The notes below the pieces were generated by a model that did no database searches, was not told where the DNA came from, and saw nothing but the letters and a program-made list of their open reading frames with translations. This document shows, piece by piece, positions 1 to 41,222 of a stretch of DNA of 41,222 nt (positions within the stretch are counted from its first letter, which is position 1; each line of letters starts with the position of its first letter). Origin of the DNA: Lachnospiraceae bacterium (GTDB taxonomy: Bacteria > Bacillota > Clostridia > Lachnospirales > Lachnospiraceae); assembly GCA_016282915.1 (NCBI GenBank), contig JAEELW010000092.1:1-41222 (forward strand), in the 5' to 3' direction. The position numbers and the translations under genes are program-made.

Positions 1-82
1 AGTATAGTAGACTAAGGGCTCACGCCCTTAGCCCCTCACAGATCCGTGCGTGCGGCTTGCCCGCACACGGCTCCTCACAGCA
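1..82 (-). mobile_element. Group II intron 3' fragment (domains V and VI)
   Basis: Read on the minus strand, positions 73-41 begin GAGCCGTGTGCGG and return as CCGCACGCACGG. This matches the catalytic domain V hairpin of bacterial group II introns, including the AGC triad. It is followed by a second perfect 8-bp hairpin at 31-12 (CTAAGGGC, loop GTGA, GCCCTTAG) in the position of domain VI, then a CTACTAT-type intron end. The intron body and its reverse transcriptase should lie at higher coordinates on this strand, but the next gene ends at 215, only about 130 bases away. This is therefore a tail without the 5' part. The 83-214 gap is AT-rich and shows nothing else I recognise. Confidence 0.6.
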
Positions 83-214
83 ACATTCACTCTAATATAG
101 CGTATAGTAAATCTTAGGCTTATATTCCTTTGTATTAAATTATAATAGTCAAACAATCACTTACTGAATTCCTGCTGAATTTCTTGCATAAAAGCAAAGA
201 AGTAAATCCTATAA

Positions 215-2839
215 TCAAATTATCCCGGGATCCGTCTGTAAGGTTTCCGGGACAGTTTTGCTTCCCCCCCTAAACGCGATCACCAGATGTTCCTTTGAAA
301 CATCATCATATATCGCACATTTTCGACCACTCAGATCATACACGTGCACGATATCCGTCAACATCTCTTTTTCTTCAAATTCCGTAACCCGATCCGGAAA
401 GCCCTCCAGCTTCTCCGGATGATAGTGCAGTGTTTTCTCATTATGAAAAACTGCCGTATATAAAATCTGCGCCTCTACCAGATCCTGAAAGATATGACTG
501 CCATAGGATAGTTCCGGATTGTACCCCGCTTTCGTCTCTTCCGTCTCACAGATGATCTCATAGCCACTGATGTCCGCAAACGATGTCGGTACTCCCAGTT
601 CCGGAGAAGACGTCCCTACACGTCCCGGCACGATCAGCATCATATGCTTATTGGTATCCCGGTAATGCCAGTTGATCTTCGATACCAGTTTTGCCACCAG
701 ATCTTTTTCTTTATAAGGCATATTGTAATATTTGATCGGATCCACATAAACAATAAGATCCAGTTCCGTCGTCTTTGCGATCCCCATAGAGGCACCTATA
801 CTCTCCAGCAGAATATCTTCGTCCGCGATATCCACCGGGATCACCACGCCGCCTTCCACTCTCTGCACCTGCAACGGACGGCATTGCAGCAGATCCACCG
901 AATATTCCCCGTTGTCGGAAATATTTACAGTAAACTCAGTATCCACAGGGTATTCGTATTCGGTCTGAATACATGCCAGCATCCGCTTCATCTGCTCCAT
1001 CAGCGTCAGATTGTCTACCAGCCCCTTACAGGAGATAAACTGCACCGGGCGCCATCGCCCCATCTCCTGCAAACGGTTCTCCGCCTCCCAGTCATGTTCC
1101 AGCAATATCTTATCCAAATATTTCGGAAGATCCTTTTGTATCCCCTCCAATGGCAGTTTCTTAAGCGCATGCTCCGTCATATCGATCACTTCGGCTTTTC
1201 CCTGAGAAAACTTGTGTTTATCCGCCGAAGATGAATACGAAGTTTTCTCCGGCCGGTCCAGATTAACGATCCTCGGATACGATCCTTCCGTCCGGTCAAC
1301 CGCCGATGTTCCCAACCCCATCACCAGACGCAGCATGCCTGCTTTCGGATCGATCTCGTTCATTACCCGATATGGACTATAGGAGTAACCCACGCCTGCG
1401 GCACAAGGCATATAATAAGAACCGTAGTAGGATCCGGAGACTCGCTGGATCAGCAGCGCCATCTGTTCATCCCGCTTCTCCAGCCCTCGCCGTTTACGGT
1501 AATCCAGCGCAGATAAACTCATGGAGCTCGCATATACCACTTTGATCGCATGTTCAAATTCCGCAAGCCGCTCCTCCATATTTCCGCGGTTCACGCAGAA
1601 TACCGATTCATATTTTCCTGCAAAAGCATTTCCGAAACCGTCCTCCAGAATGGAACTGGATCGTATGATGTACGGGTCCTGTCCGTAATAATCGATAATA
1701 CGTAAAAACTGTTTCTCCATCGTCTCCGAAAACACACCACCCATGATCTTTTCGGCAAACTCTTCCGCCAGTGAAAAATAGCCCTCTTCTGTACGCTGCC
1801 GGATCCGCATATCCCACAGATTATTATCTACAAGATAAGTATAGTACATATCCGACCCAACATAAAAGGAATCGTGCGGCTCCAGGATATCCGCGATATC
1901 CGGTTCCCGGTTGCGAATGATCGCCCGTGCAAGCAGCATTCCGCATGCCTTTCCGCCGATCATTCCGGTCCCTACCATATGATCGCGTACCGCAAAATAG
2001 TCATGTGGTGTAAAGTTTCGCTTCACCATCTCGCGCATCTTCTCATCACGGGTCATCATGATGTTACACATTCGGTTGCATTCTTTCGTAATATCTTCGC
2101 CGTGATCAAAGAGCACCTTCGTACGTGTAAAGAATCGATCCCAGGAATCTGCATACTGCTCGTCTGCGGACCTTTGTGCCTGTCCCAGCGCCTGATAGAA
2201 TCGGCTGGATCTTACCCCGTCCAGGATCGGTCGAAATGCCCCTGTCTCCGGATCATAAGTATGCGGCAAAAACATGGTATCAGACGTCCGGTTCCAGACT
2301 TTTTCCGGACGCACATAGACATTTTTCTTATCGGAATAGACATCCAGAAAGAGCTGTGTTGTATTGTGCATCTTCCGGATGGCTTGTACGGAATGCTTCC
2401 CGCGGATGATCGGAAAAAACGCCACCGTATCCAGGGTAAACAGAAACGGACAGGTCACACGAAAAAAATTGCCCATCATCAGATCTGTCGCCCACGCTGT
2501 CTGCAGTTCCGAAAGACAGTCAAACACATAGAATGCATCATAGCCTTCCGCTTCGATCACGTTATGGATATCTACCGTAAAATTTTCAAACCGATGCGAC
2601 AGCGCCACATTCACACGCTTCACCTCCGGCCGCTCTTCGATCAGCTCCTCATGACTTGCAAACCGGAAATAGATGATATTCCGCCGATCCTCGATCGCCT
2701 GCCGCACATACGGCTCCATAAACAGTCTGAACTGCGCCAGATCGGTTACACGCCATACCACATTGTCCCCCAGCCGGATATTGTCCAATGCCGCATCCAT
2801 CTCCGGTATCCCGCTCTTCACCCTCTCAAACGCTGCCAT
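215..2839 (-). CDS. PPDK_N (ATP-grasp) family protein with degenerate RecA/KaiC-like N-terminus
   Basis: This 874-residue protein has an N-terminal region of about 220 residues that resembles a KaiC/RadA-type fold (GIPEMDAALDNI, then LGDNVVWRV where a Walker A loop would normally be), so that part is probably non-catalytic. The middle, about residues 290-660, resembles the ATP-grasp domain of pyruvate phosphate dikinase and PEP synthase; the best signature is RSSSILEDGFGNAFAGKYES. I find no phosphohistidine motif (GG-x-T/S-SHA) and no PEP-binding barrel, so it is unlikely to be a complete PEP synthase. The last 200 residues match nothing I know. Start: ATG with AGGAGG about 9 bases upstream. 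A phosphotransferase or regulatory ATP-grasp role is inference. Confidence 0.75.
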   Translation of the reverse strand: MAAFERVKSGIPEMDAALDNIRLGDNVVWRVTDLAQFRLFMEPYVRQAIEDRRNIIYFRFASHEELIEERPEVKRVNVALSHRFENFTVDIHNVIEAEGYDAFYVFDCLSELQTAWATDLMMGNFFRVTCPFLFTLDTVAFFPIIRGKHSVQAIRKMHNTTQLFLDVYSDKKNVYVRPEKVWNRTSDTMFLPHTYDPETGAFRPILDGVRSSRFYQALGQAQRSADEQYADSWDRFFTRTKVLFDHGEDITKECNRMCNIMMTRDEKMREMVKRNFTPHDYFAVRDHMVGTGMIGGKACGMLLARAIIRNREPDIADILEPHDSFYVGSDMYYTYLVDNNLWDMRIRQRTEEGYFSLAEEFAEKIMGGVFSETMEKQFLRIIDYYGQDPYIIRSSSILEDGFGNAFAGKYESVFCVNRGNMEERLAEFEHAIKVVYASSMSLSALDYRKRRGLEKRDEQMALLIQRVSGSYYGSYYMPCAAGVGYSYSPYRVMNEIDPKAGMLRLVMGLGTSAVDRTEGSYPRIVNLDRPEKTSYSSSADKHKFSQGKAEVIDMTEHALKKLPLEGIQKDLPKYLDKILLEHDWEAENRLQEMGRWRPVQFISCKGLVDNLTLMEQMKRMLACIQTEYEYPVDTEFTVNISDNGEYSVDLLQCRPLQVQRVEGGVVIPVDIADEDILLESIGASMGIAKTTELDLIVYVDPIKYYNMPYKEKDLVAKLVSKINWHYRDTNKHMMLIVPGRVGTSSPELGVPTSFADISGYEIICETEETKAGYNPELSYGSHIFQDLVEAQILYTAVFHNEKTLHYHPEKLEGFPDRVTEFEEKEMLTDIVHVYDLSGRKCAIYDDVSKEHLVIAFRGGSKTVPETLQTDPGII

Positions 2840-2862
2840 AACCCCCGCCTCCTTTTATTCTG

Positions 2863-2952
2863 TTATCCTATCGCATCATACTGAAACCGTAACAAATTTT
2901 TCTCCTGTTCTTCCCGACTCTCCCCGTCCTTATAGTCATTCAAACAAATCAT
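2863..2952 (-). CDS. Possible 29-residue small protein or leader peptide
   Basis: A short reading frame starts with ATG at 2952, preceded by GAAGGAG at good spacing, and ends with TAA 23 bases before the start of the PPDK_N-type gene. The peptide is rich in charged residues (it contains KDGESREEQEKN) and has no membrane segment. It matches no family I recognise. Its own ribosome site and its place between the upstream terminator (3024-3049) and the large gene are the main support. A chance ORF is a real alternative. Confidence 0.35.
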   Translation of the reverse strand: MICLNDYKDGESREEQEKNLLRFQYDAIG

Positions 2953-3023
2953 CTCTCACTCCTTCGATAGCCGGAACGCTCGCGCCGAGAGCTGTTGCGA
3001 TAACAACAGTTTCTATAAAACAA

Positions 3024-3049
3024 AAAGGCGTCCGACCATGGACGCCTTT
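3024..3049 (-). terminator. Intrinsic terminator after the azoreductase-like gene
   Basis: A perfect 10-bp stem (AAAGGCGTCC / GGACGCCTTT) has a 6-base loop and continues into a T-run on the minus strand. It closes the operon that ends with the flavoprotein gene at 3185 and separates it from the gene at 215-2839. The 3050-3184 interval is AT-rich and shows no gene. Confidence 0.8.
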
Positions 3050-3184
3050 GCCTTAACAATTTGATTATACATCATCAAGATTCCGTTTTCAATTCAAAAA
3101 ACACTCCAAATAAAGATTTTTATAGCTATAATGATCCGATAAATCATCAACACCTTAAAATACTCGTTTTCGCCATCATAGCGT

Positions 3185-3739
3185 TTATAAACCGACATTT
3201 CGTAATGCTTCTGCGATTATTCCTTCAATATCAGCACCTGCAATATCCAGTCCGATCGCTCGGATCTGTTTTACCTTCGCTATTCCATAAAAGTTCTGCG
3301 CCAGAGCCTTTACATATCCAAAACCGAATTCCTCCGGGCAGTAGTTTCCCCCTGCTGTTGTTATATAACAAAGCTCTTTTGCTTTACACATGCCTTTGGG
3401 ATACCCGTCTGCTGTATACTTAAAAGTTATTCCCAGAACATTGATCTGTTCGAAATACTGCTTAAGAGATGCCGGAAAAGACAGATCCCAATAAGGCGCC
3501 GCAATGACTATACTGTCTGCTTCCGCAAATTGTCTCGCAAGATTGAACAGCGGATCATCAAAGCTCCCCGCCGCAATAAGGCTATCGCGTTTTTTCAAAA
3601 AAGCCTCATCCACACTTGGGAAATCTATCTCCTCAAGCTTAACTTCTGTGATCTGCTCACTTTCCTTAGCCAGATATGCCTCCGCCAGTCTTCTTGTTCT
3701 TGATCCTGTCCTCACACAGGCATTTATGTACAGTATCAT
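3185..3739 (-). CDS. FMN-dependent NADH:quinone oxidoreductase / azoreductase-like flavodoxin-fold protein
   Basis: This 184-residue protein has a flavodoxin-2 fold. An N-terminal FMN-phosphate loop follows the first strand (ILYINACVRTGSRT). The APYWDLSFPASLKQYFEQ stretch corresponds to the P-x-Y/W-N/D-x-x-x-P-x-x-LK signature of AzoR-type enzymes, and TTAGGNY resembles the second FMN loop. Known members reduce quinones or azo dyes with NAD(P)H; the physiological substrate here is unknown. It is the last gene of a minus-strand operon, 16 bases after the Bcp peroxiredoxin gene, which suggests a shared role in oxidative or electrophile stress. ATG start with AGGGGAAGA upstream. Confidence 0.85.
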   Translation of the reverse strand: MILYINACVRTGSRTRRLAEAYLAKESEQITEVKLEEIDFPSVDEAFLKKRDSLIAAGSFDDPLFNLARQFAEADSIVIAAPYWDLSFPASLKQYFEQINVLGITFKYTADGYPKGMCKAKELCYITTAGGNYCPEEFGFGYVKALAQNFYGIAKVKQIRAIGLDIAGADIEGIIAEALRNVGL

Positions 3740-3755
3740 TCTTCCCCTACCCCTT

Positions 3756-4208
3756 CTACAGCTCTTCCAGCATCTCCTGAGGATTATCGGCGGCCTTCAC
3801 TTTGTCCATAGCCTTTACTATGATCCCTTTTTCATCAATAAGATAAGTGGTTCTCACTACTCCCATCGTAACTTTACCGGAGCTTTTCTTCTCCTTCCAA
3901 ACATCATATGCTTTGATTGCCATAAGTTCGGTATCGGAAAGCAGAGTAAACGGCAGACCATATTTTTCTTCAAACTTTTTGTGTGATTCAACTGAATCCT
4001 TACTTATACCGATTACAACGGCACCTTTTTCACGTATCTGTGGATACCTCTCAGCAAATCCGCAGGCCTGCTTGGTACATCCCGAAGTATTATCTTTCGA
4101 ATAGAAATACAGGATCACTCTCTTTCCCTTAAACTCCGACAATGTATGAATCTTCCCGTTCTGATCCGGAAGCTTAAAATCCGGTGCTTTTGAGCCCACC
4201 TCTAACAC
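3756..4208 (-). CDS. bcp: Thioredoxin-dependent thiol peroxidase, Bcp/PrxQ-type peroxiredoxin
   Basis: This 150-residue protein has the normal length for Bcp. It shows the AhpC/TSA fold, with peroxidatic Cys44 in TSGCTKQACGF and a second cysteine five residues later (Cys49), the typical PrxQ arrangement with an intramolecular disulfide. It reduces hydroperoxides in the cytosol with thioredoxin. The start is GTG, preceded by AAGGAGG at 8 bases. It sits between the dCMP deaminase gene and the azoreductase-like gene with short gaps, consistent with one transcript. Confidence 0.92.
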   Translation of the reverse strand: MLEVGSKAPDFKLPDQNGKIHTLSEFKGKRVILYFYSKDNTSGCTKQACGFAERYPQIREKGAVVIGISKDSVESHKKFEEKYGLPFTLLSDTELMAIKAYDVWKEKKSSGKVTMGVVRTTYLIDEKGIIVKAMDKVKAADNPQEMLEEL

Positions 4209-4251
4209 TATATCATCCTCCTTCCGTTAGATCTCTGATGTCTTTTGATCG

Positions 4252-4749
4252 TCATCCCAAATCATCACTGACCACCCACCGCAGATCCTCCGCAGGGATT
4301 ACTTTGTACTCGTCCTCACCTTTCCCGGTGCGCATATATACACTTCTGATACCAGCCTGAATGATCATCCTGGCACATAACGGACATGGTTTTGCCTCAT
4401 GTACGCTGTTATCCTCAGGATTCACTCCTGAGAGATACAGATCGGCATCCAAAGTCTGCTCTCTTGAACAGTTTAACAAAGCATTCGCTTCAGCATGTAT
4501 AGCCCGACATATATCGTATCCCTGTCCCTGATGCATTCCTTTTTCAATTCTCGGACATTTCCCTATATCACAGCAGTTTTTCTTTCCTCTGGGCGCACCA
4601 TTGTATCCCGTCGAAATCACTGCATCATCTTTCACGATTACTGCTCCGTATTTTCTCTTGATACAGGTGCTCCGATACGCAAATACCTCGGCACAATTAA
4701 GATATGTATCTATCTTAGATACTCGCCCGTCTTTCCCTGTTATAACCAT
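4252..4749 (-). CDS. Deoxycytidylate (dCMP) deaminase, ComE operon protein 2-like
   Basis: This 165-residue protein is a zinc-dependent cytidine/deoxycytidylate deaminase. The HAE motif (His85-Ala-Glu87 in AIHAEANALLNC) supplies one zinc ligand and the catalytic glutamate. PCPLCARMI (Cys122, Cys125) supplies the other ligands, and extra cysteines at 59-65 fit the second zinc site seen in many dCMP deaminases. It converts dCMP to dUMP for thymidylate synthesis. ATG start with GGAGA upstream. A remnant resembling the C-terminus of this family lies 3 kb away at 7839-7896. Confidence 0.88.
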   Translation of the reverse strand: MVITGKDGRVSKIDTYLNCAEVFAYRSTCIKRKYGAVIVKDDAVISTGYNGAPRGKKNCCDIGKCPRIEKGMHQGQGYDICRAIHAEANALLNCSREQTLDADLYLSGVNPEDNSVHEAKPCPLCARMIIQAGIRSVYMRTGKGEDEYKVIPAEDLRWVVSDDLG

Positions 4750-4803
4750 CTTCTGTCTCCTTAAACCACATCAATATCAACTGTTTCTTATGACATTGCC
4801 TTA

Positions 4804-5391
4804 TTAGAAAACAGTCTTAGTATCCTTTTCTACAGCTTCATACAGATCTTTTCCCATTTTTGCTTCAAAGTATTCTTTCAGATCAAGATTCGTCTGCCAT
4901 TTTCCGGGGTCGTATGAGCCATAACGCCTCTTTACATCAGACATGCGGTCAATTATATCCATTATTCCCTCCGCTCCAGCAATAGCATCACATAATTGGA
5001 TCAGCTTATCATAATCATCCTGCTCTGTTTCTTTAAGCTTCTCACGGATCATTTCGGTATCTTCTTCGGAGGTGTCGAATTTACCCACATAAGCTTCTAT
5101 CTTATCTTCATTGAATGAATGCGTCAGGCATATTCTGGCGACCTCATCATACCCGAGGGACATCATGTATTTATATCCTTCGGAAACATGTTTCAGATGA
5201 AACACCCCGAATTTTCGGCCAATATCATGTAAAAGACCTAATACATAGGCCTTCTCAGGATCCATTCCTGCGTATTGCGCAATCTTCTCTGCACAATGCG
5301 CGGTTATCCTGCTATGACTGACCCACTGTCCGGGATTGCAGGTTTCTGCATCTTTTAACAGCTTCTCAGCTTCTTCTCTTGTCGGGTACAT
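4804..5391 (-). CDS. HD-domain metal-dependent phosphohydrolase
   Basis: This 195-residue protein has the HD superfamily signature: His in SRITAHCAEKIA, then His55-Asp56 in LGLLHDIGRKFG, and further conserved histidine/aspartate positions around ICLTHSF and QLCDAIAGAEG. Such proteins hydrolyse phosphate esters of nucleotides; no substrate can be read from the sequence. Its place upstream of dCMP deaminase makes a nucleotide-related role plausible but unproven. ATG start with a GAGAGG ribosome site about 10 bases upstream. Confidence 0.8.
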   Translation of the reverse strand: MYPTREEAEKLLKDAETCNPGQWVSHSRITAHCAEKIAQYAGMDPEKAYVLGLLHDIGRKFGVFHLKHVSEGYKYMMSLGYDEVARICLTHSFNEDKIEAYVGKFDTSEEDTEMIREKLKETEQDDYDKLIQLCDAIAGAEGIMDIIDRMSDVKRRYGSYDPGKWQTNLDLKEYFEAKMGKDLYEAVEKDTKTVF

Positions 5392-5457
5392 ACTGAATAT
5401 TACCTCTCTACTTCCATTCTATGCCAAAACTACACCGTCCAGGTCACATATCGATTT

Positions 5458-6012
5458 TTAGAGGAAAACAACCTTTCCATCCTCTATCCGATATATTGCA
5501 CCTATGACCTTTAGACCGTTCTCCTCATCTTTCTGAATTTCCAGACTTGATTCAATGATCCTGATACTCTGCTCCACATTCAACACAGCTGCCTTATAAT
5601 CGTCCTTCTCTTCCCCTATTGCCCTTTTGATCTCATCAGTAATGAATTTGATAAACCCGTCGGGATCGTGGTGTACAGCGGCCGCTACGGCCCCACACTG
5701 GGTATGCCCCAAAACAACGATCAGATTTGTCCCCAGATGGCCAGCAGCATACTCAATACTCCCGAGTTGATGATCATCTATCACATTACCTGCCACACGG
5801 ATCGTGAATAGATCTCCTATGGCCGCATGAAAAATCCTCTCCGGTATTACCCTGGAATCAGAGCAGCTTATTATGATCGCATAGGGTTCCTGTCCATTCT
5901 TAGCAAAGTGCTCCAGGATTGCTGAAGAAATGTCTGTCTTGAAAGTATCAGTCGAAATATACTGATCGTTGCCCTCCTTAAGCCGGGCGATTGCCTCTTC
6001 CGCTGTTATCAT
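5458..6012 (-). CDS. Beta-class carbonic anhydrase
   Basis: This 184-residue protein has the beta carbonic anhydrase zinc site: Cys50 and the Asp52/Arg54 dyad in SCSDSRVIPE, and His103/Cys106 in LGHTQCGAV. It interconverts CO2 and bicarbonate. Length is normal for the small clostridial type. It appears to be the first gene of the operon that runs leftward to 3185; the gap to the HD gene is 66 bases. ATG start with GGAGAAAA upstream. Confidence 0.9.
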   Translation of the reverse strand: MITAEEAIARLKEGNDQYISTDTFKTDISSAILEHFAKNGQEPYAIIISCSDSRVIPERIFHAAIGDLFTIRVAGNVIDDHQLGSIEYAAGHLGTNLIVVLGHTQCGAVAAAVHHDPDGFIKFITDEIKRAIGEEKDDYKAAVLNVEQSIRIIESSLEIQKDEENGLKVIGAIYRIEDGKVVFL

Positions 6013-6134
6013 ATATGTTTTCTCCCTATAACACTTCAGTATCCAAATGCAGGATCAGTTTCCATATTCACTTACTGATTCATTATACTTCTTGCATCAT
6101 TTCTCAACAAGATTTGCGGACTGTTTATACAATG

Positions 6135-6157
6135 AAAAAAGGAGCGCGTCCTTTTTT
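6135..6157 (-). terminator. Probable intrinsic terminator after the CmpB-like gene
   Basis: A 9-bp stem (AAAAAAGGA / TCCTTTTTT) with loop GCGCG lies just past the stop codon at 6166 and ends in T6 on the minus strand. The stem is mostly A-T, but the T-run makes it a credible end for the long operon coming from 11914. Confidence 0.6.
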
Positions 6158-6165
6158 CCGGCCGT

Positions 6166-7020
6166 TTATTCCTCCCGGCCTTTCCCGATCATATCATGTA
6201 TCCGGTCTATCATATCCTGATGCAGTCTGTGCCGCATCTCGGGGAAAGCACGTATCAGTCTTCCCATTCCAAACAGCCGATGATACAGGATGCTCTTCTG
6301 TATATGTTCGATCTTTGCCTCCAGCTCAAGCCTGCGTTGTTTATATTCTTCTTTTGCTTTATCCTGCTTTTCCTCCAGCAGCTTAACCGTCTGCATAGTG
6401 CCCTCCGCGATCACTTCCGACATTCCATCGCTGATACGCAGGATCGATCTCTGCAGTTCCTCCATCATTTCCAGCTGTTTATTCAGCTTAAGAACAGAGA
6501 GGGTCGTCATAATAAGGTCAAGAACCAGCGTAATGTATAACAGGACAAGTATCGCCCAGGCGATCTTCTCCGGCACAAGATCCGTCAGTCTTGAAATCTC
6601 CGGATGGATAACGCGCAGTACGAAAGCTATAGCCAGGCCCCATATGATGCTGAATCTCAAACATATGTAACCACGGAAATTAAACTTTTCCTTACTGTAA
6701 TCCCACCATCTCGCATGGAAAAGGACATCCAGTATAGCGCCTGCCGCCAGCTCGATCGTAGTAGCAAAACATATCCCGACTGCAAATAACAGCGGCGCAG
6801 GGAACATCTCAATATCACCGCTGTAGCCAAGCTTTTCACCAATACAGCGCACCACTGCCAGTACGCTCAGCACTCCGCACCCGTAAACGGGACAGATCGG
6901 CCCGTTAAGGAATCCGCGGTTTACCACCTTCCCCATCGTAACAGCATGATAACTGACCTCGATCCCCCAGCCGATCAGGGAATAGATCATGAAAAAACAT
7001 AATATCTGAAGAATAGTCAT
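6166..7020 (-). CDS. Putative ABC-transporter type IV (CmpB-like) membrane protein
   Basis: This 284-residue protein resembles the ABC_trans_CmpB Pfam family. It has several membrane segments in the first 175 residues, with the family's N-terminal pattern (FFMIYSLIGWGIEVSYHA, then GFLNGPICPVYGCG). A cytoplasmic C-terminal half follows that is strongly helical and charged (about 185-245), probably coiled-coil. The family is common in Firmicutes and its function is not established despite the name. ATG start with AAGGTG 8 bases upstream. It is the last gene of the operon, 35 bases after the IMPase. Confidence 0.78.
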   Translation of the reverse strand: MTILQILCFFMIYSLIGWGIEVSYHAVTMGKVVNRGFLNGPICPVYGCGVLSVLAVVRCIGEKLGYSGDIEMFPAPLLFAVGICFATTIELAAGAILDVLFHARWWDYSKEKFNFRGYICLRFSIIWGLAIAFVLRVIHPEISRLTDLVPEKIAWAILVLLYITLVLDLIMTTLSVLKLNKQLEMMEELQRSILRISDGMSEVIAEGTMQTVKLLEEKQDKAKEEYKQRRLELEAKIEHIQKSILYHRLFGMGRLIRAFPEMRHRLHQDMIDRIHDMIGKGREE

Positions 7021-7055
7021 TTGATCACACCTTCAGGATCCCTTCTGTTCTCAAC

Positions 7056-7823
7056 TCATCGAAAACAAGCCGGTATCTCTTTCACACCTCTCGCGCGGCA
7101 TATAACCGATGTCGCACCTGTATAAGAGAGAGGCTTTCCTTCCGTATCGGTGACCATGCACCCGGCTTCTTCCGCTATCAGGGCAGCTGCCGCATAATCC
7201 CACAGCTGTATCTTAAGTTCAAAATACAGGCTGCATCTGCCCATCGCTACACAGCACATGTCCCAGGCTGCCGTCCCCGATCTTCTGAGATCCACACATA
7301 AAGGCAGAAGCTTTTTTGCAATATCAAAAGTTCTGTCCTGCAGCTCCGTATAATATGGAGCCGTTCCAAAGACAGAAAGAGCGTCTTTTAATGGTGCCTC
7401 TGATGACATGATCTTCTCATCATTCATATATGCACCCTGACCCGAAACTGCCGAAAACGCTATATCGTCATAAGGATCATAAACAACGGCCATATGAGGC
7501 TTTCCATTCTTCAATAGCCCTACCGATATCACGGATGGTCTGTATTCATAGATAAAATTGGAGGTTCCGTCGATCGGATCGATCACAAAGCAGTAACCGC
7601 TGCTCATCTTGGCAGAAAAGACATCCTGTCCGTCTTCCTCACCCAAAAACTCCGCTTCGGGAAACAAAGCTTTTAAGCGTTCGATCAGAAACGCCTGTAT
7701 CTTCTCATCTGTTTCTGTACAGAAATTCGCATGACCGGATTTTTCCATGATCTTCGGTCGTTTAGCTGACAGCATTATCTCTCCGGCTTCTTTAACAATT
7801 TCAATTATACTCTTAACGTTCAT
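7056..7823 (-). CDS. Inositol monophosphatase family protein
   Basis: This 255-residue protein has the complete metal-dependent sugar phosphatase signature: GEED around residues 61-64, DPIDGTSNF with Asp82 and Asp85, and a C-terminal WDYAAAALIAEEAG metal-ligand motif. Members dephosphorylate inositol monophosphate, 3'-phosphoadenosine 5'-phosphate or sugar phosphates. The exact substrate cannot be decided here. ATG start with AGAGGAA upstream. It lies 64 bases after glycerate kinase, and the gap carries a dCMP deaminase remnant. Confidence 0.88.
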   Translation of the reverse strand: MNVKSIIEIVKEAGEIMLSAKRPKIMEKSGHANFCTETDEKIQAFLIERLKALFPEAEFLGEEDGQDVFSAKMSSGYCFVIDPIDGTSNFIYEYRPSVISVGLLKNGKPHMAVVYDPYDDIAFSAVSGQGAYMNDEKIMSSEAPLKDALSVFGTAPYYTELQDRTFDIAKKLLPLCVDLRRSGTAAWDMCCVAMGRCSLYFELKIQLWDYAAAALIAEEAGCMVTDTEGKPLSYTGATSVICRARGVKEIPACFR

Positions 7824-7838
7824 TTCCGGATTCCTCTC

Positions 7839-7896
7839 CTACCGATCAGCAAGCCATTCGTGATCCTTCGCCGGGATCAGCTTATACTCATCCCTG
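7839..7896 (-). pseudogene. C-terminal remnant of a dCMP deaminase
   Basis: On the minus strand this stretch reads GRDEYKLIPAKDHEWLADR and then stops. The intact dCMP deaminase at 4252-4749 ends with DEYKVIPAEDLRWV; nine of fourteen residues agree in the best-matching part. No start or catalytic part is present. Its upstream end overlaps the last codons of glycerate kinase in another frame, so a recombination or deletion seems to have joined the two. Confidence 0.6.
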
Positions 7897-9027
7897 CCTC
7901 TGACAGGATCTCAGGCGTCTCATCATTTCGACTGCTCTTTTATAGTATAGTTCCTCCGCATGCTGCATCGCATATTCCTGCGAAGTATTCTCATCTGTCA
8001 GTGTTACGATATCCGCTATTCCTGACTCTTTTATCTGCTCATAGCCATCGCCAACGCATCCGCATATCGCCATGCACTGTATCCCGGCTTTCTTTGCTCT
8101 TTTTGCAACGCCCTGTACCGCCTTTCCATCGCTGCTCTGATGATCAAGCCGGCCTTCTCCCGTGATGACATAATCCGCATCCTTTATCAGGGCGTCAAAA
8201 TCACAAAGATCCAGCATGGTATCGATCCCGGACTTAAGCTCTGCTCCGAGAAATATCTTTAACGCCGCCCCCATTCCTCCGGCCGCACCTGCTCCGGGTA
8301 TGGTATCCGGATCCGTTCCAAAAGTTCTGATGATGACATCACGGAAATTCAGCATCCCCTCTTCAAGAAGCTTAACCCTCTCCGGATCCGCCCCTTTCTG
8401 AGGTCCGAACACATAGCTTGCGCCGGATGGTCCGCATAAAGGATTCGTGACATCACACATCACGGTAAAATGCGCATCTTTCAGTTCCGGCATCATGCCG
8501 CTCACATCTATACGTGATACCCTTGAGAGATCCTTTCCGCTGCCGGCAAGAAGCTTTCCGTCTTTATCCAAAAAGCGGATCCCTAAAGCAGACAGCGCCC
8601 CCATTCCTCCATCGTTTGTAGCGGATCCGCCTATTGCTACACTGATATCTCTATGCTGCGCTGACAAAGCCGCACGGATCAGTTCACCCGTACCGATGCT
8701 TGTAGTAAGCATCGGATCTCTCATGGCCGGCGGAACAAGGGGCAGCCCCGCAGCCTGCGCCATTTCCACCAGCGCCTTTTTCCCGGCGAAACTGCCATAA
8801 CAAGCATTTATCTTCTGCATCAAAGGCCCATGAACCGTTTCAGATACCTTCCTGCCCTGCATTACGGAAAGAACAGCCTCGAGCGTCCCCTCTCCTCCGT
8901 CAGCAAGGATGAGCGGAAGCGTATCGCATTCCTCAAAGACCTCGTTCGAAGCCTTTTTCAGTATATCTGCTATCTCCTTGCTCGAAAGGCTCCCTTTAAA
9001 GGAATCCGATGCAAAAACAAGTTTCAT
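7888..9027 (-). CDS. Glycerate kinase (GarK/GlxK type)
   Basis: This 379-residue protein is of normal length for the glycerate kinase I family. Signatures include the N-terminal KLVFASDSFKGSLSS, the LPLADGGEGT-like block (LILADGGEGTLEAVL), SATNDGGMG, GAAGGMGA and VITGEGRLDHQSS near the C-terminus. It phosphorylates D-glycerate with ATP, feeding glycolysis. ATG start with a G-rich ribosome site; 6 bases separate it from the upstream aldo/keto reductase gene. Its last codons overlap the dCMP deaminase remnant, so the final few residues may not be ancestral. Confidence 0.92.
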   Translation of the reverse strand: MKLVFASDSFKGSLSSKEIADILKKASNEVFEECDTLPLILADGGEGTLEAVLSVMQGRKVSETVHGPLMQKINACYGSFAGKKALVEMAQAAGLPLVPPAMRDPMLTTSIGTGELIRAALSAQHRDISVAIGGSATNDGGMGALSALGIRFLDKDGKLLAGSGKDLSRVSRIDVSGMMPELKDAHFTVMCDVTNPLCGPSGASYVFGPQKGADPERVKLLEEGMLNFRDVIIRTFGTDPDTIPGAGAAGGMGAALKIFLGAELKSGIDTMLDLCDFDALIKDADYVITGEGRLDHQSSDGKAVQGVAKRAKKAGIQCMAICGCVGDGYEQIKESGIADIVTLTDENTSQEYAMQHAEELYYKRAVEMMRRLRSCQRQG

Positions 9028-9033
9028 CCCCCC

Positions 9034-10089
9034 CTATTCCTCTCCCCCCAGGATCTTCTGCGCGCCGGTTGACCATACGTGTTTCTTTGATGCGTCGCTC
9101 CTCTTATTCTGCGCCATGACCCCGGCAAGCGGATGAGCGGTGTACGGCTCTTCCAGATACTTCAGTTCATCAGCCGTCAGTTCCAGATCGACGGCCTTGG
9201 CTGCGCCTTCTATGTGATGAAGCCTGGTTGCCCCGACGACCGGCGCCGTCACTTTGGTAAGAAGCCACGCCAGAGATATCTCCGTCATGCTCACGTCATG
9301 TTTCTCCGCAAGCTCCGCCACGCGTCCTATGATCACATTGTCCTGCTCCTGAGTGGCGTCGTACTTAAACTTCGCGTAACTGTCCTCGGCGGCCCGCCTG
9401 GTATCACCCTCGCCGGGCTTTCTGGAGAGTCTTCCGCTCGCCAGCGCGCTGTAAGGAGTGAGCGCGATATTTTCTTCTTCGCAATACGGCACCATCTCAC
9501 GCTCTTCCTCCCTGAAAATCAGGTTGTAATGCCCCTGGATGGAAACAAATCCTGCAAATCCCTCTTTTTCTGCCAGTGCATTGGCCTTTGCGATCTGCCA
9601 GTCAAAACAGTTCGAGATGCCGATGTATCTTGCTTTTCCGGCTTTCACGACGCGATCCAGCCCATCCATGATATCGTAAAGCTCCGTATTCCAGTCCCAC
9701 ATATGATAGATGTACAGATCCACATGATCCATCCCGAGATTCTTAAGGCTTGTGTTGATCATGTTCTCGATATGCTGCTGCCCGCTGATCCCTTTTTCAA
9801 TCTCCTCGGGTGTTCTGGGAAGGAATTTCGTTGCGACGACAACATCCTCTCTCTTTGCAAAATCCCTCAGCGCCCTGCCGACATACTGCTCGCTGGTCCC
9901 GCTCTGATAGGCGATCGCCGTATCATAGAAATTCACTCCCAGCTCAAGGCCTCTCTTTATGATCTCCCTCGAATGCTCCTCGTCGAGGGTCCAGCTGTGC
10001 TGTCCTCTTGCTGCGTCTCCGAATCCCATGCAGCCCATGCAGATACGCGATACATTCAGGTCTGAATTCCCGAGTTTCGTATATTTCAT
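9034..10089 (-). CDS. Aldo/keto reductase
   Basis: This 351-residue (alpha/beta)8-barrel NADPH-dependent reductase carries the catalytic tetrad: Asp56, Tyr61 (NFYDTAIAY), Lys88 (ATKF) and His129 (DLYIYHMW). The start KLGNSDLNVSRICMGCMGFG is typical of the YajO/YghZ-like aldo/keto reductase branch. The substrate is not evident. ATG start with GGAGGC upstream. Tight spacing on both sides (12 and 6 bases) puts it firmly in the tetR-headed operon. Confidence 0.9.
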   Translation of the reverse strand: MKYTKLGNSDLNVSRICMGCMGFGDAARGQHSWTLDEEHSREIIKRGLELGVNFYDTAIAYQSGTSEQYVGRALRDFAKREDVVVATKFLPRTPEEIEKGISGQQHIENMINTSLKNLGMDHVDLYIYHMWDWNTELYDIMDGLDRVVKAGKARYIGISNCFDWQIAKANALAEKEGFAGFVSIQGHYNLIFREEEREMVPYCEEENIALTPYSALASGRLSRKPGEGDTRRAAEDSYAKFKYDATQEQDNVIIGRVAELAEKHDVSMTEISLAWLLTKVTAPVVGATRLHHIEGAAKAVDLELTADELKYLEEPYTAHPLAGVMAQNKRSDASKKHVWSTGAQKILGGEE

Positions 10090-10101
10090 CGCCGCCTCCT
10101 T

Positions 10102-10818
10102 TTACTGCAAGCTTTCGATCCAGGATCTGACGTCATCCTCCGACGCACCGGCTCCGAAGCGTTTCCCGTCGAGCCAGTTCCCGCTTCCGGCGTTGTCCGC
10201 AAGGTTCCTGCCGCTCCTGCCTATCCCGCTGCTGCCCGAGGTGCAGAAGGGGATCATTGTGATACCGTCAAAGCTGTAACTCTCCACAAAGGTATCCATG
10301 ATACGCGGCTCTATTCCCCACCAGATCGGATATCCGATATAGATGGTCGTATATCCGTCAAGAGAGACCGCATCGCTTCCGATCGCGGGTCTTGCAGACT
10401 CGTCGTTCTGCTCTTTGGTCGTGCGGCTGCCCGAATCATTCCAGTTCAGATCGGCGTCGGAATACTCCTGTTCCGCCTTGATCTCGTACAGATCTGCGCC
10501 TGTGATGGCTGCGATCTTTTCCGCAACTCCCTTTGTGGTTCCGGTTGCGGAGAAGTATACCACGAGCGTCCCGCCGTCCTGCTCTGTCCTGCCTGCTTCC
10601 ACCGAAGATGCATCGTCTTCCGCAGCTTCCGGCGTGTCGGAAGCCGGATCCGGTGTCCCGCTCTGATCTCCGGAGTCTTTCGCTTTTTCCTCTTCCCGGG
10701 CGCTTCCGCTCTGTGTCGTCGGTGCGTCGTCCTTTGCTTCCTGTCCTTCCTTATTTCCACATGCAGCCAGCCCGAAGACAAGCAGGATCGCTGCCAGTAC
10801 TGATATCGTTTTCTTCAT
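10102..10818 (-). CDS. Flavodoxin-domain lipoprotein
   Basis: This 238-residue protein begins with a lipoprotein signal (MKKTISVLAAILLVFGLAAC; lipidated Cys20), then a linker of about 55 residues rich in Asp, Glu, Ser and Pro. From about residue 85 a flavodoxin domain follows: VVYFSATGTTKGVAEKIA is the FMN phosphate loop and IGYPIWWGIEPRIMDTF is a typical isoalloxazine-side motif. It is expected on the outer face of the membrane as a tethered electron carrier or quinone reductase. It lies between a carboxymuconolactone decarboxylase-like gene and an aldo/keto reductase, suggesting a redox operon. Confidence 0.88.
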   Translation of the reverse strand: MKKTISVLAAILLVFGLAACGNKEGQEAKDDAPTTQSGSAREEEKAKDSGDQSGTPDPASDTPEAAEDDASSVEAGRTEQDGGTLVVYFSATGTTKGVAEKIAAITGADLYEIKAEQEYSDADLNWNDSGSRTTKEQNDESARPAIGSDAVSLDGYTTIYIGYPIWWGIEPRIMDTFVESYSFDGITMIPFCTSGSSGIGRSGRNLADNAGSGNWLDGKRFGAGASEDDVRSWIESLQ

Positions 10819-10846
10819 TTATCGTCGTCCTCCTGTATCGTCTTCC

Positions 10847-11200
10847 TCAGTCCTTTTCCGCGGGTTCAGGGCTTTCTTCCTTCCACACTTCCTTTGCAAG
10901 GCGAAATACGGCCCAGCCCTTCGGCCATCCCACATACATGACAGCGTGGGTTATGATCGCCGCGATCTCTTCCCTGCTCACTCCATGCGCCTTCGCATTC
11001 TGGAGGTGATATGTCAGGGAAGCATCCGTGATCCCCGACGCCATCAGGGAAACCACCGTAATGATGCATTTGGTCTTCACATCGATCGCTTCCTCATTCC
11101 ACACCTCACCAAACAGCACGTCGTCGTTTAAGTGTGCGAACATCGGCGCAAATTCTCCAAGCTGCTCTCTTCCTGCTGTCTGTACGATCTTCTCTGCCAC
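10847..11200 (-). CDS. Carboxymuconolactone decarboxylase (AhpD-like) family protein
   Basis: This 117-residue all-helical protein has the CMD pattern: VWNEEAIDVKTKCIITVVSLMASG, then LTYHLQNAKAHGVSREEIAAIITHAVMYVGWPK. No CxxC peroxidase pair is visible, so an AhpD-type peroxidase function is unlikely. The start is GTG with AAAGGAGG about 9 bases upstream. It is the first gene after tetR, and the intervening 96 bases contain a perfect 14-bp palindrome. Confidence 0.88.
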   Translation of the reverse strand: MAEKIVQTAGREQLGEFAPMFAHLNDDVLFGEVWNEEAIDVKTKCIITVVSLMASGITDASLTYHLQNAKAHGVSREEIAAIITHAVMYVGWPKGWAVFRLAKEVWKEESPEPAEKD

Positions 11201-11221
11201 TTCGTTTTTCCTCCTTTACTT

Positions 11222-11235
11222 TGTATCCGGATACA
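11222..11235. promoter_or_regulatory. Perfect 14-bp palindrome upstream of the CMD gene
   Basis: TGTATCCGGATACA is its own reverse complement. It lies 21 bases before the GTG start of the gene at 10847-11200, next to its ribosome site. It differs from the TGAC-N5-GTCA sites at the tetR promoter, so it may bind another regulator or act at the RNA level. No clear -10/-35 pair accompanies it. Confidence 0.35.
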
Positions 11236-11296
11236 GTCTCACTTTATTCGTGAAGCACGACCGCTGTCCTTTACTTTTGCAGTATCCTGCCGCGCT

Positions 11297-11914
11297 TTAT
11301 AAAAGCTTCAGCAGGCAGTTATCCGTTATCTCAAAGATGGACTGATATACATAGTCCACATTTGCCTGTTTCATGGCTTCCCTCTGTTTATCCGTTACTG
11401 CCGTGTACGGATAGATCCCAAACATGAAAGGGAAGAATACATATATAAAATCCTGAACCTCCTGTTCGGTCTTCTCCGGGCAGAACTTTTTCAGTATCTT
11501 GCACACGTTCTTCATCGACTGCCCATAAGCCACCTTAAATGACGCAAGAAGCTCCGGCCTGCTGTTGGCCTCCATATCATAAGTGTTCATGGCAAGGAGC
11601 TTTAAGAGCTGTTCCCTGTCTGCAATGGACGCCGCCAGTTTTTCGGCGAGCTCTTCTTTGGAAAGCTTTTCATTCTCCTGCAGAACAGACTGTAATTCTT
11701 CATTCCAGCGGATATACTCTCTTTCAAAAAGAGCCAGAAATATCTCCTCTTTTGTCTGGTAGTAATTATAAATGGTCGGTCTCGAGAAAGACGTTTCATT
11801 TCCGATCTCTTTCAGCGTGATGTCTTTAAAGCTCATGGTCTGATAGAGCTTTTCACAGGCGCTTATGATCTCTTCTTTTCTTGCTGCGGTTCTTTCCGGC
11901 GATCCTTTCGGCAT
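11297..11914 (-). CDS. TetR family transcriptional regulator
   Basis: This 205-residue protein has an N-terminal helix-turn-helix (FKDITLKEIGNETSFSRPTIYNYYQTKEEIF, about residues 29-59) and a helical ligand-binding domain of normal length. It heads a run of same-strand genes (CMD-like, flavodoxin lipoprotein, aldo/keto reductase, glycerate kinase, IMPase, CmpB-like protein) and has a strong promoter overlapped by two palindromes. Autorepression and control of the downstream redox genes are likely but inferred. The inducer is unknown. Confidence 0.9.
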   Translation of the reverse strand: MPKGSPERTAARKEEIISACEKLYQTMSFKDITLKEIGNETSFSRPTIYNYYQTKEEIFLALFEREYIRWNEELQSVLQENEKLSKEELAEKLAASIADREQLLKLLAMNTYDMEANSRPELLASFKVAYGQSMKNVCKILKKFCPEKTEQEVQDFIYVFFPFMFGIYPYTAVTDKQREAMKQANVDYVYQSIFEITDNCLLKLL

Positions 11915-11938
11915 TTCTTTCCTCCGCTCATTCTATTC

Positions 11939-11986
11939 TGACTTCGTGTCAATATGAATTATAAACACTTTCTGACACCACGTCAA
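11939..11986 (-). promoter_or_regulatory. tetR promoter with two operator-like palindromes
   Basis: On the minus strand TTGACG (11986-11981), a 17-base spacer and TATAAT (11963-11958) form a near-consensus sigma-A promoter for the gene at 11914. Two 13-bp inverted repeats of the form TGAC-N5-GTCA lie at 11973-11985, on the -35 element, and at 11939-11951, just downstream of the -10. This is a classic layout for an autoregulating TetR dimer. Confidence 0.75.
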
Positions 11987-12006
11987 GATGCGCGCATGAT
12001 TTTTTT

Positions 12007-12054
12007 CAAAAAAAAACAGCGGCGAAGGCTCTCTTTTGACCCTTCACCGCCGCT
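12007..12054 (-). terminator. Intrinsic terminator after the fructosamine kinase gene
   Basis: AGCGGCGGTGAAGG pairs with CCTTCGCCGCT (arms about 12018-12028 and 12041-12054, with a 3-base bulge), followed on the minus strand by a run of nine T. It lies 18 bases past the stop of the gene at 12072. Confidence 0.8.
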
Positions 12055-12071
12055 TTCTCCGCCGGATCTGC

Positions 12072-12974
12072 TCAGCTATACTTCCGCAGCACTGCCAGCA
12101 CGGCTCCGAGATATGTAGTGCCAAACAGGTTCAGGTGATTCAGCAGATGATACAGATTATACAGGTCCCGCCGGTCCTCGTAGCCCGGCTCTTTTCCCTG
12201 CTGTTCGTAATAGCCTTTATAAAAAGCCCTCGGAAAGCCGCCGAACAATTCCGTCATGGCGATGTCTGCCTCCGGATGCCCCACATATACTGCCGGATCG
12301 ATCAGCCACGCTCTGCCGTCGCTTCCGGTGAGATAATTTCCCGACCACAGATCCCCATGCAGAAGCGCCGGATGATACGGCTCAACAAGCAGCTCATCCA
12401 GCTTCTCCAGCAAACGGTCAAGAACTTTCAATTCCCCGCTGTTAAAGCATTTTTCTGCCCGCCGGATCTGCGGTAACAGCCGCCGCTTTCGAAAAAAGCC
12501 GATCCAGCTATCCTCCGGCGTATTGACCTGATATCCGGCCCCGATATAGTTATCCGATATAAAGCCGAATTTTCCATCGCCGGTATATGCGGAACAGTCA
12601 GCGCAATGCATCAGCGCCAGGCGCCGCCCAAAATCTTCGTAAAAATCCGCGATCTTTTTCCCGGGGGTAATATACTCCATCAGCAGAAAGGAGTCGCTTC
12701 CGTCTTTACCGCAGGCGTACACTTCCGGTACGGAGATCGCTCCGCTGTCCCTTATCGCCTGAAGCCCTTCCGCTTCCCGCACAAAGAATGACATTTTCTC
12801 TGCCGCATTCTCTTTAACAAAAAGCTTATGCCCATCCGACAGACTCAGCATATAAGCCCTGTTGATATCACCGCCCGCAAGCGGATCCCGGCGAGTTATC
12901 TGCACCGGTTCTCCGTAAACTGCCTCAACCGCTTCCTGTAAAGAAGAAAACTGTTTCACCGCATACTCCATCAT
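12072..12974 (-). CDS. Fructosamine kinase / ketosamine-3-kinase family protein
   Basis: This protein of about 300 residues is an aminoglycoside-phosphotransferase-like kinase. LLHGDLWSGNYL holds the catalytic aspartate and Asn, AWLIDPAVYVGHPEADIAM holds the metal-binding Asp, and DINRAYMLSL begins the nucleotide-binding lobe. It phosphorylates ketosamines formed by protein glycation, allowing their removal. The frame is open further upstream to 13172, but that extension comes from the FMN reductase remnant. The best start is one of two adjacent ATG codons (12974 or 12971) behind GGAGG; spacing favours the second. Confidence 0.87.
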   Translation of the reverse strand: MMEYAVKQFSSLQEAVEAVYGEPVQITRRDPLAGGDINRAYMLSLSDGHKLFVKENAAEKMSFFVREAEGLQAIRDSGAISVPEVYACGKDGSDSFLLMEYITPGKKIADFYEDFGRRLALMHCADCSAYTGDGKFGFISDNYIGAGYQVNTPEDSWIGFFRKRRLLPQIRRAEKCFNSGELKVLDRLLEKLDELLVEPYHPALLHGDLWSGNYLTGSDGRAWLIDPAVYVGHPEADIAMTELFGGFPRAFYKGYYEQQGKEPGYEDRRDLYNLYHLLNHLNLFGTTYLGAVLAVLRKYS

Positions 12975-13050
12975 TTTACCTCCGGGTCTTTCGTTACCAC
13001 GCCATCCGCAGCTTTCCCAATATGATCTGTCTGCCTCACCGGATCCAAAA

Positions 13051-13243
13051 TCAGCCTTCTTTGCGCCGCTCCCTGCTGCCGCGGATATGACAAGCGCCTT
13101 TTTCGTGAACATACACTTTCGCGGCCTGTGTGACATCCGGTAAATGAACGTCAGATCCGGGAAGCTTTTCATCGGCGCCGAAGCTCTCAGGCAATAAGTC
13201 GGCGTTTGAATATCAGTATATCAGCTTCTTCCACTTCCGTCAT
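13051..13243 (-). pseudogene. Broken NADPH-dependent FMN reductase (flavodoxin fold)
   Basis: The minus strand from 13243 reads MTEVEEADILIF, loses frame by one base, then continues TPTYCLRASAPMKSF and HRPRKCMFTKKALVIS, followed by AAAGSGAKKA. This order is the core of clostridial NAD(P)H-dependent FMN reductases (active-site loop, then the KKALVIS-TAAGAG strand). The N-terminal third and the C-terminus are missing. The remnant lies between an ADP-ribosylglycohydrolase and fructosamine kinase, and creates a false N-terminal extension of the latter. Confidence 0.75.
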
Positions 13244-13294
13244 TATCCTGTTTTTCGAGTGCGTGATCTGAAGATCGAGAACTGGGCAGAATGA

Positions 13295-14248
13295 TCAGTT
13301 CTCCATCCTGCACAGCTCCTCGATCCACTCCCTGCGCCGGATAACCGCCAGCCATTCCCCGGGGATCCCGTCATAGCCGTAATACAGGGCTGCCAGCCCT
13401 CCGGCGATGGCCCCTACCGAATCGGCATCATCTCCCAGATTGACCGCCGTGAGCAGGCAGTCCCTGAAGTTTTCCGTCCGGATCAGAGACCATACCGCCG
13501 CCTCTAAGGAATCTACCACGTATCCTGTGCTCCTGATCCCCTCTTCCGGAACTGCAGCAAACTCTGCCAGATCTCTGAGCCTTCCGTAATAAGACAGCTC
13601 CACCCTGCTTGCGATATCTTCTTCGTAGAAAGAAAAACCGGCATCCAGCCCCTTCTGAAGCCGCTCCTCCGGGGAGCCCTCCCCGTCAAGGATCTCTTTC
13701 ACACAGAAATAGTATAATCCACAGGCGATCTTTGCCCTGAGATGATTATGCGTCAATCCTCCGATCACATGAACCGTCTTTATTGCATCTGCTGCCGGCA
13801 GCTTCCTTTCATACGCATACAGGCATGCCGGCATGATCCGCATCAGTGATCCGTTCCCATTGGACCGCTCGGAAGTTCCGCCACAAGTCATCGGATCCCC
13901 TTCTCTCTCAAACTTCTCTATCGCAAGAGAGCAGGTAGTGCCCATATCAAAGGCTTCTCCGAAGGGCGTGTATCCTCCTTCCTCGTACCAGCAGACAAAG
14001 CCTCTCATGATATCTTCCGGATCCACTTCTCCCTTCTTCCGGATGCTGTCCAGCGTCGCCAGAGCCATGCTGCTGTCATCCGTCCAGGTCCCTTCCGGCA
14101 TATGATAAACTCCGCCGGTCTCCATCCCTTTGACCGGTCCCGCTGCTCTCCGGGCGATCGTTTCCCTGGACATAAACTGCACCGGATCACCCAGCGCATC
14201 ACCAACGATAAGTCCCATCATACCATCCAGCCATATATTCCTTTTCAT
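13295..14248 (-). CDS. ADP-ribosylglycohydrolase family protein (first copy)
   Basis: This 317-residue protein shows the DraG/ARH fold signatures in order: GLIVGDALGDPVQF, WTDDSSMALATLDS (metal aspartates), NGSLMRIMPACLYAY, LTHNHLRAKIACGLYYF and NLGDDADSVGAIAGGLAALYYG. The metal-binding residues look intact. The family removes ADP-ribose from proteins or other targets, or acts on related substrates. ATG start with GGAGGCG upstream. It is about 32% of a kilobase downstream of the terminator of the HTH gene and is only distantly similar to the second copy at 16834. Confidence 0.9.
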   Translation of the reverse strand: MKRNIWLDGMMGLIVGDALGDPVQFMSRETIARRAAGPVKGMETGGVYHMPEGTWTDDSSMALATLDSIRKKGEVDPEDIMRGFVCWYEEGGYTPFGEAFDMGTTCSLAIEKFEREGDPMTCGGTSERSNGNGSLMRIMPACLYAYERKLPAADAIKTVHVIGGLTHNHLRAKIACGLYYFCVKEILDGEGSPEERLQKGLDAGFSFYEEDIASRVELSYYGRLRDLAEFAAVPEEGIRSTGYVVDSLEAAVWSLIRTENFRDCLLTAVNLGDDADSVGAIAGGLAALYYGYDGIPGEWLAVIRRREWIEELCRMEN

Positions 14249-14385
14249 ACGCTTTCGCCTCCTTTGCTTTTGATGATATGACTATACCACAGAAAGAATT
14301 ATGACAGGTCTCTTCAAAAGCGACCTGAATATGAATCCGGAAATCTCTTATCCCGGCCCTTATCACAACGCGCCCTTAAAAACAA

Positions 14386-14423
14386 AAACGGTGCCCACAA
14401 GATCTCTCTCATAAGCGCCGTTT
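14386..14423 (-). terminator. Intrinsic terminator after the HTH gene
   Basis: AAACGGCGC pairs with GCACCGTTT (one G-U pair) and is followed by TTGTTTTT on the minus strand. It lies about 95 bases past the stop at 14518. The T-run on the other side makes it possibly bidirectional. The rest of 14249-14517 holds a short AGGTC-N11-GACCT inverted repeat (14306-14326) and no gene. Confidence 0.65.
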
Positions 14424-14517
14424 TTTTGCTTTTACCGGGATCTTCCGAGGAACCGTTCTGTCTTACACTTCACAAGAGTTAATTCATCCCCCGGAATAAG
14501 GCAATAGCCTCCGTATT

Positions 14518-15318
14518 CTACTCATCTTTAAGATTTTTTTCGAACTGATCAAAATTCATGCTTCCGTCCATGCTGCTGACAAGCGGATTGCTTATCAATG
14601 CCAGTTCCAGGCGTTCGCGCTCCTTTGCGTTCAGGATGACCAGCCGGTTTAATCTGTTGTCAGACGCATGCTGCAGCCCCATCTTGTAGGTATCATTATC
14701 GACCCGGGTGATCGCAGCCATAGAATAATCATTGAGATACTCAAATCCTTCCGGTAATCCTGTCAGATGATCGTCCCACATAAAGAGGCCATCCCGGTAT
14801 TTCCCGCCGGCCGGCTCAACAAATTCCGGGATCCGCCATTCATTTCCAAGCTTTTGAGCGCTTCTTATCTTTCCGCGACGTATCCACTGTCTGACAGTAC
14901 CCACGTTCACTTCGTGCAGCTGAGCATAGTCCTCAACCGTAAGCTTGCGCGGCTCCATCCGGATCAGAATGTACGCTTCCAACACAGCGCTCACATCCTT
15001 TTTATAAACCCTTTTCGCAAGCTCACTCGATCCGACCAGCTGTAACGCAACTATGGCCGACTCCTCCGTGATCCCAAACATGAATCCCCAGCCTTCGCTC
15101 AGGTTCCCGGGAAATTTACGTCTGCGGACCGTTTCCAGGAAACGATCTGCAAACTCCAGAAATGCGATGTGGCTCTTTACAGATTTCTTTTCTTCCGCCC
15201 CCGCTCCCTTTCTTAAGCCGTTGATGTGTTCCTCGATAGCCCTGACCAATTCCTCCTTAGTCGTGATACTGCGGAGACCTTCCTCATTCGTTACCGCTTC
15301 CTTGTTTTTCTTTCCCAT
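14518..15318 (-). CDS. Helix-turn-helix DNA-binding protein of unknown role
   Basis: This 266-residue protein has a single excisionase/MerR-like helix-turn-helix at about residues 145-175 (TVEDYAQLHEVNVGTVRQWIRRGKI, then LGNEWRIPEF). The N-terminal half is helical and charged; the C-terminal 90 residues contain no motif I know. The start is the ATG at 15318, 7 bases after AGGAGG; a longer frame upstream runs into the promoter. Its own promoter is covered by palindromes, so it may repress itself. Related HTH proteins sit in toxin or defence loci as well as in ordinary regulation; nothing decides between these. Confidence 0.7.
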   Translation of the reverse strand: MGKKNKEAVTNEEGLRSITTKEELVRAIEEHINGLRKGAGAEEKKSVKSHIAFLEFADRFLETVRRRKFPGNLSEGWGFMFGITEESAIVALQLVGSSELAKRVYKKDVSAVLEAYILIRMEPRKLTVEDYAQLHEVNVGTVRQWIRRGKIRSAQKLGNEWRIPEFVEPAGGKYRDGLFMWDDHLTGLPEGFEYLNDYSMAAITRVDNDTYKMGLQHASDNRLNRLVILNAKERERLELALISNPLVSSMDGSMNFDQFEKNLKDE

Positions 15319-15362
15319 ATTCCGCCTCCTTTTCAATGTACATAACACGCGCTACGAAAAAG

Positions 15363-15416
15363 ATAATAGCAGGGACGCGTGTACTTGTCAAGTACATATT
15401 GTATTGCCGCAATACA
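15363..15416 (-). promoter_or_regulatory. Strong promoter of the HTH gene with embedded palindromes
   Basis: On the minus strand TTGACA (15391-15386), a 17-base spacer and TATTAT (15368-15363) form a near-perfect sigma-A promoter. The -35 box lies inside the palindrome GTACTT-N3-AAGTAC (15381-15395). A second palindrome, TGTATTG-CCG-CAATACA (15400-15416), lies just upstream. An ACACGCG/CGCGTGT pair also flanks the -10. Repressor binding here would block RNA polymerase directly. Confidence 0.75.
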
Positions 15417-15551
15417 CACGTTGAACATTTAACTTCCTCATAAGCAGCAAATCCTGCTGACAGGAGTTGAAACCTTAACTTCTCCAAATTTGTCTCCTTC
15501 AACTATAAAACTAAAATATCGTAATGCGAACGTAGTTCTTGACGAGACCTG

Positions 15552-16829
15552 TCACTTTTTGTACATCCCGCTGATGAAAGTATATGAATCCGCGTCATCC
15601 ACGCTTCCCCATCCCTGCATATAATTGAAATAGTACTCTTCCCCGGTCAACAGATCGGTCAATCCATCTTTACTGAACAGCCGGATGTCATGCTTTGATA
15701 GCATCCTCTTTAATTCTTCCATCTCCCCTGATCCGGTAGCGGGAAGCTGTTCAGGATTGCAACAGATAATGCGCTGGTCTTCGCGACTACACCAAATGAA
15801 ACGTTTTCTCTCCCCCCAATAATCAAATGATCCTATCTTCTCCTCTTCCATCCAGTCTATCAAACTGCAGAATTCCCTAATCCTTTCCATTAAGTCATCA
15901 CCTTCCGTCAGCATATACCACCTGTAACCCGTACTGTCATGATATCCATCGTATCTGGTGTCAGAAAGAAAAGGCTTTTCCCCATCCACAAAATCATGCA
16001 CGATCCTTCGCCCGATCGATATCAGTTTATCTTCATCTATCCACGTTTCACTCCGTATTTTTACTTCCTTCTCGGTAAGGAAGTCTTCCGTGTAATACAG
16101 GATACGTTCCAGTTCCCCCGACTTTTTATATCGGTGATCGGTACCCTCGAATATTTTAAGTCTTACACCGTTCTCCCGTGCATATTCCAGTGTATCCCGA
16201 GGATCCACCACCTCATCCCGCTCGCCCTGAAGGATCAGAACCCGGGACATCGGCTCTTTCCACCAGTTACGTTCATCCACGCTATGCTTTTTAAGCCCCT
16301 CATAAAAATCATATCCGATCTTTATGGGCCGTTCATATCCCAGAGTCAGTTTCCTGCCGGATTCCAGCTTTTTAAATTCTTCATCGGGTACAAGCTTCCG
16401 GAACACTTTATCCATCCTGAGGGCCGGCGATCGAAGGATGATCTTTTCAAAGGCTGTGGAATTCTCCGATCTGTTCCAATATAAGAGTGCGATATACCCG
16501 CCGAAACTTGTCGCGAAGCAGCTGATCTTTTTCTCCGGCCACAGCTTCCTTAATGTCAGGATCGCCTTCTTAAGATACAGCAGGCAGTATTCTACGGTGA
16601 AATGCTCATCCGGCTCCGTGCTCTTTCCGTGTGCCGGCCAGTCAAACGCTGCCACAGCGATCCCTTTGCTGTCCAGCGCCCTTCGAAGGGCCGCAATCAC
16701 CGAACTTTCCTTATCCCCGCCAAAACCATGCAGACAGAGAAGGATCTGCTGATGATCTTCACGGATATTGGAATCGATCGGGAATTCCGGCATTCTTTCC
16801 TGCTCTGTTTCGTTTTGTTTAAACCACAT
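15552..16829 (-). CDS. Alpha/beta hydrolase with unknown C-terminal domain
   Basis: The first 250 residues of this 425-residue protein form an alpha/beta hydrolase: oxyanion loop LCLHGFGGDKES, nucleophile Ser in CFATSFGGYIAL, acid Asp in LQGERDEVVDP and His in GTDHRY. The last 175 residues are a separate acidic domain rich in aromatics that I do not recognise. It lies 4 bases after the second ADP-ribosylglycohydrolase and is surely co-transcribed. AAGGAG directly abuts the first ATG, so that start is poor; the ATG beginning MPEFPID 13 residues in is an alternative. Confidence 0.8.
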   Translation of the reverse strand: MWFKQNETEQERMPEFPIDSNIREDHQQILLCLHGFGGDKESSVIAALRRALDSKGIAVAAFDWPAHGKSTEPDEHFTVEYCLLYLKKAILTLRKLWPEKKISCFATSFGGYIALLYWNRSENSTAFEKIILRSPALRMDKVFRKLVPDEEFKKLESGRKLTLGYERPIKIGYDFYEGLKKHSVDERNWWKEPMSRVLILQGERDEVVDPRDTLEYARENGVRLKIFEGTDHRYKKSGELERILYYTEDFLTEKEVKIRSETWIDEDKLISIGRRIVHDFVDGEKPFLSDTRYDGYHDSTGYRWYMLTEGDDLMERIREFCSLIDWMEEEKIGSFDYWGERKRFIWCSREDQRIICCNPEQLPATGSGEMEELKRMLSKHDIRLFSKDGLTDLLTGEEYYFNYMQGWGSVDDADSYTFISGMYKK

Positions 16830-16833
16830 CTCC

Positions 16834-18033
16834 TTATCTTCCCCCCTCCATATATTTTCTGATCCAGACCGGATCCCTGTAACTGCCGTATTCCTCCATC
16901 ACACATCCGTAACACAGATCATCCGCGATCTCCAGGATGAGATCCGACAGTTCCAGATCCTCTTTCCACCTCTGATCGATCGCCTCATATCCGCAGAGCG
17001 CCCCGAGGATATTCCCGGCCACCGCGCCGGTCGTATCGCTGTCCCCGCTGTGATTTACTGCCGCGATGATACCGTGGGAGAAATCATTCCGGTAACGCAG
17101 CGCACAGTACAGTGCGATCCCCAGCGTCTCCTCCGCTACCCAACCGGCACCGATACGATGAATGTTTGATACGTCATCATCCTGATTCTCCGCCAGAGTC
17201 AGCGCCAGATCCGCAATGGCCAGCAGCTCTGCAAGATGATCCTCATCCTTATAGATCCGCCGTATCGTATCTTTGGCTTCCAGTATAATATCCTCCAGAC
17301 TCATTTCCCTCTGAGGATAAACAATACGGTTGATCACATGAACGAGAAAGGCCGCCGGCATATATCCGAGAGTATGGCAGTGGGTGATCCTCGCGATCTC
17401 CCCGCCCTCCTGATCAACAGCGTCCAGCGTCTCCCCGCCGTGATAGTCCAGCGCCATCGGAGCGACCCGCATCAGTCCGCCGTTCCCCTTGCTGTCATTT
17501 CTTTTACGGATCACATCCGGATAGCCGTATTTGCTGTGGTTCTTCAATTCTTCCAGCGCAGAAATACAGGTATTGCCCGGAACTCTTGTGGCATAAAGCT
17601 CCGGCACATTCATAAGCCAGCATATCCTTCGAACGTCTTTTTTAATGCCCGCGATATCATATATGTTCTGTGTTTCAAACCATTCCAGATAAGCTTCATA
17701 GACATAAGCCGCCACCGGGCCCATCATCCCCCGCAAACATCCTCTGGTCTCACCCACGAGTATCCCGTTTGCCGTAAACAGCGTCATCTGGGTATCATCG
17801 GATATCAGGGCTTTTCGCTTTTTAGCATCCAGCTCATAGATCGTGATACCCCGCTGTCCGTACTTCTTCCATATGGCATCTTCTTTCATGAACTCGATCG
17901 GATATCCCAGCGCATCACCGACCGCTCCGCCGAAAAGACAGCCCCGGATCTTATCCCGGTAAACCTCCCTTTCCCGGCGCTTTTCCTCCACCTTCCGCAT
18001 CTCTTCCGTTTCCGTATTGTTCACAGGACTCAT
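16834..18033 (-). CDS. ADP-ribosylglycohydrolase family protein (second copy)
   Basis: This 399-residue DraG/ARH-fold enzyme shows GCLFGGAVGDALGYPIEFM, LISDDTQMTLFTANG, GNGGLMRVAPMALDY, ITHCHTLGYMPAAF and VNHSGDSDTTGAVAGNILGAL. The metal-binding aspartates appear intact. A basic, glutamate-rich N-terminal helix of about 28 residues precedes the fold. It is sandwiched between the zinc-ribbon/DUF6273 gene (21-base gap) and the alpha/beta hydrolase (4-base gap), implying a three-gene unit. ATG start with AGAGGAG upstream. Confidence 0.92.
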   Translation of the reverse strand: MSPVNNTETEEMRKVEEKRREREVYRDKIRGCLFGGAVGDALGYPIEFMKEDAIWKKYGQRGITIYELDAKKRKALISDDTQMTLFTANGILVGETRGCLRGMMGPVAAYVYEAYLEWFETQNIYDIAGIKKDVRRICWLMNVPELYATRVPGNTCISALEELKNHSKYGYPDVIRKRNDSKGNGGLMRVAPMALDYHGGETLDAVDQEGGEIARITHCHTLGYMPAAFLVHVINRIVYPQREMSLEDIILEAKDTIRRIYKDEDHLAELLAIADLALTLAENQDDDVSNIHRIGAGWVAEETLGIALYCALRYRNDFSHGIIAAVNHSGDSDTTGAVAGNILGALCGYEAIDQRWKEDLELSDLILEIADDLCYGCVMEEYGSYRDPVWIRKYMEGGR

Positions 18034-18054
18034 TGTCTTATCTCCTCTCTACTC

Positions 18055-20199
18055 TCACCTTGAAAGTTCCAGAAGTATATCATCATAGCTCTTCATCTGA
18101 AATGTCTTCATCCTTCTTTTGTATGAGTCATATTCCTTATCGTACTCATCTTTCGCACCTTTTTTGAATGCGCCATTTACATAATACTGATCATCGTATT
18201 TTGCCAGTATATATCTTGTTTCTCCTTCTTCAAAGGAGATAACGGCACTTTCATCTAACATGTCATCACATGTGATTACAGTACCTTCCCTTTCATTATA
18301 TCCAATCGCCTCATAGCAGATATAAACATAGGACACTCTTCCATCCCTCATGATCTTGCACATCCCCACCCAGGAACTGTAATCATCCTCATATCGGACA
18401 AACAACTCCGGAATATCGTCATCATCAACATAGGCAAGTTCAAACCCCGTTGCCCAGATATCCTGATAGTATTCCGTCTTTTCAGACATATACCATTCTT
18501 TTTCACTTTCTATATAATCCCGGTAAGACGCCCTCCAGTCATAATCTTCCTTTTGGGGTAATCGGATCTCTTCAGCGCTCTCCCCTATATACATCCATAA
18601 CGCAGGACGAATGCCCAGATTTGCAGTTACATTCTCCATCGGCCCAATCTGGCCGAAGATGATCCACATATCATCACGGAGCCACCACTCACCATTTCCG
18701 CCATCATAGTGAGGCACTTTCATAGAGGCATACGTTGTATACCGGGCCTGCAGATCTTCTGTAATTGGTTGTCCGGGTCCGTAATAACGTGGGCTCAAAT
18801 CCGGAAAGTATCTTCCTTGAATATCATTAATTGATAAAAGAAAAATCTTATCAAGGGTAGATACCGTTTTTCCTTCCAAATCCAGAAAACTGGTAAGATA
18901 ATCCTTTTCGTCTGGTACTGTGCTTCGAATCCTTCCCCGTTCCAATTCATCAAACGCAGAAGGGAAAAAATCGCTGTTCAGCCACTCTCTGATATAATTG
19001 CTTTCCCATCCGCTCTCGTAGTCATAATGATCCGGATCATCGGTATATGGCAGTACATCGAGAAGGTATTCACTCATCAGCAGCGCCCACCCACCATCGA
19101 CATCAAGGACTCTCCATTCGATCGGTTCCGCACCGTTATTGAAATCTCCATCCTGTTCATAATGCCCGAAGAAAATGCTATTCCCTTGTAAAGTAAAATC
19201 ATTTTCACCGATGCGAACAAATTCATGGTCCATATCATCATAGATGAAGAACGCCGGAGTTTCCTCCCGATATCCACTCTCATAGCTAATATCACAGGCT
19301 GCATATTCTTCTCTTCTCTTGTAAAGACCGGACCAGTTGCGGGATTCCTTCAGTTCATGCACTTTTCCTTCTTTTACCCCGAACACATAGGAATTGCTGA
19401 CGGAACCGCCCGCGCTGTATTCCCATACCAGTAGTTTATCCCTGCCGGTATCCAGCAGATGTCCTTCCTTTTCGTATTCGGGGAGATATCCCATAAACGG
19501 CTCATCTGTGTTTACCGGCTTCACTTCACAGTCCGCTGATATATAGTATAATCTGACATTCATTATCGTTAAGGGATCTGTCTTGTCATCTCCTGTAATA
19601 CCAAACGCTTCATAAGCCCCATCCCCATCCATATCATCGTAAAAGAAATGCAGAAGGTTTTCACCCTTTATATATTCCGAAAAAACTTTATACATTCTGT
19701 CATACAGCTCATCCTTCCCCTTCTGTTTATTCGTCTGAACCTCAGTTTTATCCTCTCTGATCGTCGCAAGCATCCTCTTCAGGCTTTCATCACCTGTTTT
19801 TTCAAATCCTTCTTCCAGGATACTCTCTGCTTCGTCATATTCTCTCTGCGCAACATATACTTCCGCTAATCCCCGGTATGCTCCCGGTTTTTCCGGATCG
19901 ATCCGGATCGCATCCCTGTAAGCAGCAGAAGCATGATCATAATCCAGCAGATCTATATAACGTTCTGCCAGCTCGATCTGTTCATCATATTTTTTTTCCA
20001 CATTTCCGGAGAAGATCATAAACAAGAGTATTCCGGACACAATAAGAACAAGGAGTGCACCCAAAAGCACAAATGGCCACAGCCGCTTTTTCTTTCTGAC
20101 CGCTTCTATATTTTCTTCCTGTACCAAAAGCGGCGTCCCGCATTTATGACAAAATTTCTGCCCTTCTTTCAATTGTGTTCCACAGGTTTTACAAAACAT
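18055..20199 (-). CDS. Zinc-ribbon membrane protein with TPR-like and DUF6273 domains
   Basis: This 714-residue protein starts with a zinc ribbon (Cys3, Cys6, Cys17, Cys20 in MFCKTCGTQ and FCHKCGTP). One membrane segment follows (about 41-65), then a TPR-like region (about 70-165: YDHASAAYRDAIRIDP, YDEAESILEEGFEKTG). From about 330 to 540 there is a DUF6273-like domain (IEWRVLDVDGGWALLMSEYLLD, NYIREWLNSDFFPSAF, WWLRDD). The topology suggests a cytoplasmic zinc ribbon and a large external part. The function of DUF6273 is unknown to me. ATG start with GGAGG 9 bases upstream; it is probably the first gene of the unit ending at 15552. Confidence 0.8.
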   Translation of the reverse strand: MFCKTCGTQLKEGQKFCHKCGTPLLVQEENIEAVRKKKRLWPFVLLGALLVLIVSGILLFMIFSGNVEKKYDEQIELAERYIDLLDYDHASAAYRDAIRIDPEKPGAYRGLAEVYVAQREYDEAESILEEGFEKTGDESLKRMLATIREDKTEVQTNKQKGKDELYDRMYKVFSEYIKGENLLHFFYDDMDGDGAYEAFGITGDDKTDPLTIMNVRLYYISADCEVKPVNTDEPFMGYLPEYEKEGHLLDTGRDKLLVWEYSAGGSVSNSYVFGVKEGKVHELKESRNWSGLYKRREEYAACDISYESGYREETPAFFIYDDMDHEFVRIGENDFTLQGNSIFFGHYEQDGDFNNGAEPIEWRVLDVDGGWALLMSEYLLDVLPYTDDPDHYDYESGWESNYIREWLNSDFFPSAFDELERGRIRSTVPDEKDYLTSFLDLEGKTVSTLDKIFLLSINDIQGRYFPDLSPRYYGPGQPITEDLQARYTTYASMKVPHYDGGNGEWWLRDDMWIIFGQIGPMENVTANLGIRPALWMYIGESAEEIRLPQKEDYDWRASYRDYIESEKEWYMSEKTEYYQDIWATGFELAYVDDDDIPELFVRYEDDYSSWVGMCKIMRDGRVSYVYICYEAIGYNEREGTVITCDDMLDESAVISFEEGETRYILAKYDDQYYVNGAFKKGAKDEYDKEYDSYKRRMKTFQMKSYDDILLELSR

Positions 20200-20458
20200 A
20201 TATGTGACCCTCCGGCTCCTCGTGATCCCCCATATACCATTGGTATGTACATATCATACCGCAGAATTTCCTAATAATGGTCGCTCAGTGAACGACCCTT
20301 CCCCAAAAAACCGAGTGCCTTTGGTGTCCTGCTCTGATAGAATCACAAATACAGAGTCTTGCTTATTAACAGAGCGCGGTTTAGAAAGGTTCTTTTACCG
20401 GTATGCAAGCTCATCTGTCAAATGAGTGTATTTCCAAATAGCCCGGGATGTGAAGTAT

Positions 20459-20884
20459 CTATTCATTCCAGCCGTTCTCCCAGCCCTCTTTCAGATACGC
20501 TTCCAGCATTTCCATGAGGCTGTCATACTCTCCGCCATCGTTACTTCCGGCAAATCCGATCGCATACTTATGAGCAGCGGCATCATATATAAAGCTTTCA
20601 TCGTCAAGACAGCCCAGCCAGATGGCACGCTGATCATCCTGCCACCATTCAAAAAGACTTCTGTCATTGCAGACAAAATAATTGAATAAACTGTTCGTCT
20701 GGCTGTAAAAATCTTCAAGTTCATCCGCGACCCGCCGGTCAACACCATATTCTCTGCAGAGTTCCCGGAAGCCGTTTAATTCCGCATCCGTTGCCGGCTC
20801 AAGCCTTACACAATGGCCTCGGCATATGTATTCATCTTCCTCACTTTTCCCGCAATACTTTTCAAACAATTCCTTAACGGTCAT
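20459..20884 (-). CDS. Small acidic protein, possibly SUKH/SMI1-KNR4-like
   Basis: This 141-residue acidic protein has the layout of SUKH-type proteins: a helical region ending in ADELEDFYSQTNSLFNYF, a strand-rich middle (IWLGCLDDESFIYD, YAIGFAGSNDGGEYDSL) and a C-terminal helix (MEMLEAYLKEGW). SUKH proteins are often immunity proteins of polymorphic toxins, but I see no toxin next to it, so this is weak. The start is taken as the ATG at 20884 behind GGAGAAGGG; a TTG two codons earlier is possible. Confidence 0.55.
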   Translation of the reverse strand: MTVKELFEKYCGKSEEDEYICRGHCVRLEPATDAELNGFRELCREYGVDRRVADELEDFYSQTNSLFNYFVCNDRSLFEWWQDDQRAIWLGCLDDESFIYDAAAHKYAIGFAGSNDGGEYDSLMEMLEAYLKEGWENGWNE

Positions 20885-20986
20885 AGCCAACCCTTCTCCT
20901 TCACTCCATGCTGAAGAATGCTTACCTCTTCCCGGATCATATCCATATTTTTCATACTCCCGTCTCCGGAAGCTTCCTTAATGCAT

Positions 20987-21811
20987 TTACTCCGTTTCCT
21001 CTTTACCGGAGTCTTTGGATCCGCATAGGTACCCAAAGAGCATATGGCTTAAGGCTGTATCCTTCCTTGCCCTTTCCCTGTTAAAATCAAATATATCTTC
21101 GCTGCATTCCTCAATATGCTGTATCAACGGAAGTACCTCGCTCGCGGGAACTACGATTCCATATTTCAGCTTTCTTTCCGCATAAGCCCGTACTTCCTCT
21201 AACAGAGTCTGCAATTCTTCATACGCCTCATCACGGATATACTTTTGCAATTTCATTTCAACGCCGGACTCCCGCAGCGAAAACAAAAACCCGTTGGCTT
21301 CCACAGAAACATAAGTTATACGATCCTCCGGAATGGCTGTATGGTTGTATCTCTCGGTAAGATATTGATAGAAGGCTGCTGACAGCTTGTGTACATATTT
21401 CCGCTCCACACCACGCAGCAGTTCCGCTTCTACCTGTCTGTATACTTCCGCAATAACGTCTCTGAGATATAATCCTTTTCTTTTGTCCGGCATTTTTATA
21501 CCGCTTTCCCGGATCTCGCAAAGCAAAGATAACACGATCTCCGGCTTTTTATCATACAGATAGACTGCCAGCTTCATGATCGGAGTGAAATTTCTGAGTG
21601 TATATATACTGTTGGTGATCTCCGCACGGATAAACGCTGCTTTGTATACAGGTATTGTTACAACCTCATACCTGGTATGTAAGTATGCGTAATATGCCTT
21701 TTTCAGCTCTTCCGTATATTCTTCCGGAATATCCCGCAGCAATTCGGCTTCCACGCCGTAATATACTGCCTCCGTCAATTCTTCAACGATATCGTTGATA
21801 ATATGATCCAT
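20987..21811 (-). CDS. Unknown protein built from an internal duplication
   Basis: This helical protein of about 274 residues has no family I recognise. Two halves repeat: VEAELLRDIPEEY followed by AYYAYLHTRYE and TIP (about residues 20-55), and VEAELLRGVERKY followed by AFYQYLTERYN and AIP (about 130-170). Each is followed by a matching IYTLRN or LFSLRE segment. No signal peptide, membrane segment or catalytic motif is visible. ATG start at 21811 behind AAGGA; a TTG two codons earlier is possible. It is adjacent to the SUKH-like gene on the same strand. Its promoter region (21812-22024) shows no clear consensus. Confidence 0.65.
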   Translation of the reverse strand: MDHIINDIVEELTEAVYYGVEAELLRDIPEEYTEELKKAYYAYLHTRYEVVTIPVYKAAFIRAEITNSIYTLRNFTPIMKLAVYLYDKKPEIVLSLLCEIRESGIKMPDKRKGLYLRDVIAEVYRQVEAELLRGVERKYVHKLSAAFYQYLTERYNHTAIPEDRITYVSVEANGFLFSLRESGVEMKLQKYIRDEAYEELQTLLEEVRAYAERKLKYGIVVPASEVLPLIQHIEECSEDIFDFNRERARKDTALSHMLFGYLCGSKDSGKEETE

Positions 21812-22024
21812 GCTCAATTCCTTTCCCGGATCACGTATCCGCGCCGATCCGTTCTTCTGTCTGATTGCATTCTCCCTGCCCCGGCCTTCAGATTACAGTA
21901 TCCGGAATCCTTTATATGATACAACATACGCGTGCTGATCACAAGGGAATTGACATGCTGTTTGGACCTTGCGAATCGAATGCTCCATTCCATTTTCGCA
22001 TTGCAATTTCAGTCAATCGTATAT

Positions 22025-22053
22025 TAGACTTTCCCTTCTGATTGTGATAGAAT
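22025..22053 (+). promoter_or_regulatory. Promoter of the broken kinase gene
   Basis: TAGACT (22025-22030), a 17-base spacer and TAGAAT (22048-22053) lie 32 bases before the TTG start at 22086. The elements match sigma-A consensus at four or five of six positions each. It may still drive a short transcript ending at the terminator 22490-22534. Confidence 0.5.
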
Positions 22054-22085
22054 TTGATATACACAGATGAAAGGACAGACCTGCT

Positions 22086-22490
22086 TTGTTTTGCAAAAAA
22101 TGCGGACAGATAATTGATGACGATTCCGAGTTCTGCCGGTATTGCTGAACGGTGATGACACCGGCAGGGAATCTGAATAGATCCATTGATGCTCCGGACC
22201 GTGATGAAAACATAGATCCGATACTCGAAAAGTATCCAATGGCACTTCCCGGCGGAAGTATCCTTGCCGGACAGTATATCATTGAAAAACCGGTCGGACA
22301 GGGCGGTTTCGGGATCACCTATATCGCAAGCGACCACAAAACCAAGCAAAGGGTAGCTCTGAAAGAGTACTTCCCGGAATCTCTTGCTACCCGTATCGAA
22401 CGCTCAACAGTTCGCCCGTTGAGTTTTTCCCGTGAAGAGAATTTCGAATACGGACGGGATCTCTTTCTGGAAGAAGCAATCCAGATATAA
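22086..22490 (+). pseudogene. Truncated Ser/Thr protein kinase with N-terminal zinc ribbon
   Basis: From a TTG at 22086, after AAAGGACAG, the plus strand reads FCKKCGQIIDDDSEFCRYC, a zinc ribbon, and then hits TGA in frame. The same frame continues without shift into a kinase N-lobe: the glycine loop GQYIIEKPVGQGGFGITY, the lysine motif VALKEYFPES, and the start of helix C (LFLEEA). It ends at 22490. The catalytic HRD and DFG parts are absent, so no kinase can be made. A shorter product could start at the ATG at 22152. It is the only plus-strand gene trace in the left two thirds. Confidence 0.8.
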
Positions 22491-22534
22491 AAAAAGCCCC
22501 AAAGCCTGATTTTATGCGGTTTTAGGGCTTTTTT
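22490..22534. terminator. Strong bidirectional intrinsic terminator
   Basis: AAAAAAGCCCCAAAGCC pairs with GGTTTTAGGGCTTTTTT around an 11-base loop, giving A- and T-runs on both sides. It directly follows, and overlaps, the stop codon of the broken kinase gene, and could also end transcripts arriving from the minus-strand genes to the right. Confidence 0.85.
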
Positions 22535-22714
22535 CGAATTTCATTTTTTTAGTTATGTACATATGGTTAAGTTAAGGTTGAAACTGATGATCATAAAAAA
22601 CGGGAAAGATATACAATTCTACCTGTTAGTCTCAGGTAGTCAGAACGAAATACTCCCCGTTTCCTGATGGACCCATCATAGTCTATGACGTAACGTGAAA
22701 GTCAAGAGGTTTTT
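22535..22714 (+). other. Non-coding or remnant stretch with a conserved-looking 27-codon ORF
   Basis: AAACGGG at about 22598 and CCCGTTT at about 22656 form a 7-bp inverted repeat some 60 bases apart. An ATG at 22587, ten bases after AAGG, opens a 26-residue frame that stops at 22667. I recognise neither the peptide nor an insertion sequence end. It may be a fragment of a mobile element or a small structured RNA; nothing decides. Confidence 0.25.
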
Positions 22715-22945
22715 TCATCTTTTTTTATACGGCTTTAAAGCAAACAGACATATGATATCCGCTGTCCACAGAACGCCGGCAGCAATAAACAGGATCAGGG
22801 TATAACGCGGCAGTTCATATTTGGCCATCACCAGCAGATCAAGGCCTGTCACAGCCAGGTACGCACCGATGCCTGCTATGATCGCACAGATCGTGCTCAG
22901 CACAGCCAGCACTGACAGAATAATGACCGGGAGCCATCTTTTCAT
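22715..22945 (-). CDS. Small two-helix membrane protein
   Basis: This 76-residue protein has two hydrophobic segments (about 5-35 and 48-70) separated by a short polar turn, and ends with a basic tail (KPYKKR), suggesting a cytoplasmic C-terminus. No family is recognised. The ATG is preceded by AGGGGGT. It lies 87 bases after the methyltransferase gene on the same strand. Confidence 0.6.
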   Translation of the reverse strand: MKRWLPVIILSVLAVLSTICAIIAGIGAYLAVTGLDLLVMAKYELPRYTLILFIAAGVLWTADIICLFALKPYKKR

Positions 22946-23032
22946 ATCTCACTACCCCCTCACTCACGCAGTCTTTCCAACGTTGCCGCAAAAAGCTCCT
23001 GATATTCATCCTGCTCTTATGACGTTCAAAAA

Positions 23033-23833
23033 TCATGCCGGTCTGAATTTCTTTACCTGCAATTCAGCAACAGAAACATAGTGCTTAACATTGAATACTT
23101 CAGGAGCGCATTCATTCAGCATCTGCATATGTTCCTCATTCCATGCCCGGAGCCGGGCTTCATCCATCGCTGCACCTACTCCCCGGCATGCACGCATACG
23201 GCCATGCCAGCCTTCTCTTGTAAACGGTATATCAACCCTGAACTCTTTTTGCAGAACTATATCAAAAGCGGCAAACAGCTCTTCGGGAACAAAAACGGGG
23301 TGAACCGTATCTCCATAGGAAGACCAGTCCGGGTTATGTTTTAAGATGATCTCCTCGCTTTTCCCTGCAACAGGATCCTCATAAGGCAGCCATCCCATGT
23401 ACAGGATCAGCAGCTTTCCTCCCGGTTTCAGCATCCTCGCAAAACTCTTCGATATCTCCTTCGCGTCCAGATACCATATACACTGGCATACCGTGATAAC
23501 GTCAAAGCTATCATCCGGGTAGTCCACCTTCTCAGCCGGGCAGGTAAAAAAATCTATGTCCATTCCCTTCTCTGATGCGAGCAGCTTTGCCTGCCCGATC
23601 TGATTTTCCGAGATATCGGTTCCGATCCATTTTGCTCCGTACCGATACATATTGCGGGGAAGGACACCGGTCCCGGTTCCGACATCGAGAACCTTCTGAC
23701 CATCCCTGCATAATCCCAGTTCCAAAATGAACTGATAGAATTCATCGGGGTAAATATCTCTGTATTTCGCATAATCCTTTGAAGTATTGCCCCAATCAAA
23801 TGTCTTTCCGTTATCAATATCCGAGAATTGCAT
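23033..23833 (-). CDS. Class I SAM-dependent methyltransferase
   Basis: This 266-residue protein has the Rossmann methyltransferase motifs: motif I KVLDVGTGTGVLPRNMY, the acidic end of strand 2 (WIGTDIS), FDVITVCQCIWYLD and FARMLKPGGKLLILYMGW. It resembles the UbiE/Methyltransf_11 group that acts on small molecules. The substrate is unknown. The ribosome site AAGGAGG lies about 15 bases before the ATG, longer than usual, and no better start is in frame. The YciI-like gene lies just upstream. Confidence 0.87.
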   Translation of the reverse strand: MQFSDIDNGKTFDWGNTSKDYAKYRDIYPDEFYQFILELGLCRDGQKVLDVGTGTGVLPRNMYRYGAKWIGTDISENQIGQAKLLASEKGMDIDFFTCPAEKVDYPDDSFDVITVCQCIWYLDAKEISKSFARMLKPGGKLLILYMGWLPYEDPVAGKSEEIILKHNPDWSSYGDTVHPVFVPEELFAAFDIVLQKEFRVDIPFTREGWHGRMRACRGVGAAMDEARLRAWNEEHMQMLNECAPEVFNVKHYVSVAELQVKKFRPA

Positions 23834-23872
23834 ATATAATAATCCGATCCTCCTTATAAAACATCCCTCTGT

Positions 23873-24157
23873 TTACTTCCCATTTGCGATAACCACATTG
23901 ATCGGCTCGATCTCTATCTTCTCCCAAACCTTTTCAACAACATAAGGTTCATTCGCAATATAGTCATCCAGCTCCTCGCGACTCTCGAAGTCCATGATAA
24001 GGGCTGAACCTTTCATCCTCCCCTCATCATCCAGCAGCCCTCCGGCGCTGATGATATGCGCGCTCATTTTCTTCATTCCTTCCAGATGACGAGGACGTAC
24101 TTCCATACGCTTATCCAGCTTTCCTTCACCATCATACGCTCTGATCAGAAATTGCAT
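23873..24157 (-). CDS. YciI family protein
   Basis: This 94-residue ferredoxin-like-fold protein shows the YciI pattern: an N-terminal strand (FLIRAYDGEG), a conserved-type His in RPRHLEGM, and GSALIMDFESREELDDYIANEPYVVEKVWEKIEIEPI. Members are small putative dehydratases or stress proteins with a His-Asp pair; the biochemical role here is unknown. Forty bases separate it from the methyltransferase gene. Confidence 0.85.
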   Translation of the reverse strand: MQFLIRAYDGEGKLDKRMEVRPRHLEGMKKMSAHIISAGGLLDDEGRMKGSALIMDFESREELDDYIANEPYVVEKVWEKIEIEPINVVIANGK

Positions 24158-24189
24158 GATACATTCTCCCTTCTGTTATATATTCCCCT

Positions 24190-24384
24190 TCAAGATAAAA
24201 TCCAGCCATTATCCGCATGATAGATCATCTGGTGGGTCATGCCGCCATCTATACAGATATTTTCTCCGTTGATGAATCCTGCTTTTTCAGAACACAGATA
24301 TAAAACCGCATTGGCTATATCCAAAGGATTCCCGACCCTTCCGGACGGCTGCTGGTATGCATCCGGTCCTTCATAGACCTTATG
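24190..24384 (-). pseudogene. C-terminal fragment of a short-chain dehydrogenase/reductase
   Basis: The minus strand reads SGRVGNPLDIANAVLYLCS, then FINGENICIDGGMT, the characteristic last third of classical SDR enzymes (the P-G-R-x-G-x-P-x-DIA turn and the final IDGG strand). The nucleotide-binding glycine motif and the catalytic Ser-Tyr-Lys residues are missing. It abuts a KptA fragment at 24384/24385, so an open frame crosses both, but no functional enzyme can result. Confidence 0.8.
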
Positions 24385-24570
24385 ATCCGTCCCGATGCAT
24401 CTCTCCGCTCCTGATCCGATACAACACCGGCTTCCCATGCCGCATCCCGACCTTCCTTGCGGTCTCTTCATCCCCGGAAAGATGCACATACAGCCTGGAC
24501 TTCGGCATCAGTCCCTCATGGTCAATAGCTTCCTCATATTTCGTCGCCGTACCGTGGTAAAGGATCTCCG
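24385..24570 (-). pseudogene. Internal fragment of RNA 2'-phosphotransferase (KptA)
   Basis: This 186-base block aligns without gaps to 31271-31456 in the intact kptA gene, with about 17 differences counted by hand. It encodes LYHGTATKYEEAIDHEGLM, PKSRLYVHLSGDEETARKVG and YRIRSGEMHRDG, matching the second half of KptA. The N-terminal part and the last 26 or so residues are absent. Both edges are abrupt: one meets the SDR fragment, the other lies about 30 bases from the stop of the isochorismatase-like gene. Confidence 0.88.
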
Positions 24571-24602
24571 TGAACAGGAGGAGCACAGATGCCCTTGTCA
24601 TT

Positions 24603-25136
24603 TCACCTACTACTCAGATCATCTTCAGTAATATACCGTACCCCCAGCTTTTTCAACTGCTCCCGCATTTTCCGTACCTTTTCATCCGGGAATCTTCTTC
24701 CGATGCAGTTTTCGATCATCACCACATTTACGCCCGTCTTCACTGCGCCTTTGGCCGTAGCACCCACGCAACCGCATTCATCCAGACCGCACAATGCCAC
24801 TTCGGAATAATCCTGCTCCTTCATATATTCCCGGAACGCCTTTGCGGTATACGTATCGGAACGGTTCTTTTCAAAACACAGATCCGATACAAGATCAAGG
24901 CCGTCATACAGTTCCGCCCCCTCGGTTCCTTTTATTGAGAATCCGACACCCCACATGATCTTCGGGAGAATATGTTTGATATATATGATGTCGTAGCCTT
25001 TCTCCATATAAAGGGCGATCAGGCGGTTGACGTTACCCACGAGCTGATCCGTATCATAGGTAAACATCGGCTTTCTTTTCTCCCACAGATAATCCTTCTG
25101 CATATCGATCACAATCAAGGCTTTTCTCTCTGTCAT
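24603..25136 (-). CDS. Isochorismatase-like cysteine hydrolase
   Basis: This 177-residue protein has the isochorismatase/nicotinamidase fold: catalytic Asp in ALIVIDMQKDYLW, a lysine before the central region, and the cysteine in CGCVGATAKGAVKTG, followed by the typical VVMIENCIGRR strand. Members hydrolyse isochorismate, nicotinamide or other amides; no specific substrate can be assigned. If it were a nicotinamidase it would fit the NAD theme of the window, but this is inference. The 25137-25225 gap shows nothing notable. Confidence 0.82.
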   Translation of the reverse strand: MTERKALIVIDMQKDYLWEKRKPMFTYDTDQLVGNVNRLIALYMEKGYDIIYIKHILPKIMWGVGFSIKGTEGAELYDGLDLVSDLCFEKNRSDTYTAKAFREYMKEQDYSEVALCGLDECGCVGATAKGAVKTGVNVVMIENCIGRRFPDEKVRKMREQLKKLGVRYITEDDLSSR

Positions 25137-25225
25137 CCTGATACTCTCATCCTTTCATGCTTCATATCTAAGTATAATTGTGCATCTCCCCCACACGGCG
25201 CTACCAACAAGAAGAAACGTCCCCC

Positions 25226-26660
25226 TCACAGCGGCAGGAACAGGACCAGCTCCGTCTCATGGTCTCCTGTCTTCATCCGCAGCTCGCCCCCAAGCTTTCT
25301 GGCGATGAGCCTCGCTTCATAAAGCCCCACTCCGCTGCCGTTCACATTCCCGGAATTGGACCCTCTCCACAGGCTGTAAAAACAAAAGGAAGCTCCGTAT
25401 CCGAAAGCGTCTCGCCGCTGTTTAAAACGGAGATGCACCGTCAGGAAGCCCAGGATACATGCCACTACGATGACAAAGGCATTTCTCATAAAACTGAACA
25501 TCATATCATACAAGCCCAGGATGGATGCAACGAATTCCGTATCCGTCATGTAATCATCCGGGAACAACTCCTGCAGTCTCTGCCGGTATGCATCTTTTTC
25601 TTTTTCCGGCGCATCCAGGGTAAAGCCTATGGTATTGAATCCTCCGCCCACAGCTGCGTCCTTAAAGGCTTTTGACATGATCACCTGTTTCCCGTTGATA
25701 TTCGACAGTCGGTCAACAAAGCCGGTAATGATGAACTCATCTTCCGCTTTGTTTGATGAAAGTCTGTCTTCCGACAGCTTTTCATAACGGATCGTAAGCT
25801 TATCCCCGATGGCAAGCCCTCTTGATTCCGCCGCATACTGATCGATCAGGATCTCGTTTTCAAGCAGAGGATACCTGCTTCCTTCCCGGATCCTGAGTCC
25901 CTCGGGATCAAAGTTATAATACATCAGGACAGCATCTTCTTCGTCACCGAATACCAGTGTGGAGTCCTGCATATATACCATTTCGATCTTTGCAGGAATA
26001 CCTTCCTTCTCCATCATACTGTCAAACTGCCTTAGCATCACATCGATCCTGCCGGTTCCAAGGGAAAGCTCTTCCTTTGTTTTGTCCGTCAGATTCAGGA
26101 CAAAATCCATCTGCTTGAAGGAATAGTACTTATATAAGAAGTCTGCGTTTATGACCGTATCCCTGACCATGATGCTGATGAGCACAACGATGCATCCGGC
26201 CGTATAGGCAACAAAGAGAAGGATATACTTTTTAAAACCTCCGAGGATATCCTTAAGCGCAAGAAACAGAGGTATGGGGATCTTTCTGCTTTTGTTAAGC
26301 TGCAGTCTCTCCGCACGCCGTATACTGTCAGCCCTGGCCTCTCCGTGCAGCACGTCCATGACGGAGATCTTGTCAACCCTTTTCATGGAATGCATGATAT
26401 AAAGAATGATAAATACCATGATGATCATTGCGGAAAGTACGGCCACCACATAATCCCCTGCCCCGAAGGTATAGGAGATATTATAGAAAAACTTATCTAC
26501 AAGCTTGGCTCCCACCATCGGTCCGATCATGCATCCTTCCACGGAACCCACTGCGGCAAATGCGATATACTTTGCCGCAAGCAGCCAGCGGAAAGGCTTC
26601 GGGGATTCCCAAAAGGATCGGCGAATGCGTCACAATGATAAACTGCGCCCTGCTCCACTA
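25226..26660 (-). pseudogene. Mosaic of ABC permease (FtsX/MacB), histidine kinase and ATPase fragments
   Basis: Reading leftward, 26660 to about 26590 encodes QFIIVTHSPILLGIPEA, the H-loop end of an AAA/ABC ATPase. In another frame a permease lacking its N-terminus begins (FRWLLAAKYIAFAAVGS) and runs as an open frame with membrane segments and a periplasmic MacB-like domain. Near 25400 the frame passes into GSNSGNVNGSGVGLYEAR and LIARKLGGELRM, the G-box end of a sensor histidine kinase, stopping at 25226. A 441-residue frame from 26551 is intact and might be translated, but none of the three ancestral proteins is complete. Confidence 0.75.
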
Positions 26661-26674
26661 TTCACCCCGTTTTA

Positions 26675-27721
26675 TCACATCTCATCATTTCTCATATAGC
26701 GTGCATCTTTGTATGTTCCTATCTTTTTGATCTTTTTTTCTTTCAGCATTTTACTGAGAACCAGTTCAACTGTCTTCACGCTGATATCAGGTACTTTTTG
26801 TATAATGTCCTGTTTGGATACAGGAACGACAGCACCAAGCAGTATGCTTTCAACACGCTCTGATTTTTTTGCTTTTTTCAGGGATATGTCGGTAAATGCT
26901 CCGTCAAAATCTTTATAGCATCTGTACAGGATCTGCAAAAAATTGACGATGAAGGGCACATAATCATTTTTATTCTCATGCCATGATCCTGATGATGTAT
27001 GAAGGGCTTCATAATACACGTCCTTGTACTTGTTGATCTGAGCTTCGTATGAGATGTATCTGACGATATCGTACCCTGACAAATATAACAATAAGACCGT
27101 TAAAAGCCTTGAAACCCGCCCGTTTCCGTCGAGAAACGGATGTATACACAAAAAATCCAGTACGAAACAAGGGACCAGCATCAACGATGGGATCTCAGAA
27201 TCCTGTCTGGCATCATAGTATGCCAATAGCAATTGTTCCATGCTTTCCTGTACTTTTTTCGCGGGAACAGGTTTGAATCTCACATGTCTGTTTCCATCAG
27301 GACCATGCTCCATGATATAGTTATCTGTTTTCTTATATCGTCCGGCCTCCGAATGGTTCGTTTCTTCTATAGTTTTATGAAACAGGCAGATCACGTCTTC
27401 CGTCAGATCAAGATCCTCATATGTGTTATGGATCAGGTTTAAAGCATCTCTGTATCCGGAGATCTCCATTTCATCATGTGTTATGGGAAGGGCTCCGGCC
27501 ACAATGTCTCTTATTCTGTCATCCGTTGTAACTATACCTTCAATAGCATTACTGCCTTTTACGGATTCTATTATAGCCTTTTGCCTGAGGCTTTCAAATG
27601 TTTCACTGTATTGGAGTTTGCGAAATTCCTCCCTGGATCTCAGATCAGCTATAATATTAGTAAGACCGATTATGTTCCCCGGAACGGTATCTTTTAGAAA
27701 AGTATAGTCGAAAATATGCAT
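26675..27721 (-). CDS. Class II Fic protein (AMP-transferase) with C-terminal winged helix
   Basis: This 348-residue protein has a Fic_N region, then the Fic core with the complete active-site loop HPFLDGNGRVSR (His194). The inhibitory motif S-x-x-x-E-G is present at residues 57-62 (SNAIEG), upstream of the core, which defines an autoinhibited class II enzyme. The last 65 residues resemble a winged helix (SKQDIIQKVPDISVKTVELVLSKMLKE). It transfers AMP to a protein hydroxyl; the target is unknown. Start: ATG at 27721 behind GGGGAG; an upstream extension crosses the promoter. The winged helix may bind the palindrome in its promoter. Confidence 0.9.
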   Translation of the reverse strand: MHIFDYTFLKDTVPGNIIGLTNIIADLRSREEFRKLQYSETFESLRQKAIIESVKGSNAIEGIVTTDDRIRDIVAGALPITHDEMEISGYRDALNLIHNTYEDLDLTEDVICLFHKTIEETNHSEAGRYKKTDNYIMEHGPDGNRHVRFKPVPAKKVQESMEQLLLAYYDARQDSEIPSLMLVPCFVLDFLCIHPFLDGNGRVSRLLTVLLLYLSGYDIVRYISYEAQINKYKDVYYEALHTSSGSWHENKNDYVPFIVNFLQILYRCYKDFDGAFTDISLKKAKKSERVESILLGAVVPVSKQDIIQKVPDISVKTVELVLSKMLKEKKIKKIGTYKDARYMRNDEM

Positions 27722-27742
27722 AGCTGTCTCCCCAAAACACAA

Positions 27743-27783
27743 TTTACTACCCAAATAATATCATTTTTTAGGTAGTAAATCAA
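27743..27783 (-). promoter_or_regulatory. fic promoter with 9-bp inverted repeat operator
   Basis: On the minus strand TTGATT (27783-27778), a 17-base spacer and TATTAT (27760-27755) form a good sigma-A promoter. The inverted repeat TTTACTACC / GGTAGTAAA (27779-27771 and 27751-27743, 19 bases apart) straddles the -10, with its first arm touching the -35. This is a natural operator for a dimeric repressor, perhaps the Fic protein's own winged-helix domain. Confidence 0.7.
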
Positions 27784-27931
27784 GTCCGTACAATATTATA
27801 ACCCCCACCCTCCTCCTTCAGAAATACCGCCCGTATAAACACTATCAGAACTCCATCCGTGACTTGAATGCCTCCGCGCGGTACTGTATTATAATGATAA
27901 CAATGGGTGATAAAAAATTTCTGATCCCATT

Positions 27932-27960
27932 TGTAACCTTTTTGCCTCTTTGATCGTATT
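27932..27960 (+). promoter_or_regulatory. ECF-type promoter of the sigma factor gene
   Basis: TGTAAC (27932-27937), 17 bases with a T-run, then CGTATT (27955-27960) matches the AAC/CGT pattern recognised by extracytoplasmic-function sigma factors of the SigW/SigX/SigV kind in Firmicutes. It lies about 46 bases before the start codon, so the sigma factor probably activates its own gene. Confidence 0.7.
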
Positions 27961-28006
27961 ATAGGTGAAAGGCCTTTCTGAATACGATATTTCGGGGACA
28001 TTTGTT

Positions 28007-28507
28007 ATGAGAGAACCTGTAGAAAAACTGATAGAACAGTACCAAAAGCATATTTTCGCGGCGGCTTTCAGTGTATGCCGGAATATTGCGGATGCGGATG
28101 ATGTTGTACAGGATACTTTCTTAAAGTATCACTGCTCCAAAAAGGAATTTTCATCGCACGAGCACATGAAAGCCTGGCTGCTGCGTGTGGCCATCAACAA
28201 AGCCAAAGATCACGCGCGGAGCTTTTGGAAGAAGAACACAGTATCCATAGAAGAGCTTATGACGGCCTCAGCGGATAATGAAGAAATATCGCCCGCCCGG
28301 AAAGACGAGCGGATCAGGATCCTGGAAGATGTCATGAAGCTTCCGACCAAATACCGTATTGTGATACATCTGTTCTATTATGACGAGCTTTCCGTTGCAG
28401 AGATCGCAAAGGTTCTGGGTTTGAGCGAAGGTAATGTCAAAACACGGCTGTCACGTGCCCGGAATATGCTGAGAAACGAGATCCTGGAGGTAGAAGCATA
28501 TGTATGA
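28007..28507 (+). CDS. ECF RNA polymerase sigma factor
   Basis: This 166-residue sigma-70 family protein contains only regions 2 and 4. Region 2 contains FAAAFSVCRNIADADDVVQDTFLKYH, AWLLRVAINKAKDH is at its end, and region 4 has the helix-turn-helix LSVAEIAKVLGLSEGNVKTRLSRARNML. It directs RNA polymerase to stress promoters. The start is taken at the ATG at 28007; a GTG at 27965 would overlap the expected 5' leader. The gene overlaps the next one by 8 bases, a typical sigma/anti-sigma arrangement. Confidence 0.92.
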   Translation: MREPVEKLIEQYQKHIFAAAFSVCRNIADADDVVQDTFLKYHCSKKEFSSHEHMKAWLLRVAINKAKDHARSFWKKNTVSIEELMTASADNEEISPARKDERIRILEDVMKLPTKYRIVIHLFYYDELSVAEIAKVLGLSEGNVKTRLSRARNMLRNEILEVEAYV

Positions 28508-29168
28508 AAATGAGACCTACAAAGAAGCTTTTGATATGATCGAAAGCAAAACGGTGATCACAGCCGACTCACTGGAGAAAAGAAAGAAAGCCCGGCAAAA
28601 GCGCCGCTTACAGCAGGCAGTATACGCATTTGCGGCAGCCGCCATATTGTTTGTCGGATCGAACGCCGTGACATACGCCATGAACGGTGAAAGCTGGTTA
28701 TCCCTGGCCTTTAGCAGCAAGATCGGAACCGGCGCGGAGGTAGCTGTTGAAGAATACACATCCGATGAGATCAACGATGTTTCAATGATCTCTATCGAGC
28801 TTAAGGGCGATGAAGATATTGAATATTTCGCACAGGAAGACGGCCGGCTGTTCTTTGTTTATGAAGACATCAAAGAGGACATCACCGACATCTGCACAGG
28901 GGACAATTACTATGATCATGAGTATTATGACGCAGACGGGATCCGCCATGTCATAGTGATCGGATGCACTGACGGAGAACCCGAAAACGCAGAGTATATC
29001 TTTAATGATAACGGCTATGTATTCTGCCTGGCTCCCTGTATCAAAAACAGTGCACCGGAAGATGAGCTGCATTTGTACCTTGTCAGCTCACCTCTTAATC
29101 GCGATATCCGATATGAGGAAGGCAAACCGGCCTGGCTGGCCAACGCGGAAGAAGCACTGGGTCTGTAG
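28500..29168 (+). CDS. Probable membrane-bound anti-sigma factor
   Basis: This 222-residue protein has a short cytoplasmic N-terminus (about 40 residues, ending in a basic stretch KKARQKRRLQQ), one membrane segment (about 41-62) and an acidic outer domain of about 155 residues. No zinc-binding HxxxCxxC motif is present. Position and topology, rather than sequence similarity, suggest that it holds the ECF sigma factor at the membrane. The ATG lies within the end of the sigma gene, indicating translational coupling (GGAGG about 8 bases upstream). Its stop lies inside a 27-base tandem repeat. Confidence 0.75.
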   Translation: MYENETYKEAFDMIESKTVITADSLEKRKKARQKRRLQQAVYAFAAAAILFVGSNAVTYAMNGESWLSLAFSSKIGTGAEVAVEEYTSDEINDVSMISIELKGDEDIEYFAQEDGRLFFVYEDIKEDITDICTGDNYYDHEYYDADGIRHVIVIGCTDGEPENAEYIFNDNGYVFCLAPCIKNSAPEDELHLYLVSSPLNRDIRYEEGKPAWLANAEEALGL

Positions 29169-29204
29169 TGATCCAACGAAGCACCGGGTCTGTAATGATC
29201 CAAC
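29151..29204 (+). repeat. 27-base tandem duplication spanning a stop codon
   Basis: Two adjacent copies (29151-29177 and 29178-29204) begin GAAGCAC and end GATCCAAC, differing at two positions. The first copy contains the last codons and TAG of the anti-sigma gene; the second repeats them behind the stop with TAA. It is probably a slippage or short duplication event with little effect on the protein. Confidence 0.85.
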
Positions 29205-29209
29205 GAAAA

Positions 29210-29230
29210 CCCCGGTCTCTCAGACCGGGG
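29210..29230. terminator. Bidirectional terminator between convergent genes
   Basis: CCCCGGTCT pairs with AGACCGGGG around a 3-base loop. A T-rich tail follows on the plus strand (CTTTCTTAT) and TTTT on the minus strand. It serves the anti-sigma gene from the left and the FAD flavoprotein gene from the right. Confidence 0.85.
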
Positions 29231-29262
29231 CTTTCTTATCTGCCATAGCTGCGGGGACTGAC

Positions 29263-30900
29263 CTAATCCCCCAAAACTCCCATCGCGTGTTTCGCCGCGA
29301 TCATACCAAAAGTATAGCAGCGCCCCAGCGACAATCCCGTCTGATGGAAAGGATAATCCGCTCCGCCATAGAAGGGGCCGCCAAGGTTTCCCGCGCAATA
29401 CAGTCCCGGGATGATCTCTCCGTTTTCATCCAGGGCCTGTGCATTCTCATTGATAACCACACCGGAGACCTCTGCGGATACACGGATATGTTTTCTGGCT
29501 CCCCAGAACGGCGCCTTTTCGATCTTATGCAGGTACTTCGGCGGTTTCCCGAAATCGCTGTCGCAGCCCTTCTCACACATTTCATTATACCGGTCGATGG
29601 ATGCTTTCATCTTCGCATAGGGAAGATCCAGTTCCTTCGCCAGTTCTTCCAGCGTATCACAACGGTGCAGGTCGATCAGGTTTTTGAATACCCCCTTGGG
29701 ATCCTCCACCGCTCCGGGAATAAACTTCTCCATCACTGCCGGAGGTACCTTGCCGCTTTCAAATTCATCCGCCGGCCACTCCATATAAGAATCATCGTAG
29801 ATCGCGCAATACCAGCCCTTGGATCCGCTTTCCTTATGATCCTCATCGGCCATACTGCCCTTATAGGACGGCTGGAATTTCAGGATATTCCCCATATACA
29901 CAAAACCGGTGTATTCATTGGTAAAACGCTCCCCCTCCATATTCAGGAACAGGAAGGGTTCCTCCCACATCAAGGCGGAATCAAAATCATGCATCATCTT
30001 GGTATGCCCGAGATTCTCCATTTTTGCCCCGGCGCTGATGGCAAGGATATGTCCGTCTCCGGTCTTTCCGAACTGCTTCTTGTCAAACTCCGCGATATCC
30101 GGGCACCAGCGTTTTACCATCTCTTTATTGTTGGTATAATCACCGGTTGCCAGGATCACGGCTTTGGATGCGTTGAACTGCACATAAGTCCCGTCAGCCC
30201 TCTTTCCGATCACACCGGCCACCCGCCTGCCATCCATTACAAGTTTTACTCCCGGTGTCTGATAGAACACATCAAGATCCGGACAGCTCTCCTTTATACG
30301 ATCCACCACTTTACGCAGCGCATTGCCCACATTGAGAGGCTTCGGCCCGACCCAGGGTGCCCAGAAATAGCAATGGTCATCTCCGTATTCATAACTGTTT
30401 TCCCGGTCCCTCCAGGTTCCGGTAAAGTCTCCGCTGGTGCTGATAAATGCACACAACTTATCCCCGTCATTTAAGAGCTTTGCGCTCTCGGTATTACTGT
30501 CTACTTTACTGCCGTCCCCGTATTCCGTCTCTTTTGTCATTCCCGCGCGGTTAAAAAGCCAGATCATCGCTTCCTCGGAATGCTCCGCGTAAGCCCGCAG
30601 CTGCTTTACGTCCGCGCGCCAGTCGCACAGTCCGTTGGTATGGTGTATCCATTTTTCGATCCCGGCCTGCGTCGATCTCGACTTGATGATCGCCGAACCG
30701 CAGTTGCCCTGGGATACGACATTGATCTCCTTTTGTAAAAGCGCCGTCTTCGCTCCCAGTTCCGCTGCCCAGCCTGCTGCCGGTACACCTGCCGCACCTG
30801 CGCCGACTACCACGATATCGTAATCCTTTGTTTCCGCAATACTGATCTCACCGGTCACACATACCGATCCGGCGATCTCCTCCCTGCTGATCTCCATCAT
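29263..30900 (-). CDS. FAD-binding flavoprotein of the fumarate reductase/ketosteroid dehydrogenase family
   Basis: This 545-residue protein has an N-terminal FAD motif (DIVVVGAGAAGVPAAGWAAELG, about residues 28-50), the second FAD strand ending in KAVILATGDYTNN, and the C-terminal FAD_binding_2 closure GLYCAGNLGGPFYGGADYPFHQTG. No FMN-binding or heme domain is attached. Relatives reduce fumarate, urocanate or other enoates, or dehydrogenate steroids; the substrate cannot be read here. No Tat or Sec signal is visible, so it is likely cytoplasmic. It follows a 59-residue gene by 40 bases. Confidence 0.85.
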   Translation of the reverse strand: MMEISREEIAGSVCVTGEISIAETKDYDIVVVGAGAAGVPAAGWAAELGAKTALLQKEINVVSQGNCGSAIIKSRSTQAGIEKWIHHTNGLCDWRADVKQLRAYAEHSEEAMIWLFNRAGMTKETEYGDGSKVDSNTESAKLLNDGDKLCAFISTSGDFTGTWRDRENSYEYGDDHCYFWAPWVGPKPLNVGNALRKVVDRIKESCPDLDVFYQTPGVKLVMDGRRVAGVIGKRADGTYVQFNASKAVILATGDYTNNKEMVKRWCPDIAEFDKKQFGKTGDGHILAISAGAKMENLGHTKMMHDFDSALMWEEPFLFLNMEGERFTNEYTGFVYMGNILKFQPSYKGSMADEDHKESGSKGWYCAIYDDSYMEWPADEFESGKVPPAVMEKFIPGAVEDPKGVFKNLIDLHRCDTLEELAKELDLPYAKMKASIDRYNEMCEKGCDSDFGKPPKYLHKIEKAPFWGARKHIRVSAEVSGVVINENAQALDENGEIIPGLYCAGNLGGPFYGGADYPFHQTGLSLGRCYTFGMIAAKHAMGVLGD

Positions 30901-30940
30901 TCCATCCTCTCTTCCTTTGTTAGTATATGATCCGCCAACG

Positions 30941-31120
30941 CTACGAACAATTCACACTGATTCCTTCATCTTCCCCGTCTTCCTCCGGCCTGTTCTTCAC
31001 TTCATTGCAGATCTTTTCGATCTCTTCCCTCGGAAAAGCCGGGAAACAGGCATAAAGCCCGTCCAGGTCCATACCTGTGATGCACATATTTTCCACCGCC
31101 CTGCGGTCCTGCTCGTTCAT
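30941..31120 (-). CDS. Small acidic protein of unknown function
   Basis: This 59-residue protein has a helix-turn-helix-like layout (RRAVENMCITGMDLDGLYACFPAFPREEIEKICNEV) and an acidic tail. The ATG at 31120 follows AGGAGAAGG and is preferred to a longer frame beginning at 31177. It lies directly before the FAD flavoprotein gene on the same strand, so it could regulate or partner that enzyme; no family is recognised. Confidence 0.6.
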   Translation of the reverse strand: MNEQDRRAVENMCITGMDLDGLYACFPAFPREEIEKICNEVKNRPEEDGEDEGISVNCS

Positions 31121-31193
31121 GCCTTCTCCTTCCCCGCTGACCTCTCCCGAATCAGCTCCCCCTATATTGAAAATCAATACTTCTGTGCTTAGT

Positions 31194-31748
31194 CTAAACC
31201 ATCTTCTCCATATATTTCACCGGCACAGCCTTGATCAGCCACACACCGTTGACTGATCTGTAGAAAACATATCCGTCCCGACGCATCTCTCCGCTTCTGA
31301 TCCGGTAGATCAAGAGCTTCCCATGCCGTAGCCCCACCTTCCGCGCGGTCTCTTCATCCCCGGAAAGATGCACATACAGCCTGGACTTCGGTATCAGTCC
31401 CTCACGGTCAATAGCTTCCTCATCTTTCGTCGCCGTACCGGGGTAAAGGATCTCCGGAGGCTCTACCTGCTCAAGTTCCACATCAACCGGGATGGAATGC
31501 CCCTGGTTCGCCCGGATCAGCGTCTTATCCTCATTGAAGGAATAGCGCTGCTTTTCATCCCCGGCTACGATACGCTCCAGATCCGCCATGGTCAAAGGAT
31601 GCGTTTTGCTCACGCCGGCGATCAGCTCCGAAACCTCCGCCCATCCATGCTCATCAAGAGTGATCCCGATGGTTTCCGGCTTGTGACGAAGTATAAGGGA
31701 TATGAATTTACTCACATTTTTATCAGACATCATTATGTAACTATTCAT
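31194..31748 (-). CDS. kptA: RNA 2'-phosphotransferase
   Basis: This protein of about 184 residues belongs to the Tpt1/KptA family. Signatures: VSKFISLILRHKPETIGITLDEHGWA, then RYSFNEDKTLIRANQGHSIPVD, LYPGTATKDEEAIDREGL, SRLYVHLSGDEETARKVG, YRIRSGEM and NGVWLIKAVPVKY. The Arg-His and RANQGH residues that bind the RNA 2'-phosphate and NAD appear intact. It moves an internal 2'-phosphate from RNA to NAD, releasing ADP-ribose 1''-2''-cyclic phosphate. Start could be 31748, 31733 or 31730. A fragment of about 91% identity lies at 24385-24570. Confidence 0.92.
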   Translation of the reverse strand: MNSYIMMSDKNVSKFISLILRHKPETIGITLDEHGWAEVSELIAGVSKTHPLTMADLERIVAGDEKQRYSFNEDKTLIRANQGHSIPVDVELEQVEPPEILYPGTATKDEEAIDREGLIPKSRLYVHLSGDEETARKVGLRHGKLLIYRIRSGEMRRDGYVFYRSVNGVWLIKAVPVKYMEKMV

Positions 31749-31862
31749 CCATTTTCTCAAAATTGCTAGTTATATTACCTGTGCCATACAAGGCGTCTGA
31801 AATGAATATGTTGATACGAAGTTTTTCTTTTTCATTAAAATATCAATTTTGCACATATATAG

Positions 31863-34463
31863 TTATGACAACGAATACCACGCCGGTCTATGCTTGCTGG
31901 CTCTGCCGCCTTTTGCAGAAAAAGCAAATTTCATTCCTGCCTGCTTACACTTATCTATCAACGGCTTTCCCTCTGCCTCTCCGGCTATGATCCACAGGCA
32001 GCCTCCATTACTGCGCTTATCTGCGTATTCAAATCCCGAATCCTGAACCATACTAAGAATCGGATCTTTATTGGTATTCGTCCCAATTTTCTCGACAGTC
32101 ATCGACTTAGTTTCGGCCGGAGCGCTATACTCCATAATCGTTCTGAGACTCTCGCCGTTAAATGCCGTCATAAAGCTCTCCTGATACTTTTCTTCTACCC
32201 TATGACACCATCCGCTTTTATGTTTTAAAGCTTTTGAATCCTGAAAATAATCAAACTGACATCCAATTTCATTACTTTCGCGCAAAAAATCCTTAATCAA
32301 CTCATCATGTTTTGCCCCGGCTATCCAAAAACCTCCGCCACTCGGCACCTTATTTACCGGATTGATACAATATTCGCATAAAAGATCTCTGAGTTTACCA
32401 TAATCCGGTATCGGTTTGGGAGCATACTTAAAAGAAATATAGGGTTCTTGCGTACTTAATGTATATGTACCTTTTTCGCTGTCTGCCGTCCCATTTATCA
32501 GTAGATTTCTCATTACTATACTCTTCAGCGTCGGATGAGATCCCTTCCTTGCTTTGAATATCGGCCGAAATCCGCATTCTTTATTCACACAATAATAGGC
32601 ATCCGGATACTCTCTTACATAATTACCACAGACCGGGCAATTTCCGATATACATAGAATCTTTTATATGAGTATTTCCTTTTTCGGATGCAAACCGTATC
32701 ACATCGGCCGTTAGTTTCTTAATATCCTCCATAAATGTATTCGGTGAATACTTCCCTTTTCCGATTTGAGCAAGTTTTGCTTCCCATACACCGGTCATTT
32801 CCGGGGACTGTAAGACCTCCGGCAGAATACTTACCAACCGAATCCCATACTCTGTAGGATTTAATGCTCTCCCTTGCCGAACAACCATCTCTTTGTCGAT
32901 CAGCTTTTCAATCGTTGCTGCTCTGGTCGCCGGTGTTCCGATTCCATACTCCTCTTCCCGATCATCCTGGCTGTCTTCCGTTATTATTTTCCCGGCGTGT
33001 TCCATAGCAGTCAACAAAGACGCCTCTGTGTGAGGGGCCGGTGGTTTTGTAGTATCCTTACGAAGACGCATGGTTTCAACACTTATTTGATCACCTTCCG
33101 ATAAATCGGGCAGTTCCGGCGTTTTGTTTTTATTGCTCGTATCAACTACGCTCCATCCAGGATCTAAAACCTTTTCCCCGCTTGATACAAATATCCATCC
33201 ATCCACAGATACCTGCAATTTCTGCTTGAAAACATGCCTGTCCGGATAAAACATCGCTATAAATCTTCTACAGATTAGATCATAAATCTGCTTTTCCTGC
33301 TTTGTCCATTTATCCATACCCTTAGCTTCGCCGGTCGGAATAATCGCATGATGATCAGAAACGCCTGCGTTATTGATATATCTTCCGAATAAATCCTTTT
33401 CACTTTTCAAGGCAAAGGCAGCATAATCTTCCAGTTCTCCATTCTGTAGGTTTTCCAGTCTTTTTGCCAGGGTAGACTTGATATCCGATGACAGGAATCT
33501 TGAATCCGTTCGTGGATAAGTTATCGCCTTATGCTTCTCATATAGTGCCTGTGCAGTATCCAACGTCCATTGGGAAGACATGCCAAATAATCTATTAGCG
33601 TCTCTCTGGAGGGATGTCAGATCGTATAGAAGCAGTGACGCTTGTTTTTCCTCGTCAAGTTCATAAGAAATAATCTTTCCTTCCGATGAATGCTTCCTAA
33701 CCAACTGTTCCAGCTTATCTTTATTCTCTACCGGGAAACGTGACCATTCTTTCGTATCTTTGGCATTTTCGTTTAACAAGCGTCCATCGAAGCCCTTATA
33801 TGATACGATCACCTCATAATACTCCACCGGCACGAAATTCCGTCTTTCCAACTCCCGCTTCACAAGAATGGCTAATGTTGGAGACAAAACCCGCCCTACA
33901 GACAGACGTTTCATGTCATTCATAACGGCATATGCTCTGCTCGCATTCATGCCGATCAGCCAGTCCGCTTCAGACCGGCATCTTGCACTTTCGTACAGAT
34001 CATCATAATCCGAGTCCGGTTTAATATTCTCAAATCCTTCCTTGATAGCACGAAATGTAAGAGAAGATATCCATAAGCGATCCACAGGCTTCTTGCAGCC
34101 CGCCATTTTATAGATATATCTGAAAATGAGTTCACCTTCCCGCCCCGCATCCGTAGCACATACGATGCTGTCGACGATCGCATCATTCATCCATTTTTTT
34201 ATGATTTCAAATTGTTTTTGGCTGCTTTCAAGCACTTTCATCTGGAAGGGATCGGGAAAAATAGGCAGATCATCCATCTTCCAATCAGCATACTTCTGAT
34301 CCAATTCATCCGGATAGCATAAACCTACCAGATGGCCTACCGCCCATGTAACAATATCATTATCCCCTATACGGCAGCCTTCACCATTCTCTCTGCAGTT
34401 GAGCACATTAGCGATATCCCTGCCAACAGATGGTTTTTCTGCTACAATTAATCTTTTCCCCAT
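31863..34463 (-). CDS. topB: DNA topoisomerase III-like type IA topoisomerase
   Basis: This 866-residue protein has the TOPRIM start (RLIVAEKPSVGRDIANVL, then IVCATDAGREGELIFRYIY with acidic metal ligands). The active-site tyrosine is in KAITYPRTDSRFLSSDI, and VSDHHAIIPT and YGIGTPATRAATIEKLI are further type IA motifs. A Cys4 zinc finger follows (GNCPVCGNYV, YCVNKECGF, about residues 600-630), with further unfamiliar C-terminal repeats. It relaxes or decatenates single-strand-containing DNA. It is 54 bases behind the NERD helicase gene and probably in the same operon. Topoisomerases of this branch often ride on mobile elements. Confidence 0.92.
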   Translation of the reverse strand: MGKRLIVAEKPSVGRDIANVLNCRENGEGCRIGDNDIVTWAVGHLVGLCYPDELDQKYADWKMDDLPIFPDPFQMKVLESSQKQFEIIKKWMNDAIVDSIVCATDAGREGELIFRYIYKMAGCKKPVDRLWISSLTFRAIKEGFENIKPDSDYDDLYESARCRSEADWLIGMNASRAYAVMNDMKRLSVGRVLSPTLAILVKRELERRNFVPVEYYEVIVSYKGFDGRLLNENAKDTKEWSRFPVENKDKLEQLVRKHSSEGKIISYELDEEKQASLLLYDLTSLQRDANRLFGMSSQWTLDTAQALYEKHKAITYPRTDSRFLSSDIKSTLAKRLENLQNGELEDYAAFALKSEKDLFGRYINNAGVSDHHAIIPTGEAKGMDKWTKQEKQIYDLICRRFIAMFYPDRHVFKQKLQVSVDGWIFVSSGEKVLDPGWSVVDTSNKNKTPELPDLSEGDQISVETMRLRKDTTKPPAPHTEASLLTAMEHAGKIITEDSQDDREEEYGIGTPATRAATIEKLIDKEMVVRQGRALNPTEYGIRLVSILPEVLQSPEMTGVWEAKLAQIGKGKYSPNTFMEDIKKLTADVIRFASEKGNTHIKDSMYIGNCPVCGNYVREYPDAYYCVNKECGFRPIFKARKGSHPTLKSIVMRNLLINGTADSEKGTYTLSTQEPYISFKYAPKPIPDYGKLRDLLCEYCINPVNKVPSGGGFWIAGAKHDELIKDFLRESNEIGCQFDYFQDSKALKHKSGWCHRVEEKYQESFMTAFNGESLRTIMEYSAPAETKSMTVEKIGTNTNKDPILSMVQDSGFEYADKRSNGGCLWIIAGEAEGKPLIDKCKQAGMKFAFSAKGGRASKHRPAWYSLS

Positions 34464-34517
34464 GGCGACCTTCTACTTCTATATTAGATAAGCCAATAAT
34501 TCACTTAATCGTTACAA

Positions 34518-36377
34518 TCAATTCATTTCCGTATCCGCTGAAAATATACTGCTCAGAACCTTACGCATTTTATCATGATCATTTTTGATAGGCGCATCGG
34601 GATCAAGAGTCTTAATAACTTTCGCATACTCAGTAGGCGCTATCTGCACCACGAAATCGAGATAATGCTTTGCTCTGGAAGTCCCCACATAAAACTCCAA
34701 ACCCTTAAAACCAGTAAAGGAATCTTTATTTAATCCGATCATTGCAATGGCATCTGCTTCGAGCCCCTTAAACTTTATACAAGTTGTAACTCGATATGAA
34801 ACTCCATTGTAATCATACATATAAAATCCCGCGGTATCGCCTTCTCCCTGTGAGAGTTCATCCGCTATACAGCAAAACTCTATTTTCCCAGGAGTGAGAA
34901 TCACTACATCCTTTGCCTTTGCAGATTGGTACTTCTCCAATATTTCATTAAGAGCCTTAACTGCCTTTTTTTCACTACCTACCAGATGCATAACAGGTTT
35001 TACCGGTTCAAACCATGTACAGGCTGTTTTAGGTTTTATAGCTCTATTTTTATTATCTTTAAGCGGTGTAACTGATGTCTGAGCTATTTCTTTTGTATTT
35101 CTGCAATTATAGTGAAGCGACAATCTACAATCACTATTAGTTATACAATCGGGAAGCTTATACTCTACGCTTCCTCCCCCCTGTATCATTTGATATTTAT
35201 CATAAAAAAGATAGAATGTGCCTCCCGCCTCTAATACAACTTCTTGCAAAATATCTATAATTGAGCAGTTCTTTTCTGCTTCATCTGCTGCGATCCCAGC
35301 GTCTATAACACCAAAATCTTGTCCTTCATCAACGATAACATGCTTATATCCAAATTGTTCAGAATCGTCGAGACATCCAAGAAGCCACTCCAATAGCCCA
35401 TCATAATCTTTATAATTTCCGGTTTTTTCCTTCGCAAGCTGGGATATAGTCATAAAATCTACATTTTTGAACTGTTTTCTGTAGTTTTTTGATTCAGCTT
35501 TCTTATGAGTATCATTAAGGTGACTACAAAGTAGACGATTATAACAAAGAAATAGCACCTTTTCTTCATCAACACTGTTTCGCCTTGCCTTCTCTACTGC
35601 CAACATGGTTTTCCCTGTCCCAGCAGCTCCGTTTATTACAGCAGTATCTTGATCTTCTAGAAAATCGAGTAAACGATACTGCTCATAAAGCAATTGGTTC
35701 ATCTGTTCTTCAATCAAAATGCTTTTGCTGCTTGGCGATGGCACCAAATTGAACACAGGACAGAATACAGATTCGAGCAACATTTGGAACTCTTCACTGT
35801 TAATGTCAGTCTTAATACTTGTCTCCTCGTCAATCGGAATACTAATGCTGAAAATCTTCTCTATTGCTATAGTAGGATCTTTTAAATCCTCAGCGAACAT
35901 AGTGAGATCCATAATTGCATCTTCAGGCAATCCAGAGCTGTTCAGTTCTTCAAAATCTGCCTTTGCCATTCCAAAAAACCAAGCTGCATGTAGCATCTTA
36001 CATCTATATAAAACATTCTTTACTTCCTTGTTCGGATGCTCTTTCATATGCATTCTAAGAGCACGTTTCGCAGATGCAGCCTGATTATATGGACCATCGT
36101 GCTTCATGCGATCTCCATTTGTATAATGCCATGCTCTGTCATAATACTGGATTCCTTTGCCGTTTTTAGCTTCAATGCATAAAACACCCCTCCTCTGATT
36201 AACGACAACAAAATCTATTTCTCGCTCTATAAGCTTATGGTTCACTACATCATTAACTAATACACTGTGAAAGACATAATAATCTTCAGGAAGCTTTTTT
36301 AATGCATTAAAGACGACTTCCTCTTTACTCTTATCATCTATGTCCTTTGGCATAGGCGGTGTCATATGTGCAGGCAT
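34518..36377 (-). CDS. NERD nuclease domain fused to SF1 (UvrD/Rep-like) helicase
   Basis: This 619-residue protein starts with a NERD nuclease-related domain (about 15-130). The PD-(D/E)xK residues are present: Asp55 in REIDFVVVN, and Glu69 and Lys71 in LCIEAKNGK. The helicase part follows, with Walker A GAAGTGKT (250-257), Walker B VIVDEGQDFG, LHYNCRNTKEIA (motif IV-like), VTTCIKFKGLEADAI (motif V) and VGTSRAKHYL (motif VI). Both activities look intact. The ribosome site AAGGAGG overlaps the last codons of the upstream helicase gene, whose stop is 2 bases before this ATG, so the two are translationally coupled. A DNA-processing or defence role is inference. Confidence 0.88.
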   Translation of the reverse strand: MPAHMTPPMPKDIDDKSKEEVVFNALKKLPEDYYVFHSVLVNDVVNHKLIEREIDFVVVNQRRGVLCIEAKNGKGIQYYDRAWHYTNGDRMKHDGPYNQAASAKRALRMHMKEHPNKEVKNVLYRCKMLHAAWFFGMAKADFEELNSSGLPEDAIMDLTMFAEDLKDPTIAIEKIFSISIPIDEETSIKTDINSEEFQMLLESVFCPVFNLVPSPSSKSILIEEQMNQLLYEQYRLLDFLEDQDTAVINGAAGTGKTMLAVEKARRNSVDEEKVLFLCYNRLLCSHLNDTHKKAESKNYRKQFKNVDFMTISQLAKEKTGNYKDYDGLLEWLLGCLDDSEQFGYKHVIVDEGQDFGVIDAGIAADEAEKNCSIIDILQEVVLEAGGTFYLFYDKYQMIQGGGSVEYKLPDCITNSDCRLSLHYNCRNTKEIAQTSVTPLKDNKNRAIKPKTACTWFEPVKPVMHLVGSEKKAVKALNEILEKYQSAKAKDVVILTPGKIEFCCIADELSQGEGDTAGFYMYDYNGVSYRVTTCIKFKGLEADAIAMIGLNKDSFTGFKGLEFYVGTSRAKHYLDFVVQIAPTEYAKVIKTLDPDAPIKNDHDKMRKVLSSIFSADTEMN

Positions 36378-36379
36378 AA

Positions 36380-39300
36380 TTAGGCCTCCTTCCTGATATG
36401 GCTCAATACAGCTTCAGCATCTATACTTTCATAAACAATATAGCAATACCAGTCATACTTCCTTAAAATATCGTATTGTTTCATTGTCTCAGGCGTAAAT
36501 AATGCGACATGAGATTTTCCCCAGAAAAGCTCCGGCCATATATCCTTTTCCTTAGCAGGCAACTTCTCGTCGGATATTGGATTCTCGTATCCTCCATCCT
36601 TTGCGGCTAGCAATAACTTTTCAAATCCTGCCTTGATCTCATCGTCATCTGCACTATCCCTTAACGATTCCAGCTGAGTAACAGTATCCGGATAAGAAGA
36701 TGTATCCGGAACGTCATATGCAAACGTCTTTGATCCACGTTCCTCCTTCCCAGGCTCCCTCACCGATACTGGTTGATCCTTTTTCGGCTGTGGAATTACT
36801 TCACAATCTAGCAGCCAGCTTATGTATTCATGAGCCAGACCTCTTGAAATCTGATCATGAAAATACTGGTTGGAGTAGTTGCGAAGACATCCATAGCAAG
36901 ATGTCTCCCGAGTACACCCACATTTTCCAGAAACCTTGTTCCTTGCCTCTCGCAGCACCTTATCGAAATTTTTATAAATGTGCTTTACAAATCCGGAACC
37001 ACCTGCTGTATCATCGAACAGGACTATCTCCTGATTCTCCGTTACACATCCACTGATGTCATCTCTGCTGATGTCCAATGCTTTGCTTGCGCCTTCAAGG
37101 ATCGCGTACAAAACCGAAAGGTACTGATTTTTCTCCTCTATGCCATCAACATCGTTCAAGCGAACACCATGTTTAGGCAAAGATATTTTTAGAATATCTG
37201 TCGAGAAAACATGTCCCAGTGAAGCCCGGATAAACCTCTTGCTTCCGCATATCTTCTTATATTTCGTTTCATGTTTATTACCCTTAAGGATAGTGATAGG
37301 ATCCTTTGCATATCCGCAGCTTGGACATATATACAATCCGCGTCCATTCATGCCCTGATTCAAGACAAAAAGCTTTCCCCCTGGTGAATATGTAATACCT
37401 ACTTCTTTCCCTTTCAATACCAACTTTCTGTCTTCTGCTTCAGCTTTCTGCTTCTCGGTCAATCCCTCCGTTCCCCAAAATTGAGTTTGAGTCGTATAGT
37501 AGGTGCGGGGCCGCGATTCCCCCACCCGTTTAGGCTTGTATTCCATCTGCGTAGAAAAACCAAACAAGGGAATAACGAATATTCTCGGTTCCATCAATGT
37601 ATTGCAGAAGTCACAAACCTTCTTCGGCTCTTCCTCAAGATTCGTGGTCACATCAACCATGTGTCCTTCCGGATGATATATCTTTTTACACTTAGGACAC
37701 TCATGATAAACATATGAAGGCCAGCCTTTATCCGGTATCGTATTAATTGCATAGCTCTCCCAAATCTTGCCGTTCGCTACAATTTGGGCAGGAGGGGCAA
37801 ATTCACTGATAGCCATCTTTAGATCCCTTGAGAGATCGATCTTTTTTGATTCCTCCTCCGATCCACCGAGAATATCAAGCGATACAGTGTCAATAGGAAA
37901 TCCATATTTGGGCAAAACTCCCTTTGCACTTAGAAAATTTATAGACGGCTCATCTTCCAAAGTTGCTATCAGCTTTTCTGCCGCTATCGCTCTCCCAAGT
38001 CCTCTTACCGTATTTCCATCGTCTCCAAGTTCGCTTTTTATTTCCGCCGAGAATTTCCTAAGTCCGTCTATGTCCGCAGTTCGTTCGGCGATAGCCCTTG
38101 TTAGTGATCCTTCTTCTCCTGTTAGATCTTTAATAAATTTCCAATCATCCACCCCGAGAATTATGCATATATCATTTGGAATAACTGAATGGATGCTCTC
38201 AAGCAATTCCTTCGGATGCTCGGAAAGAGCCCTCTGCAATTCCTTTGACATGTTTTTTTCTTCATTATATGAAACGATCTTCTCCGTGTTTCCCACAAAA
38301 TACTCAGGAAATCTTTTGAAAAACCATGAAATCACTATAGAATTTAGGTGCCTTTCAGCAATCTTCTCATTATCAATTTCAAGAATCGGCGGAATAATCT
38401 TTCCCGCAATTATCTGAGCCGGGTCATGATAAAATGTCATATCATGGCTATTTCTTCGAGAGAATGTGACCGAAAACGCGGCAGATGAGGTACGTCTGCC
38501 TGCGCGTCCTGCTCTCTGTATATAGTTTGATGTCTCAGGCGGTACGTTCCTTTGAAAAGTTGCTTCCAGTTCGCCTACATCGACCCCCATCTCAAATGTA
38601 GTTGAACAACTGAGGACATTTATTCTGCCCTCTTCAAAATCCTTCTGATACTCCCCGGCAGTTTTGGAGGAAAGCTGGGCGGTATGCTCACGTGATACCA
38701 TAGGAATGATCTTGCTATCAGCAAACAAATTATTATAATACGGCTCATCCTTTAGCTCAGATGCCTGTACTTCTACAAGCCTACCATCACATTTCATCTC
38801 CGGACAAATCCCTTTTATTGAATAGCCGTATATTTTTCCGCATTTTCTACATCTAAAAAGAGTATCTCCATCATTTACGTAATGAAAATTCCATTTAGCA
38901 TAGTTTAATTGGTAAACTGTTCCTTTTGAGGAAGCTGCACTGTCTATTACATATTTTTTTGCTATTAATCTAAGAAGAAGTTGATATATAAGTATCAGGT
39001 TCTCTCGTGCAAGCTTATTCTTTGAATCCTCATCTAAGGAAGGATCATCAATAAGCTTCTTCATAAGCGCTAACCTCTTATTAACTCGCCCATCATCCGG
39101 AATGAATCCATACACATGGCTCCCCCTGTCTAGGCTTGTCCCTGTCTGTCTGAAATAACCCGAATGATTTCTCGGTTCAAAAAAGTCATTTGTCGCTCGT
39201 ATATTCTCCGGAAAACTTGTTGCCCCTTTTTGCCGGAGCGTATCCATAACAAAACGTAGAAGATTCCACAGATCCTTTCCATTTAAACCTGCAATCTCAA

Positions 39301-41222
39301 GGTTGCTCTTAAATGCCTGCTCTTCGGGGGATATTTGAACATAACCAAGTCCTTCCAGCCCCGTCTCGATATCCGGGCTTATAAACTCCTGCATAACATA
39401 TAAGGCCGCCATTTCAAGCTTCTGATAGTCAGTAAGATCAGCCTTTCTTTCTTGGTCAAATGTATATAGCCCCGATCTGTCTGCTTCATCACGAGCTCTC
39501 TTTACCAGATCGCCTACGCATAAAGTTCCATTATCAGCATCTTTCAAACACTTGAGAATAATCTTTCTCCACATAATCAACGCATACTTATTCTCAAAGA
39601 AACCGGCAAAGAATGCAGCTTCCTGTCTGTTATCCGAGAAAACCAACAGCTTACGTCCACTTTCATCAGCCAGAGTAGCAGCAAGAGTGGTATCCGTTGT
39701 TTCAGAAAAAGGATCATCTCCAAAAATGTCATCTCCAAAGATATCATCGTCAAAAATATCGTTACTTTTCGAACTGATTGGTCTCGGAGGAATTGCATCA
39801 TAAAGGCTTTTTGCAACTGCAAAGGTTGCAGGTTGATTCGCCGTAAGGAAACGTTTTATAAGTCCCTTCTTGGTTGCACCACAGCAGGGACAACAATTTG
39901 ATTCATTATCTTTCCCACGATATTTTAAGTTATAAACAGTAACTATCTTTTTGGAGCCTGAAACATCACAGCAATTTGCCGGATGGATCTGTGCAAATGG
40001 AGTTATTCGTCCACAACACAGACATAAATGGAATTTCTCAAGGTCAGAGATCTTACTCGTTCCCTCAAGCGAATCATCCTCATCAAGTCCCGTCAGGTCA
40101 CTTTCGTTTTCGCCATTCGAAATGAAATAGAATTCCGGTTTTTCAAGACTGCTTGTCTGTACAAAATAACGATTTCCACCATTTTCTATTGTTTTTCCAA
40201 CAAGGTATTCCTGTGTACATTTCTGACAATTTGCCAGTTCAAACACGGAATATGCTCTGTTCCCTGACCATGCTTTCTCCTTACGGTCAAGATAAACTAT
40301 CTTTTGAGGATAATACTGAACAAACATCCCCTCTAAAGACTTAACAAACAGATGGTAACGTGCCGGCAAAAGAGCCGACTCATATTCACTCTTTTTCGCA
40401 GCTGCAGAAAGTTCAATCAAATCAATTAGTGCAGCCTCTCCTTCTCTAGGTGATAAATCCTCAAATACTTTGCTCGCAACATCTTCTATTTTTTTCGGCT
40501 TACTCTTTAATGCATCATATACTCTGAATAATCGCAAATCCTTTGACAGAGCTTCATATAATACTGCCCCCTTTTTATTATCATCCAAATCCTTAGTTTT
40601 ATTCTTAAGTTTCTTATACTCTTCAGGTGCAAATAGTCTGGATCCATTTTCCGGCTCTCGATCAACCCTCTTGGTAGTTATCACATCCTCAGCAGTAAAA
40701 GGTTCATCAAAAAGGGCATGTGCAAAACGCGCCAATCCATCCTTTCCATCTTCACTCCCCAAAGTAGCCGATGTAGCTATACATCTGAAATCCTTGTCCA
40801 TATTATGGCGGATTCTCTCTTTTACTCTTCTCAGAAGATAGGCGATTTCAGTCCCATTTGCCCCTTTATAGGTGTGCGCTTCATCGATTACAATAAATCT
40901 CCAATTTTTTGCAGACGGGTTATCAAAGAACGGCGCTGTGTCCGGTCGTAACAGCATGTATTCCAACATAGCATAGTTTGTCAACAAGATGTGCGGTGGT
41001 TTCTCCGCCATCATATCCCTACTCATAATCTCGTTTGGTATAGATTTTTTATATGCTTCATCCGTATCGACCATATGACTATCATCATACTCTTGATGAA
41101 GCCTTTTCTCTGCCTCCTCAGCCGTTTCTTTTATATTCTTCCAGGGAGCTTCAGCCGTATATCGGCCAAACGTGATATCCGGATAGTTTTTTAACAGCTT
41201 TCTAAGTTTCTTCTGCTGGTCG
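36380..41222 (-). CDS. Giant DEAH-box helicase with C-terminal DUF1998-type cysteine domain (5' end beyond window)
   Basis: At least 1,613 residues are visible and the frame stays open to the window edge; an internal ATG at 41074 is not the real start, because the upstream codons continue helicase motif Ia-type sequence (DITFGRYT). Motifs: LLTNYAMLEYMLLRP, VIDEAHTYKG (motif II), CIATSATLGS (III), SCSTTFEMGVDVGEL (V) and IQRAGRAGRR (VI). Many zinc-knuckle pairs lie between. The C-terminus has DDTAGGSGF and CGCTRETSCYGCLRNY, the DUF1998/MZB cysteine cluster known from MrfA and from very large helicases such as Druantia DruE. About 110 further residues follow. Walker A must lie outside the window. 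Confidence 0.88.
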   Translation of the reverse strand, partial: DQQKKLRKLLKNYPDITFGRYTAEAPWKNIKETAEEAEKRLHQEYDDSHMVDTDEAYKKSIPNEIMSRDMMAEKPPHILLTNYAMLEYMLLRPDTAPFFDNPSAKNWRFIVIDEAHTYKGANGTEIAYLLRRVKERIRHNMDKDFRCIATSATLGSEDGKDGLARFAHALFDEPFTAEDVITTKRVDREPENGSRLFAPEEYKKLKNKTKDLDDNKKGAVLYEALSKDLRLFRVYDALKSKPKKIEDVASKVFEDLSPREGEAALIDLIELSAAAKKSEYESALLPARYHLFVKSLEGMFVQYYPQKIVYLDRKEKAWSGNRAYSVFELANCQKCTQEYLVGKTIENGGNRYFVQTSSLEKPEFYFISNGENESDLTGLDEDDSLEGTSKISDLEKFHLCLCCGRITPFAQIHPANCCDVSGSKKIVTVYNLKYRGKDNESNCCPCCGATKKGLIKRFLTANQPATFAVAKSLYDAIPPRPISSKSNDIFDDDIFGDDIFGDDPFSETTDTTLAATLADESGRKLLVFSDNRQEAAFFAGFFENKYALIMWRKIILKCLKDADNGTLCVGDLVKRARDEADRSGLYTFDQERKADLTDYQKLEMAALYVMQEFISPDIETGLEGLGYVQISPEEQAFKSNLEIAGLNGKDLWNLLRFVMDTLRQKGATSFPENIRATNDFFEPRNHSGYFRQTGTSLDRGSHVYGFIPDDGRVNKRLALMKKLIDDPSLDEDSKNKLARENLILIYQLLLRLIAKKYVIDSAASSKGTVYQLNYAKWNFHYVNDGDTLFRCRKCGKIYGYSIKGICPEMKCDGRLVEVQASELKDEPYYNNLFADSKIIPMVSREHTAQLSSKTAGEYQKDFEEGRINVLSCSTTFEMGVDVGELEATFQRNVPPETSNYIQRAGRAGRRTSSAAFSVTFSRRNSHDMTFYHDPAQIIAGKIIPPILEIDNEKIAERHLNSIVISWFFKRFPEYFVGNTEKIVSYNEEKNMSKELQRALSEHPKELLESIHSVIPNDICIILGVDDWKFIKDLTGEEGSLTRAIAERTADIDGLRKFSAEIKSELGDDGNTVRGLGRAIAAEKLIATLEDEPSINFLSAKGVLPKYGFPIDTVSLDILGGSEEESKKIDLSRDLKMAISEFAPPAQIVANGKIWESYAINTIPDKGWPSYVYHECPKCKKIYHPEGHMVDVTTNLEEEPKKVCDFCNTLMEPRIFVIPLFGFSTQMEYKPKRVGESRPRTYYTTQTQFWGTEGLTEKQKAEAEDRKLVLKGKEVGITYSPGGKLFVLNQGMNGRGLYICPSCGYAKDPITILKGNKHETKYKKICGSKRFIRASLGHVFSTDILKISLPKHGVRLNDVDGIEEKNQYLSVLYAILEGASKALDISRDDISGCVTENQEIVLFDDTAGGSGFVKHIYKNFDKVLREARNKVSGKCGCTRETSCYGCLRNYSNQYFHDQISRGLAHEYISWLLDCEVIPQPKKDQPVSVREPGKEERGSKTFAYDVPDTSSYPDTVTQLESLRDSADDDEIKAGFEKLLLAAKDGGYENPISDEKLPAKEKDIWPELFWGKSHVALFTPETMKQYDILRKYDWYCYIVYESIDAEAVLSHIRKEA
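39714..39758 (-). repeat. Three copies of a 15-base repeat encoding DDIFG-type units
   Basis: Three head-to-tail 15-base units (39714-39728, 39729-39743, 39744-39758) lie in the helicase gene and encode a short acidic run of DDIFG-like pentapeptides. Units two and three differ from the first at a few bases. The repeat sits in a linker between the zinc knuckles and the ESGRKLLVFSDNRQ block, so gain or loss of units would keep the frame. Confidence 0.85.

Follow-up and report, generated by a model that had tools for sequence, protein, structure and literature searches.

What kind of system, if any, is formed by a very large helicase, a nuclease-helicase and a topoisomerase whose genes follow one another at the end of a Lachnospiraceae contig? 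The stretch analysed here (the window, 41,222 nucleotides) is the entire contig C130 of a 3.85-Mb genome (G000). The three genes all lie on the minus strand and fill positions 31863-41222, a segment with a GC content of 41.3% compared to 47.8% in the remainder of the window. A sequence-only reading had reported this arrangement correctly: the stop codon of gene 1 lies 2 bases ahead of the ATG of gene 2, the overlapping ribosome site (AGGAAGGAGG) is located within the last codons of gene 1, and 54 bases separate gene 2 from gene 3. It had also interpreted the trio as a DNA-surveillance or anti-phage module to which the topoisomerase belonged integrally. The DUF1998 helicase and the nuclease-helicase retain their place in such a module, by family matches and by recurrence of the pair, while the topoisomerase loses it. 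The identity of gene 1 as a DruE, the large gene that precedes it and the tail at its C-terminus did not figure in that reading.

Gene 1 (36380-41221, minus strand) encodes 1613 residues of a DruE-type YprA helicase, and its 5' end is open because the contig stops at 41222. Pfam identifies MZB (the DUF1998 region), Helicase_C and DEAD domains, the last two being SF2 helicase domains, and the earlier description as a giant DUF1998 helicase is thus borne out. The best PADLOC match is DruE1 (1e-145), followed by DruE3 (6e-136), so that the helicase of Druantia is present in the window, and the protein is 66-71% identical to the DruE of three related loci (L106, L107 and L039). It is a DruE in one piece; the match to DrmA reaches just 4e-10, and the separate DrmA and DrmB of DISARM are absent. 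A scan with general Pfam models found no PLD domain. The MZB domain is common to MrfA and YprA, and its match in gene 1 could be taken to indicate a DNA-repair operon of the MrfA/YprA kind, equipped with a nuclease-helicase and TopB and unconnected with defence. We regard this as highly improbable, given that the best matches are DruE models, that the protein encoded upstream in relatives is Ig-like, that the distribution is sporadic and that the cassette described below has relatives in DISARM.

Gene 2 (34518-36377, minus strand; 619 residues) combines a NERD domain (Pfam, 8e-14) with an SF1-type helicase and matches the PADLOC model RTasNERD-Hel (6e-37). The nuclease had been said to have intact catalytic residues, and D55, E69 and K71, assigned to the motif by reading, are indeed present; they are common to the three aligned relatives that keep the NERD domain, the fourth, L039, lacking its start. 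The NERD gene was found in none of the 34 same-genus genomes searched. The protein has no relative in viral contigs, one in phages (25% identity) and 15 in plasmid records, all below 60% identity; no DruE is annotated in the one plasmid neighbourhood considered, from Selenomonas. Outside the window, the arrangement of DruE followed directly by NERD-SF1 recurs in at least 20 distinct loci, mostly with only a few bases between the two genes. These loci come from searches for DruE in 391 genomes of the class (28 genomes including that of the window, with the best loci taken from 14 of the 27 others), for NERD-SF1 in 398 genomes of the phylum, and from one contig scan that confirmed 373 loci, of which the 80 best were kept; a second DruE search yielded 37 genomes including that of the window, all of which were covered. 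Elsewhere, DruE mostly lacks a NERD partner, and none was found in 35 further DruE regions. Judged from the recurrence of the pair, gene 2 is a true operon partner of DruE. NERD-SF1 also stands without a DruE, DrmB or C3a193 neighbour in 61 of the 102 rows of its tree. Three Saccharibacteria loci (L130, L138 and L141) in the same half of the tree have NERD-SF1 with no DruE or DrmB upstream, and carry genes of 1257-1281 residues a few kb downstream of it.

Gene 3 (31863-34463, minus strand; 866 residues) is a DNA topoisomerase III (NCBIfam PRK07726, 665.6 bits with a cut-off of 597) with about 227 extra C-terminal residues (31863-32546, minus strand). A three-gene machine can be envisaged, in which the helicases would load the DNA, the topoisomerase would pass strands and NERD would cut; the shared strand, the 54-base gap and the similarly low GC content are consistent with it, as are the rarity of the C-terminal extension and its resemblance to the ends of conflict-type proteins. 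However, none of the 20 listed loci with DruE and NERD-SF1 shows a TopB homologue (16 of them with at least 2.6 kb of downstream sequence, and flanks of at most 10 kb), which argues against an integral role, and the one other TopB found with this extension follows a different gene. Co-occurrence with the helicase, on which the sequence-only reading had let its proposal depend, is therefore found for NERD, and for topB in no other locus with DruE and NERD-SF1. We consider the three-gene machine very unlikely; the topoisomerase is probably an island neighbour only. A BLAST search with TopB over 149 fetched loci returned one distant match, in L184, where no DruE was found.

The TopB core is widespread, with homologues at 1e-60 in 127 of 144 relatives. 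The extension occurs in full only in the genome of the window and in G043 (2 of 397 family genomes), its last part alone in two, and no relative of it was found in viral contigs or plasmids. The G043 protein, 67% identical and with the same extension, is encoded on a 3.3-kb contig behind a gene whose plasmid homologue is annotated as DUF262. Within the extension, two stretches of about 65 residues are similar to each other, and the second, at the very end, resembles the end of a 1714-residue open frame in another genome (G1159) and, weakly, that of a ZorC model; the last part of that frame carries AAA_12 and MTES_1575 nuclease domains. These similarities suggest that the TopB of the window may belong to some conflict system, without a tie to the DruE operon. 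A Tpt1/KptA RNA 2'-phosphotransferase is encoded at 31194-31760, 102 bases behind the topoisomerase, and a Fic/DOC-domain protein at 26675-27754, some 4 kb beyond it.

On the other side of DruE, a large gene of 911-1208 or more codons precedes the helicase in all 16 pair loci with enough contig; in L039, L106 and L107 this gene (1205-1217 residues) runs a few bases into the start of DruE. The genome of the window contains the first 251 residues of such a gene (52-57% identical), which runs off the end of contig C9. Comparison with L106 indicates that about 3.3 kb are unassembled between C9 and C130, and we infer that the two are neighbouring contigs. Transposase-like fragments (IS66 type, as judged by eye) and an HNH_4 protein lie upstream of the partial Ig-type gene on C9 (L217). 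A model of the corresponding protein from L109 displays a low-confidence helical start and a long array of strands (pLDDT 69, pTM 0.43), and the 50 matches listed by Foldseek are mostly tandem Ig or fibronectin domains; DruH (9tud) is not among them. Ten upstream proteins of relatives gave no match to the DruH model, and the hhalign probability to DruH was 0.1-1.3%, that is, there is no recognisable sequence kinship. For DruH itself, three Ig-like domains are described, and Druantia III probably uses it as its sensor (PMC13192584). With its tandem Ig-like domains, as modelled, the upstream protein is a probable sensor as well.

The C-terminus of DruE distinguishes the helicases that are followed by NERD-SF1. 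In these, where the zinc motif can be located, 149-185 residues extend beyond it, whereas DruEs without NERD-SF1 end 31-59 residues from the motif, with the exception of L045. In the window, this tail comprises residues 1465-1613 (36383-36829, minus strand). Among 40 loci selected by DruE, six have both tail and SF1 partner, one has the tail only (L045), none the partner only and 33 have neither (Fisher test, 1.8e-6, kinship ignored); 'no SF1' here denotes no match to the NERD profile or to the RelE-SF1 protein, and other helicases are possible. Six of the 46 DruE-selected rows had been set aside, namely three truncated DruEs, two without downstream sequence and L039, whose sequence is broken before its tail. 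Phylogenetically independent pairs on the tree agree in five of five cases (p = 0.0625), and in six of six with outgroups (p = 0.031), a borderline result. Tree rows with NERD-SF1 were taken as tailed, L128 on the basis of its length and 9.6 bits and L139 by an iterated profile, and the partial loci L052, L277, L279, L281 and L285 were left out of the tree. A blind case is provided by L254, the sole tail among the 35 further DruE regions: its next gene is a RelE/ParE-type UvrD helicase in two frames, like that of L040. The new finding is this C-terminal tail, present on DruEs that have an SF1 partner and absent from partnerless ones other than L045.

The predicted structure of the tail (pLDDT 86, pTM 0.75) consists of helices and a small sheet. 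A Foldseek search returned 68 matches, none at 0.001; among the eight top rows, six are proteins that resemble restriction endonucleases (PvuRts1I, AbaSI, Vsr and another), with E values of 0.24-1.6 that are not significant. Compared to the PDB sequences, the tail gave one match (E = 1.1), which is not meaningful. No acid-x-lysine pair is seen when the tail alignment is read by eye, and on this basis we call the domain apparently dead: as modelled, the tail is nuclease-like but seems inactive. The sequence comparisons lead us to propose that it would dock the SF1 nuclease-helicase effector. Alternatively, the tail could be a leftover, or an active regulatory or DNA-binding domain, that has only its ancestry in common with the operon and does not bind the SF1 protein, their co-occurrence resulting from inheritance of the whole operon end. 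Tail and NERD gene are adjacent and could move as one piece of DNA, the pair test is borderline, and a related domain occurs in ZorE with no SF1 gene adjoining (see below). This alternative is nevertheless unlikely, if still a serious contender, as the tail is missing from all 33 DruEs judged to lack a partner and is retained in L040 and L254 with an SF1 partner of a different type (RelE).

The tail is not confined to DruE. An iterated tail profile found 34 matches among the 1569 ORFs of the loci fetched. Subtracting two double fetches leaves 32 distinct loci, and 31 of these have NERD-SF1 directly downstream. The 31 tails are carried by 18 DruEs, 8 DrmB-like proteins, 2 DruEs of the Druantia IV type and 3 DEAD helicases. 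L110 is a DISARM locus (DrmA 4e-212, DrmB 9e-80, DrmE_C), L125 encodes DruE4 with DruL4, and L133 encodes C3a193 ('poss. alt. Cas3'). In all three, the tail lies beyond the stretch covered by the family model; no positions of the DrmB and C3a193 models remain at that point, and 79 positions of the DruE4 model do. Hosts were typed with PADLOC and Pfam in these three loci, with Pfam in L118 and L147, and by DruL only in L113. Typing of the remaining six DrmB-like loci with a tail, and of L149, relied on gene order, size and the match to the tail. The NERD-SF1 tree requires four or more changes on starred branches for the DruE context and as many for the DrmB context, and we therefore conclude that partners have been exchanged between systems. 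Tail similarity tracks NERD similarity across different hosts (rho = 0.76, p = 0.0005; 32 loci, 293 pairs), a correlation that may owe something to the relatedness of the organisms. A strict dependence is spoken against by six loci, elsewhere in the tree, in which NERD-SF1 stands behind a tail-less end that is DrmB-like by its C-terminal letters. In L112, a gene for an HpaII-type restriction endonuclease (138-1217) lies ahead of a DISARM-like operon with tail and NERD-SF1.

A related arrangement may exist in ARMADA II. ArmC, examined in an E. coli plasmid array (L219, L290), matches the tail profile weakly with residues 2019-2095 of 2113 (10.0 bits, hhalign probability 78%), and DruE3 of the same array, which is without an SF1 partner, does not match it. 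Among 1931 background ORFs, 8 bits are reached by five proteins without the tail. Four of them have the gene of an SF1 partner immediately behind theirs; the fifth, which is unrelated, scores 9.9 bits, which places the ArmC match at the edge of noise, and its assignment rests also on position. ArmD is 32% identical over 700 residues to the RelE-SF1 partner in L040; according to the ARMADA study (PMC12458937), it is a RelE-UvrD fusion and essential in ARMADA II. In the same Zorya-Druantia-ARMADA array, the end of ZorE (PADLOC ZorE2) is 40% identical over 57 residues to that of ArmC (L219:2360-3463 and L290:8850-15191, respectively). No SF1 gene is listed beside ZorE, so the family of tail-related domains is not confined to proteins with SF1 partners. 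The likeness of the two ends might bear on the reported synergy of Zorya, Druantia and ARMADA.

Taken together, we favour, at somewhat better than even chances, a Druantia-III-like anti-phage operon in which gene 1 takes the second place and gene 2 the third, with a DruE tail that docks an SF1 protein whose NERD domain cuts, and with tail and partner forming a transferable cassette. Alongside the gene order, the co-occurrence and co-variation of tail and partner and the NERD residues, all directly observed, we infer a docking, a sensing step, a division of labour, an order of events and a phage range for this operon. The upstream Ig-like protein would sense infection, and DruE would engage DNA with exposed single strands, as shown for E. 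coli DruE (PMC13192584). Having no visible active nuclease in this clade, DruE would present the DNA to NERD-SF1, which, held on the dead-looking nuclease-like tail, would translocate and cut with its NERD domain. Experiment comes nearest to supporting such a mechanism in ARMADA II, where ArmD is essential (PMC12458937). Tail and SF1 partner would constitute a cassette that has become attached to several YprA/DUF1998 hubs. The broader generalization, to which we give a little less than an even chance, is that a portable docking domain on YprA/DUF1998 ends recruits interchangeable NERD or RelE SF1 nuclease-helicases, and that Druantia-like systems, DISARM and ARMADA share a plug and socket. Three widespread defence families have DruE, DrmB and ArmC as their hubs. 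For the question of how these hubs come by a nuclease, a shared tail predictive of an SF1 partner would, if true, supply a testable interaction rule; it would also show where Druantia III-like systems without a nuclease of their own have the missing one, and serve as a marker for finding further members.

The sequence-only reading had named no described system of this composition, and this assessment holds: there is no exact match, and no DruH was recognised in the gene that precedes DruE. In the portions of the literature searched, no mention of NERD-SF1 with DruE or DrmB was found, and Druantia and NERD were mentioned together only in PMC12458937 and PMC10952713. As far as the available text of Bell et al. 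(PMC12458937) goes, NERD is named only for TALON, helicases of the Druantia III-like branch are most often without a nuclease domain, and those of Druantia I/II and some of ARMADA II end in inactivated Vsr domains. As in Druantia III, relatives of the window have a DruE-type helicase directly behind a large gene, and the upstream protein is Ig-like, as is DruH (PMC13192584). The operon differs in that the upstream protein has no sequence kinship to DruH (compared in relatives, the window's own being the 251-residue piece), that the DruE of the window, for which Pfam reported no PLD domain, appears to have the tail where PLD nuclease domains would stand, and that NERD-SF1 is added as a third gene. 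PADLOC C3a187 (NERD + UvrD) and RTasNERD-Hel have the same architecture as gene 2, but these labels refer to CRISPR accessory genes or reverse transcriptases; neither is seen in the window, and a Pfam scan of 15 window ORFs found no reverse transcriptase. TALON likewise joins a YprA helicase with a NERD nuclease (PMC12458937), but the TPR-CSD and TBP genes that define it did not turn up in the same Pfam scan of 15 window ORFs, whatever precedes DruE being off the contig. From ARMADA II, the operon differs in having no counterparts of ArmA and ArmB among the genes seen, the DruE of relatives being flanked by the Ig-like gene and NERD-SF1, and in carrying NERD where ArmD has RelE, a type also found in the relatives L040 and L254. 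The two nevertheless share the succession of a YprA helicase and an SF1 helicase with an N-terminal nuclease or toxin-like domain, and ArmC ends in a weakly matching tail. Compared to DISARM, the window has a one-piece DruE in place of DrmA plus DrmB, yet it is with the same tail and NERD-SF1 that DISARM-like operons such as L110 end.
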